Source of the DNA: a virus | Virus record (IMG/VR): IMGVR_UViG_3300047678_000346 | Span: 1 to 39,631 of that record | Reading direction: 5' to 3' (one strand) | DNA length: 39,631 bases | Part shown: positions 1-39,631 of the stretch, piece by piece | How the letters are laid out: every line of letters begins with the position of its first letter | Numbering within the stretch: the stretch's first letter is position 1 | Position numbers and translations under genes: made by a program | Notes under the pieces: generated by a model | What the model was told of the DNA's origin: nothing | What the model saw: only the letters and a program-made list of their open reading frames with translations | Databases searched by the model: none

Positions 1-1050
1 GTGCTGAAGGCCGTCCAGCCCAATCGCCCCAAACTCACTGCCGAGGCCCCTGCGCTGATCGCCGAGGCGATCGCGGCCGATCATCGGCCCTCGGCGTCTA
101 TCCTGCGCTCACTGATCCACGATTGGCGCACCAGCCCCGAATGGCGAGGGCTCGGCACCAGCACGCGCAAGCTGTGGGGTGATCAGCTCGACCTCATCGA
201 GAAACGGTGGGGCGATAAGCCGATCAGTGTATGGGACGATCCGCGCATGGTCGGCAAGGTGATCAAGTGGCGAGACGAGCGCGCCGCTACCCCGCGCAGC
301 GCCGACATCGGCGTGACGGTGCTGCGCGAACTGCTCAAATATGGGCGGCTGCATGGCCGCGTCCGTATCAACGTCGCCGACGGCATCCCGAAGCTCTACA
401 AGGGCGGCAACCGCCAGGAGATCATCTGGACCGAGGCGGACATGCAGGCCTTCACCGCCGCCGCCATCGAGCTCAAGCGCGCCCATGTCTGCGATGGGCT
501 CCGCCTCGCCGCGCTCACCGGCCTGCGCCGCGCCGATCTCGTCTCGCTCACCTGGGCGCATTTGGGCGAAGTGGCGATCGTCAAGACGGCGCTCAAGAAG
601 AGCCGGGGCCGGCGGCGCAAGGCCGTCGTGCCGATCACTGCGGAACTGGAGACGCTGCTCGCCCAGCTGCGCACCAGGCCAAGGAAGCCCGGCGTCCAGA
701 CCGTGCTGGTCAACAGCCACGGCCGCGCATGGACCGAGGGCGGTTTCACCGGCAGCTTCAATCTGATTCGCGACAAGGCCGACATCGCTCATGTCGAAGA
801 GGGCGACGACGGCCAGCCGGTCCGGCGGCGCAAGCACCTGCACGACGTGCGCGGCACCTTCTGCACCCTCCTGCTCACCGAATGCGGCCTGACCGACGAG
901 GAAGCCGCCAAGATCATGGCCTGGTCCCCCACCCGCGTCGGCCGCGTCCGCGACCTCTACGTGGACAGCGCCGCCATCGTCATCTCGCTCGCCGAAAGGA
1001 TGCGAGCAAAACAAAAAGCAAAACACTCCACCAACTGCCCTTGGCGATAA
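1..1050 (+). CDS. int: Tyrosine recombinase integrase, C-terminal part (partial)
   Basis: Site-specific tyrosine recombinase that would integrate and excise the phage. The catalytic residues are visible: Arg in TGLRRADL (about residue 176 of this part), the HxxR box HDVRG (281-284) and the nucleophile Tyr in VRDLY (320). The first 150 residues are the SAM-like core-binding region (SPEWRGL, VWDDPRM, ATPRSADIGVTVLRELL). The 5' end is cut by the window edge. The GTG at position 1 is probably not a start, because the last 23 codons of the window (39563-39631) encode a typical integrase N-terminus in the frame that continues here, joining as ...YVYAFK-VLKAVQPNRPKLT. The stop lies 35 bp before the tRNA-Gly-derived attP core, the usual int-att layout. 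The full protein would be about 372 aa. Confidence 0.93.
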   Translation: MLKAVQPNRPKLTAEAPALIAEAIAADHRPSASILRSLIHDWRTSPEWRGLGTSTRKLWGDQLDLIEKRWGDKPISVWDDPRMVGKVIKWRDERAATPRSADIGVTVLRELLKYGRLHGRVRINVADGIPKLYKGGNRQEIIWTEADMQAFTAAAIELKRAHVCDGLRLAALTGLRRADLVSLTWAHLGEVAIVKTALKKSRGRRRKAVVPITAELETLLAQLRTRPRKPGVQTVLVNSHGRAWTEGGFTGSFNLIRDKADIAHVEEGDDGQPVRRRKHLHDVRGTFCTLLLTECGLTDEEAAKIMAWSPTRVGRVRDLYVDSAAIVISLAERMRAKQKAKHSTNCPWR

Positions 1051-1222
1051 GACCAAAAACACCGCGTTTTCATTGCGTTGAGGCTGGAGCGGGTAGCGGG
1101 GATCGAACCCGCATCACAAGCTTGGAAGGCATCCGAATTTTGAGGACTTAGGCGGCATTCAGAGCAAAACTGGGTCGATTTGCGATTAAGGTTATCAATA
1201 GCTTATCGAGAGAGAGCAAAAC
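1004..1222. repeat. Three GAGCAAAAC direct repeats around attP, putative integrase arm-type sites
   Basis: The 9-mer GAGCAAAAC occurs at 1004-1012 (inside the 3' end of int), 1162-1170 and 1214-1222. The last two are each followed by TGGGTC, directly or after AAAAT. They lie on both sides of the tRNA-derived core at 1085-1130, as expected for the P and P' arm sites bound by the N-terminal domain of phage integrases. The role is inferred from position and repetition. Confidence 0.55.
1085..1130 (-). other. attP: Probable attP core: 3' part of a tRNA-Gly(UCC) gene
   Basis: Read on the minus strand this gives the end of an anticodon loop (CCTTCCAAGC, anticodon UCC), a variable loop, a complete T-arm (GCGGG-TTCGATC-CCCGC), the acceptor 3' strand TACCCGC, discriminator T and CCA. 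Upstream of the anticodon loop the sequence no longer pairs as a tRNA, so only the 3' portion is carried. This is the classic attP core of a phage that integrates into a tRNA gene and restores its 3' end. It lies 35 bp after the int stop. Phage DNA on both sides indicates attP of the circular form rather than attL or attR. Confidence 0.82.
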
Positions 1223-1270
1223 AAAATTGGGTCTGGCTCGCTTCTCCGTTCGATTTATGTTCTATTGCCG

Positions 1271-1297
1271 GGGACGCTAGCGGCAGGCGATTTTCAA
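1271..1297 (+). pseudogene. Left half of the transposon target fragment, identical to transposon cargo
   Basis: These 27 bases are identical to 2521-2547 inside the transposon's cargo gene. Together with the right half (3823-3908) they rebuild a 105-bp uninterrupted copy of cargo positions 2521-2625 once one copy of the 8-bp target duplication is removed. The transposon therefore sits inside a small remnant of the gene it also carries. Identity ends abruptly at both outer edges. Confidence 0.85.
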
Positions 1298-1322
1298 GGG
1301 AACTATATACGTAAGTGACCCA
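1298..1322 (+). repeat. Transposon left terminal inverted repeat
   Basis: Matches the reverse complement of 3798-3822 at 20 of 25 positions, sharing CTATATAC and GTGACCCA. The inner end overlaps a second palindrome, GTGACCCA (1315-1322) against TGGGTCAC (1330-1337). A third palindrome, GTGACAC/GTGTCAC (1354-1360 and 1372-1378), encloses the transposase ribosome binding site ACGGAG. These may serve transposase binding and limit transposase translation (inference). Confidence 0.88.
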
Positions 1323-1378
1323 TTGACAGTGGGTCACAATATCGCCTAAGAAAGTGACACAGCAACGGAGCGTGTCAC

Positions 1379-2293
1379 GTGATCAAGCAATTCGACAATC
1401 TGATGCAGATGATGGCGGCTTTCCCCGACGAGCAATCGGCGATTGACCATCTAACTGCTATCCGTTGGAAGCATGGCGCGTTCTGCCCTCATTGCGGCTC
1501 CACGAAAGTCTATCATTTTACCGATCAGCGCACCCATAAGTGCGGCGATTGCCGCAAGCGGTTTAGCATCAAGGTCGGCACGATTTTTGAGGACAGCAAG
1601 ATCGAGCTACGCAAATGGTTCATGGCGATTTGGCTGTTGACCGCGCACAAAAAGGGCATCGCCAGCACTCAGCTCGCCAAGGATATTGGGGTTACGCAAA
1701 AGACGGCTTGGTTCATGACCCAGCGCCTACGCCACGCCGCACAGACCCCCTCTTTCAATCGTCCACTTCAAGGCGAGGTTGAGGTCGATGAGACGTTCAT
1801 CGGCGGCAAGGAAAAGAACAAACACGCTTGGCAGCGCACGGGCGGGAAGCAGGGCGGCGCTGGCAAGATCGCCGTGCTCGGCATGTTGGAGCGCGAGGGT
1901 GAATTGCGGACTGGCGTGACGCCGGACCTGTCCGCTCGCAATGTGCAGTCAGTCATCCGCGAAAATGTTGCCCCCGGAACGGCGCTGATGACTGACGAGC
2001 ACGGCTCATTCGTCGGACTGTCGGATGCCTATTTTCACCATCGGGTAAACCACAGCGCCGGTGAGTATGTGCGGGCGCAATGCCTCCACACCAACGGCAT
2101 TGAAAGTGTCTGGGCGCTATTCAAGCGCCAGATCATCGGCACCCACCACTATCTGTCGCCTAAGCACATTTCGCGTTATCTTTCGGAAATGACATGGCGG
2201 TTCAATCGTCGTGAATTTGGCGAAGCCGAGCGCGTAAACGCATTGCTCGATCAAGTCTCTGGTCGCCTCACATACAAGGAATTGATTGCATGA
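1379..2293 (+). CDS. ISXO2-like DDE transposase
   Basis: Transposase of the IS1595 family, 304 aa, a normal full length. It has an N-terminal zinc ribbon (CPHC at 36-39, CGDC at 55-58), a helix-turn-helix region around 95-118 (STQLAKDIGVTQKTAWFM), then the ISXO2-like catalytic domain: D137 in VDETFIGG, D206 in MTDEHGS and the NGIES box around 239-243. The start is GTG at 1379, with ACGGAG about 8 bp upstream inside a 7-bp-arm hairpin. The gene overlaps the next ORF by ATGA. It is intact, so the element may still be mobile. Confidence 0.93.
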   Translation: MIKQFDNLMQMMAAFPDEQSAIDHLTAIRWKHGAFCPHCGSTKVYHFTDQRTHKCGDCRKRFSIKVGTIFEDSKIELRKWFMAIWLLTAHKKGIASTQLAKDIGVTQKTAWFMTQRLRHAAQTPSFNRPLQGEVEVDETFIGGKEKNKHAWQRTGGKQGGAGKIAVLGMLEREGELRTGVTPDLSARNVQSVIRENVAPGTALMTDEHGSFVGLSDAYFHHRVNHSAGEYVRAQCLHTNGIESVWALFKRQIIGTHHYLSPKHISRYLSEMTWRFNRREFGEAERVNALLDQVSGRLTYKELIA

Positions 2294-2844
2294 CCGGCGA
2301 AAAGCGCAATCCGCCATTTGGTCTCGACATGCCGTTTGATGAGGCGCTACTGCGATTTGCTCGCGTTGACCCAAAAGAACTAAATTCTGCGGCACCAACG
2401 CGAGTCCAACCCAGCGAAAGGATGCCCCCGTCAGTGCTCACTTGGCAGAAGAACCTCTCCACCACCGACGCGCAACAGCCGACCTCCGGGAGCATCGTTC
2501 CCTACCTGCGCCTCACAAGCGGGACGCTAGCGGCAGGCGATTTTCAAACGTGGTTCCGCCAACAGTTTTTCTCAAACGCAGCTTGGCAGGCGGGGCAGTT
2601 TAACAAGAAGGCTGTCGAAGAAGCGTATGTTCCTTTCGCCGTTACGGTGCAGGGCGTTGCCATGGGGACCATCCTGTTCCGGGTGACCCATGACGATACG
2701 CGAGAGCAGAGTCACAACGCCCCCAACACGTGGCTGCACTGGCCTGATCAGATGACGAGCATTCTGGAGAACAACAACTTCAGTGGTCGCCCCGTGGTGC
2801 TCACTCGCGACAATGCCGGATTGTTCAGCCTCGAAATTCAGTGA
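2290..2844 (+). CDS. Transposon cargo ORF: IS accessory leader fused to a restriction-enzyme-like C-terminal segment
   Basis: 184 aa, starting with ATGA overlap on the transposase stop. The first 30-35 residues (GLDMPFDEALLRFARVDPKEL) resemble the short second ORF that follows transposase in many IS1595 elements. After a Pro/Thr-rich join, residues 75-184 form an unrelated compact domain (FRVTHDDTREQSHNAPNTWLHWP) that recalls the B3-like DNA-binding end of restriction enzymes of the BfiI/NgoFVII type. That resemblance is from memory and uncertain. Convergence with the methyltransferase (7-bp overlap) supports a restriction-modification origin. No nuclease domain is present, so restriction activity is unlikely. 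A 105-bp internal stretch is duplicated at the insertion site. Confidence 0.6.
   Translation: MTGEKRNPPFGLDMPFDEALLRFARVDPKELNSAAPTRVQPSERMPPSVLTWQKNLSTTDAQQPTSGSIVPYLRLTSGTLAAGDFQTWFRQQFFSNAAWQAGQFNKKAVEEAYVPFAVTVQGVAMGTILFRVTHDDTREQSHNAPNTWLHWPDQMTSILENNNFSGRPVVLTRDNAGLFSLEIQ
2521..2625 (+). repeat. 105-bp segment duplicated at the transposon insertion site
   Basis: Bases 2521-2547 equal 1271-1297, and 2540-2625 equal 3823-3908, with no mismatch seen. The internal copy contains the same ATTTTCAA (2540-2547) that became the target duplication outside. Confidence 0.9.
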
Positions 2845-3680
2845 ACCAGTTGACCCGCTAGCGCCCACTCGATGGCCTTGCGATATTCGAGTGCGGGGCT
2901 GGTAGGGCACGTTTTGACCTTGCAGCCTGAAACCTCCAGCAAACGACTCTCCGCCACGTCTATTAGGTCGAGCGCCCCGTTGCGGAACAACTCGACGTCC
3001 TCGTTCAGTTCGATGCCGATCGCGTTGCGCCCTTCAAGGGCCGCAGCGACCAAAAAGCTCCCCGAACCAAATGCGTTGTCGAGAATGACGTCGCCCGGCT
3101 CGGTATATGTGCGGATGAGATAGCGACCCAGCCCAACCGGTTTTTGGGTCGCGTGATAGACCGGTCCTTCGCTCTCGGCGGTCTTGTGGTAGATCACGTC
3201 CGTTGGATAGCGCCCCCCGGCGCTCTTGATATGGGCAGGTCGGAACTCGCCGTAGGAGCCGGTCAGCTGGTCTTTACGGACGCCTTTGTCGTAGGCAGCC
3301 CCGTCGCCCATCTGCGGCTGATACTTCGGTTGGCGCGGATAGAAAACGCAAACGTCCTCATGCTTGCGAAGCGGCTGCTTTTTGGCGTTCAGGAAGTTGG
3401 TCGGCTTGGATTTTTCCCAGACCAGCTTGTATTTGAACCACGCCTCATTCGAAAGCATTAGCCGGGCCGTGAACGGCCCTTGCGCGGTGAGGACGACTGC
3501 GCCCTGCGGTGCCAGGATGCGCTCATACTGCTCCCAGAGGCCGTCCAGTGGAATAACGCTATCCCAGCTATTCTGCGTGGTGCCATAGGGCAGATCGCAG
3601 AGTATCATATTGACGGTGGCGTCCGGAATCGCCCTCATGGCGGTGAGGCAATCAGCCTGAATGAGTGAAACTCTTGGCAT
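2838..3680 (-). CDS. DNA methyltransferase (adenine-N6 or cytosine-N4, beta-type motif order)
   Basis: 280-aa S-adenosylmethionine-dependent DNA methyltransferase. The catalytic motif comes first (DLPYGTT, residues 29-35, a variant of DPPY). The linker motif HATQKPVGL (176-184) and the AdoMet-binding motif DNAFGSGSF (201-209) follow, then GIELNED. This order marks a beta-group amino-methyltransferase. The base modified cannot be told from sequence alone. It faces the truncated restriction-like ORF and would be an orphan methyltransferase, able to protect phage DNA from host restriction or stabilise the transposon. It is read from near the right transposon end, with a start at the ATG ending at 3680. 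Confidence 0.92.
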   Translation of the reverse strand: MPRVSLIQADCLTAMRAIPDATVNMILCDLPYGTTQNSWDSVIPLDGLWEQYERILAPQGAVVLTAQGPFTARLMLSNEAWFKYKLVWEKSKPTNFLNAKKQPLRKHEDVCVFYPRQPKYQPQMGDGAAYDKGVRKDQLTGSYGEFRPAHIKSAGGRYPTDVIYHKTAESEGPVYHATQKPVGLGRYLIRTYTEPGDVILDNAFGSGSFLVAAALEGRNAIGIELNEDVELFRNGALDLIDVAESRLLEVSGCKVKTCPTSPALEYRKAIEWALAGQLVH

Positions 3681-3797
3681 GGCGTGTCTCCCTGACGCGC
3701 CTCTGAGCCTCTCTCATTATGGTTGTCAAATGGTTAAGCTGCTCTGAGGAAAGGATTTTTTCTAACTCCTTGCAAACTCAGGAAATGTTTATTTCCG

Positions 3798-3822
3798 TGG
3801 GTCACCAATGTATATAGGCCCC
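3798..3822 (-). repeat. Transposon right terminal inverted repeat
   Basis: Inverted partner of 1298-1322, followed directly by the second ATTTTCAA target copy at 3823-3830. Confidence 0.88.
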
Positions 3823-3908
3823 ATTTTCAAACGTGGTTCCGCCAACAGTTTTTCTCAAACGCAGCTTGGCAGGCGGGGCAGTTTAACAAGAAGGCTGTCG
3901 AAGAAGCG
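3823..3908 (+). pseudogene. Right half of the interrupted target fragment
   Basis: 86 bases identical to 2540-2625 in the transposon cargo gene. It starts with the target duplication and ends abruptly before GGGCCCC. It carries no start or functional frame of its own. Confidence 0.85.
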
Positions 3909-4001
3909 GGCCCCTCATGATTGATAGCTTGATCGACGATTTCTGTTATGCTATCTGAAACAGGTCAACAGGCCCCACCGGCCGCCCACGGGAGACATTA
4001 A

Positions 4002-4502
4002 ATGACTGACTTTCGCACTCCGCTCGATGCGGTAATTGCCTACAATCTGAACGATATTACGTCGGCGATGGCTGAAGACCTCGCAGCGCGAATCGCTGCC
4101 AAAAGTCTTGCTGCGCGCGTTGGCTATTCCAGCCAGAGTTGCTCGACCTATGTCGAAGTGGATGAGTTCTGCGTTCGCATCTCGGATCATGAGGCGCGCA
4201 GCTATAACCGCACTGGTGATTTCAACATCAGCGTGAACCCGCACCGCTATCAGGATGCCGCCGAACTTGTCTGGGTTCAGCCTGTCTACGAATATAGCGT
4301 CTGGGCCGACAGCGCTTGGGACGAGGACGGCGAGCCGACCGGCGAAGGTGACATCACATATGTGCGCACCAAAAATCAGGACGAGGGCGAGGATAGTGAA
4401 CTCGTCGGCTATCTCATCGACCCGGCCGCGATAGATGCGGCGGTTGAGCGCGCAGCGGCATGGTTGACCGCGCGCGCGTCGACTGAGGATTTCGATGCTT
4501 GA
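4002..4502 (+). CDS. Hypothetical acidic protein
   Basis: 166 aa, not recognised. It is rich in Asp and Glu, has no membrane segment and no signal peptide, and has a Tyr/Trp-rich middle (QPVYEYSVWADSAWDEDGE). The ATG at 4002 is preceded by GGGAGA at a good distance. It is the first gene of a three-gene plus-strand group between the transposon and the lysis genes, on the attP side of the genome, where temperate phages often keep accessory genes. The upstream region (3921-3961) has TTGATA/TTGATC and a TGTTATGCT extended -10, plus a degenerate GTTAT-N7-GAAAC that resembles the phage operators, so separate control is possible. It overlaps the next gene by 8 bp. Confidence 0.7.
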   Translation: MTDFRTPLDAVIAYNLNDITSAMAEDLAARIAAKSLAARVGYSSQSCSTYVEVDEFCVRISDHEARSYNRTGDFNISVNPHRYQDAAELVWVQPVYEYSVWADSAWDEDGEPTGEGDITYVRTKNQDEGEDSELVGYLIDPAAIDAAVERAAAWLTARASTEDFDA

Positions 4503-4884
4503 GAAGCCGCCTGTTGGCGCGCAGTGCAACGGCTGCGGCCTGTGCTGCAGGGCCGAAGTCTGCTCGGTCGGTTCGTTCACGATGGGGCTGGTCGGCAACT
4601 ATGGTGAGCGAGCGCCGGGTCCGTGTCCTGCGATGGTCGACCAGCCGGACGGCAGCGTGTCGTGCGGGATGGTTGCCCGACCCCGTGAGTATTCGCCGTC
4701 GATTGGTGGCGCGCACGAACTGCGCGAGGCGATCAAGATCATGATTGGCGCGGGCTCCGGCTGCGACGAACCAGGCGACAGCCCGGAAGATGCTGAAAAA
4801 GTCACGGCGCTTGGCCGCCGCTATCTCGAAATTCAGGGGCCGGAGCGCATCGAGCGCGCGGTCAAAAGGTGGTTCGGAATATGA
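4495..4884 (+). CDS. YkgJ-like cysteine cluster protein
   Basis: 129 aa with the N-terminal cluster CNGCGLCC (C11, C14, C17, C18) and further cysteines at 23, 44 and 57, the layout of the YkgJ/CxxCxxCC family thought to bind zinc or an iron-sulfur cluster. The biochemical role of that family is not settled. It overlaps the preceding gene by 8 bp and the following one by ATGA, so the three are translationally coupled. Small cysteine-cluster proteins of this kind turn up as phage accessory genes. The match rests on the motif only. Confidence 0.72.
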   Translation: MLEKPPVGAQCNGCGLCCRAEVCSVGSFTMGLVGNYGERAPGPCPAMVDQPDGSVSCGMVARPREYSPSIGGAHELREAIKIMIGAGSGCDEPGDSPEDAEKVTALGRRYLEIQGPERIERAVKRWFGI

Positions 4885-5339
4885 AAGTCAGGACGAAATC
4901 AACCGGCTACAGGCAGGCCGCGTGGGATCGCTTGCGCGAGCGGCCCTATGAAAGCGTCAAGGCGCTTGCTGATACCATCGGATGCAGCGCAGATGGATTG
5001 CGCAGCTATATCGCGGGCCTGGTCGATCACGGTTATTTGACCCGTGACAACGTCGGCGCGATCAGCATTGCGCGAAATACCGGCGATCGAGCGCCATCAT
5101 ACAGCGTCCACACGCGCGAATTCAGGGACTGGAACGTCGATCCGATCATGACCGCGGATCAGCTGCGCGCGATCGTCGCGGCGTCGGGTCTTTCGGTTAG
5201 CGATTGGCTGCGCGCGATCGATCACCATCCGTCAGAATCGACGAGACTGCGCCAGATGATGAATGGCCAGCGCCCGGTGAGCACAAATATCGCGGAGGCG
5301 GCGGAAATCTTCAACCAAGGGGGCAGAAACGATGCGTGA
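4881..5339 (+). CDS. Winged-helix DNA-binding protein
   Basis: 152 aa. The start is ATG 4881, overlapping the preceding stop (ATGA); an upstream in-frame GTG at 4869 is less likely. Residues 20-60 (YESVKALADTIGCSADGLRSYIAGLVDHGYLTRD) read as a winged helix with a recognition helix and a wing. A second helical region (MTADQLRAIVAASGLSVSDWLRAIDHHPSESTRLRQMMNG) resembles an HTH of the XRE type. It is probably a regulator or DNA-binding accessory protein. Its target is unknown. It ends 9 bp from the end of the convergent lysis operon. Confidence 0.68.
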   Translation: MKVRTKSTGYRQAAWDRLRERPYESVKALADTIGCSADGLRSYIAGLVDHGYLTRDNVGAISIARNTGDRAPSYSVHTREFRDWNVDPIMTADQLRAIVAASGLSVSDWLRAIDHHPSESTRLRQMMNGQRPVSTNIAEAAEIFNQGGRNDA

Positions 5340-5348
5340 TTTTATCCG

Positions 5349-5639
5349 CTACAGTCTGCCTGCCTCGCATGTCTCGATCGGTGCGCCGCGATCCTTGTGC
5401 CAGCCGCACACGCGCTTGAGCGCATCGCGACAGTCGCGGCCCGCCAGCAGCACGGCCTGGTCGAAGGCCAGCCCGGCAGCTGGATCGACGGTCAGCGTCT
5501 CTTCGCTCTGAACAGCGGGTTCGATCAGGCAGACCAGATCACTGACAGGCGGGTGATCGCTCACCGTGCGCACGAGCGGCCTGCTGCAGCCGGACACAGC
5601 GATAGTAAGCGCGGCGAGCATCATCAGAACTTTTCGCAT
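5349..5639 (-). CDS. Outer-membrane spanin lipoprotein (Rz1-like)
   Basis: 96 aa with a lipoprotein signal peptide: positively charged start MRKV, hydrophobic MLAALTIA and lipobox VSGC with the modified Cys at 18. Its start lies inside the preceding Rz-like gene in another frame, the arrangement of the lambda Rz/Rz1 spanins. Together they would span the periplasm and fuse inner and outer membranes at the end of lysis. It is longer than lambda Rz1 and carries four further cysteines, so disulfide-linked dimers are possible. It is the last gene of the late operon. Confidence 0.82.
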   Translation of the reverse strand: MRKVLMMLAALTIAVSGCSRPLVRTVSDHPPVSDLVCLIEPAVQSEETLTVDPAAGLAFDQAVLLAGRDCRDALKRVCGWHKDRGAPIETCEAGRL

Positions 5640-5913
5640 TGGTGGTCACCTTCTCGATCTGGGCCGCCTCGGTGGCGGCGCGGGTGCTGTCTGCCTGGCG
5701 CTGATCGGCCGCCTTCGCGTCGGCGGCGCGGCCCGCCGTCTGCGCATCCAGATTCGCGGCCGCGTCGTGGGCCGTCACGATCCGCCGATCATACGAGCAT
5801 TTGGCGAGGCAGAGCCCGGCGAGCGCGATCACGGCGGCCAGCGCGATCAGCAGCGGCTTGGCGAAGCGCTTAGGAATGCCAAGCCCGATCAGCCGGGCGA
5901 TGATCCATGTCAT
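5539..5913 (-). CDS. Inner-membrane spanin (Rz-like)
   Basis: 124 aa. An N-terminal membrane anchor (about residues 22-38, PLLIALAAVIALAGLCLAKC) is followed by a long Ala/Gln/Asp-rich helical region likely to form a coiled coil, the build of i-spanins. It overlaps the holin gene by ATGA and the Rz1-like gene by about 100 bp in a different frame. The function is inferred from architecture and position, since spanins are poorly conserved in sequence. Confidence 0.8.
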   Translation of the reverse strand: MTWIIARLIGLGIPKRFAKPLLIALAAVIALAGLCLAKCSYDRRIVTAHDAAANLDAQTAGRAADAKAADQRQADSTRAATEAAQIEKVTTNAKSSDDARRAYYRCVRLQQAARAHGERSPACQ

Positions 5914-6254
5914 TGGTGGGGCTCCCTCATGGGCGGGGTCACGGTCGTCTCGGTCACGACCTTGGTCTGTTGGGGCGGATCGTCGTCATCGCCGCCCTCG
6001 GCCGAGAAGCGCACGGGGCCGACGCTGCCCGAAAAACTGCGGCGGTTGATGGCGAAGCCCAGCGCGAGCAGCACAAGGCCGATGATCAGCAGCAGCCCGT
6101 AGGCTATGTTGCCGAGCTCGCGCGCCCGACCCCAGCCAGCGAGGATCGAGATGATCCAGCCCAGCAGCACGGTGAGCACAGCGCCGCCCGCGATCGAAGC
6201 GACGAGCGCGATCAGCGCGCGCCAGTCGCGCGGCGGCCAGCCGGGCAGCATCAT
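5910..6254 (-). CDS. Putative holin (membrane protein)
   Basis: 114 aa with two strong hydrophobic segments (LIALVASIAGGAVLTVLLGW and IAYGLLLIIGLVLLALGFAI) and an acidic, Asp-rich tail (GGDDDDPPQQ). The start at ATG 6254 overlaps the endolysin stop as ATGA; an upstream GTG at 6260 is possible. It lies between endolysin and spanins, where a holin is expected. It would form the inner-membrane lesions that release the endolysin. No family-specific motif was seen, so the assignment rests on topology and gene order. Confidence 0.68.
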   Translation of the reverse strand: MMLPGWPPRDWRALIALVASIAGGAVLTVLLGWIISILAGWGRARELGNIAYGLLLIIGLVLLALGFAINRRSFSGSVGPVRFSAEGGDDDDPPQQTKVVTETTVTPPMREPHQ

Positions 6255-6949
6255 GACCACTGCCCCGCGCTGAACGAATCCTGGAACTGGATGGCGAGCG
6301 CCGCGATGGCGTCGGCCTTGTCGCTGCCGTTGACGATCGCCCGGGCCCCAACGAACTGCGCGTAGGAGCCGCGCTCGGCGGGCAGGGCGGCGGGCAGCGA
6401 CCGGCCGGTGAACCAGCCTTCCTCCATGCCGCGCACCATCACCGCCGCCGCGACGCTCGGCTCAAGCGCCTCGTCGGGATCGGCGAGCAGCGCGCCGCCC
6501 ATGCCGAGCGCATCGGACGCGTGCTGATAGTTCTTCTGCCAGGTCAGCTGGACATAGCCCCGGCCATAGAAGGGCGAATAGCGCAGGCCCTTGCGATAGT
6601 TCGTCGCTGCCGGTTCGCCGAGATAATAGGCCTCGCGCACCGGCTGCATCGACTTCGCGGTCTCGTGCGCCGCCGTGGCCATGCCATAAGCCGCCCAGGC
6701 GATCGACCAGCCCGCCGCACCCATCGCATCGAGCAGCAGCGTGACACCGTCCACCTGCGGCTGCGTCAGCCGGCCGCCGAACACCGAATGTCGGATCGCC
6801 GAGAAGAACGCCTCGGGATCGCGCAGCCGGCGCGGCGGCCGGGCGCCAAGGCCAAGCGCCGCCGCGATGGCGCTGGCCGTCTCCGGCCCCCACACGCCGT
6901 CGGCCTTCACACCGACCTTGCGCTGGATATCGACAAGGGTCGCGGTCAT
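6251..6949 (-). CDS. Endolysin: peptidoglycan-binding domain plus GH19 chitinase-like lysozyme
   Basis: 232 aa. Residues 1-35 (VDIQRKVGVKADGVWGPETASAIAAALG) match the peptidoglycan-binding type 1 fold. The rest is a glycoside hydrolase family 19 domain, with AAHET (catalytic Glu about 96), a second Glu near 106 (VREAYY) and the signature YGRGYVQLTW (128-137) followed by NY. It would cut the glycan strands of peptidoglycan. No signal peptide is seen, so export needs the holin. Both ends overlap neighbours by ATGA. Confidence 0.9.
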   Translation of the reverse strand: MTATLVDIQRKVGVKADGVWGPETASAIAAALGLGARPPRRLRDPEAFFSAIRHSVFGGRLTQPQVDGVTLLLDAMGAAGWSIAWAAYGMATAAHETAKSMQPVREAYYLGEPAATNYRKGLRYSPFYGRGYVQLTWQKNYQHASDALGMGGALLADPDEALEPSVAAAVMVRGMEEGWFTGRSLPAALPAERGSYAQFVGARAIVNGSDKADAIAALAIQFQDSFSAGQWS

Positions 6950-7392
6950 TGCGTATCGCCTTTCTGATCGTCGATCAGGTTGCGGGCGCTCCTGACGGCC
7001 TGCACCGCATTGCGCAGTTCGCCCTTCGCGTCATCTCCGCGCATCCGGCGCATGAAGGCGCGCGCGCGTCGCTCCGCCGCCCGGCGCTCCGCGTCACTGT
7101 CCGACGACAGCAGCGCATGAATATGGTCGAGCGCCTCCTCCAGATGCGCGAGGCGCGCTTCCATCGGGCGCAGTGCGGTGATCTCGATCTTGGCTTCGGC
7201 AAGCTCGTTGCGCAGCGTGCTCACCAGCTCGAGCATCGTCTTCGTCCAATGCTGCTCCATCTGCGCGTCGATATTGCGATCGACGCTATGATCCGCCGAT
7301 CGGTTGCGGAGCCACTGGACGATGACGTGGCCGAACCATCCCCCGGCCGCCAGCAGCGCGCCGGCGGGCAACAAATCCTCGGTCAGTGTCAT
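6946..7392 (-). CDS. Membrane-anchored coiled-coil protein of the lysis region
   Basis: 148 aa. The start is ATG 7392, overlapping the preceding stop by ATGA; the longer open frame upstream is a shadow of the tail-spike gene. A hydrophobic segment near residues 8-27 (LPAGALLAAGGWFGHVIVQWL) is followed by a long charged helix with heptad character (LELVSTLRNELAEAKIEI, MEARLAHLEEALDHI) and a basic Arg-rich stretch (ERRAAERRARAFMRRMRG). The function is unknown. By position it could be a second holin or antiholin or a membrane-bound assembly factor. Confidence 0.7.
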   Translation of the reverse strand: MTLTEDLLPAGALLAAGGWFGHVIVQWLRNRSADHSVDRNIDAQMEQHWTKTMLELVSTLRNELAEAKIEITALRPMEARLAHLEEALDHIHALLSSDSDAERRAAERRARAFMRRMRGDDAKGELRNAVQAVRSARNLIDDQKGDTQ

Positions 7393-8468
7393 TTGGCGGC
7401 GCCCGAAAAAAGGGCGTCGAAATCGGCAACCGCCTTCCTGGCCGCGTTGAGCATCCGATCGGACGCGTTCTGGATCATGTTCGCCTCGTCCGCCTGCTTG
7501 ACCAGCCGCGCGCGCAATGCCGCCAGCGCCTTGGGATCGATCGGAACGGTCGGCGTCGGTGTCGGCGTTGGCGTCGTCACCGGCGGCGCGCGAAACTTTG
7601 CCAGCCAGGACGCGACCTCGGCGTCGACCTGAGCCTGCGTCGCGTCGGTCACCACCATGTTGCCGCTGTTCACGGCCGAGGCGGGCAGCTTGATCCACGG
7701 GCGGATCGGCCCGCCCTGCACCGCCGGGCCGCCGATCACGTTCAGGATACGGTTGTCGGTGGCGGTCAGCCCCGTCGCGCCGTCGTCGAAGAAAATGCCA
7801 TTCCACAGCGGCGAAATGATCAGGTTGCGGGAGAGGATGAAGTCCGCGAAGCCGAGCTGGCTGTCGCCGCCAAAAATGCCCTGGGGCCGCTGCTCGGGCG
7901 CGCCCTCGATCAGATTGTCCTCGACCCGCACATTGGCGCAGCCACGGATGGCGCTGGCCGTCCAGAACTGGATGCCGTCGGGGTGATCGCCCGCGCCGAC
8001 CGTGAAACGGACGAAATGATTTTCAAGGATCGTGGCATCGCTCGTCGCGACCACGTCCACGCCCTCGCGCAGATCATGAAAATCGTTGCGCTCGACATTC
8101 ACATCGCTGCAATTGTTGAGCATGACGCCGACCTTCAGCACCGAGAGATCGCAGCCGCTGATCTCGATGCCGGCCGCGCCGTTGGCGACAGAGACGCCGT
8201 AGCCGCACTGCGCGCCGGGCGCGCCGACGCCGACCAGCTTGACCCCATCAAGCGCGAAGCCCGAAGCCGCGAAAAACTCGATCGCCGGTTGCCACTCCAC
8301 CGCGCCGGGCGGCAGCGCGATCGTCCCCCCGGCCAGGGTCACCGGCCTGGCGAACTTCATATTGGTCAGCCGCACCGCCTCGGTGATCGAACCCAGCTCG
8401 ACGGTCTCGCCGCCCACGCATTTGGCCAGCGCGGCCGCAAGGCCCGCCGCGGTCGTGATTGCAGTCAT
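7389..8468 (-). CDS. Tail spike-like protein with right-handed beta-helix
   Basis: 359 aa. The start is ATG 8468, overlapping the upstream stop (ATGA). The middle (about 45-260) is a series of short hydrophobic strands with Asn/Gly turns (GIEISGCDLSVLKVGVMLNNCSD, ANVRVEDNLIEG), the pattern of pectate-lyase-like parallel beta-helices found in phage depolymerases and tail spikes. A Pro/Thr linker (about 298-311) leads to an alpha-helical end. A role in binding or degrading host surface polysaccharide is likely. Catalytic residues cannot be assigned. The small lipoprotein gene stands before it and the lysis genes follow. Confidence 0.72.
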   Translation of the reverse strand: MTAITTAAGLAAALAKCVGGETVELGSITEAVRLTNMKFARPVTLAGGTIALPPGAVEWQPAIEFFAASGFALDGVKLVGVGAPGAQCGYGVSVANGAAGIEISGCDLSVLKVGVMLNNCSDVNVERNDFHDLREGVDVVATSDATILENHFVRFTVGAGDHPDGIQFWTASAIRGCANVRVEDNLIEGAPEQRPQGIFGGDSQLGFADFILSRNLIISPLWNGIFFDDGATGLTATDNRILNVIGGPAVQGGPIRPWIKLPASAVNSGNMVVTDATQAQVDAEVASWLAKFRAPPVTTPTPTPTPTVPIDPKALAALRARLVKQADEANMIQNASDRMLNAARKAVADFDALFSGAAK

Positions 8469-8785
8469 GGGTGCCAGTCTCCGCGGATGCAGTGGGTGAA
8501 TTCGTGCCCGAGCCATTCGGGCCGGTAGGTGCGCGCGGGCTCGACGATATGGATCGTGCAATGTCCGCTCGGGTTGACCGTCGCCCAGGCCATCAGATCG
8601 CCGCCCTCGGCGCGCACGCCCTGGCGCTGGGCGACCGCGCGCAGCTCGGCCTGCGACCCATAGGTGATGACGCTGACCGTCGCCGTGTCAGCAACGAAGG
8701 TCGCGTTGCCAAATTCATAGCCGTCGGCGCCGGTCTGCCCGCACGAGGCGAGCGTCAGCAGCGCCGCAGTGAGCAGCGTTCGCAT
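8465..8785 (-). CDS. Small lipoprotein with HExxH metal-binding motif
   Basis: 106 aa from ATG 8785, which has AGGA six bases upstream; an ATG at 8791 is too close to it. A signal peptide ends in a lipobox (LTLASC, Cys 15). The C-terminus carries HEFTH (94-98) in WLGHEFTHCIRGDWHP, the zinc site of gluzincin or metzincin-like peptidases. The protein is too short for a complete known peptidase and ends only 8 residues after the motif. It may be an exported zinc protein acting in the periplasm, for example in superinfection exclusion or lysis, but this is inference. Confidence 0.65.
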   Translation of the reverse strand: MRTLLTAALLTLASCGQTGADGYEFGNATFVADTATVSVITYGSQAELRAVAQRQGVRAEGGDLMAWATVNPSGHCTIHIVEPARTYRPEWLGHEFTHCIRGDWHP

Positions 8786-8805
8786 CGTCATTCCTTTCAC
8801 GAAAA

Positions 8806-9216
8806 TCAGTCGGGGGGATTGCCCGCGAGCACCGACGCCGCCCGCTCTACGGTCAGCAGGCCCGCCGACTGGAGCGCGGCGATCCCGGCGATCAGCAGCG
8901 GATCGCTGAGCGAAACCCCGTCGGAAAAACCGTTGAGCACGTCGAGAAAATCGTCGATCTGATCATTGACCCGAGCCGCTGCACGGATCGCGACACGCTC
9001 CTCGGCCGTCATCAGCAGTTTGAACCGCCCGACCGTCATCAGCGGAGCCGAAGCAATCGTGTAGACGAAGGCGCGCCGCGCTGCCGACCACTCGCACAGT
9101 TCGCCCAGCCCCAGCGCTTCCTCGATCACATATTCGCCGTCCGCCGCTGTCGGCTCGGCGGCGAGACCGGTGGCGATCATCACGCCGTCGCTCTCGCGTA
9201 TAATGGCCCAGCTCAT
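8806..9216 (-). CDS. Tail-associated hypothetical protein
   Basis: 136 aa. The start is ATG 9216, overlapping the tail-tip stop by ATGA; longer upstream frames are shadows. The N-terminus is a short beta-rich segment (MSWAIIRESDGVMIATG), and the remainder is helical (RFKLLMTAEERVAIRAAARVNDQIDDFLDVLNGF). Short proteins that follow the tail tip/host specificity gene in siphophages often act as tail-fibre assembly factors or additional tip subunits. No named family was recognised. Confidence 0.65.
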   Translation of the reverse strand: MSWAIIRESDGVMIATGLAAEPTAADGEYVIEEALGLGELCEWSAARRAFVYTIASAPLMTVGRFKLLMTAEERVAIRAAARVNDQIDDFLDVLNGFSDGVSLSDPLLIAGIAALQSAGLLTVERAASVLAGNPPD

Positions 9217-12050
9217 GATGGCTTGATGAAGCTGGTCGTGCGGTCCACCGTAATCGCTCCTCCGGTTTTCGTCACCACAACCTGCAGGTCGAAGACCAGC
9301 TTGGCTCCGGTCGAATTGGTGTAAGTGCCGGTGATCCCGATGCTGGCAGGATCGAACGCGGCGACCGGTGATGAACCGCTTCCGCCCGTCATCACCGACC
9401 ATGATCCGGAGCCCGATGGCGCAATCTGGATTTGCATCGACACGCTGCCCGCCGCCGCCGACGACACGGTGTTCAGATTGCCATCGACCGACAGCGTCTG
9501 CCCCGGATCAAGGCTGATCTGCGACGGATAAACTGCCGTGATTGTCGGCGCGCCGCCAAAGGCCATCGCCGGATAAGACGGGCTCGGCGAGACGCCCGGC
9601 GGCCCCTGCGGGCCAGGGTCCCCCTGCGGCCCCGGATCGCCCGCCGCGCCGTCCGCCCCGGCCGCGCCGACCGCCGCCCAGACCACATCGGTCATCGCGA
9701 CGTCCTGGTAGAAGAACATCGCCACCAGATTGAGCCGCACCGTGTCGGCGACGACGGCGGCCGTCGACCAGCTCGATCCGTCGGGCGCGACGAAGGTCGC
9801 AGTGCGTCCGTCGGTCGAGACCGCGCAGATCTGGCCCCAGGCGAAAACACCGAAGTCGTGGACGATGGCGCCGTTCACCCAGGCATAGACATGCGTGTCG
9901 CTGCTGTGGTGGATCACGTAGGTCGTGGCGCCCGCCGGGCTGGTGACGACGGCGTCCGGATCGTTGGTGATCCCGACCATCTGGTCGGACGAGAGCCGCG
10001 CCGCCGCATAGCCGACGCCGATGAAGCTCTCCTGCGATTTCGCCCGGCCGTTGGTTGTCCAGGCGTCGCCGCCGCTCGTCTTCACGATACTGTTCGGCGT
10101 GGTGATGGTCGTGCGGGAGACATTGAGCAGCGTGAAGGCGCTCGCCCCCGCCGGGCCGCTGGTTCCGCTCAGATCGCCCGACGTCACCGGCCCCAGCACC
10201 CGCTGGTAGCCCACGACGCCGCGCGCGCGATAGCTGATAGCCACCTCATAGCTGGTGGTCGGCGCGACCCCTTCGGTGATGTCCTTGCGCGTCGCCGCCG
10301 CATCGATCGTCGCGACTGCGTTCCAAGCGGTATCGCCCGCCTTGCGCATCTCGATCACGATCGCGTCCGCGCTCGGATTGTCGGTCGCACCGGTCAGCCG
10401 GATACCGGGCAGCCCGACCCCGCCCGATGTCAGCGAGACGCCGACCACGCTCCATGCACCGCTGCCCGGTGCATCGGGGATACCCGGGCGCGCCGTGATC
10501 CCTGGCGTCGTCGGCGCCACTCCGGTGCGGCCCAGCGCGAAATCATGCTTGGCCGCCGTCTCCGATCGAAAGGTCAGGGTGAACACGCCGGTGCCGGGCT
10601 CGAGCGACCGGTTGATGATCACTGCCGTCTGTCCGTTCAGCCCCGCCTCGGGCAGGTCGAGGGTCAGGCAGTCACCCACACGATAGACCATCCAGGCCGG
10701 TTTTAGCGTCACCTCGATCGGCCCGAACTCGCGCGCGTTGACCACCTCATAGGCCGCCAGCTCGGCCGCCTGGTCCTTGTCCTGCACCAGGATCAGGTCG
10801 GTCTCCTTGGTCCGCTGCTCGCCATCCTCGGTCACATAAGCGGCGACCCGCACGACATTGCCGGAAACCACCTCCCAGTCGTTCGCCTCGCTGCGATAGC
10901 GCGGCGTCACCCCGTTCACCCGCTCGCGCCGCGACTGCATCGCGGTCACCTTGATCTCGCCATCGGCAAGATCATTCTGCGTCACGGTCGCGAGCGCCAC
11001 CTTGGGCGCGTTGACGAACGCGGAGAGCATCGCGGCCTGGCGCACCGGCTCGCCGCCGCCCGCCTGCGCGAACATCTTCATGACGTCCCATTTATCGTCG
11101 GCCGAACTGACCACGCCGCCGCAGGTCCACCCATTGGCATCGGCCACATTGGCCGCGTTGACGAAGGCCGCCACGTCGATGCCGTCAATCGGCATCCCGA
11201 CACCGAGCGTACGCTGCCCCCCGCTGTGCCGCCCGATCGCCCACGTCAGGGCGTGCAGCCAGGGATTCTGCGACCACTCCCACGTCGCTTCGCTGTTCCA
11301 GCGATGCGCGCCCGATCCGCCCGGATAGCTGCTGTCCTTGCGCGGATCATAGACCTTCACCCATTTGCCGATGCGGCCCGGCTTGGGGATCTGGCCGTTG
11401 ACGAACACCTTGCCCTTCTTGTCAAATTTCAGCGTCCACAGATCGGCGGCAAAGCCCGACAATTTCGCCGACGCTCCCCATCCCGGCAGCCCGGCGAAGG
11501 GTGACGCCAGCGCGTCGGCCTCGGGCTGGGCGCCCAGCTGGCTGTCCAGCCACATGTAATCGTGGAACCCGCCCACCGCATTACCGCCCGAAAACGTCGT
11601 CGGCACCTTGTCGACCAGAAACGCCTCGAACGAATCGATCGGCCCGGCAGCGGTGTAAATCGTCACGAACGATTGATAGGGATTCTCGCTGCCGCCATAG
11701 CCCGCCTGGTGGACGATATTACCGGCCGTGAGCGTGCGGCCGACCGCGTAGGGCACCCCTGCCTGCGGGTCGGCCTTCCAGCTGGTCTGCTGGCCCTGAA
11801 CGCTGCCGCCCGGCGGCTTCGCCAGCAGCGAGCTCGCCGCGCTCAGCGCGGTGCCCGCGAGCGCAAGCGCGCCTGCCGACACGCCGAGCAGGCTCGCGCC
11901 GATCCCGGCGACCGCCGGTGCGGTCACCGCGACCCCGCCCAGCGACGCGCTCACCGCGCCGATCGCCGGCGCGGCGCCGATACCAGCCGTCGCGACCGTG
12001 ATCGCGACCACCGTGACGATCGCCCCGGCAATGGCCAAGACCTTGCTCAC
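9213..12050 (-). CDS. Tail tip / host-specificity protein (central tail hub, J-like)
   Basis: 945 aa from GTG 12050, with GGAGG five bases upstream; the ATG at 12062 would bury that site. A hydrophobic Ala/Gly-rich N-terminus (1-80) is followed by the hub region (PYAVGRTLTAGNIVHQ, SFVTIYTAAGPIDSFEAF). A fibronectin-III-like segment lies around 555-640, and a collagen-like Gly-X-Y run (GDPGPQGDPGPQGPPG) precedes a C-terminal beta domain. This architecture fits the baseplate protein that contacts the host receptor. Gly-X-Y segments usually trimerise as stalks. It follows the NlpC-like and minor tail genes in the usual order. Confidence 0.85.
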   Translation of the reverse strand: MSKVLAIAGAIVTVVAITVATAGIGAAPAIGAVSASLGGVAVTAPAVAGIGASLLGVSAGALALAGTALSAASSLLAKPPGGSVQGQQTSWKADPQAGVPYAVGRTLTAGNIVHQAGYGGSENPYQSFVTIYTAAGPIDSFEAFLVDKVPTTFSGGNAVGGFHDYMWLDSQLGAQPEADALASPFAGLPGWGASAKLSGFAADLWTLKFDKKGKVFVNGQIPKPGRIGKWVKVYDPRKDSSYPGGSGAHRWNSEATWEWSQNPWLHALTWAIGRHSGGQRTLGVGMPIDGIDVAAFVNAANVADANGWTCGGVVSSADDKWDVMKMFAQAGGGEPVRQAAMLSAFVNAPKVALATVTQNDLADGEIKVTAMQSRRERVNGVTPRYRSEANDWEVVSGNVVRVAAYVTEDGEQRTKETDLILVQDKDQAAELAAYEVVNAREFGPIEVTLKPAWMVYRVGDCLTLDLPEAGLNGQTAVIINRSLEPGTGVFTLTFRSETAAKHDFALGRTGVAPTTPGITARPGIPDAPGSGAWSVVGVSLTSGGVGLPGIRLTGATDNPSADAIVIEMRKAGDTAWNAVATIDAAATRKDITEGVAPTTSYEVAISYRARGVVGYQRVLGPVTSGDLSGTSGPAGASAFTLLNVSRTTITTPNSIVKTSGGDAWTTNGRAKSQESFIGVGYAAARLSSDQMVGITNDPDAVVTSPAGATTYVIHHSSDTHVYAWVNGAIVHDFGVFAWGQICAVSTDGRTATFVAPDGSSWSTAAVVADTVRLNLVAMFFYQDVAMTDVVWAAVGAAGADGAAGDPGPQGDPGPQGPPGVSPSPSYPAMAFGGAPTITAVYPSQISLDPGQTLSVDGNLNTVSSAAAGSVSMQIQIAPSGSGSWSVMTGGSGSSPVAAFDPASIGITGTYTNSTGAKLVFDLQVVVTKTGGAITVDRTTSFIKPS

Positions 12051-12463
12051 ACCAGCCTCCATGCTGTCTCGAACCTCAGCGGTTGCATGATCACCGCCCC
12101 TTCGGCCTCTTCGTGCCAGCCAAGCACCCGGCCATTGCCGACCGCGATGACAAACGCGCCGAACGCGTCGTTGCCAGGCAGAAGCATCAGATCGCCCATC
12201 ATCGCCGCCGCCGGGGCGATACGGGGGAACTGCGCGTCGGCGGCCTCGCTCAGCGTCTTGAAGCCCAGCCGCCCCAGCGCGCGCTTCGCCCCCATAGCGG
12301 TCTCATAGCCGCCCATTTTCGCCGCCGCGAAGGGCAGGCCCAGCGCCTTGAGATGAAACACCGTCATCTTGCCGCAGTCGTCCCGCCCCCAAGCGAACGG
12401 CCGCCCAAAGAAGCGGTCGCGCGTCGCCTGCGTCGCCTGCTGGCGAAGTTTCAGGATATGCAT
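12047..12463 (-). CDS. Tail assembly protein, NlpC/P60-like (DUF6950-type)
   Basis: 138 aa. The start is ATG 12463, overlapping the upstream stop. The segment FAWGRDDCGKMTVFHL (about 24-39) matches the Cys box of phage NlpC/P60-like tail proteins, and GWHEEAEGAVIMQPL near the end is the usual closing beta region. In related phages such a protein sits between minor tail protein and tail tip and may open peptidoglycan during DNA entry. A catalytic His is plausible in GWHEE but is not certain. The family number is given from memory. Confidence 0.72.
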   Translation of the reverse strand: MHILKLRQQATQATRDRFFGRPFAWGRDDCGKMTVFHLKALGLPFAAAKMGGYETAMGAKRALGRLGFKTLSEAADAQFPRIAPAAAMMGDLMLLPGNDAFGAFVIAVGNGRVLGWHEEAEGAVIMQPLRFETAWRLV

Positions 12464-13110
12464 CAGCGCAGCTGCACATATTGGTTGAAACCGCCGCCAG
12501 CGCCACCGCCGCCGCCCGCGTAGCTGACCGATCCCTTGGGCGCCGCCTGCCCCCAGTAAATGTCGTTCTGGACCCCGGTGATATTGTCGAGGCCGGTCTC
12601 GCCAGCCCACACCGCCTTGTGCCAGGCCGGGGCGAGCCGCACGCCTTCCTGATTGTCGAAAAAATATTCAAACGCCGAGACGCAATCGAAATCCAGCGAG
12701 CGCGCGCCCTTGCCGATCGTCAGCGTCGCCTGGTCGAGCACCCCCAAAAACTGCACGATCGGATCGGCGATCACCGACCCGCTTTCCGGCACGAATGCGC
12801 CGACCACAACCTTGACCGCGCTGCCCTGCGCGGTCGGGCTGGTCAGGTCGGCGGCCGCCGCCGTGCTGGCGGGCAGGAAGGTGAACGACAGTGCGGGTGC
12901 CTCATCACCCATGCCGTCGCCGATCGCCTCGATCGCCGACAGAACGCCATAGGTCGCGTCGCGCCCGGTATAGCTGCCCCCGTCGAACGACAGCGCACCC
13001 GCACCGTCGAGCACCCGGATCGTGTGCCCCGGCAGGTCGATGCGCAGCGCGCCGAACAGGTTGGCGATGCGCTGCTTGAGCGCGGCCTCCATTGCCGGTG
13101 TCGCCATCAT
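12463..13110 (-). CDS. Minor tail protein
   Basis: 215 aa. The start is the first ATG of ATGATG (13110), overlapping the previous stop. It is beta-rich and ends in a Gly-rich stretch (YAGGGGGAGGG) before a short hydrophobic tail. Between the distal-tail-like gene and the NlpC-like gene it holds the place of a baseplate hub or distal tail component in gene-transfer-agent-type tails. No named family was recognised beyond that context. Confidence 0.68.
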   Translation of the reverse strand: MMATPAMEAALKQRIANLFGALRIDLPGHTIRVLDGAGALSFDGGSYTGRDATYGVLSAIEAIGDGMGDEAPALSFTFLPASTAAAADLTSPTAQGSAVKVVVGAFVPESGSVIADPIVQFLGVLDQATLTIGKGARSLDFDCVSAFEYFFDNQEGVRLAPAWHKAVWAGETGLDNITGVQNDIYWGQAAPKGSVSYAGGGGGAGGGFNQYVQLR

Positions 13111-13703
13111 TCGGATTCCGCGATCGTGACCGCAAAGGTCGTGTAGGGCTCCAGCATCGCTTGCCATTCGATCGCGCCGACGATCAGCCCCTCGATCATC
13201 GGCGCTGCGATCTCCACGACGTCACCGATCGACAGCGCGGTCCTGAGCATCGGCGTGATCGATAGCGTCACATGGCCGGTCCCGTCGGCGGTGGCGGCCG
13301 CCGTGACACGGTGCAGATAGCGCCGGCCAGCATGGATCAAGGACAGCCATTGTCCGACGATCAGCGCATAGCCGGGTGTCAGTCCGCCCAGATAGACGGA
13401 GGTTCCGCCGGTGGTGGCGTTGGCCACTACCGGCGACCCAGGCGATCCGGTGGCGAAACCGTCAAGCGGCACCGGATAAAGCACGCCGGCGGCCTTGGCC
13501 TGTTCGAGCCGCGTGGTCCACAGCATCGCCTGCGCACCGCTTTTCACCGGCGGGAAGGCGAGCGCCAGCTGATAGCGATTGCCCAGCCGGTTGATCCGCT
13601 GCACCGGTCCGCCGAGCGACGGGCTGATATCGCCGCCGAAATCGAGCGGGGTGAAGGTGAAGCCGCTGACCGGCGGCTGCGACGGCAGCGCGATCGAGCT
13701 CAT
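13107..13703 (-). CDS. Distal tail / minor tail protein
   Basis: 198 aa, predominantly beta (LTPGYALIVGQWLSLIHAGRRYLHRVT). It follows the tape measure gene with an ATGA overlap, the standard place of the distal tail (Dit-like) protein that joins the tube to the baseplate. The sequence FPPVKSGAQAMLWTTRLEQAKA near residues 52-72 looks like a conserved tail-tip feature, but the match is by context and general look, not by a diagnostic motif. Confidence 0.68.
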   Translation of the reverse strand: MSSIALPSQPPVSGFTFTPLDFGGDISPSLGGPVQRINRLGNRYQLALAFPPVKSGAQAMLWTTRLEQAKAAGVLYPVPLDGFATGSPGSPVVANATTGGTSVYLGGLTPGYALIVGQWLSLIHAGRRYLHRVTAAATADGTGHVTLSITPMLRTALSIGDVVEIAAPMIEGLIVGAIEWQAMLEPYTTFAVTIAESE

Positions 13704-15685
13704 CGCCCCATCCTCCGACGCAGCTTCTTCGTCGCGTTGCTTTGTGCCAGCTGCGCGCCGCCGACCACCGCGGACTGCCCGATCGGCGCGGCGATGCTGA
13801 CCACCTTGGCGTCGAAATAATCATTGGCCTGGACGTGGACCACCACCTGCGTCGGCCCGCCGCCGAAGCGGCCATTGGGGATGATCGTTCCGGCAATTTT
13901 GGGCACGAACAGTTCGGGGCCGCGCTCGCCGACCAGGCTCACCTTGCCGACCGGCGGATCGCCGCCCCCGGCGAAGCCGAGCACATTGCCCAGCGAGCTG
14001 CTGAACAGGCTGCCCAGCGACCCCGAACCCTTGCCGCTGAGCAGCCCGATCGTGTAACGCGCCGCGACCTGCGAGATGACCTCGAAGCCGATCTGCTTGA
14101 AATCATTCCACACCGCGCCTGTTCCGCGCGAAAACAGGTCCTCATAGAGGCGCGCGGTCGATCGGACTGCGTCGGCCTGGCGCAACGCCAGTTCGTCGAG
14201 ATGAGCCTTTTCTCTCTCGAAGGCAGCATCGCGCGCCGACTCGATCTGAGCGATCTGCTTGTCGAGATCGCCGGGATCGACCCCCAGCTCGCGATAGAAT
14301 TTTCTCGCCCCGTCGGCCGCGTCCTTGTCGCGATCCGAAAAGCCGATTTTGTCAAGCGCATTGCTGGCGCCGATCGCACCCTTCGTCAGATCATCGATCA
14401 GTTTCTGCAGCGCGCTGATCTCGGACTTGCGGCTGCCGCCGCGTCCGCGGCCGCCGCCGCCCGATGCGTTCAGCGAGTCTATATCGCCCAGCGTCGGCGC
14501 GCCCCTCGCGCCTCCGCTTGCGGCTGAATCGACCGCCGCCTGATATTTGAGCACCGCGTTTCGTTGACGCGTGAGGGCCTGGAACTGCCGGTCGAGACTG
14601 GCATCGCTGGCGGCGGTCGCAGGAGACGTGGTCTCGAAGAGACCGCCAAGATAGGAGGTTCGCCCGCCCCGGCCCGAGGCCCGATCCTTCACATTCTGGT
14701 CGAGCTGACTCTGGATGCTGGCCAGGAGCGTCTGCCGACCCGACGCCGAACGGATGAGCGCTTCAGCCGACTGGTTGCGCGTGTCCTGCGCGCCACCGTA
14801 GAGGCCCCGCGCATTGTAGAAATTCTTGAGCGCCTGGGCACCGCGCAGGGCGGACACCACGACGGTCTCCAGCGCCCGCGCCAGGTCATAAATGGCTCCG
14901 GCATTTTCGGCCACCGCCGATGCGATCCGCGCTTCGAGCACTTGTTTGAGTTCGGAAATCTTGTCGGCCGCCGCATCCGCGTCCGCGATCAGCTTATCGT
15001 CGAGCACCAGGCCGAGATCGCGCGCCGACTTGGTCAGTTCGCTGATCGCGGCCGATCCGCCGGACAGAAGATTGTCCAGCTTCTGCCCTGCCTTGCCGAA
15101 GAGCTCGACCTCGATCGCAGCGCGCTTGGCAGGATCATCGATCTGTTGCAGCGCATCGGCGATTTCGGGAAGCAGCTGACCGGTGCTTTTCGCATGACCG
15201 CTCGCATCCTGAAGGCTCACGCCGAGCGCGGCGAACAGCTTTTGCGCCTTCGCCGATCCGGTTTCAGCCTCGCCGATCGTCCGGGTCAACTTGGCAAGGC
15301 CCTTGTCGAGGTCATCCTGCGAGACCCCGACCTGCGACGCCGCATAGCGGAAGACCTGCAACTGCTCGGCGGTGACGCCGAGCTGCTGCGCCACCTCCGC
15401 CAACGAAGACGCATAGTCCAGTGCGCGCGAGCCCGCCGCTGCGATCGCACCGACGCCGATGGCGGCGAACAGGCCAGTGACGGCGCCCGTGGTCGATAGC
15501 AGCGACGCGCGCAGCTTGCCCAGCCCGCCGTCGAGCGAGCCGAACTTGCGATCCACCTGATCAAGCCTGCTGTCGGTGCTGCGCTGGAACTCGGCGACGG
15601 CATTCTCCGCCTGCGCCAGGTTCGAGCGCAGCAGGTTCGTCGTGGCATCGATCTGCAGCAGCAGCTGGCGCACGTCATCGGCCAT
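13700..15685 (-). CDS. Tape measure protein
   Basis: 661 aa. The N-terminal third is helical and coiled coil (LLQIDATTNLLRSNLAQAENAVAEF), and a hydrophobic Ala/Gly-rich segment (about 57-80, GAVTGLFAAIGVGAIAAAG) follows. The middle shows the familiar tape-measure pattern (LGVTAEQLQVFRYAASQVGVSQDDLDKGLAKL), and the C-terminus is glycine-rich and beta (FAGGGDPPVGKVSLVGERGPELF). It sets tail length and is ejected ahead of DNA; by the usual rule of about 0.15 nm per residue the tail would be about 100 nm. It is preceded by the two tail chaperone genes. The start has GAGGTGA about 8 bp upstream. Confidence 0.92.
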   Translation of the reverse strand: MADDVRQLLLQIDATTNLLRSNLAQAENAVAEFQRSTDSRLDQVDRKFGSLDGGLGKLRASLLSTTGAVTGLFAAIGVGAIAAAGSRALDYASSLAEVAQQLGVTAEQLQVFRYAASQVGVSQDDLDKGLAKLTRTIGEAETGSAKAQKLFAALGVSLQDASGHAKSTGQLLPEIADALQQIDDPAKRAAIEVELFGKAGQKLDNLLSGGSAAISELTKSARDLGLVLDDKLIADADAAADKISELKQVLEARIASAVAENAGAIYDLARALETVVVSALRGAQALKNFYNARGLYGGAQDTRNQSAEALIRSASGRQTLLASIQSQLDQNVKDRASGRGGRTSYLGGLFETTSPATAASDASLDRQFQALTRQRNAVLKYQAAVDSAASGGARGAPTLGDIDSLNASGGGGRGRGGSRKSEISALQKLIDDLTKGAIGASNALDKIGFSDRDKDAADGARKFYRELGVDPGDLDKQIAQIESARDAAFEREKAHLDELALRQADAVRSTARLYEDLFSRGTGAVWNDFKQIGFEVISQVAARYTIGLLSGKGSGSLGSLFSSSLGNVLGFAGGGDPPVGKVSLVGERGPELFVPKIAGTIIPNGRFGGGPTQVVVHVQANDYFDAKVVSIAAPIGQSAVVGGAQLAQSNATKKLRRRMGR

Positions 15686-15696
15686 TGAAGGTCACC

Positions 15697-15810
15697 TCAG
15701 TCGTTTGGTTTTTCGGTGAGCACTTCGATCGCCGCGAAGAATTCGTGCGGCGTCGCGGCCCAGAAGGCCGCCGCTGTCCAGCCCAGGTGGACGGCGGCCA
15801 GGCCCATCAT
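15697..15810 (-). CDS. Small tail assembly chaperone (gene-transfer-agent TAC-like)
   Basis: 37 aa (MMGLAAVHLGWTAAAFWAATPHEF...). The start is the ATGATG overlapping the previous stop. In alphaproteobacterial gene transfer agents and related phages, a very short protein with this look (aromatic-rich, WxATPxEF near the middle) lies between the gp10-type chaperone and the tape measure. It would hold the tape measure unfolded during tail assembly. It might also be reached by frameshifting from the previous gene, which ends near a C5 run, but the overlapping ATG makes independent initiation simpler. Confidence 0.75.
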   Translation of the reverse strand: MMGLAAVHLGWTAAAFWAATPHEFFAAIEVLTEKPND

Positions 15811-16211
15811 GCGGCGGCGGGGGTCTCGACCGTCGTCCCCGCCGCCTTCGCTTCCCCCGCGCCGGTGTACCCGCCCGTCGCCGCCTTGATCAGCAACAGC
15901 TCCAGACGCTTGAGCGTCATCAGATAGCCGCCCGGCTCCTCGATCATCAGCTTGTGGATAGTCTCGGTGCGGTAGTTTTCGGCCAGCGCATCGCCGGCGG
16001 CGCGCTTCGCCTCGCGGATGCATTCGGCCAAGATGATCGCCGCATTGCCGCTATGCAGCGCGCCGACCGACGCCTCCCCGGCCAGCTGCACCACCGACTT
16101 GCCCGTTCCGCGCTCGAACCGGTCGATCGCCTGCCAGGACGGGCGCAGCGCCAGCTCCTCCCCGCCCAGCGTGATCGCGAGCTCGCCCCGCGTCTCGTTT
16201 GCGGCGCTCAT
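15807..16211 (-). CDS. Tail assembly chaperone (GTA gp10-like)
   Basis: 134 aa. The beginning (GELAITLGGEELALRPSWQAIDRFERGTGKSV) is the characteristic pattern of the gene-transfer-agent gp10 / phage tail chaperone family: a short beta hairpin, then RPSxxAxxxxExxTG. It follows the tail tube gene and precedes the short TAC-like gene and tape measure, equivalent to lambda gpG. The C-terminus is Ala/Gly-rich. Both neighbours overlap by ATGA. Confidence 0.85.
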   Translation of the reverse strand: MSAANETRGELAITLGGEELALRPSWQAIDRFERGTGKSVVQLAGEASVGALHSGNAAIILAECIREAKRAAGDALAENYRTETIHKLMIEEPGGYLMTLKRLELLLIKAATGGYTGAGEAKAAGTTVETPAAA

Positions 16212-16642
16212 GCCAGCGTGTCCACGGTCGGCGCGGCGGCGAGCGACAGCTCGATCGACACCGCGACGCCTTCGTTCTGGTTCAGGTTCGTCGACGAAAT
16301 GTTGGTATACATCGCCGCCTGGAACACGACGTCGCCCGGCGTCGCATAGGGCGCCTTGCGGATCTGGTAGAGTTCCGAGGGCGTGGTCGGATCGTTCGAC
16401 AGCGTCTCGGCGCGCGTATAGCCGGTGGCGTCGGGCAGGTCGGGGATCACCGCGCAGCTTACCGTCACCGTACGCAGGCCCGGGGCCGACAGGCCATAAG
16501 GCGCGTCGGACTTGGAGGTCAGATCGATCGTGCCGGCCTGGCGCGCGATCGACAGATTCCCCTGGCCCTTGATCTCGTTATAGGTGCCGGCCGTCGTCGA
16601 CTGGATATACAACCGGTAATTATTGGCCAGTTTCTTCGCCAT
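16208..16642 (-). CDS. Major tail (tube) protein
   Basis: 144 aa, beta-rich. The sequence YRLYIQSTTAGTYNEIKGQGNLSI is the common opening of phage major tail tube proteins, followed by TIDLTSKSD and a YTNISSTN beta strand. It sits between the tail terminator and the chaperones. It has a clear 80-bp upstream gap with a hairpin (16664-16686) in a genome where most genes overlap, consistent with special transcript handling for an abundant product. The start is ATG 16642. Confidence 0.86.
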   Translation of the reverse strand: MAKKLANNYRLYIQSTTAGTYNEIKGQGNLSIARQAGTIDLTSKSDAPYGLSAPGLRTVTVSCAVIPDLPDATGYTRAETLSNDPTTPSELYQIRKAPYATPGDVVFQAAMYTNISSTNLNQNEGVAVSIELSLAAAPTVDTLA

Positions 16643-16663
16643 TGTCTGTCTCCCAAAATGAAA

Positions 16664-16686
16664 GACCCCGCTGGCGAGGCGGGGTC
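16664..16686 (-). terminator. GC hairpin upstream of the major tail gene
   Basis: GACCCCGC (16664-16671) pairs perfectly with GCGGGGTC (16679-16686) across a 7-base loop. On the minus strand it is followed by TCTTTCATTTT, a weak U-tract. It may be a partial terminator or an mRNA processing and stabilising structure setting the level of the tail tube transcript. Confidence 0.6.
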
Positions 16687-16722
16687 AGGATCGTCGAATT
16701 GTGCGTTTGGTCGTTCGGTCGC

Positions 16723-17115
16723 TCAGGCGGGCTGCGCGAAGATCAGGAAGCGCTGTGCGCCGTAATAAGTGACCCCATCATCCAGCAGCTGCGTGGTCGT
16801 GTTGAGCAGAACCGGCGCCGAGAGTTCGGCACCCGCCTGGGCCGGCAGATCGACAGCGTCCAGCGCCGCCCGCACCTGCTCCTGCAGGGCGTTGAGCGGC
16901 TTGCGCCCCGGTCCTGCGATCACCGTCACGATATCGATCTCGTGCCGCTCGAACCGGCTGTCCTTGCCGCCGATCGGCTCGATCGCGCCTTCGCCCACGA
17001 TCGCCACCGGCGGTGGCTGATTTTCCGGCACATGCTGGAACACCGGCGCGAGCGTGACGCTGCCGCGCAGCGCCTCGAACAAGGCCGTCTGAACGGCGGT
17101 GGCGAGATCAATCAT
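16723..17115 (-). CDS. Tail terminator / completion protein (DUF3168-like)
   Basis: 130 aa from ATG 17115. The pattern (IDLATAVQTALFEALRGSVTLAPVFQHVPENQPPPVAIVGEG, then FERHEIDIVTV) fits the DUF3168 tail completion family, which caps the tail tube for joining to the head. It overlaps the upstream HK97-gp10 gene by 8 bp and is the last gene before the tail-tube hairpin. Confidence 0.8.
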   Translation of the reverse strand: MIDLATAVQTALFEALRGSVTLAPVFQHVPENQPPPVAIVGEGAIEPIGGKDSRFERHEIDIVTVIAGPGRKPLNALQEQVRAALDAVDLPAQAGAELSAPVLLNTTTQLLDDGVTYYGAQRFLIFAQPA

Positions 17116-17572
17116 CACCCACCCCCATCGCCGCCCGGCGCAGGATCGCGTCCATGACGCTGCGCAGTTTCGGCACCTCATTCTGCCGGAAGTCGCGACC
17201 CCGCCCGAACACGAAATTATAGCGGTTGCGCGGGATCGCCCGGATATTCATGTACGCGCCCTTGCGCGGCCCGCGCCGGATCATCACCCGCTTGGCCTTG
17301 CGGCCCTGGTCGAGGATATAGCCGTAATAATAATCGCGCTGCGTGCGCTTGGTCAGCAGGCCGATCCGCAATCGCAGCGATTTCGGCAGCAGCTTGTAGG
17401 TCAGCGCCGCCGCGAGCTCGCCGGTCTTGCGCGGCGTCTCCGCGCGCGCGCGGCCGAGCAAACGTGCACCCGCCCCGTCGAGGAAGCTCGCCACTTCCTC
17501 GCGCGCCGCCTCGGGCAGTCGGCGCAGCAGCCGGCGGAACGAGGCCGCGCCTTTCAGTCGAGACCGGCTCAT
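17108..17572 (-). CDS. Head-tail joining protein, HK97 gp10-like
   Basis: 154 aa. The start is ATG 17572, overlapping the upstream stop; the longer open frame is a shadow. It has a helical N-terminus (ASFRRLLRRLPEAAREEVASFLDGAGARLL), then TPRKTGELAAALTY, the hallmark of HK97-gp10-like proteins, and a basic C-terminal half. It is placed between head closure and tail terminator, as in HK97-type phages. Confidence 0.82.
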   Translation of the reverse strand: MSRSRLKGAASFRRLLRRLPEAAREEVASFLDGAGARLLGRARAETPRKTGELAAALTYKLLPKSLRLRIGLLTKRTQRDYYYGYILDQGRKAKRVMIRRGPRKGAYMNIRAIPRNRYNFVFGRGRDFRQNEVPKLRSVMDAILRRAAMGVGDD

Positions 17573-17898
17573 TGCGCACTGTCCGTGCTGCACAGCGCCA
17601 CGAGCGTCTCGCGCGTGCCGGTCGGATCCTCGATCGACAGGATATTGAGCGCGCGGCCATTGTGAACGAAGCGATCTCCCGTCGTCGGGCGGTCGGGGCG
17701 CCACCTGATCTCGACGCGCCAGTTCTGACTGGCCAGGAGCGTTCCGGCCACGAGGCCTTCCTTGCCCCCCGTCGGCGTCACCTTGGCCCAGAGCGGGCGG
17801 ACCGCCGCCCAGCTGCGCGTATATCCGCCAGCACCGTCGGCAACGTCGCTTGCCCGCTGCCACCCCACACGGTCGCGAAGCGCCCCTGCGTCGATCAT
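17569..17898 (-). CDS. Head closure protein (phage head-tail adaptor)
   Basis: 109 aa. The start is ATG 17898, overlapping the upstream stop. The pattern IDAGALRDRV, then GGYTRSWAAVRPLWAKVTPTGGKE, then WRPDRPTTGDRFVHNGRALNILSIEDP is that of the small head-tail joining family (SPP1 gp16 / HK97 gp7-like). It seals the connector after DNA packaging. Confidence 0.85.
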   Translation of the reverse strand: MIDAGALRDRVGWQRASDVADGAGGYTRSWAAVRPLWAKVTPTGGKEGLVAGTLLASQNWRVEIRWRPDRPTTGDRFVHNGRALNILSIEDPTGTRETLVALCSTDSAQ

Positions 17899-20837
17899 AT
17901 GATCCACCGGCGGAAGGCGGAGCACAGCGCCAGCGCAGCCTTTTCGGTGCCGCCGTCCAGTCCGCCGGTCGCGCGATTCTCGTAGAGCCCAGCGATCACC
18001 AGCAAGGCTGCCTGACGCAATTCGTGCGGCACCAGCGCGGGGGTGGCATAGCCCGCCGTGACGCTGACCATCACCGCATCGTCCACCCGCTCGGTGAGTG
18101 GCCAGGCCGAGCCGATCACGGGTTTGATCGTCGCAGGGCGGATCATAAGCGATGCGCGATAGCTGGCCGGATCGAGCAGCGTTACCACGCCTTCGGCGTC
18201 GCGATATTCGATCGAATCGACGCTCGTCACCGGCCACGCATCCAGCGCGATCCGCGCGAAGCCGTCGAACGCTTCGACGATTGATCGGTCGCTCAGCAGA
18301 TGGCCGGTCGTTCGCTCCACCCATTCGATCGCCGCCGAACGGATCGCCTCGATTAAGTCATCTTCATCGTCGCGGTCGATACGCAGATATTGCTTGATCA
18401 GATCGAGCGGCAGCAGCACCGCTTCTCCCAGCGCGCCCTCGCCCGCAAGCCGAAGCGCGGCCAGCGACAGGCTCGCCCCCCCGACGATTGCCGGGGCCGC
18501 CGCGCCGCCAAGCGCGGTCAATACGACGCGATCGAGCAACAGCGCGGCGCTGCCGCTGACCGGACTGGCCACATTGGCCAGCGCCGCCAACCCGATCCGG
18601 TCGAGCGCGATCGACGCCGATCCGCTGACCGGGGCCATGCCGGTGCTCGCCAGGGCGGACAGCAGGACGCCGGCCAGGCTCAGGCTCGCGATGCCGCTCA
18701 CCGCCGGCGGCGCGGCGGTCGCCGCCGCCGCCAGCAGCACGCGACCCATCGCGAGGCTCGCGCTGCCGGTGACCGGCACCGGCTGTTCATTTTCATAAGC
18801 GCCCGCTGCCGCCGCGGCATCGCTGCGCCGCGCGGTGCCGAGCAGGTCGAAGGGCAGCACGCCAGTGCCGACCGGAATGCGGCCATAGGCGACGTTGGTC
18901 GAGCCGGTCAGCCGCGCGTTCGATCCGCCGGCGCCGGCGGTATAGCTGGCGCCATTGAACGTCGCGGCGCCGTTGGTCGTGAACCCGACCGCATTGGGGG
19001 TCGTGCTGCTCGTCCCGATCGACGCCTTCAGCCCCGGATAATCCTGCCGGAAGTAGGGCTGGCCCGGCCCGGCGTCCTGATAGAGGCTCACCTCGCCCCG
19101 ACAGCCGACGCCGTGGACATAAGACCAGTTGCCGACATGGCTCGACGCGTCAGCGAGATTTGGGATGACGCCCGCAAACCAGTCATTTTTCGTGTTGATC
19201 TGGACATGGATGTTGCCGACGAACGACTGCAGCTTGTGCGTGCGCAGGTTGCCGTTGGGCCCATCGTCATAAAGGATGTTCGAGCGCCCGGCGTTGTTCG
19301 CGCCGAGGAAGCTATTCTGCCACACGCACAGGTGCGAGACGGTGCCCGTGTCGCTGTCTCGCGATGGCCCCAGCGCGACGCTCGCCGTCGCCGACGTCCA
19401 CTCAACCAGATTCTGGACGAACGCCACCCCGGTCACTGCGCCGCCCCCGGGCGACCAGAATTCGCCGGTGACCTTCAGGAAGCGATTGAACATCGTCATC
19501 GCGCCCGAAATGCGGGGCGAGATGAACCCGCACGCGGCATTGGTCAGCGCGCAGCCGAAGATGGCGAAGCCTTCGACCGAGAAGGCCGCGCTGGTGCCGC
19601 CGCCGGTGACCCCGCGGAACAGGCTGAGCGCTTGGCCCGAACTGGTCTGGAAGCACGAGGTGCCTTCCGCGTTGAGCAGCGTGATCCCGCCGAGCAGCAT
19701 CAGCCGGCTGTTGCTAAGCTTGAGCCCATTATTCGCGCAGTCGAGCGTCACGTCCTGGATGGCGATGCGACCGGCCAGCGCCGTGTCCGCGTAGAGCGAG
19801 AAATTGCCCATGCGATTGAGCGTGAGATCGCGGATCGTGTAATATTTAATGCCGTCATAACCGAGATTGGCGGCGCCGAACTGCAGGATCACCGCCGCGC
19901 GCGAGGTCGACGCCGGATCGCGCTCGATGATCGTCTCGGCGTAGGTCTGGTAGGTATTGAACACATTGCCAGCGCCGAGCACATAGGCGCCGTCCTTGAG
20001 GCGAATGATGCTGCCATCGATATAGGCCGAGCCGATCGCCGCGCGCAGCTTGACATGCGCGCCGCCGATGGTGGCGCAGGGCGAGGCCGACGCGGCCGCG
20101 GCATTGGTGGACGCCACGCCGGTGCTGTCGCTGCCGCCCGTCGCGACGTAAGCATAATAGGGTGTCGACGCCCGCGTCGTGTCCTTGCGAAACATCTGCG
20201 GCACGAACCCGGCATTGTCGGCGGTTCCGGTGGCGCTGTCGAGAACCGAGCCGCTCCCGCCGAGCCAAGGATAGACCTTCGCGTTGACGGTGATCTGGCT
20301 GCTGTTCGCCAGCGAACTGATGTCGAGATTGAAGGCGTAGACCAGCACCGGGCAGGCGTCGCCGGTCGAGGTCGAGACCGTCATCAGGCTGACCGTCTGC
20401 GAGACCGTGGTGGTGCCGTCGCTGGCCGTCACGATCACGCAGGCGACGGGCCGCTTGCCACGCGCATCGCGGTGGACCGCGACCAGCTCGCCGGCGATGC
20501 TGTTGCCGACGATGCGCCGATCGCGCATCAACCACTGCGCGATCGGCTTCGGGCTGGTCTCGGTCGAATTGTTGGTGACGCCGATGATCGTGTCGGTCGA
20601 ATAGACATAGTCCGACAGCGAGACCGTGGTGGCGCTCAACGAGGCCTGGTTGGGATAAGCCTGGCGCACGCGCTTGGTGAGGATCAGCGTGTCCGCATAG
20701 CTGGTCGCCCCCCCCGTCGCGTCGAAGCCTCCGCGCGAGACCGAGATGGTCTCCGGCGCGCTGTCCGGCGCGAAGGTGGGCGGCGTGCCGCTGTATTCGG
20801 CGGACCAGCCTGCTCCGTTGATCGACGCGAGCGCCAT
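17895..20837 (-). CDS. Fusion: beta-helix appendage protein, Ala/Ser repeat linker, head-tail connector (gp6-like)
   Basis: 980 aa in one uninterrupted frame. Residues 1-685 are beta-rich with parallel beta-helix features (YYTIRDLTLNRMGNFSLYAD, GRIAIQDVTLDCANNGLKL), like surface-glycan-binding or depolymerase appendages. Residues 686-800 hold five degenerate 23-25-residue repeats of the type PVSGSASLALDRV. From about 809 a head-tail connector domain begins (LPLDLIKQYLRIDRDDEDDLIEAIRSAAIEWVERTTG, ending ENRATGG...FRRWII), as in HK97 gp6. Connector proteins are normally about 100-200 aa and stand alone. Separate initiation of the connector inside this ORF cannot be excluded, but no in-frame ATG was seen close before residue 809. 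Confidence 0.8.
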   Translation of the reverse strand: MALASINGAGWSAEYSGTPPTFAPDSAPETISVSRGGFDATGGATSYADTLILTKRVRQAYPNQASLSATTVSLSDYVYSTDTIIGVTNNSTETSPKPIAQWLMRDRRIVGNSIAGELVAVHRDARGKRPVACVIVTASDGTTTVSQTVSLMTVSTSTGDACPVLVYAFNLDISSLANSSQITVNAKVYPWLGGSGSVLDSATGTADNAGFVPQMFRKDTTRASTPYYAYVATGGSDSTGVASTNAAAASASPCATIGGAHVKLRAAIGSAYIDGSIIRLKDGAYVLGAGNVFNTYQTYAETIIERDPASTSRAAVILQFGAANLGYDGIKYYTIRDLTLNRMGNFSLYADTALAGRIAIQDVTLDCANNGLKLSNSRLMLLGGITLLNAEGTSCFQTSSGQALSLFRGVTGGGTSAAFSVEGFAIFGCALTNAACGFISPRISGAMTMFNRFLKVTGEFWSPGGGAVTGVAFVQNLVEWTSATASVALGPSRDSDTGTVSHLCVWQNSFLGANNAGRSNILYDDGPNGNLRTHKLQSFVGNIHVQINTKNDWFAGVIPNLADASSHVGNWSYVHGVGCRGEVSLYQDAGPGQPYFRQDYPGLKASIGTSSTTPNAVGFTTNGAATFNGASYTAGAGGSNARLTGSTNVAYGRIPVGTGVLPFDLLGTARRSDAAAAAGAYENEQPVPVTGSASLAMGRVLLAAAATAAPPAVSGIASLSLAGVLLSALASTGMAPVSGSASIALDRIGLAALANVASPVSGSAALLLDRVVLTALGGAAAPAIVGGASLSLAALRLAGEGALGEAVLLPLDLIKQYLRIDRDDEDDLIEAIRSAAIEWVERTTGHLLSDRSIVEAFDGFARIALDAWPVTSVDSIEYRDAEGVVTLLDPASYRASLMIRPATIKPVIGSAWPLTERVDDAVMVSVTAGYATPALVPHELRQAALLVIAGLYENRATGGLDGGTEKAALALCSAFRRWII
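18438..18782 (-). repeat. Five degenerate 69-75-bp coding repeats (P-V-S-G-S-A-S units)
   Basis: Units begin PVTGSASLAMGRV, PAVSGIASLSLAGV, PVSGSASIALDRI, PVSGSAALLLDRV and PAIVGGASLSLAAL. They form a hydrophobic Ala/Leu-rich linker between the appendage and connector parts of the 980-aa protein. Their divergence at DNA level suggests an old duplication. Confidence 0.75.
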
Positions 20838-20844
20838 GTCGGCC

Positions 20845-21396
20845 TCAGGCGTTCGGCGCGGTGAAGGCGAAGCTGCTGATCGAGACCTGACCGCCCGCGA
20901 CGATCGACAGGTCGGTCAGCACCAGATCGGCCGGGCCGACATAGGACCAGGTGACGCCGCCATCGGCGATCCCGGTGCCGATGCCGGTCGGGCCGCCGCT
21001 GCTCGCCGATGTGCCGGCTCCCGTCACCTGATAGATATTGCCGCCGTTCGCCCGCTGCTGACCGACCGTATAAGCGGTCGAGGCCGCCCAGGCCTGCGTC
21101 ACGACACCCTGCAAATGACGCGTGGTGCCGTCGGCGGCGGTGATCTCGAAATGCCCGGCGGTGCCGGTCGCATCGGCGGCACTATCCTGCCAGCTGCCCG
21201 ACAGCGCCTTGGCGCCACCCGAAGCGGCGGCCATCCAGTCGCTGGGCAGGTTCATCGTCGCCAACACGGTGCCGCTCGCGGCTGCGGCCACATTGGCGGG
21301 CGCGGCGCCGCTGCGGATTTTGAGAATGGCGGAAGCGCCGATCGTGGTCTCGATCGCGTCGAGTATGGCGTTGCGCACGGCTGTCGACAACTGCAT
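20845..21396 (-). CDS. Head decoration-like / capsid-associated protein
   Basis: 183 aa. The N-terminal part (AVRNAILDAIETTIGASAILKIRSGAAP) resembles small virion proteins next to capsid genes in sphingomonad phages. The middle contains AWAASTAYTVGQQRANGGNIYQVTGAG, a short carbohydrate-binding-like module seen in many phage structural proteins. The start is ATG 21396 with AAGGAT upstream. It probably decorates the capsid or supports the long appendage protein encoded next. The exact role is unproven. Confidence 0.68.
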   Translation of the reverse strand: MQLSTAVRNAILDAIETTIGASAILKIRSGAAPANVAAAASGTVLATMNLPSDWMAAASGGAKALSGSWQDSAADATGTAGHFEITAADGTTRHLQGVVTQAWAASTAYTVGQQRANGGNIYQVTGAGTSASSGGPTGIGTGIADGGVTWSYVGPADLVLTDLSIVAGGQVSISSFAFTAPNA

Positions 21397-21419
21397 CGTG
21401 ATGATCCTTCAAATGAGAA

Positions 21420-21445
21420 GGGCCGCCGCATCGCTGCGACGGCCC
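21420..21445 (-). terminator. Hairpin between the small head gene and the decoration-like gene
   Basis: GGGCCG (21420-21425) pairs with CGGCCC (21440-21445), continued by CGCA/TGCG inside after one mismatch, with a 4-base loop. On the minus strand it is followed by TTCTCATTT. It resembles the hairpin before the major tail gene and may be a weak terminator or an mRNA processing site. Confidence 0.5.
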
Positions 21446-21467
21446 GGTGAGGCTGGAGGTCGTAGGG

Positions 21468-21704
21468 TCAGTCGGCGCTTGCCGCCTTGTTCTCCAGGGC
21501 AGCCTCCGCCTTGTTCTTCGGCGCTGGCTGGGCCTTGGCTGGCTTTGTCGGTTTTGCTTCGACCCGCGTGGCGAGACCGCGCTCTTCGAGCTCCCTGGCA
21601 AACGTCTCGGAGATTTCAAACTCCTCCCCGGGGCGCAGGCTGTCCGGGCCGACCTCGCTGAGGTGCAGGCTGTCGACCGCTTTCATCTTGATGGTGCTCA
21701 TCAT
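21468..21704 (-). CDS. Small head protein downstream of capsid
   Basis: 78 aa from the ATGATG at 21704, with AAAGGA five bases upstream. It has a compact N-terminal domain (MKAVDSLHLSEVGPDSLRPGEEFEISETFARELEERGLATRVE) and a Lys/Ala/Pro-rich tail, a pattern common for small proteins encoded directly after HK97-type capsid genes. Lys-rich tails of this kind may touch DNA or the capsid inner face. A strong hairpin precedes the gene. Confidence 0.72.
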   Translation of the reverse strand: MMSTIKMKAVDSLHLSEVGPDSLRPGEEFEISETFARELEERGLATRVEAKPTKPAKAQPAPKNKAEAALENKAASAD

Positions 21705-21718
21705 GTTGTTCCTTTCGA

Positions 21719-21746
21719 GAGCGGGGCCGATACGCCAGCCCCGCTC
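21719..21746 (-). terminator. Perfect 9-bp GC hairpin after the capsid gene
   Basis: GAGCGGGGC (21719-21727) pairs with GCCCCGCTC (21738-21746) across a 10-base loop, 15 bp after the capsid stop and just before the ribosome binding site of the next gene. There is no long T-run behind it on the minus strand. It is more likely a transcript-stabilising or attenuating structure that raises capsid mRNA relative to downstream genes. Confidence 0.6.
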
Positions 21747-21760
21747 CACTTCGGTTTTCA

Positions 21761-22987
21761 TCAGCTGGTCAGATCGGTGATCGCTGCCGCGAATCCGCCC
21801 TTGATGAACGCGGCAGGACGATAGACCGCGAGGGCCAGGCGCTCCTCGGCAAGGATCGTCACCAGATTCTTGCGGAAATTGTCGCTGTCCTCGGTGCTGA
21901 TTTCCACCCGCGCATCTTCACGGTCGAAAATCTGCGCACCCATCGCGAAGGCGCCGGTCAGGAAATTGCCCGCCGCCATCGCCTGCGTGCTCACCACCGG
22001 CAGCCCCCAAAGGCGCGCCTCGATGGTGCCAGAAGGATCGCCGATGATGTAGCGGCCCTGCGTATCCTTGGTCGATTCGATGTTGGCCCAGTCGATCGGG
22101 TTGAGGACATGCGCGGTGGCCGGCAGCTCGGCCAGCGCGGCCTGCAGCATCGCGTAGCGAAGCACATCCAGTTTGGTCGGCGTCGCGACGATCGAGGTGC
22201 CGGCCGCAAAGGCGGTGGCCTGCGTGTAGATGCCGTTGAGATTGGTGCCGGTGCCCGACCCATTGAGCAGCTGGTTTTCCTCGACAAAGGCCAGGCCATA
22301 CCTCAGCCGGCCATCGACATAACTCTGCAGCATCGGCGCATCGTCGAGGATCTGACGCGTTGCCAGCACCCAGTGCGCGATCGTCGTCACCGACTGAGTG
22401 ACGAGATCGAACTGGATGTCTGACTGCGGTTTGGTCGGGCCCGTCTGTTCCGACACGGTCGCCGCCGCATTGGTGAACCCGGTCTCCACCGGATACTGGA
22501 TCGACGGCTGCGAGGTGCGCCCCGGGGTCAGAAGGTCGCGGATCGTCATCCGGCGGGTCAGCGGCTCGACCATCGGAGCGCGCATCGGCACCAGCAGATC
22601 ACCCGCCGAACCGTCGGCAAGCGTGGTGGCCGACGAAATGATCGCCTTCACCTCGACGCCGACGCGCTGACCGGCCTTCGGATTGGCCATGAAGGACTTC
22701 ACAGCTTCGTCCTCGATCACTTGGTAGCCCGCCGATTTGGTGCGCTGGGTCTCATTGCCGCCCTTGCGCGCGATCTTCTGCTCGATTTCGTCGAGACGCG
22801 CCTTGGCCTCGTTCATCCCGGCGATCGCCTGATCGGCCAGCTCCTTGCCGGTGGCGCTCAGTGGAATGCCCTTCTCGGCCTCGGCCAGCGCCTTTTCGGC
22901 GATTGCCTTGACCTCGTCGAAGCGCTTGTCGAACGCGGCCTTGGTCTCGGCCGCCAGCTCGGCGGCCGTCTTGGTTTCGGTCGTCAT
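21761..22987 (-). CDS. Major capsid protein, HK97 fold
   Basis: 408 aa. Residues 1-75 are a charged coiled coil (FDEVKAIAEKALAEAEKG, MNEAKARLDEIEQKIARKGG), the scaffolding delta domain removed by the prohead protease. The HK97 core follows (GDLLVPMRAPMVEPLTRRMTIRDLLTPG, HWVLATRQILDDAPMLQSYV, NQLLNGSGTGTNLNGI, ending near VYRPAAFIKG). It is preceded by protease and portal genes in the standard order. The length is normal for the family. Confidence 0.94.
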   Translation of the reverse strand: MTTETKTAAELAAETKAAFDKRFDEVKAIAEKALAEAEKGIPLSATGKELADQAIAGMNEAKARLDEIEQKIARKGGNETQRTKSAGYQVIEDEAVKSFMANPKAGQRVGVEVKAIISSATTLADGSAGDLLVPMRAPMVEPLTRRMTIRDLLTPGRTSQPSIQYPVETGFTNAAATVSEQTGPTKPQSDIQFDLVTQSVTTIAHWVLATRQILDDAPMLQSYVDGRLRYGLAFVEENQLLNGSGTGTNLNGIYTQATAFAAGTSIVATPTKLDVLRYAMLQAALAELPATAHVLNPIDWANIESTKDTQGRYIIGDPSGTIEARLWGLPVVSTQAMAAGNFLTGAFAMGAQIFDREDARVEISTEDSDNFRKNLVTILAEERLALAVYRPAAFIKGGFAAAITDLTS

Positions 22988-22998
22988 CTTGAAAATCC

Positions 22999-23676
22999 TT
23001 ATTCGGAGAGATCGACGCCTTCGGCGTCGCGGAGGGCCGCCCAGTAGGCGGCAAGCGGATCGGCCTCGACCTCGGGCTCCCCCCGAAGATGCGGCGTCGC
23101 CCCGGCCGCGATTGCGGCGGCCTTGGCTTTCGAGAAACCTGCATCCCGCAGGAGACCCTCGAATTCACGAACGGTTGGCAGGCGGCCTGCATCGAGCATG
23201 GCCTTGACCACTTCCACGCGGGCGCGCTCATTGGCAGCGAACGTCACGATGCTGTTTTCCAAAAGATCGAGCTCGAGCAGGGACACGACGCCCGGCTTGC
23301 CTTCTTTCGGCTGCGCCTTGATCGTCCGGTAACCGATCGACAGACCGTCCAGTCCGCCCTCGCGTAGCAACGCATAGGCCTCGGCGGCCTTCGCCACGCT
23401 ATCCTTGAACAGCCGCCCCTTAACCCAAAGGCCTTTTCCGTCCTCAGCCAGATCGTCCCACACGCCGATCGGCTGATGCGGATCGTGTTGCCACAGCATC
23501 TTGATCGTGCGCCCCGCGCGGCGGCTCTTCACCAGGCTGTCAACGAAGGCACCCGGCTCGACGATCTCGCCATAGCTGTCGACATTTCCGAACACCGAAG
23601 CATAGCCCTCGATCTGGCCGCTTTCGGTTACTGCCTTGCTGTCCAGCGCCACTGCGCTGTTCTTGGTGAGAATCAT
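22999..23676 (-). CDS. Prohead maturation protease (HK97 type, S78)
   Basis: 225 aa from ATG 23676, overlapping the portal stop. It shows GYASVFGNVDSYGEIVEPGAF, MLWQHDPHQPIGVW with the catalytic His (64 or 67), and GLSIGYR with the nucleophile Ser at about 113, the known Ser/His pattern of S78 prohead proteases. The protein cleaves the capsid delta domain. The C-terminal part (VREFEGLLRDAGFSKAKAAAIAAG) is the usual self-processed tail. Confidence 0.92.
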   Translation of the reverse strand: MILTKNSAVALDSKAVTESGQIEGYASVFGNVDSYGEIVEPGAFVDSLVKSRRAGRTIKMLWQHDPHQPIGVWDDLAEDGKGLWVKGRLFKDSVAKAAEAYALLREGGLDGLSIGYRTIKAQPKEGKPGVVSLLELDLLENSIVTFAANERARVEVVKAMLDAGRLPTVREFEGLLRDAGFSKAKAAAIAAGATPHLRGEPEVEADPLAAYWAALRDAEGVDLSE

Positions 23677-24905
23677 TGGACTGTCTCCGCAGGAGCGCCA
23701 ACCGGGTTGGCCGCTTCGGTGATCGGCATGTTCTGCATCTGCATGCGCGGCACATCGCCGCCTTCGACCGGCGGCAGATTTTCCAGACCGCGAACCTCGT
23801 TGATCGTCATCCAGCCATTCTGAAGCGCCGAGGCGTAGAAGGTCGATCGCGCGCCGCTGTCGGCGCGCAACAGACCCTCGATATTGAACTCGATCGTGAC
23901 GCCGCCCTGCCGTTCGACCTCGCTGAGCAGCTGCTGCTCCAGCGCCTGCTCGATCCTCTTCAACCGGCGCCGCAGCGTGAATTTCTGGAAGCCGAGCGTT
24001 TGTTGCTCCAGCCCGGTGCCCCAACTTGTGGCCTTGTCGGTCTGACCGATCATGTGCGGCGGTACACCGAATACGCGGCAGATTTCTTCGACCGAAAATC
24101 GCCGGGACTCCAGCATCTGCGCGTCGATCGGATTGATCGTCAGTTGCGCCCATTGCATGTCGCGATCGAGCAGCATCGGCCGCCCGTCATTGACGGCGCC
24201 GACGAACTTGCTCTGGAGCAGTTCTTCCATCTCGTTGCGCTGCGCGCTGTTCAGCGTCTCCTTGGTACTCAGCACCCCGCTGGGCCGCGCACCATTTCCG
24301 AACACAGATCCGGCGGCGCGTTCGGTCGCGATCGCCGACCCGAACGCTTGACGACACACGGCCAATGTCGACACCCCGCCGAGTGGGCCGCCGCCAAATC
24401 CCCGGATATGCAGCACCCGCGCCTGGGTTGCGATCGTCATCGATCCACAGGCGGTCCAGCTATACTCGATATCGCCATTCGACAGACGCCGGGTCTGAAC
24501 AAGATCCGGCCTGATCGGCGTCAGTGAGACCAGCCTGCCGCCGCCCGCAAACTCCATTTCGGCATAAGCGTTGCCATCGAGCTCCAGGGCCGCCGCAATA
24601 TATTCGAGAAAGTCGACCGCGGTCTGATCGAAATTGGGGCGATCGTGCAGAATGCGATAGAGCGGGTGATCCTTGGCCACCGACCGCTCGCCGTTCACCG
24701 TTCGATACACCATCAGCGGCAGACTGCCGATCGTCCCGGCAAGCAGGTTAACACACGCCCAGGTCGCCGAAATCCCGAGCGCCGTTGACTGCGTGACGAC
24801 TTCGCCGCTGTAGCTCGGCGATGCGCCGATCGATCGCACGAGGCGAATGTCTTGCAGGCCCATGGCACGAACGATGACGGCGGCGGCCTTTTGCATGATA
24901 TTCAT
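23673..24905 (-). CDS. Portal protein, HK97 type
   Basis: 410 aa from ATG 24905, overlapping the terminase stop by ATGA; a longer form from 24926 is possible. Typical portal features are TALGISATWACVNLLAGTIGSLPLMVYR, HPLYRILHDRPNFDQTAVDFLEYIAAALELDGNAYAE and FGVPPHMIGQTDKATSWGTGLEQQTLGFQKFTL. It forms the dodecameric DNA channel at one capsid vertex and docks the terminase. Confidence 0.94.
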   Translation of the reverse strand: MNIMQKAAAVIVRAMGLQDIRLVRSIGASPSYSGEVVTQSTALGISATWACVNLLAGTIGSLPLMVYRTVNGERSVAKDHPLYRILHDRPNFDQTAVDFLEYIAAALELDGNAYAEMEFAGGGRLVSLTPIRPDLVQTRRLSNGDIEYSWTACGSMTIATQARVLHIRGFGGGPLGGVSTLAVCRQAFGSAIATERAAGSVFGNGARPSGVLSTKETLNSAQRNEMEELLQSKFVGAVNDGRPMLLDRDMQWAQLTINPIDAQMLESRRFSVEEICRVFGVPPHMIGQTDKATSWGTGLEQQTLGFQKFTLRRRLKRIEQALEQQLLSEVERQGGVTIEFNIEGLLRADSGARSTFYASALQNGWMTINEVRGLENLPPVEGGDVPRMQMQNMPITEAANPVGAPAETVQ

Positions 24906-26620
24906 CCGCGCAGGCTCTCGATCCACTCGTCAATTGACGGGCCCTTCGACGCTGGGTTGCGGCTCATCAGAATGACGGCATTGAAGGCGGCGATCAGCGG
25001 ATCGATCTTCGCCTTACCTGCAGCCTGCTTCGTGATCAGCACGGCATTTCCTCTCTGCTCGACCTTCGCGTTGCCGACACACCAGCTCATCAGCCCCTGA
25101 CCGGCATGCCAGAGGGTCCCGTCCTTCAATTTTCGTTCGGCGCCCCAGACCGCCGACGTCAGCCTGAACCCCTGCGCCACCGCTACGAGCTGCTCGTCCG
25201 CGATCCCCCGCGATGCCAGTTCCTCGACCAGCGGCACAATCCCATGCGGATCGAGGCCGATGGCACCCATCGCCGGGAGCACCCCGGCCTCTTTCAGCCG
25301 GACGATGATGTCCGCCACGCCGCGCAAATCCGCCGTCGGATCCGCGCAGCGCGTGAGCGAACCCTCGGCGATGAAGTCCTCGAGCCGACCGACGATCTCC
25401 TTGCGCCGGGCAAACACATCCTCGTGCGCCCAGGCGTGGCACCACAGCAGCCAGTCACGCGTCGTTCGGCACCGGCCGAGCACCGCCAGGCCGAGCAGAT
25501 CGTCCAGTCCACCGCCATCCACACCGACGACGGCGACGTCGCACCGCTCGATCAGCGCCTCGAGCGTGATCGTTTGGTCCGCCGCATCGGGCCAGTAATC
25601 GGTGCCGACCCAGCGGTCCGTGTGGAGCGCCAAACCGATCTGCACGTTCAGATGCTGCGACGCCCAGCGGCGCTCTTCCTCTTCGCCCTTTTCCCGTGCG
25701 GTTCCGAACTCGCTGACCAGGCGATCGATCGTGATCGACTTGCCGAGATTGGGCAGCACCATCTTCCAGTTCTTCGGGTCTCGCCAAGGCTTGTCGGGCG
25801 CCACCTGCATGGCTTCGGGGAACTCGTAGAGGAGCGGCAGCATGCACACGTTGGTGATGATGCGCCCGTCGCGCACGCTGCGCGCATAATCCAGTTCGGT
25901 TTTGAACGCGCCCGCCGGTGCCTGGTCCGACTGGGTCGAGATCATCACCATGAACGCCTCAGGATTCGCGATCATGCCCCCGCGCAGCTGGCCGATCACC
26001 CGCCCGGCATCCGCCATAGATGCCATCAGGTGGACCTCGTCCAGCAGGATACCCGCAGGCTTCGATCCAGTCGCGACCTTCATGTCGAAGGTCTTGATCT
26101 TCAATTTGGCTTCGGTGACCCGATCGCGGATCGTCTTGATATGCTCCGAAACCAGAAAGCGCTTTCGCAGAAACTCGTCGGCGTCGATCATGCCTGCGGC
26201 CTGCTGGAAGGCCGTGTCCGCAACCTCCTGCGTCGGCCCGACCAGAACAAACTCGGCGCGCGGCCGCTGATTCATCAGCAGCGCGGTCAGCATGATCGCC
26301 GCGCCGCCGGTGGTCTTGGCATTTTTCTTCGGCACCAGCGCGAATATCTCGCGCACGTGACGCATACCGTCCTCGTCGAGCGATCCGAAGATCGCGCGCA
26401 CGACGTCGCGCTGCCACTCTCCCGCCGCCTCGCCCAGCGTGGGCTGGCCAGGGACGTCGGGCAGCCGCAGCCGATTGAAGATCGCGACTGCCCGCGCCGC
26501 CTCGGCCTCGTTGATCGAGGCGAACGGGACCAGCGATTGCCCTTTGGTCAGACGCTCCACCCAGTCCGGGCAGGCGAAGGACGCGATCAATGCGTGGTCG
26601 GACCCAGCAGTCCGCCCCAT
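24902..26620 (-). CDS. terL: Terminase large subunit
   Basis: 572 aa packaging motor and nuclease. The ATPase domain has a Walker A variant VPKKNAKTT (96-104) and Walker B ILLDEVHL (191-198). The RNase H-like nuclease begins at VVGVDGGGLDD, where the first Asp binds metal. It overlaps the small subunit gene by 34 bp. Its kind (with HK97-type portal, protease and capsid, and an HNH gene upstream) suggests cos-type packaging, but this is inference. Confidence 0.94.
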   Translation of the reverse strand: MGRTAGSDHALIASFACPDWVERLTKGQSLVPFASINEAEAARAVAIFNRLRLPDVPGQPTLGEAAGEWQRDVVRAIFGSLDEDGMRHVREIFALVPKKNAKTTGGAAIMLTALLMNQRPRAEFVLVGPTQEVADTAFQQAAGMIDADEFLRKRFLVSEHIKTIRDRVTEAKLKIKTFDMKVATGSKPAGILLDEVHLMASMADAGRVIGQLRGGMIANPEAFMVMISTQSDQAPAGAFKTELDYARSVRDGRIITNVCMLPLLYEFPEAMQVAPDKPWRDPKNWKMVLPNLGKSITIDRLVSEFGTAREKGEEEERRWASQHLNVQIGLALHTDRWVGTDYWPDAADQTITLEALIERCDVAVVGVDGGGLDDLLGLAVLGRCRTTRDWLLWCHAWAHEDVFARRKEIVGRLEDFIAEGSLTRCADPTADLRGVADIIVRLKEAGVLPAMGAIGLDPHGIVPLVEELASRGIADEQLVAVAQGFRLTSAVWGAERKLKDGTLWHAGQGLMSWCVGNAKVEQRGNAVLITKQAAGKAKIDPLIAAFNAVILMSRNPASKGPSIDEWIESLRG

Positions 26621-27045
26621 TCACCTTCACCCGAAGCCGAGCGCGCGTCGACGACGGCCTGCTCTTTTTTGCCGAGCTTTGGCTTGCGATCCTGTTTCAC
26701 TATCCGCTGTGGCACCGCCAGGTCGTGCCGGTCGAGGCGCTTGAACAGCTTGTCGATCGCCGTGACGTTGCCCTTGTCGACCTCGGCGAGGAGCGCCGCA
26801 AAGAGCTTGCCTTCCAGGCGTTGGCGCGCCTCGAGCCGCGAGCGCAGCTCGCGAAAATAATGCTTCCGCAAAGTCGGCGGCGTGATCGACAGCGCGGCGG
26901 CGATCTGTTGTTCGTTCTTGTCGAAGGCCGCTAACACCATGACTTTACGGCGATTTTCGGACGTCGGGATGTGCGCTGGGCGACCACGACGGCCAAGCCC
27001 CTCCGGGATCGGATCGCCCAGCAGGTCCAAATCCCAGTCACTCAC
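26587..27045 (-). CDS. terS: Terminase small subunit
   Basis: 152 aa. The start is GTG 27045, preceded by GGAGG and a run of eight T's, an unusual homopolymer spacer between ribosome binding site and start. A DNA-binding helix-turn-helix lies about 32-64 (KVMVLAAFDKNEQQIAAALSITPPTLRKHYFREL), followed by a helical oligomerisation region (LFAALLAEVDKGNVTAIDKLFKRLDRHDLA). It recognises the packaging start site and recruits the large subunit. Confidence 0.88.
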   Translation of the reverse strand: MSDWDLDLLGDPIPEGLGRRGRPAHIPTSENRRKVMVLAAFDKNEQQIAAALSITPPTLRKHYFRELRSRLEARQRLEGKLFAALLAEVDKGNVTAIDKLFKRLDRHDLAVPQRIVKQDRKPKLGKKEQAVVDARSASGEGEWGGLLGPTTH

Positions 27046-27120
27046 AAAAAAAACCTCCAGATGGTTATGGTGGTGGTGTGGAAAGGGTCACCCTTTCAGA
27101 CTTTTCACCACCCCCCGGCA

Positions 27121-27474
27121 CTATGGGCGCGTCGCGTGCTCCTCGCGCTGCTTCGCGCCCGAGTGGCAGGTCGCACACAGCGTCTGCAGATTGGCTTCGT
27201 CCCAGAACAACGCGGCATCGCCACGATGCGGGCGCTTGTGATCGGCCACCAGCTTTGATGGCCTCGCCTCGATCAATCCGCAGCGCTGACATGTGAAGCC
27301 GTCGCGCACCAACACGGCCCAGCGCAGCGCCTTCCACGGCGCAGTGTGATACCAGCGCCGCCAGGGCCGCTGGTTGCGCACCTTGTCGCGCTCCCTGCTA
27401 TTGCCCGCGACAAACAGTCGACCGGGCGGCAGCGACTGCAGCAACGGCGGCAATGCTTTGAGACGGCCCATCAT
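27121..27474 (-). CDS. HNH endonuclease of the packaging module
   Basis: 117 aa from the ATGATG at 27474. It has the HNH fold with four zinc ligands: C62 and C65 (CQRCG), DHKRPH (79-84), N95 and C100-C103 (CATCH). HNH proteins encoded directly before terminase are needed in HK97-like phages for cutting at cos together with the large terminase. First gene of the late operon. A palindrome GAAAGGG-TCA-CCCTTTC (27081-27097) lies between it and the small terminase. Confidence 0.9.
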   Translation of the reverse strand: MMGRLKALPPLLQSLPPGRLFVAGNSRERDKVRNQRPWRRWYHTAPWKALRWAVLVRDGFTCQRCGLIEARPSKLVADHKRPHRGDAALFWDEANLQTLCATCHSGAKQREEHATRP

Positions 27475-27488
27475 CACCACCACAAACA

Positions 27489-27526
27489 GATCGGGCGGCG
27501 AAAGCCGAGGCCATCGCCGCCCGATC
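27489..27526. other. Perfect 13-bp-arm inverted repeat upstream of the late operon
   Basis: GATCGGGCGGCGA (27489-27501) and TCGCCGCCCGATC (27514-27526) are exact inverted copies around a 12-base centre, 15 bp upstream of the HNH start. It may be a structured 5' leader or part of a cos/packaging recognition site. A possible late promoter -10 (TATAAC on the minus strand, 27586-27591) lies farther upstream without a good -35. Confidence 0.55.
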
Positions 27527-27622
27527 ATTGGGACACAAGGAGAGGAAAGCCGGTTCGGTATGCACACCCAACCCCAGCCTGCTGAGTTATAGCCTCAAAA
27601 AGCTGCGCAGACGGACAAGAAA

Positions 27623-27642
27623 AATTCGCATCAGTGCGAATT
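27623..27642 (-). terminator. Intrinsic terminator of the early operon
   Basis: AATTCGCA (27623-27630) and TGCGAATT (27635-27642) pair perfectly across a 4-base loop. On the minus strand the hairpin is followed directly by TTTTTC. The stop codon of the last early gene lies inside it. It separates early and late transcription on the same strand, and would be the site where late gene control or antitermination acts. Confidence 0.8.
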
Positions 27643-28101
27643 ACTCACCTTGACAGGTTGCTCATAGGATTTCCGCCGATTTAACGAGTGGGCGATCAGA
27701 CTGATCCCACGCGAAAAGCGCTTGCGCAGCGCATCTGGCGATCCATCCCACGCCATCGGCGCGCGAAGATCGGCCCAGTCGACATGCGCCTGCCCGGTCG
27801 AGAGCCGCGCCAGCGCCAGGCCGATCAGCTTGCGATCGCCGGGCCGGATCAGGTCGAGCCAGCCCAGCGCCTCGTTCATCCGGTCAACCTCGCTGGCCCG
27901 CAGGCCGAGCCGCACCGGCGCATCCTCCTCATAGCGCCCGATCCGCTCCGGCACCGTCTGCGTCCACGGGCCGTCCTTGGCGTGCAGCCGCATCCAGGCC
28001 GCCTCGCGGTCGGGCATCCGCCGCAGCAACGACCATGCTTCGACCAACCGCTCGATCACCAGATCGAAGCTCCATGCCGCCTCTGTCACAACCCTGTTCA
28101 T
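27631..28101 (-). CDS. DUF6362-like protein, last gene of the early operon
   Basis: 156 aa. It is helical, with DREAAWMRLHAKDGPWTQTVPERIGRYE and a C-terminal part resembling an HTH (MAWDGSPDALRKRFSRGISLIAHSLNRR). It resembles the DUF6362 proteins of alphaproteobacterial phages (family name from memory). Its place at the early/late boundary, before the terminator and late operon, makes a late transcription activator an attractive but unproven idea. The start ATG 28101 has AAAGAAAGAG upstream. Confidence 0.65.
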   Translation of the reverse strand: MNRVVTEAAWSFDLVIERLVEAWSLLRRMPDREAAWMRLHAKDGPWTQTVPERIGRYEEDAPVRLGLRASEVDRMNEALGWLDLIRPGDRKLIGLALARLSTGQAHVDWADLRAPMAWDGSPDALRKRFSRGISLIAHSLNRRKSYEQPVKVSNSH

Positions 28102-28212
28102 TCTCTTTCTTTACCTATTTTAGTTAAAAGGAGGGTTACGGACGGTTAGTAGTGTTGACCTACGCACACACACACAGGCGCACTAGCTCTCGACTGGCAA
28201 TCAACTCTCCGG

Positions 28213-28401
28213 ACTGTCCGGACTGTCCGTAAACGGCTGATCTGCGTGCTTCGCGCTACGGACAGTTTACGGACAGTCGGAGGGTTTCAGAGCCATAGAG
28301 CGCGCATTTTTGCACTTGACGAATGACCCCGATTTTGCATCCGAAACGCCGCGCGGCGAAAGCACGGACGGTTCGGCCAAACTGTCCGTAAACTGTCCGT
28401 A
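28213..28401. repeat. Six ACTGTCCG boxes with an inverted pair of 21-bp iterons; possible replication origin or regulator site
   Basis: The 8-mer ACTGTCCG occurs directly at 28213-28220 and 28222-28229, inverted at 28259-28266 and 28270-28277, and directly again at 28381-28388 and 28392-28399. The blocks 28257-28277 and 28381-28401 are exact 21-bp inverted copies, each with two boxes 11 bp apart (one helical turn). This is the main non-coding gap of the early operon (28102-28424), between the helicase and DUF6362 genes. The rest of the gap shows a short CA run (about 28163-28173) and nothing else clear. Confidence 0.75.
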
Positions 28402-28424
28402 TGCGGCGCATACCGCGCCGGGGC

Positions 28425-29972
28425 TCAAAGCGGCCGATCATCGTCGTCATCCTTCCACACGTCGCCCGCCAGCGGTAGCGACCCGACCGCGCGCAGCTGC
28501 GCCCCGCGACGCCGCACCCGGCCGCCGCCATCTTTCGGGCCTTTCAGTATCTGCCGGTCGCCGAGCGCGCGCCCGAACGCCGTCTGCCCCATCACCTCGC
28601 GGTCCGATGCGCCATTGGCCTCGCACCATCGCTTGTAATCGTCGAACAGATCGGCGGCGGCGGTCAGCACATTGGGATCGCTGGTATCGACCCGCTCGGC
28701 CATCCATTCGCCGAACGGATTGGCCGCGCGCCGGTAATCCTCGATCGCCTCGGCCACCTGGCGCGGCGGGTCGAGCCGACCGCGCGTCAGCCAGCGCTTG
28801 AGCCCTTCCAGGCACCAGTTGAGGATGCCGCTGAACTCGGGCCGCAACCGATCCTTGATCGTCTTGTCGATCGCGTCGCCCTTGAACTGGTGCTGGAACA
28901 GCACGATCAGGATGCGCCGCCAGATCCCGTCGTCATCGCCAGAGATGCGCGGCCGACTGTTGCATTCCATGATCAGCAGCCCACGCGGCACATATTCGAA
29001 CGGCGCGCCGTGCAGCATGCGCACCGTGATTGCGCTGCCGCCGGTGAATTGTTTGACCCGCGATTCGTCGATCGCCTGCCCGCGCTTGGGCTCGTCCAGC
29101 GACACGAAGCGCACGTCGCCGGCGAGCCGCGCCAGGTCCGGGGTGGCGTCCCCGCCGGAGCGCATCGCCCCGGCGAGGAAAGTCTGAACATCGGCCTTGA
29201 CCGCATAGCCGCCCATCATCTCGCGGATCATGTCCATTGCCGTCGATTTGCCGTCGCCGCCCTTGCCCTGGAGCATCACCATCGCCTGTTCGGTGCGGAT
29301 GCCGGTCAAAGCATAGCCGCATATCTCCTGCACGAAACCACGCACCCCCGGATCGGGCAGCACGGTCTCCATATGTCGCTCGAAAGCGGGGCATACCGCC
29401 CCGGGGTCATAGTCGCAGGCCAGCGCGCGCGTCATCAGGTCGCCGGGGTCGTGCGCCCGCGACTCGACTTTCCAGCCCATGGGCGACTTGCGCAGCCGGA
29501 TCGTGCCGTTTCCCGCATTGATCGCCAGCAGGTCGGCGTCGAAGCGCTCGCGCGGCACCGTCAACAGGTGCGCGCCCTGGGCGAGCATCGCGTGCGTTTT
29601 TGCGGCCATGCCGCTGGTCACCGCCCATTTGCGCAGGTCGAGGATGCGGTTCTTGCGCACCTCGGCCGAGCACCAGGGGCCGAAGCGTTTGGCCAGGTCG
29701 GCGTCCGCGATCTCGCCCAGCGCCGCGATCTCGCCGCGGATCGATCGCGCCACGTCATGCGCCGCGATCGAGGCGAGCCGCGCCCCTTCCTCGACTGACC
29801 AGCGCACCCCGTCATAGGCCACCCAGCCCCACTCGGCCACATAGGCCAGCGTGCCACCATAGCGCGCCGCGAGGCGTTCGGCATTGCCGATATCGTTCAT
29901 TTCCTTCCACGCCAGCGCGATCGGGTCGATCGTCGCGATCGCCGTCGTGGCCGCATCGCCCCTCAATTCCAT
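28425..29972 (-). CDS. Phage/plasmid primase-helicase, P4 type (superfamily 3 helicase)
   Basis: 515 aa from ATG 29972; a GTG lies one codon upstream. The N-terminal half is the D5/P4-associated domain (LAYVAEWGWVAYDGVRW, LLAINAGNGTIRL). Then comes the SF3 helicase with Walker A GKGGDGKST (about 237-245), Walker B region VRFVSLDEPKRG and sensor motif IMECNSRPRI. The C-terminal winged helix includes LFDDYKRWCEANG. It unwinds DNA at the phage origin. It carries no primase zinc finger itself; a separate primase is encoded two genes upstream. Confidence 0.92.
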   Translation of the reverse strand: MELRGDAATTAIATIDPIALAWKEMNDIGNAERLAARYGGTLAYVAEWGWVAYDGVRWSVEEGARLASIAAHDVARSIRGEIAALGEIADADLAKRFGPWCSAEVRKNRILDLRKWAVTSGMAAKTHAMLAQGAHLLTVPRERFDADLLAINAGNGTIRLRKSPMGWKVESRAHDPGDLMTRALACDYDPGAVCPAFERHMETVLPDPGVRGFVQEICGYALTGIRTEQAMVMLQGKGGDGKSTAMDMIREMMGGYAVKADVQTFLAGAMRSGGDATPDLARLAGDVRFVSLDEPKRGQAIDESRVKQFTGGSAITVRMLHGAPFEYVPRGLLIMECNSRPRISGDDDGIWRRILIVLFQHQFKGDAIDKTIKDRLRPEFSGILNWCLEGLKRWLTRGRLDPPRQVAEAIEDYRRAANPFGEWMAERVDTSDPNVLTAAADLFDDYKRWCEANGASDREVMGQTAFGRALGDRQILKGPKDGGGRVRRRGAQLRAVGSLPLAGDVWKDDDDDRPL

Positions 29973-29979
29973 CACAGCC

Positions 29980-30621
29980 TCAATGCACGCGGTTCGATAT
30001 GGCCCAGCCCAGCGCCTCGGCCAGCTGGAGATCCTTTGCGCTCGCCTTCCTGGCTGGTGCCGGCGATGCCCCCGCCGCCGCCGCCGTCGCCGCGATCAGC
30101 CCGGCATCGCGCGCCTGGTCGAGCAGCGGATCGAGCCCGCCCCCGCCCGCGCCGACGATCTGGCCGTAGAGCGCAACCAGCGCGTCCAGAGTGTCCCAGT
30201 CCTTGTCCGGATCGGCGCGCCGCTTGATGATCGCCTGAATCGCCTCGACATTATAGCCCGCGCCCTTGGCCTCGCCGCGCAGCTCGGCCAGCATGGCGCT
30301 GATCTCCTTGCGCTCCTCGATCAGCCGCTCCATCCGCTCGACATAGCTGCGCAGCTGCTCGGCCGCGTGCGATCGCCGCGCCGGGCGATCGGCGTCGCGG
30401 GCTGGCGGCACATCAATCACCCGGTCGGGCAGTGCCTCGGCGCTGGGCGACGGATCGACCGTGATGACCTCGATCCCGCGATCACGCTCGCGCGGTTCGT
30501 CGGTCACCGCCTTCGCGCGCGCGCGATCCGTCACGACCGACGAGGAAGACCGATCATATTTGCCCTCGTTTGCATTCCACGGACGATCACCCATCGCAGG
30601 TGGCCCGCACGTCAGCCGCAT
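29980..30621 (-). CDS. GapR-like DUF2312 domain protein with extended ends
   Basis: 213 aa. Residues 86-137 (AEQLRSYVERMERLIEERKEISAMLAEL then AKGAGYNVEAIQAIIKRR) match the DUF2312/GapR coiled-coil DNA-binding domain. Host GapR is about 90 aa, binds overtwisted DNA ahead of replication forks and stimulates topoisomerases. Here it has an 85-residue polar N-terminal extension and an Ala-rich tail. It lies between primase and helicase, so it probably helps phage replication or packages phage DNA. Confidence 0.85.
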   Translation of the reverse strand: MRLTCGPPAMGDRPWNANEGKYDRSSSSVVTDRARAKAVTDEPRERDRGIEVITVDPSPSAEALPDRVIDVPPARDADRPARRSHAAEQLRSYVERMERLIEERKEISAMLAELRGEAKGAGYNVEAIQAIIKRRADPDKDWDTLDALVALYGQIVGAGGGGLDPLLDQARDAGLIAATAAAAGASPAPARKASAKDLQLAEALGWAISNRVH

Positions 30622-30633
30622 TGGTGTTGTCGG

Positions 30634-32028
30634 TCATTGGTCAGTTGCTTCGATCCTGGCGAGGGTGTCGTTGAAATCCATCGTCACCGGCGGTCGGATC
30701 GCCTTGACCGACGTCGCCCCCGCGTGCCGCCAGTGTTGGCAGGCGATCGATCCGCACAGCGCAGCGCGTTCGAGCGCGCCCAGCATCCTCTTGCCGCGCA
30801 CCGCCCCGCGCACCGCCTGCACCAGGCGCTCGATCGGCTTCATGTCCGCATCGACCAGGATGATCACCGCGCCCGGCTCGGGCAGCACGAATGGCGGCCG
30901 TTGCAAATCCGCCATCGGTGACCACAGCTTGATCGCCCCCATCGCATCGCGCCCGATCCCGCCTTGCAGATTGTCCAGGCTCAGCGTCGCCGCCGCTCGC
31001 ACCGGCACGCCGCGCCTGAAATAGCCCTGGGCCACGGACCACACTGTCTCGATCCCCTCGCCGACCAGCAGCGGCCGGTCGCGGGCCGCGTGCGGCAATC
31101 CCGCAAGCCACACCGCATGGCCGCTCACCGGGCCCCACATTTTCCGCGTCGGCCGGGGCGTCCCGTCCGGATAGGCGGGCAGCGACGCCTTCGCCCGCCC
31201 GTCCGCCGCCAGATAGGTCGCATGCACCCCGCGCACATGCCCGTCGGCGTCGCGCATCGGCGCGATCATCGCTGGCAGGGTCAGCCGCCCGCTCCCGGCT
31301 GCGTCATGCGCGGCCCAGGGCGCGTGTACCGCGCGCGGGTGGAAACGCAGCCCGTCAAGCCCCTCGGGCAGCGCCTGCGGATCAAGCGCGCGCGCTCGCA
31401 GCCAGGCCTCGATGATTTCGCCGCGCGCCGGGACAGACGTCTGCCACAGCCACCGACCGACCGTCGCCGACGTCACCAGCTCCGGCGCGTCACGGCGCGG
31501 TGGCCCCGGGCGCTCGACCGGCGGCGCCGCGACCCGCGCCTCGACGGCCAGCAACCCGCCGCTGTCGAGCCGCCGCACCGCCTCGCGGAAATCGACCCCC
31601 TCGGTCTGCATGACGAACTCGATCGCATCGCCATGCGCCCCGCAGCCGAAGCAATGATAATAGCCCTTTTCGTTCGACACCGTGAAGCTCGGTGTCTTTT
31701 CGTTATGGAACGGGCAGAGACCGCCAAACGCCCGCCCGGTGCGGCGCAGCTTCACTCGTCGCGCGACCAGCTGCTCGAGCGAGACGCGCGCGCGTATCTC
31801 CTCGAGCCTGTCAGCACCGATCCGGGCCCACCCGGCGCGGCGGCGCAACTGCTCGATCTCCAGCGACGATCCACGCGCCTCCAGCGCGGAGACGAACAGG
31901 CTCTTCCAGTGATAGGCGGTGGTGAATGGCACGCCGAGATCGGCGGCGGCGCGATAGACCGACAGCCCCGCGATCAGCTTTTGCTCGAACGCGCGCCGCT
32001 GTTCGAGCAGCGCCGCTTTCGCGCCCAT
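30634..32028 (-). CDS. DNA primase (CHC2 zinc finger plus Toprim)
   Basis: 464 aa from ATG 32028, overlapping the ParB-like stop by one base (TGATG). A short HTH (about 20-45, GLSVYRAAADLGVPFTTAYHW) is followed by the CHC2 zinc finger with CPFH (105-108) and CFGC (126-129), and by a Toprim-like domain (RPLLVGEGIETVWSV, GAVIILVDADMK), where the Glu and the DxD bind metal. It makes RNA primers for phage replication. The upstream HTH is unusual for stand-alone primases. Confidence 0.9.
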   Translation of the reverse strand: MGAKAALLEQRRAFEQKLIAGLSVYRAAADLGVPFTTAYHWKSLFVSALEARGSSLEIEQLRRRAGWARIGADRLEEIRARVSLEQLVARRVKLRRTGRAFGGLCPFHNEKTPSFTVSNEKGYYHCFGCGAHGDAIEFVMQTEGVDFREAVRRLDSGGLLAVEARVAAPPVERPGPPRRDAPELVTSATVGRWLWQTSVPARGEIIEAWLRARALDPQALPEGLDGLRFHPRAVHAPWAAHDAAGSGRLTLPAMIAPMRDADGHVRGVHATYLAADGRAKASLPAYPDGTPRPTRKMWGPVSGHAVWLAGLPHAARDRPLLVGEGIETVWSVAQGYFRRGVPVRAAATLSLDNLQGGIGRDAMGAIKLWSPMADLQRPPFVLPEPGAVIILVDADMKPIERLVQAVRGAVRGKRMLGALERAALCGSIACQHWRHAGATSVKAIRPPVTMDFNDTLARIEATDQ

Positions 32029-34112
32029 CACGCCGCCTCCGCCGCTGCGCCAGGCACCATGTCGGCCTCGGCCTCCGCGCCGACCCCGAAGCTCAGATAG
32101 GGCGGCACCCAGCTTTTCGCCCGCTCGGCCAGCTTCCAGGCCTGCTCCGGCGACACGATCTTGGTCAGCAGCGCCCGGTCGCCCTCGCCGAAGATCGCCG
32201 CGCACCGGGCGGTCAGGCCGTCATTGTCCAGCTTCTGCGAATCGCGGGCGATCGCCGGGTCGAGCGCGTCCAGCGCCGCGAGCCGGTGCTTCCTGGGCAG
32301 GTTCGCCCAATAGGCCGCATCGGGCGTCCAATAGGTGCGGACCGCCGCGTCGGTCAGCCCGATATGCGCGGCCAGCGCATCATGCACCGCGCTGGCATGA
32401 CCCGGCGCAGCGAGCGACCGCGCCAGGATCAGCCCGGCCGCATAGCGCATCCACTGAAAGCGCGCCTCGCCCGGCAGCGCCACGAACTGCCGATAGCCAT
32501 CCGCCGCGTCGTCCGTATCGATCCAGCTGCGATCGAGTGCGCCGAGCAACGTGTCGACGATGCAGTGGGCGGGCTGCGCGATCAGCTCGGCATGATCCGC
32601 CAGCGCCTGGTCGGTCACCACCGCGCCGGCCATCCCGCTGCGCTTGGCCAGCCCCAGGCCAACGACCGCGCGCACGATCGCGAAGGTCAGATAGTCGCCC
32701 GCCCAAACCGGCCCGGCCAGCACAGCGGCCTGCAGGATATTGCGGCGGTGCGCGCTCATCAGCTCGATCCCGGTCTTGCTGAGGCCATGATCGCGCTTGA
32801 TCGCCGCCTCGGACGAAATATGGCTCTCCCTGGGCGTCGGTGCGCCCGCCGTCGCAGCCGCCTCGAACTCGGTCGGATTGTCCGGCGACCAGTCCGCCGG
32901 CACATGCCGCACCGCATGAGCATCGATCATGAACCGGCCCGTCCGCTCGTCGAGGCGTGGCCGCGCGATCAGCTTGCCGTCGACCGCTGGAAAGGTGAAA
33001 CCGCTCTCGGTATCCTCGATCGTCTCGATCGCGTCGTCGATATCGTTGAGCTGGTCATCGAGCGCTGACGCCTTGCCCTCGTCCTCCGCGTTGAGCAGAT
33101 CGCCCTCCGCGTCGCAAAGCGCATCCAGCGCCGCGCGGATCTCGGCGGCCCTGGCCTTCAAAGCCTCGACCCTGGCCAGCGCCTCGCCGGTCAAGGGCTC
33201 GCGCTCGGCCGCTACATAGCTGCCGACGCCATAGGCGATCGGCTCGTCGACCAGCTCGATCTGCGGCAAGGCGTCGCGCAGCCTCTCGAACGCCTGGGCC
33301 TTCCGCTCGGCGAACAGCCGCGCCAATATGTCAGGATCCAGCACCCGCGCCCGATCCATATCGTCGAACAGGTCGATCTCGATCCGACCGCCCGCCGCCT
33401 CATAGCGTTCCCTTCCGACCGCGCGCAGCTGCACATTGAGCGTATGGCTGTCCTTCCCCGCGATCAGGCCGTTGATATTGTGTGGATAGCGCGACCGGGA
33501 CGGGATCTGCTGATAGGCCGCCCACGCCTTGGCCTGCAGAGCCTGGTCGGCGGTGGCGGCGAAATTGCGTGCCTCCTCCTCCTTCAGCGCCCCGCTCTCG
33601 AACGCCGCGAGCAGGTCGGGGTGCAGATTGCCCAGCCGCAGCAGCTGCCCCACCCGCCGCGCCGACACCCCGAAATGCTCGGCGATCGCCGCCTCGCTCG
33701 CGCCGGCATCGGCGAGCCGGGCGAAGGCCGCATATTCCTCGTGCGGCTTCAGCGGCTCGCGCAGGATATTCTCGGCCAGGCTAATCTCGACGATCTCCGC
33801 CGCGTCGCTCTCCGGCCGGACGACCACCGGCACCATGTAATTCTCGCCGATCTTCAGCTCGTTCGCCAGCTCGCGCAGCGCGCGATAGCGCCGACCCCCG
33901 GCGATCACCTGATATTTGGCCTTCGCGCCCTTCGCCCCCTTCGGCGGCGCCGTGACGCTGAGCGGCGCCAGCACCCCGCGCGCCAGGATCGACGCTTTCA
34001 GCCCAGGCAGCGCCGGGTCGGGCCGGTCGCCACGCACATTCGCTTCAGCGACGCACAGCGTCGCCAGCGTTACCGAAGTCTGCTCCGGCACCACCTTGTC
34101 GGTCGCACTCAT
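32028..34112 (-). CDS. ParB/RepB/Spo0J-like protein
   Basis: 694 aa. The N-terminal ParB domain has AGGRRYRALREL (71-82, the CTP-binding GxRRxR patch) and ENILREPLKPHEE (114-126). A helix-turn-helix lies at 138-160 (SEAAIAEHFGVSARRVGQLLRL). The long C-terminus is unlike chromosomal ParB (about 300 aa). Such large versions occur on plasmids and phages of alphaproteobacteria. No ParA is present in the window, so classical partition is doubtful. A role as replication or DNA-loading factor is an alternative. It overlaps both neighbours. Confidence 0.87.
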   Translation of the reverse strand: MSATDKVVPEQTSVTLATLCVAEANVRGDRPDPALPGLKASILARGVLAPLSVTAPPKGAKGAKAKYQVIAGGRRYRALRELANELKIGENYMVPVVVRPESDAAEIVEISLAENILREPLKPHEEYAAFARLADAGASEAAIAEHFGVSARRVGQLLRLGNLHPDLLAAFESGALKEEEARNFAATADQALQAKAWAAYQQIPSRSRYPHNINGLIAGKDSHTLNVQLRAVGRERYEAAGGRIEIDLFDDMDRARVLDPDILARLFAERKAQAFERLRDALPQIELVDEPIAYGVGSYVAAEREPLTGEALARVEALKARAAEIRAALDALCDAEGDLLNAEDEGKASALDDQLNDIDDAIETIEDTESGFTFPAVDGKLIARPRLDERTGRFMIDAHAVRHVPADWSPDNPTEFEAAATAGAPTPRESHISSEAAIKRDHGLSKTGIELMSAHRRNILQAAVLAGPVWAGDYLTFAIVRAVVGLGLAKRSGMAGAVVTDQALADHAELIAQPAHCIVDTLLGALDRSWIDTDDAADGYRQFVALPGEARFQWMRYAAGLILARSLAAPGHASAVHDALAAHIGLTDAAVRTYWTPDAAYWANLPRKHRLAALDALDPAIARDSQKLDNDGLTARCAAIFGEGDRALLTKIVSPEQAWKLAERAKSWVPPYLSFGVGAEAEADMVPGAAAEAA

Positions 34113-34288
34113 GCTGTTTCCCTTCCTTGCCTGGCGTCCGCCTCGTCCTCGCCGGCGAGCCCGGCTCTGATCGACGACGCGAGACCTTGGATCAGCGCGG
34201 CTGCGGCGCTGGCGAACTCACGATCATGCTGGTTCGGATTGATCGGCGCTTCCCACGCGGCGCGGGGACGCGGCCCGGCGCGCCCCAT
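34109..34288 (-). CDS. Small hypothetical protein
   Basis: 59 aa from ATG 34288, coupled to both neighbours by overlaps (TGATG before, ATGA after). It has a helical core (FASAAAALIQGLASSIRAGLAGEDEADARQG). No family recognised. It may be a small adaptor in the early operon. Confidence 0.6.
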   Translation of the reverse strand: MGRAGPRPRAAWEAPINPNQHDREFASAAAALIQGLASSIRAGLAGEDEADARQGRETA

Positions 34289-34845
34289 CACCGCACCCCC
34301 TGCGGCCGCGCGGTCGCGCGGCCCTTGCCAATCATCGTGATCACCCGCAGGTCGCGGCCCGGATGCGCGCCATAGAGCGCGCTGATCTTGATCAGCCCGG
34401 CATCCTTCAGGCGGATCAGCTGGTAGGCGGCCTGGTTGCGATCGCGCAGCCCCGCCAGCGCGGCGAGCCGGTGATTGGACGGACAGACCACGCGGCCGCG
34501 CGCGAGCCGGTCGAGCAGCTGGTAGAGCGCCTCCGCCTCCCGCCCCAGCGTCGCCAGTGGCACCGGTTCGCTCGGCGGATCGACCGCCGGCCGCTGCAAC
34601 CGCACCTGCGGTCGCGCCGCGCTCGAGCGACGCTGCATCACATATTCGGGCGCACCGCCGACACGGCGCTGGAACAGCAGCACCTCGCCATCATCGTGCA
34701 GCGCCTGCACCGCCGCCTTGGTCGGCCCCTGGGGCAGCATAGGCGCGCGCGCATAGACGAAGCGGTCGCCGATCTGAGCGCGCTCCATCCACGCCTCGAT
34801 CTCGGCCACCTCCGCCGTCCACGCCGTCACGCTCTCGCTCAGCAT
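34288..34845 (-). CDS. Early DNA-binding protein with winged-helix-like C-terminus
   Basis: 185 aa. A charged N-terminal segment (TAEVAEIEAWMERAQIGDRFVYA) is followed by a basic stretch. The C-terminal region about 105-165 (LYQLLDRLARGRVVCPSNHRLAALAGLRDRNQAAYQLIRLKDAGLIKIS) reads as a winged helix, with the closing wing near GRDLRVITMIGKG. Proteins of this look occur before ParB-like genes in sphingomonad phages. A replication-initiator or regulator role is possible. Confidence 0.65.
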   Translation of the reverse strand: MLSESVTAWTAEVAEIEAWMERAQIGDRFVYARAPMLPQGPTKAAVQALHDDGEVLLFQRRVGGAPEYVMQRRSSAARPQVRLQRPAVDPPSEPVPLATLGREAEALYQLLDRLARGRVVCPSNHRLAALAGLRDRNQAAYQLIRLKDAGLIKISALYGAHPGRDLRVITMIGKGRATARPQGVR

Positions 34846-35360
34846 CAGCCCTGCGCCACCCGGCTGTTGACCTGGGCCAGCGCCGCCTGCAGCGCGATCG
34901 ACGCGGCCACACTCACGCGCAGCGCGACGCCCAGGCCGTGGATTTCCACAGCATCGCCGTCACGCACGGCCGCGAACAGCGGCCCGGCGGGCGTCTCGCC
35001 CAGCACGCCTTTCGCACCGTCATCCGCCAGCGCCTTGGCCTCGACCGCACCGGCCGCCAGCGCGGCCACCGCGCTTTTGTCAGCCGGCCACAGCCCGCGC
35101 CGGTGAAAATCGGCCTCCCTCACCGCCCCCCGCGTCGCGCGCCCGATGCCCTCTGCGGCTTCGCTTTCGGGAATCACCTCGCCCTGCAGGATGCGATCGA
35201 TCATCGTCTGCGGCACGGCGTCATAGAGATCGGCCAGCGCGTCGCCGGCATCGATCATCCACAGGCCGAGCCGCTCGACCCCCCGGCTCGCGCCGCGCGG
35301 GATCTGCCACACCCGCGCCGCCTGTCCCGCGCGCACCAGCGCGCCCATCGCGATAGTCAT
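34845..35360 (-). CDS. Hypothetical early protein
   Basis: 171 aa, unrecognised. A helical N-terminal part has VWQIPRGASRGVERLGLWMIDAGDALADLYDA. There is no signal peptide, and the C-terminus is Ala-rich and moderately hydrophobic (VALRVSVAASIALQAALAQV). It is coupled to the CII-like gene by ATGA. Nothing in the sequence points to a function. Confidence 0.62.
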   Translation of the reverse strand: MTIAMGALVRAGQAARVWQIPRGASRGVERLGLWMIDAGDALADLYDAVPQTMIDRILQGEVIPESEAAEGIGRATRGAVREADFHRRGLWPADKSAVAALAAGAVEAKALADDGAKGVLGETPAGPLFAAVRDGDAVEIHGLGVALRVSVAASIALQAALAQVNSRVAQG

Positions 35361-35842
35361 CGATCATCCTCCGCTCGTTGGGCTAGGGCGGCGCGCAGCT
35401 GCACCGCAATCTCGATCAGTTCGTCGGCATCCTTCAGCCGCCCGCGCGCTTCCGCCGGCGAGACGTCATTGTCGTCGGCCAGGTCGCCCGCGATGCCGCT
35501 GATCGTCTCTCCCGCCTCGCGCGCCAGCTCGGCGACGAAGCGGCTCCACTTGGTCGCGGGACGATAGGGATCGGGCAGCGCGATCAGCGCGAACCCCGCC
35601 TCGGCGGCGAGCGCGCGCGTGACATGCGGATAGCCCGGCTCGGCCCGCGCCACCGCCTCCAGCGCCGCGATCACGTCGATCGGCGCGAACACATCGCTGT
35701 TGCGCTGGCCATAGGTCGAAATGCGCTGCTGCCCGCGCCCGCACGATGCGGCGGCGCCCTCCTGGCCACCACAGGCCGCCACCAGATCGCGCATCGCCGC
35801 CTTCAAACGCAGCGCGCGGGCCGAAAGCGTGACGCCGCTCAT
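35357..35842 (-). CDS. CII-like phage regulatory protein
   Basis: 161 aa, second gene of the early operon after the Cro-like gene. Its layout (ALRLKAAMRDLVAACGGQEGAAASCGRGQQRISTYGQRNSDVFAPIDVIAALEAVA, then HVTRALAAEAGFALIALP) matches the CII/CP76-type phage regulators, which have an HTH that reads promoter DNA and switch the decision between lysis and lysogeny. Its target promoter here is unknown. The family match is by pattern and position. Confidence 0.7.
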   Translation of the reverse strand: MSGVTLSARALRLKAAMRDLVAACGGQEGAAASCGRGQQRISTYGQRNSDVFAPIDVIAALEAVARAEPGYPHVTRALAAEAGFALIALPDPYRPATKWSRFVAELAREAGETISGIAGDLADDNDVSPAEARGRLKDADELIEIAVQLRAALAQRAEDDR

Positions 35843-36168
35843 GCCCGCGCCGCCTGGGGCGTAGTCTCGCCGTCGATACGCGCCGACGGCGGGGTCGGCG
35901 GCGGGCTATCGGTGACGGCATGATCAAGCGGATCGACCAACCCTGCCCGGACCGACTCGATCAATGCGACGTCGGTATTCAGCGACGCGGCCGGGATACG
36001 GCCACCGGAAAGCGCCTCGATCGCCAAGGCGACCTTCACCGAGCAGCGGCCGCCACGCTCGATCAAAGAGACATTCCCCTTGCTCGCAAGGCCGATCGCG
36101 AGACCGAAACCCTCGAGCGACAGATCGAGTTCGCGACGGAGCTCAGCGATGGTGATTGCGTTCGTCAT
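35839..36168 (-). CDS. Cro-like HTH regulator, first early gene
   Basis: 109 aa from ATG 36168; an upstream in-frame TTG at 36183 lies inside the promoter and is rejected. The XRE-type HTH occupies about 8-45 (ELRRELDLSLEGFGLAIGLASKGNVSLIERGG), followed by a Pro-rich tail (DSPPPTPPSAR). It faces the repressor gene across 94 bp with three GTTTC-N7-GAAAC-type sites. The promoter -10 ends 5 bp before the ATG, so the mRNA is probably leaderless. Confidence 0.82.
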   Translation of the reverse strand: MTNAITIAELRRELDLSLEGFGLAIGLASKGNVSLIERGGRCSVKVALAIEALSGGRIPAASLNTDVALIESVRAGLVDPLDHAVTDSPPPTPPSARIDGETTPQAARA

Positions 36169-36173
36169 GGCGT

Positions 36174-36203
36174 CTTGTTTCAAAAAACGAAACTCGTTGT
36201 CAA
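36174..36203 (-). promoter_or_regulatory. Early lytic promoter (Pcro) with operator O1 in its spacer
   Basis: On the minus strand: -35 TTGACA (36203-36198), 18-bp spacer, -10 AACAAG (36179-36174). Operator GTTTC-N7-GAAAC (36177-36193) covers most of the spacer and overlaps the -10, so a bound repressor would block polymerase. The start of transcription would fall at or next to the ATG at 36168. The architecture is nearly copied at 37110-37139. Confidence 0.72.
36177..36193. promoter_or_regulatory. Operator O1, GTTTC-N7-GAAAC
   Basis: Perfect 5-bp inverted arms with a 7-base centre, 17 bp in all. It overlaps the cro promoter -10. The spacing suits a dimeric HTH repressor. Confidence 0.75.
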
Positions 36204-36211
36204 GCGAGATC

Positions 36212-36228
36212 GTTTCAAAAAACGCTGC
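36212..36228. promoter_or_regulatory. Operator-like site O2 with degenerate right arm
   Basis: GTTTC followed by the same AAAAAAC centre as O1 and then GCTGC in place of GAAAC. It shares 13 contiguous bases with O1, placed 35 bp away. It lies between the two promoters, near the -35 of the repressor promoter. Confidence 0.6.
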
Positions 36229-36256
36229 CGACTTTCATTTTGTCAGTTTCTATAAT
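36228..36256 (+). promoter_or_regulatory. Repressor promoter (PcI) giving a probable leaderless mRNA
   Basis: A perfect -10 TATAAT (36251-36256) with a weak -35 CCGACT (36228-36233) at 17 bp. The ATG follows 6 bp after the -10, so transcription should begin at or beside the start codon. The -10 is the centre of operator O3, which implies direct autorepression. Confidence 0.72.
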
Positions 36257-36262
36257 CGCAAC
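36246..36262. promoter_or_regulatory. Operator O3, GTTTC-N7-GCAAC
   Basis: One mismatch from the GTTTC-N7-GAAAC consensus. The 7-base centre is TATAATC, the -10 of the repressor promoter, and the site ends exactly before the ATG at 36263. Confidence 0.65.
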
Positions 36263-36574
36263 ATGGCAAGCCGTGCGCCCTTCGACTGGTTTCTGCCGCA
36301 GTGGATGGCGACGCTCGACATCACCCATGCGAGGCTCATGGAGCTGACCGCCTGGGACAAGCGAAAGACGAGCCAGCTGATCAATGGCAAGCAACCGTTC
36401 AAGCGCGACTCGTTAAGCGACGCGGCCTACGCGCTTCACCTCGCCCCATATGAGTTGCTGATGCATCCGGATGATGCGATGGCGCTGCGTCGTATGAGAG
36501 AATCCGCACTGCAGATCGCCGCCGAAGCACATGACGAATATCGTGCGGAGCCGCGCGCGGGCAACGCAGCTTGA
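36263..36574 (+). CDS. HTH (XRE-like) phage repressor, CI-equivalent
   Basis: 103 aa. The HTH occupies about 17-60 (LDITHARLMELTAWDKRKTSQLINGKQPFKRDSLSDAAYALHL). The following PYELLMHPDDAMALRRMRESALQIAAEA resembles a sphingomonad regulator family. It has no S24/LexA peptidase domain, so induction would need another mechanism than RecA-driven self-cleavage. It stands back to back with the Cro-like gene and starts the plus-strand lysogeny transcript that may read on into the cas module and integrase. Which of the two HTH proteins is the true maintenance repressor is inferred from operon position. Confidence 0.78.
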   Translation: MASRAPFDWFLPQWMATLDITHARLMELTAWDKRKTSQLINGKQPFKRDSLSDAAYALHLAPYELLMHPDDAMALRRMRESALQIAAEAHDEYRAEPRAGNAA

Positions 36575-37080
36575 AGCGATGTCCTGAATGCGATGAGCAG
36601 ATCCAGCGGCGGGCGATCGTCTGCCGCTTTTGCTCCTATCGCTTTCCACCGGAGCACAAACCGCCGTTTCAATGGGGCGGTCTCGCTATCGTCGCAGGCT
36701 TGGCCTTGCTGCTCTGGGTGACCTCGTCCTTGCGTAGCACGTCACCAGACAGCGCGCAGGTCGCTCAACCCGCCGCGATCGCTGCTATTCCAGAAGCGCC
36801 GATCAACGATCCCAAGAAATGCGAGAAAATCATCCGCGTCGTAGAGCGACGCGGCATTGTCAGATCAAGGCCCGACATTGACCGGGTCGATGTGGACGAG
36901 CTGCGGTGGTTGATGCTGCCGGCTCAGGAAAAGTCGGTGGTGCTCCAGATGCTCTACTGCGCGGCTCATCGCGGTCGTTCGATTGCCCAGGGCGAAAGGC
37001 TCGATCGGGCCGTCGTCTATGGCTGGCGCTCCGGCAAACGCCTCGCCATGATCGGCCGGGCAGGGATCACATACGACTAA
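36571..37080 (+). CDS. Zinc-ribbon membrane protein of the lysogeny region
   Basis: 169 aa. It starts with TTG at 36571, overlapping the repressor stop (TTGA), with no ATG close by. An N-terminal zinc ribbon CPEC...CRFC (residues 4-7 and 18-21) is followed by one membrane segment (LAIVAGLALLLWVTSSL) and a soluble domain of about 115 residues with two more cysteines. Membrane proteins expressed with a prophage repressor often block superinfection, so an exclusion role is plausible, though not shown by the sequence. Confidence 0.72.
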   Translation: MKRCPECDEQIQRRAIVCRFCSYRFPPEHKPPFQWGGLAIVAGLALLLWVTSSLRSTSPDSAQVAQPAAIAAIPEAPINDPKKCEKIIRVVERRGIVRSRPDIDRVDVDELRWLMLPAQEKSVVLQMLYCAAHRGRSIAQGERLDRAVVYGWRSGKRLAMIGRAGITYD

Positions 37081-37085
37081 ATGGA

Positions 37086-37102
37086 GTTTCATTTACCGAA
37101 AC
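37086..37102. promoter_or_regulatory. Operator O4, GTTTC-N7-GAAAC
   Basis: Perfect arms with centre ATTTACC, ending 7 bp before the -35 of the cas-module promoter. Same consensus as O1 in the repressor/cro region. Confidence 0.75.
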
Positions 37103-37109
37103 AAATTGC

Positions 37110-37139
37110 TTGACTTCTAGTTTCGAATTTTGAAACAAT
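37110..37139 (+). promoter_or_regulatory. Promoter of the cas module, near copy of the cro promoter
   Basis: -35 TTGACT (37110-37115), 18-bp spacer, -10 AACAAT (37134-37139). The spacer holds a perfect operator (O5). Aligned with the cro promoter it shares TTGAC, AGTTTCG, TTTTGAAACAA and identical spacing. The start would be near 37145, about 20 bp before the first ATG (37166), which has a GGAGA ribosome binding site. Confidence 0.72.
37120..37136. promoter_or_regulatory. Operator O5, GTTTC-N7-GAAAC
   Basis: Perfect arms with centre GAATTTT. It lies in the promoter spacer and overlaps the -10, as O1 does in the cro promoter. Confidence 0.77.
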
Positions 37140-37165
37140 GCGCCCCGTCACCGACGGAGAGCGCC

Positions 37166-37327
37166 ATGCTACCCTTTTCCGACCTTCACCCTGCCTGGTG
37201 CCACTGCGCCAGCTGCGAACCCTATATCCCGGCTGATCGGTCGCGTCGCGACCAGGCTCAGCTGCGCTTCCTCGCCGCCGCCGGCCTCGCGCTCGCGATC
37301 GCCGTCACCGCCTGGGTGCTGGCATGA
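37166..37327 (+). CDS. Small Cys-rich tail-anchored membrane protein upstream of cas gene
   Basis: 53 aa from ATG 37166, with GGAGA about 5 bp upstream. The N-terminus has WCHCASC (11-17), a possible metal site. Residues 35-52 form a single membrane segment (FLAAAGLALAIAVTAWVL). Its stop overlaps an ATG of the cas frame (ATGA at 37324-37327). It is the first gene under the operator-controlled promoter, so it may be a partner of the Cas12-like protein, for instance in membrane tethering or host toxicity; this is speculative. Confidence 0.68.
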   Translation: MLPFSDLHPAWCHCASCEPYIPADRSRRDQAQLRFLAAAGLALAIAVTAWVLA

Positions 37328-37374
37328 AAGCAGTGGCTCGGACTGATGATCGAGATCGGCGCCGGAGCGGTGCG

Positions 37375-38643
37375 ATGAATCCGGAACCCGAAGCGCCGCC
37401 CGAAACACTCGTGCGCATGTATAAATATCGGGCCTTCCCGCCCAAATCTGGCCGCGCTGCCTTCGCCCAGGCAATTGCCCTCAAGCGCGCGATGTGGGCC
37501 GATCTGTGCGCCATGCATCCACCCTTCGCCGAGAAAATGGCGGAGGCGCGCAAGGCCAAGGATCAGGACGCGCTGTCTGCCCTCCGCCGCGATCGCACGG
37601 CGGCCATCGCCGACATCCGGCGCGGCTATGCCGAGTGCGGCCTGGCCTGGGGTGATTACAACGCCGTCGTTTTTCAGTTCGAGGGCGCGGTGCGGGCGTC
37701 GGCGGCGCGTGGTGCGATGCCAGCCGCGCATGATGGCGCGCTGGGTGAGGCCGTGGTCCGCCAGCTGATGGGCACCGTGCGACCGCATCACCTGCTGTCG
37801 CGCAACGATGTCTGCATTGAATATCTGGAGCCGAACGAGCGGGAGCGGACGCGCAAGCCGGGGTCGCACCGCTCGAAATGGCGCACCGCGCGCATGGACT
37901 TCTCGATCCGCACGGATCGCAATGTCGAAGGCCCGGCCTCGATGGTGCTGGAGTTCATCCTCCGCCGCCCGCTGCCCGCCAACGCGCGGCTGGTCGAGGT
38001 GCGTATCCTGCGCGAGACACGTCCGATCATCCGCCAGGACGGATCAGCGGGCGAGCGGGAGCAGTGGTATGTGTGCTTTGCGGCGCGGATCGAACGTCCG
38101 CAGCGCGCCGGAGACCGCGCGATCGGCGTGGCGCTCGACTGGTCCGGGGCCGGTGACGATGGCACGCACGCGCTGGTCATCGCCGACGATAGCGGGCGCA
38201 GCCGAGACATAGTGTTCGGCGAGGATCATCTCGCCGCCTGGGCGCGATCGAAAGAGATGTTCGCCGACGCCGACGCTGAACCGGATGCGGCGCTGGCCGC
38301 AGCGAAGCGCAACGAAGCGTTGATCTATCGGCGGCGGTTGGAGGTCGAACGCCGCCTGCGCCACCGGACGCTGGCGGCGCAGATCGCGCGCGACGGCGAT
38401 ATTGTCGGCATCCAGAAAATCTGGTTGGCGGAGAAAGGCGTCAAGAACTTCACCGCGCCCGCCGCCTTCCGGCTCGCACTCAAGCACGCGGTCGAAAATG
38501 CGGGTGGGCGAATTGTCGAGGTGAAGGCCGCGAAAAAGGACTTTGCCGGGTCCGCAAAAAAGCTGGCCCACCACCTCCGCATCGAGGCGAAGGCCGCAAT
38601 TTTGGCCGGGCAGAATGATGACTTTTCAGAGGCCGCAGAATGA
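37375..38643 (+). CDS. Miniature Cas12/TnpB-like CRISPR effector (type V-like), possibly nuclease-dead
   Basis: 422 aa from ATG 37375, which has GGAG seven bases upstream; a 439-aa form from ATG 37324 (ATGA overlap) is possible. The start VRMYKYRAFPPKSGRAAF (13-30) matches the opening of TnpB/Cas12 proteins, followed by a helical region. RuvC-like parts: IGVALDWSG with D255 (motif I), DGDIVGIQKIW where Q347 takes the place of the catalytic Glu (motif II), the helix AAFRLALKHAVENAGGRIVEVKA (363-385), and RIEAKAAIL with E404 in place of Asp (motif III). The zinc ribbon normally between motifs II and III is absent, with no CxxC anywhere. The array begins 15 bp after the stop. No Cas1, Cas2 or Cas4 is nearby. 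It would be among the smallest Cas12-like effectors. The RuvC alignment is by eye. Confidence 0.8.
   Translation: MNPEPEAPPETLVRMYKYRAFPPKSGRAAFAQAIALKRAMWADLCAMHPPFAEKMAEARKAKDQDALSALRRDRTAAIADIRRGYAECGLAWGDYNAVVFQFEGAVRASAARGAMPAAHDGALGEAVVRQLMGTVRPHHLLSRNDVCIEYLEPNERERTRKPGSHRSKWRTARMDFSIRTDRNVEGPASMVLEFILRRPLPANARLVEVRILRETRPIIRQDGSAGEREQWYVCFAARIERPQRAGDRAIGVALDWSGAGDDGTHALVIADDSGRSRDIVFGEDHLAAWARSKEMFADADAEPDAALAAAKRNEALIYRRRLEVERRLRHRTLAAQIARDGDIVGIQKIWLAEKGVKNFTAPAAFRLALKHAVENAGGRIVEVKAAKKDFAGSAKKLAHHLRIEAKAAILAGQNDDFSEAAE
37965..37994 (+). other. Self-protospacer: 30 bp identical to CRISPR spacer 1, inside the cas12-like gene
   Basis: Exact 30/30 match, same strand, to spacer 1 (38695-38724). 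The flanking bases differ from the repeats at once on both sides (G before, C after). It codes for residues 197-207 (RRPLPANARLV), before the RuvC part. The 5' flank is ATCCTCCG and the 3' flank CGAGGTGC, so a C-rich 5' PAM such as CCG would be the candidate if targeting is productive. Confidence 0.96.
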
Positions 38644-38658
38644 CTTGCGATCATATCC

Positions 38659-38891
38659 GTTTCTCTGCGCCTGCGTCGGGGCGATGCCGACACCCCGCCC
38701 GCTGCCCGCCAACGCGCGGCTGGTGTTTCTCTGCGCCTGCGTCGGGGCGATGCCGACACCTCCCGGCGACCCGGCGACCTCCGAATTCTGTTTCTCTGCG
38801 CCTGCGTCGGGGCGACGCCGACACCCTGCCGGCCGGCAGGCTGACTGGACTGTGGGTTTCTCTGCGCCTGCGTCGGGGCGATGCCGACACC
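38659..38891 (+). CRISPR. CRISPR array: four 36-bp repeats, three spacers (30, 29, 30 bp)
   Basis: Repeats at 38659-38694, 38725-38760, 38790-38825 and 38856-38891. All are identical except for one T-to-C change at repeat position 27 in the third. The repeat starts GTTTCTCTGCGCC and ends in a stem-loop, GTCGG (17-21) pairing with CCGAC (29-33), followed by ACC; the variant base is in the loop. A 3' stem directly before the spacer, on the strand of the effector gene, fits type V crRNA handles. Spacers: 38695-38724 (identical to 37965-37994), 38761-38789 and 38826-38855 (no match in the window). No separate promoter is seen, so co-transcription with the effector gene is likely. No anti-repeat for a tracrRNA was found. 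Confidence 0.95.
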
Positions 38892-38934
38892 TGCGCCGGT
38901 TCTCGGTGCCACCGCGCGCGAGGGACGGCACATC

Positions 38935-39375
38935 ATGATATCTGACCGTCCCCGCTGGGCCGACCATTGGCCCCAGCTCGCCCGCGTCGCAGCGCGCGCG
39001 GCCCAGGCGCGCGAAGGCCGCGAGGATTATTCCGCGTGGCGCGCGATCGCGGCCGACTGGCAGTTCGTCATCAGTCATCGTCGCCCCGACGCGCCGGCCA
39101 TCCCTGCAGAGGCCCGCATCGCGGCGATCGCAAGCGCCGTGACACGCGCGCGCGCCGCGCTCGCCAAGGCAGGCGTCGACTATGGGTCCCTCCAGACCAC
39201 CGGCCGCGATGCGCTTGAGGGCGCGATCGGCCTCATGGTGATCAAGGTCGAGGCACTCGACACACTGCTCTGGCACGAACGCCAGATCCGCTTCGGGCGG
39301 CCGATGGTGCTGTTCCTCAGTCACATCAACATCATGCTCGGTGCCAGGTCGGCAGAACAGCGCGAGGCCGCGTGA
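38935..39375 (+). CDS. Hypothetical helical protein after the CRISPR array
   Basis: 146 aa from ATG 38935, with AGGGA upstream; an in-frame ATG at 38881 lies inside the last CRISPR repeat and is rejected. Mostly helical (WPQLARVAARAAQAREGREDYSAWRAIAADW, TRARAALAKAGVDYGSL). It has no cysteine or membrane segment and no recognised family. It starts 43 bp after the last repeat and is coupled to the next gene (TGATG), so it belongs to the transcript running into the integrase. Confidence 0.68.
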   Translation: MISDRPRWADHWPQLARVAARAAQAREGREDYSAWRAIAADWQFVISHRRPDAPAIPAEARIAAIASAVTRARAALAKAGVDYGSLQTTGRDALEGAIGLMVIKVEALDTLLWHERQIRFGRPMVLFLSHINIMLGARSAEQREAA

Positions 39376-39563
39376 TGGCCGCACACGCTGCCCGCTACGC
39401 CACCAAGGCCAAGATCGAACATGCCGTCGCCGCCGCGCGTGCCTGCGGTCTTGATCCCGCCGGGATCGAGATCACGCCCGACGGCGCGATCCGGGTTGTC
39501 GAGGCGCGCGCGAGCCCCCAGCCTGCGCGATCGGATTTCGACCGATTCGAGGCAGAGCTTTAA
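39375..39563 (+). CDS. Small protein directly before the integrase
   Basis: 62 aa. The ATG at 39375 overlaps the preceding stop by one base, and its own stop overlaps the integrase ATG at 39563. The sequence KAKIEHAVAAARACGLDPAGIEITPDGAIRVVEAR is a helix-then-beta pattern common for small genes coupled to integrases in sphingomonad prophages. An excisionase-like or integrase-partner role is possible, but it lacks a clear HTH. Confidence 0.65.
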   Translation: MAAHAARYATKAKIEHAVAAARACGLDPAGIEITPDGAIRVVEARASPQPARSDFDRFEAEL

Positions 39564-39631
39564 TGGCCATCCAGTTTATCAGGAGCGCGCGTCGGGGGAA
39601 GCCGATCACCTGGTATGTCTATGCGTTCAAG
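39563..39631 (+). CDS. int: Integrase N-terminus (partial, continues at position 1 if the genome is circular)
   Basis: 23 codons to the window end: MAIQFIRSARRGKPITWYVY then AFK. Basic starts with RxGKPxxWYVYA are typical for tyrosine integrases of this group. There are exactly 69 bases, so joining to position 1 keeps the frame of the integrase part there. A few residues (often Gly-Gly-Pro in similar proteins, from memory) seem missing at the join, so a short gap or trimming is possible. Confidence 0.8.
   Translation, partial: MAIQFIRSARRGKPITWYVYAFK

Follow-up and report, generated by a model that had tools for sequence, protein, structure and literature searches.

In the 39,631-bp stretch of viral DNA that we analysed (referred to as the window), an array of nine short boxes at about positions 28136–28405 is most probably the phage replication origin, bound and melted by the P4-family helicase encoded next to it (we put the probability at roughly 0.85). 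This assignment draws on the conservation of the array, on its location immediately past the 3′ end of the helicase gene, on covariation between box letters and the winged helix of the helicase, and on precedent. In principle, the array is very probably an iteron origin of the SaPI/PICI kind, with a longer and ordered layout, in tailed phages. A previous sequence-only reading of this DNA had proposed three possible roles for a smaller feature at 28213–28401, namely an origin for the SF3 helicase, a binding site for a ParB-like protein, or an operator for the late switch, and the lines of evidence listed above argue well for the first of these.

The array lies in a 323-bp intergenic gap (28102–28424) between the helicase gene and a DUF6362-like gene, and begins 25 bp past the helicase stop codon. 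Six exact copies of ACTGTCCG were found at 28213 and 28222 (+ strand), 28259 and 28270 (− strand), and 28381 and 28392 (+ strand), with adjacent same-strand copies spaced by 9 or 11 bp. These six boxes had been described before, as had an exact inverted pair of 21-bp blocks with two boxes each, and both descriptions were confirmed: the blocks at 28257–28277 (− strand; boxes 28259–28266 and 28270–28277) and at 28381–28401 (+ strand; boxes 28381–28388 and 28392–28399, the first pair past the helicase stop) are 100% complementary, with 103 nt between them. The extent originally given for the feature held only as a core, since allowing one mismatch revealed extra boxes at 28139, 28204 and 28365, for a total of nine non-overlapping boxes (28139–28399). 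Read in the sense of the helicase gene, the order is >> (28392, 28381), < (28365), a spacer, << (28270, 28259), >>> (28222, 28213, 28204), a second spacer, and < (28139). The single opposed box at 28365–28372 (− strand, CGGACGGT, one mismatch) has a counterpart at the matching place in the close relatives L085–L090 and L092. Three tandem boxes with 9-bp spacing, the one at 28204 with one mismatch, form the cluster at 28204–28229 (+ strand), and the outer opposed box (28139–28146, − strand, one mismatch) occupies a position where relatives often have two boxes. Like SaPI/PICI rep-ori regions, the array contains two or more sets of short iterons. Between the triple and the outer boxes, at 28160–28183, we also observed a mostly alternating stretch (GTGCGC...GCATGCGCGA-like) that recurs in close relatives at the same place.

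The box word is clearly over-represented, with eight copies of ACTGTCCG in the window compared with 1.15 expected and a maximum of four in 100 shuffles. When tandem pairs of the word (8–12 bp apart, one mismatch allowed) were searched, all five pairs in the whole window fell at 28204–28399, one of them being an overlapping opposite-strand reading; among 200 words permuted from the same letters, the mean was 0.23 pairs and the maximum three. With every tandem pair confined to the array, the word is not the mark of paired operators scattered along the DNA. Generic box counts alone do not make the array unique, as 3 of 221 other 350-bp intervals also reach nine; these rival intervals carry GC-rich words such as GGCGCTGC.

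The strongest AT-rich stretch of the region, and a candidate strand-opening site, is found at 28080–28149 (50-bp GC 0.34–0.36, within the lowest 0.1–0.2% of the genome). The DUF6362 gene starts within this stretch, which may be no more than the leader of that gene. The spacer at 28280–28349 is less extreme (50-bp GC 0.52, 6th percentile). That the most AT-rich stretch sits at the outer end instead of separating the main clusters counts against the origin assignment. GC skew showed no turn at the array. In a folding comparison with 200 shuffled sequences the array strand scored better (z −3.8), which would fit a pRN1-like stem-loop origin, where the long inverted repeat acts as a folded strand and not through its boxes. 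Such an origin has precedent in pRN1 and in the proposal made for phage BIP-1, both 3′ of a replication gene according to the excerpted text of PMC4234260. However, the inverted boxes themselves account for most of the fold, it is the order and the word of the boxes that recur in relatives, and iterons are present here whereas the same excerpts describe pRN1 as lacking them. We therefore regard a stem-loop origin as very improbable.

The proposed origin-binding initiator is encoded at 28425–29975 (− strand). It matches the TIGR01613 family ('phage/plasmid primase, P4 family') with 215 bits (cut-off 108.7, E 1e-63) and D5_N with 70.7 bits (cut-off 22.4, E 2e-19). Its predicted model (mean pLDDT 86.5) aligns with the SaPI5 primase-helicase (7ola; Z 29.7, rmsd 5.0, 398 residues aligned), and also with the ASFV PrimPol (Z 30.1) and poxvirus D5 (Z about 28), in support of a P4/D5-family SF3 helicase. 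The C-terminal region, at about residues 430–492 (28500–28688, − strand), is predicted to form a winged helix with a recognition helix at 464–473 and wing strands at 477–481 and 487–490. A primase with a DnaG-type zinc finger is encoded by a neighbouring gene (30634–32205).

Single-sequence searches with the helicase returned no relatives in viral_contigs or genome_contigs, and the exact 21-mer had no match in viral_contigs. Phages Pan4, JY02, JY03 and JY10 were reached through relatives of the large terminase (TerL; 58–60% identity). In the first three, the primase/helicase gene is followed by a gap packed with boxes in opposing orientations that have a different word (GGGAAGAT/GGGAGGAT). No primase/helicase is annotated at this place in JY10 or Labrenzia phage V1, and the parts of these two that were searched showed no array of the kind. 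A helicase-alignment search then provided 80 viral loci (the best 80 of 575), in which a helicase beside the array is given by the search design. For each locus we compared the count of the most repeated 8-mer in the 350 bp past the helicase stop with that in the other intervals of the locus. Among the 80 regions tested (79 viral loci plus the window, L094 being too short), the post-helicase region was strictly the most box-rich in 48, the window not being one of these; it fell within the top 5% in 61 regions, of which the window is one (loci again from the best 80 of 575). A second search also gave 80 loci, 36 of them on contigs present in the first scan; in 29 of the 44 further loci the region had strictly the highest count, and in 33 it ranked among the top 5%. 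A clear array was absent in several relatives (e.g., L095, L130, L138, L143 and L158, and L177 and L202 of the further set). When ten named phage records were scored in the same way, the region was strictly highest in phi105, JY02, JY03, Lactobacillus phage AB1 and Methanoculleus virus L4768. It came close to the top in Pan4 (reached by 3 of 207 other intervals) and Ruthiejr (1 of 48). EV3 showed a weak array (8 of 39), in Liebe it did not stand out (4 of 48), and RR1-A had none.

In seven close relatives (L085–L090 and L092), the boxes run >> < <<<, followed by two or three > and finally <<, with near-identical spacing. Five of the seven open with the full 11-box run, of which the window lacks two boxes. 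A more distant group tends towards >>> > << >>> <<, with variations. The DNA between boxes is poorly conserved among close relatives. Across 60 loci, same-orientation neighbours were most frequently 9 bp apart (131 cases), followed by 8 bp (46), 10 bp (40) and 11 bp (37). The box word itself changes from phage to phage (CGGACAGT, CAGACAGT, CGGCGGGT, CAGACCAT, CGGACGAT, CGGAGGAT and others), whereas the copies inside one phage mostly share their spelling, bases 7 and 8 being loose in some. A word that varies between phages and is largely uniform within each is what would be expected of a common trans-acting reader. Conservation of the boxes in related phages, which the sequence-only reading had named as a check, holds for the presence of a similar array past the helicase gene in most of them and not for its spelling.

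We next asked which helicase residues change together with the box letters, scoring 406 helicase columns in 31 close relatives. In this first set, the boxes of L099, L102 and L108 were assigned by eye, and L094 and L095 (no box) as well as the distant loci were excluded. Residue 465, predicted to start the recognition helix, was the best of the 406 columns in tracking bases 6 and 7, and residue 482, in the predicted turn between the wing strands, was the best for base 2. Of the relatives with A at base 7, 5 of 5 had lysine at 465, compared with 0 of the 26 others. This rule was fixed before a hold-out of 31 loci was analysed (44 loci minus nine with the motif outside the box frame and four near-identical ones), in which the box frame was set with a pattern derived from the first set. 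It held in 6 of 7 loci against 0 of 24 (Fisher p 9.5e-6), the exception being L230, with Asn at 465; pooling both sets gives 11 of 12 against 0 of 50. On the helicase-core tree, there were four independent pairs differing at base 7, in which residue 465 agreed in three, disagreed in none and was unchanged in one; with only four such pairs, a sign test cannot reach significance. The corresponding rule for residue 482 and base 2 fitted the first set (7 of 8 against 4 of 23) and was not borne out in the hold-out, where N/S482 gave 2 of 6 against 3 of 25 (p 0.24).

The ten best columns as a group were not significantly concentrated in the winged helix (top-10 hypergeometric p 0.12–0.36), and rank tests of the winged-helix columns gave p 0.019 for base 2, 0.055 for base 6, 0.77 for base 7 and 0.008 for the whole word. 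As a control, we used the primase of the 27 phages with a primase match, whose best columns reached z 4.8, 3.6 and 5.9 for bases 2, 6 and 7; in the same 27 phages, the helicase reached 6.3 (residue 490), 7.4 (residue 465) and 8.9 (residue 465). The case for a link between boxes and the predicted winged helix is thus carried by the top-ranked columns and the hold-out.

We searched for homologues of the neighbouring genes in the flanks (up to 5 kb) of the 80 loci, the best of 575, by tblastn at E 1e-4, a search that misses distant or diverged copies. The primase was found in 52 of 80 loci, the DUF6362-like protein in 13, GapR in 6 and ParB in 1, and the terminase subunits TerS and TerL in 19 and 22. 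In the window, genes for a ParB-like protein (32028–34112) and a GapR-like protein (29980–30621) lie close to the array on the same strand, which would suit a partition or nucleoid site read by one of them. Against this, most of the loci have the array, and ParB and GapR homologues appear in the flanks of so few. We consider a partition site extremely unlikely, and the ParB binding site put forward by the sequence-only reading is not upheld. Repeats near terminase genes are known packaging sites, and here a TerL gene (24902–26620, identified by Pfam) and a gene taken as TerS by position (26587–27045) follow in the same direction, so that the array might be a pac or cos site for recognition by the small terminase, whose gene lies some 1.1 kb downstream. 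However, the array stays with the helicase gene while terminase homologues were found in the flanks of a minority of loci, and the box letters track the helicase. Accordingly, we give a packaging site next to no credence.

The gene directly behind the array (27631–28101, − strand) encodes a DUF6362-like protein (24.8 bits, below the Pfam cut-off of 31), a family for which no paper was found in the literature searched and whose member here is not likely to be the box binder. The closest structure to its predicted model (mean pLDDT 82.1) is the phage 21 antitermination factor Q21 (a middling Z of 7.4, rmsd 4.5, 113 residues aligned), followed by sigma region 4 domains, similarities of a size that is possible without kinship. 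Because the predicted fold is nearest to these proteins, the unnamed family may be a late-gene regulator. In other phages, the next gene downstream encodes a NusG-family protein in 11 of 45 cases and a DUF6362 protein in 8 of 45 (Pfam, E 0.001), and the one NusG-family protein tested (L104) was RfaH-like. These data, together with the outer box lying 37 bp before the DUF6362 start codon, would suit a role of the boxes as a late-switch operator only, through which the DUF6362 protein or another phage regulator controls the downstream gene. Several observations speak against it. The array type is kept while the next gene switches family, so that a late-switch operator, the third role in the sequence-only reading, is unsupported as the main role. 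In addition, the letters of the boxes vary with the helicase, an operator with nine to eleven boxes across 270 bp would in our judgement be unusual, no tandem boxes occur elsewhere in the genome, and no sigma-70-type promoter consensus was found in the gap, in which promoter and terminator scans were uninformative. We consider a pure operator improbable. The late regulator directly behind the origin may be a coincidence of gene order, or the outer boxes may double as an operator.

The replication-origin assignment has parallels in several known systems. The origins of PICIs lie immediately 3′ of rep (excerpts of PMC6092414), and SaPI Rep and Cch2 bind iterons directly 3′ of their own genes (excerpts of PMC7581432). 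The arrangement in the window resembles these SaPI/PICI rep-ori regions, as far as the excerpts describe them, in having sets of short iterons and an origin immediately 3′ of the initiator helicase gene, and the SaPI5 initiator is a D5/P4-type helicase like that of the window. It differs in that the window derives from a tailed phage, with 9–11 boxes in four clusters of recurring order, and in that its strongest AT-rich stretch occupies the outer end instead of lying between two sets of iterons. Cch2 of SCC elements is likewise a D5_N-family helicase, and its isolated C-terminal domain binds the iterons, which are downstream direct repeats (excerpts of PMC7581432). These consist of three 5-nt iterons only, according to the same excerpts, whereas the window array is different and much longer. 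The alpha protein of phage P4, also of the TIGR01613 family, is said in the excerpted PMC4234260 to bind the repeats of the P4 origin through its winged helix; in the window, unlike in P4, the primase is a separate gene. That source also describes the essential origin of pRN1 as a stem-loop 3′ of its SF3-helicase/winged-helix replication gene, without iterons. For phage BIP-1 it reports a stem-loop origin proposed 3′ of the replication gene, with repeats that the authors judged not to be origin-like iterons; an origin 3′ of such a gene has thus already been suggested for a phage. We found no description of an iteron layout of this kind in tailed phages in a search that covered titles and the starts of abstracts, most subscription journals lying outside it.

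By analogy with these systems, the C-terminal winged helix of the helicase would bind boxes of roughly 9 bp (ACGGACAGT), and the helicase would load on the oppositely oriented box clusters, presumably as two rings. Once loaded, it would open the DNA, with the AT-rich stretch at 28080–28149 as the candidate opening site, and the neighbouring primase would then start synthesis. Binding, melting and replication start at the array are thus all proposed from sequence and analogy. What is new here, at the level of sequence comparison, is the breadth and ordering of the arrays, together with a first piece of a putative box-to-residue code. The arrays suggest that a comparable origin layout is common in tailed phages with P4-family helicases, including phi105, and searching for them is a means of locating origins in phage genomes that lack annotation. 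The varying box words and winged helices also provide a data set towards the recognition code of self-loading initiator helicases. A more speculative and, in our opinion, unlikely extension is that the array serves as both origin and late switch, with the helicase bound at the outer boxes also governing the antiterminator-like gene directly behind the origin, and with the box letters set by a winged-helix code in which Lys465 specifies A at base 7. If the dual role were true, origin firing would clear the way for the late genes; if the Lys465 code were true, it could be used to assign helicases to the origins they serve among P4-family phages.

Additional observations were made outside the helicase-based comparison. 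A search with the pattern ACTGTCCGNANACTGTCCG returned 16 viral and 59 genome stretches, and tblastn of 11 window proteins against these 75 (E 1e-3) matched only L023, through a DUF6362 homologue. The box surroundings were examined in seven of the 75 stretches (L021, L023, L024, L026, L056, L060 and L084), of which L056 and L060 look like chance matches. In L023, the box word of the window stands at 53–200, directly before the DUF6362 gene; the contig ends upstream, which leaves the helicase gene out of view. In L026 (a Cypionkella MAG), an array of boxes of about 11 bp, of the CGGACAGTTTG and CGGATGGTTTT type and in both orientations, is found at about 186–580, 3′ of the gene for a 1080-aa prim-pol-domain protein, and is strictly the most box-rich part of that locus. 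In L084 (Sphingomonas beigongshangi), the box word of the window occurs at 2900–3660 beside a 160-aa ORF, with no window-type helicase in the 8 kb examined. This ORF had the look of an isolated winged helix, an identity that hhalign did not back (probability 3.4%, E 0.013). The ORF next to it appears capsid-like, and the locus is possibly a prophage remnant.

Finally, at 38659–38891 the window contains four copies of a 36-nt repeat, three identical and one with a single change, in a CRISPR-like arrangement with 65–66-bp spacing. Directly before them lies an ORF of 439 aa (37324–38643, + strand) with no match in NCBIfam or among PDB sequences and an insignificant one in Pfam. Together, the repeats and this ORF possibly represent a phage mini-CRISPR with a small single effector.

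What the first reader, a model, noticed from the sequence alone, without database searches (positions are those of the whole stretch)
37086..37139. Cas module promoter is a copy of the phage's early lytic promoter, with the same operator
The motif GTTTC-N7-GAAAC occurs at 36177 and, degenerate, at 36212 and 36246 in the repressor/cro region, and perfectly at 37086 and 37120 before the cas module. The promoters at 36203-36174 (minus) and 37110-37139 (plus) share the -35, an 18-bp spacer with the operator at the same place, and the -10. The phage repressor or Cro would therefore control CRISPR expression together with the lytic switch, making the module active on infection or induction. Read-through from the repressor promoter would give a basal level in lysogens.
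Basis: seen in the sequence. Interest (0 to 1): 0.85.

Follow-up and report, generated by a model that had tools for sequence, protein, structure and literature searches.

The report
Phage repressor controls dead-Cas CRISPR operon
A temperate phage of sphingomonad-type bacteria has put a tiny CRISPR system, whose Cas protein can probably bind but not cut DNA, behind the second of two promoters that its own repressor most likely shuts off in dormant infections, and one of the CRISPR guides matches the cas gene itself, so the system may also switch itself off.

Summary
GTTTC-N7-GAAAC occurs exactly three times in this 39.6-kb phage record (36177, 37086, 37120; about 0.012 expected), with a one-mismatch copy at 36246 and a half-site at 36212. 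The cro-side and cas-side promoters match at 30 of 37 bases; shuffles reach at most 24.

The promoter is not a cas-specific copy. In 24 relatives of the repressor locus, without cas in any record searched, the same anatomy recurs: operators between cro and repressor, and a second pair 33-36 bp apart behind the repressor, each with a TTG -35 about 10 bp before the inner operator. The operator sequence differs between phages, changes at both places together, and tracks the repressor's recognition helix. This is a lambda-pL-like second immunity promoter (P2); cas is cargo in its operon, which appears to end in integrase. Control by repressor (probably Cro too) is therefore well supported, though binding is unmeasured.

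The cargo is a 422-aa Cas12m relative (subtype V-M) with all three RuvC residues replaced and the zinc finger lost, plus four repeats and three spacers. Spacer 1 matches the cas gene 30/30, suggesting RNA-guided self-repression. Spacers 2 and 3 have no identified target.

The parts
35839..36168 (-). cro-like HTH gene (109 aa), first gene of the leftward early operon
   Evidence: relatives up to 70% identical at the same place in repressor-related loci; weak PHROG transcription-regulator hits
36174..36203 (-). P1: early promoter of cro, TTGACA-18-AACAAG, operator inside the spacer
   Evidence: TTG 9-11 nt before O1 in 23 of 25 loci
36177..36193 (.). operator O1, GTTTCAAAAAACGAAAC
36212..36228 (.). 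operator O2, half-site plus core only (GTTTCAAAAAACGctgc)
   Evidence: O2 is asymmetric in many relatives too
36246..36262 (.). operator O3, GTTTCTATAATCGCAAC, overlapping the TATAAT of the repressor promoter
   Evidence: same place in L008, L042, L045
36263..36574 (+). repressor gene (103 aa, recognition helix DKRKTSQLI); ATG 6 nt after the -10 box, so probably leaderless
   Evidence: over 30 relatives in viral and bacterial contigs; covariation with operator
36571..37080 (+). zinc-ribbon, membrane-anchored protein overlapping the repressor stop; slot between repressor and P2
   Evidence: weak Pfam Zn_ribbon_3/UPF0547 hits below cut-off; hydrophobic stretch read from the translation
37086..37102 (.). 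operator O2' of P2, GTTTCATTTACCGAAAC
37110..37139 (+). P2: second early promoter, TTGACT-18-AACAAT
   Evidence: TTG 9-11 nt before the operator in 25 of 25 loci
37120..37136 (.). operator O1' of P2, GTTTCGAATTTTGAAAC
37166..37327 (+). 53-aa membrane-type ORF, first gene of the P2 operon; its stop overlaps the upstream ATG of cas
   Evidence: no family hit
37375..38643 (+). cas12m-type effector (422 aa from ATG 37375; 439 aa from 37324): RuvC triad replaced (A, Q, E), zinc finger lost
   Evidence: PADLOC Cas12u1 1.2e-7; alignments; Foldseek top hits Cas12m
37965..37994 (+). protospacer inside the cas gene identical to spacer 1; 5' flank ...TCCTCCG
38659..38891 (+). CRISPR array: 36-nt repeats at 38659, 38725, 38790, 38856; spacers 38695-38724, 38761-38789, 38826-38855
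38881..39375 (+). ORF of unknown function behind the array (a likelier ATG lies at 38935)
   Evidence: no family hit
39372..39563 (+). 63-aa ORF directly before integrase
39563..39631 (+). first 23 codons of integrase, read on in frame at window position 1 (ends join; circularly permuted genome)
1..1050 (+). rest of the tyrosine integrase, predicted end of the P2 operon
   Evidence: phrog_1 5.3e-23; in-frame join

Best explanation
37086-37139 is P2, the second of two immunity-controlled early promoters of this temperate phage, in the position of lambda pL/OL. The 103-aa repressor most likely binds the 17-bp dyads at both promoters; Cro probably binds them too. In a lysogen both P1 (cro and the replication operon) and P2 (small ORF, cas12m-type gene, CRISPR array, two small ORFs, integrase) are off. 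On infection before repressor builds up, or on induction, both come on together. The array has no room for its own promoter (15 bases behind the cas stop), so crRNAs should come from the same transcript. The effector should bind guide-matched DNA without cutting and block transcription. Shown from sequence: the operators, their conservation and covariation, the effector's kinship and lost catalytic residues, the array and the spacer-cas identity. Inferred: who binds, timing, DNA binding by the effector, and silencing.
For: Exact dyads only here in the record. P1/P2 30/37 identical. An automatic scan found the locus's own operator word as a pair 33-36 bp apart downstream of the repressor in 24 of 30 loci, against 0 of 1500 shuffled controls; L008, L026, L042, L045, L046, L047 were added by direct scans. 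A -35 TTG sits 9-11 nt before the inner operator in 23/25 P1 and 25/25 P2. Operator class tracks repressor helix (Mantel rho 0.70, partial 0.57) more than Cro helix (0.58, partial 0.36), 0 of 2000 permutations for either. Relatives' P2 operons carry SSB, ERF, YqaJ, exonuclease, methylase, serine recombinase. Effector is Cas12m-like.
Against: No binding or transcription data. The -10 boxes are weak, and consensus scanning finds no more promoters than chance. Swapping in another phage's operator word still gave a pair in 20 of 168 comparisons, because many words share GTT/AAC ends. Six of the 30 loci had no automatic pair; some are truncated or mis-seeded, L035 is probably unrelated. Relatives are partly redundant (same contig or near-identical), and the covariation statistic is not corrected for phylogeny. 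Cas in a P2 operon is seen in this one phage only.
Confidence: 0.82

Rival explanations
1. Self-limiting loop: besides the repressor, crRNA 1 directs the dead Cas12m to its own gene (37965-37994) and acts as a roadblock, cutting off cas, the array and the downstream integrase after a burst of P2 transcription. An addition to, not a replacement of, the best explanation.
For: 30/30 identity of spacer 1 to the cas coding strand; all three catalytic positions replaced, so self-targeting need not be lethal; characterised Cas12m proteins bind without cutting, block transcription and accept T- or C-rich PAMs (PMC11013384); the target is flanked by CCG, whereas the repeat side of the spacer ends ACC; crRNA-like self-repressors are known in type I and V-A systems (PMC12737573).
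Against: One case; spacers of L071, L072 and L049 show no self-cas match in the DNA held. PAM of this effector unknown. The target lies mid-gene, not at the promoter as in CreR. The deleted zinc finger could mean the effector no longer works.
Confidence: 0.4
2. Competition: spacer 1 serves to silence the cas operon of co-infecting sibling phages, and spacers 2 and 3 hit other rivals; self-silencing is a by-product.
For: Mini-arrays on viruses often target relatives (PMC11656645); the protospacer covers the conserved RP-x-P motif of Cas12m.
Against: At DNA level only the phage's own gene matches; no target for spacers 2 and 3 in viral contigs (20-nt exact), 398 genomes of one family (3 mismatches) or phage and plasmid records (best E about 0.4).
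Confidence: 0.2
3. The promoter was duplicated to P2 together with or for the cas module.
For: P1 and P2 are more alike in this phage (36/52) than in most relatives.
Against: P2 with paired operators stands behind the repressor in 24 relatives; none of the 32 relative records and genomes searched for the effector gave a credible hit, and the repeat is absent from those searched.
Confidence: 0.05

Closest known systems
Lambda immunity region (cI-rexAB between OL/pL and OR/pR)
   Same: Repressor gene flanked by two early promoters with shared operators; second promoter drives accessory genes ending in integrase; extra genes sit between repressor and second promoter
   Different: 103-aa single-domain repressor without a CI-type peptidase domain; three plus two operators, one of them only a half-site; CRISPR module as cargo
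Subtype V-M CRISPR-Cas (Cas12m)
   Same: Homologous effector, dead RuvC, adjacent array, no adaptation genes; V-M is already reported in some prophages (PMC11656645)
   Different: 422 aa instead of about 590; triad A-Q-E; zinc finger lost; spacer against its own gene; under phage-immunity operators
CreR crRNA-like regulators (types I and V-A)
   Same: Guide directs the Cas complex to its own cas locus
   Different: Here an ordinary array spacer with a full match inside the coding region, not a guide against the cas promoter
TldR, prophage-borne nuclease-dead TnpB repressors (PMC13418256)
   Same: Dead RNA-guided binder carried by a temperate phage
   Different: Cas12m lineage with a CRISPR array, not TnpB with a transposon-derived guide; no host target found

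Membership tests
Lambda-type double-operator immunity | Divergent cro and repressor promoters with operators over both | tested here: met
Lambda-type double-operator immunity | Second operator set with the same sequence at another early promoter beyond the repressor gene | tested here: met
Lambda-type double-operator immunity | CI-type repressor with HTH plus C-terminal LexA-like peptidase domain | tested here: not met
   103 aa, no Pfam, PHROG or NCBIfam hit
Lambda-type double-operator immunity | Repressor binds both operator sets | not testable with these tools
   only covariation available
Subtype V-M (Cas12m) | Effector homologous to Cas12m | tested here: met
   PADLOC Cas12u1 1.2e-7, a model that also catches TnpB-bearing control genomes; pairwise E 5e-8 to 5e-10 with full Cas12m proteins; Foldseek ranks 1-4 are Cas12m, from a pLDDT 55 model built with Cas12m relatives
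Subtype V-M (Cas12m) | RuvC unable to cut dsDNA | tested here: met
   by sequence only: D to A, E to Q, D to E; activity not testable here
Subtype V-M (Cas12m) | CRISPR array next to the effector, no tracrRNA needed | tested here: inconclusive
   array present; tracrRNA need not tested
Subtype V-M (Cas12m) | Zinc-finger (TNB) domain in RuvC, typical rather than formal criterion | tested here: not met
   CxxC...CxxC segment deleted
CreR-type self-regulator | Guide targets the promoter region of the cas operon | tested here: not met
   full match inside the coding region
TldR | TnpB-derived protein with a transposon-type guide RNA | tested here: not met
   Cas12m kinship and CRISPR array

The most novel reading that the evidence does not exclude
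A two-layer switch: the phage repressor keeps a nuclease-dead, minimised Cas12m off in lysogens, and once released the Cas protein uses its first crRNA to roadblock its own operon, integrase included, giving a timed pulse of RNA-guided silencing (of unknown host or rival genes via spacers 2 and 3) built into the lysis-lysogeny decision.
Probability: 0.3. Interest if true: 0.85.

Novelty: new variant of a known kind. Interest (0 to 1): 0.62.

Why it matters
It would put an RNA-guided repressor under the direct command of a phage's lysis-lysogeny switch, as an immediate-early tool, and with a guide against itself. Prophage-borne V-M systems are known, but I found no paper on how a phage times its own CRISPR. 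The two-promoter family described here, with over 20 cas-less relatives, also gives a natural comparison for what the second operon normally does.

Tried and rejected
Chance motif: rejected. Cas-specific promoter duplication: rejected by cas-less relatives. Close relatives of the effector in viral, genome, phage and plasmid collections at usual thresholds: none; weak plasmid hits at E up to 10 led to true Cas12m. Repeat elsewhere in viral contigs: none exact. Targets of spacers 2 and 3: none credible. Known RNA families near the locus: none. Fold of the effector from a single sequence: useless, pLDDT 41.5; with five sequences pLDDT 55.5. Group-level search around the virus record: not drawn. 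One stray call to a non-existent tool was made by mistake beside and returned nothing.

Full report
What was checked. The window is an IMG/VR virus record of 39,631 bases. The motif GTTTC-N7-GAAAC occurs exactly at 36177, 37086 and 37120 and nowhere else in the record; its composition gives about 0.012 exact sites expected. 36246 has one mismatch; 36212 shares only the left half and the core with 36177. The segments 36169-36205 and 37108-37144 are the longest inverted repeat of the region, 30 of 37 identical; the best match of 300 shuffled versions anywhere in the record was 24 of 37. Promoter coordinates, the 18-bp spacers and the operator position are as stated. The -10 boxes are weak: a sigma-70 scan finds only the plus-strand promoter, with 0.7 expected by chance.

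Relatives. The 103-aa repressor has relatives in viral contigs and in sphingomonad and erythrobacter-type genomes, and Cro has them as well. Reading these loci gave the main result. Each phage has its own 17-bp dyad (GTTTA..TAAAC, GTTCG..CGAAC, TTTGC..GCAAA, GTTCC..GGAAC and others), and the same dyad stands in the cro-repressor intergenic and again, as a pair 33-36 bp apart, behind the repressor gene. The pair follows the repressor at once in some phages (279/314 from the anchor codon) and after intervening genes in others (up to 1501/1535); here it is at 799/833. An automatic scan that learned the operator only from the intergenic found the pair in 24 of 30 loci, against 0 of 1500 shuffled stretches. 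A stricter-looking control, another phage's operator word, still gave 20 of 168, because many words share their outer letters; the shuffle figure should not be over-read. In the 25 loci aligned by hand (this phage and 24 relatives, some of them close to each other), a TTG of the -35 lies 9-11 nt before the inner operator in 23 of 25 P1 and 25 of 25 P2.

Who binds. The operator word follows the recognition helix of the repressor: DKRKTSQLI with GTTTC here, DKRKTSELV with a GTTTC/GTTCC mixture in L008, GKRKTSELV with GTTCC in L042 and L045, NKARVSL-type with GTTTA, SKATMSQLY-type with GTTCG. Distances correlate at rho 0.70 for the repressor helix (0.57 after allowing for Cro) and 0.58 for the Cro helix (0.36 after allowing for the repressor); no permutation of 2000 reached either. 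L010 and L030 have Cro proteins that look unrelated but the same operator class. This favours the repressor as binder, with Cro probable too. It is not corrected for shared ancestry.

What P2 drives. In relatives without cas the P2 operon carries early genes: single-strand binding protein, ERF, YqaJ, a PDDEXK exonuclease, a C5 methylase, and in L008 a large serine recombinase. None of the 32 relative records and genomes searched for the effector had a credible hit. In this phage the operon runs from a 53-aa ORF through cas, array and two small ORFs to integrase: the last 69 bases of the window open an integrase that continues in frame at base 1, so the record is a circularly permuted phage genome. 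So the promoter is the phage's standard second immunity promoter, comparable to lambda pL, and the CRISPR module is its cargo.

The module. The effector is weakly but consistently a Cas12m relative: PADLOC Cas12u1 at 1.2e-7, although that model also rings in control genomes that carry TnpB-like proteins; 23-25% identity over the N-terminal half to true Cas12m proteins from two plasmids and one phage contig, one of the plasmid genes and two phage genes having arrays beside them. A model built with four phage-borne Cas12m relatives has modest confidence (pLDDT 55.5), and Foldseek ranks four Cas12m entries first (E 4e-12 to 7e-11); since those relatives fed the model this is only partly independent. 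A profile of the same alignment finds the solved Cas12m chains. In the alignments the three RuvC positions read A, Q and E instead of D, E and D, and the zinc-finger segment is missing. Characterised Cas12m proteins bind without cutting and block transcription (PMC11013384); some clades lack the triad (PMC10442227). Silencing rather than cutting is therefore the expected activity here, but it is an inference.

Spacers. Four 36-nt repeats hold three spacers of 30, 29 and 30 nt. Spacer 1 is identical over 30 bases to the cas gene at 37965-37994, same strand, flanked 5' by CCG. The encoded stretch is the conserved RP-x-P motif. With a dead effector a self-match need not kill, and a roadblock there would lower cas, array and integrase together. 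C-rich PAMs exist among Cas12m proteins, but this effector's PAM is unknown. Two other phage arrays and one plasmid array show no such self-match in the DNA held. Spacers 2 and 3 have no identified target.

Conclusion. Shown: operators, their recurrence at P2 in cas-less relatives, covariation, kinship and lost catalytic residues of the effector, and the self-matching spacer. Inferred: repressor binding, silence in lysogens, expression on infection or induction, DNA binding without cutting, and self-repression. Read-through from the repressor promoter is possible, as no plus-strand terminator was found, but untested. Prophage V-M systems are known (PMC11656645), so this is a new variant of a known kind, made interesting by its place in the immunity circuit and by the guide against itself.

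Noticed in passing
window 37965-37994 and 38695-38724: Spacer 1 of the array is a 30/30 match to the cas gene itself, over the conserved RPLPANARLV motif.
   Followed up: partly
window 39563-39631 and 1-1050: The window's two ends join in frame within integrase, so the record is a circularly permuted phage genome.
   Followed up: yes
window about 1085-1130: Behind integrase lies a tRNA-like segment (GGGATCGAACCCGC...CTTGGAAGGC on the plus strand), a likely attP core; ARAGORN finds no whole tRNA.
   Followed up: partly
window 36571-37080: A zinc-ribbon, membrane-anchored protein overlaps the repressor stop by 4 bp, in the slot lambda uses for rexAB; candidate lysogeny-expressed exclusion gene.
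   Followed up: no
window 36251-36265: The repressor ATG starts 6 nt after its TATAAT box, so the message is probably leaderless; several relatives look the same.
   Followed up: no
window 35357-35842: CII-like regulator (phrog_101, 4e-12) behind cro.
   Followed up: no
window 1379-2293: IS1595-like transposase between integrase and the accessory genes.
   Followed up: no
window 32028-34112: 694-aa protein with ParB N-terminal and HTH domains in the leftward early operon.
   Followed up: no
L030 4399-5361: First gene of that phage's P2 operon is a 321-aa protein of repeated HTH / sigma-70 region 4 units, an odd architecture.
   Followed up: no
L069, L070, L071, L072, L073: Five further viral contigs encode Cas12m; L071 has repeats on both sides of the gene and L072 a six-repeat array.
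   Followed up: partly
L004 6893-6948: Low-complexity tract of GACGGCTCCGGC/GACGGCTACGGC units (Gly-Asp-Gly repeats) at the contig end.
   Followed up: no
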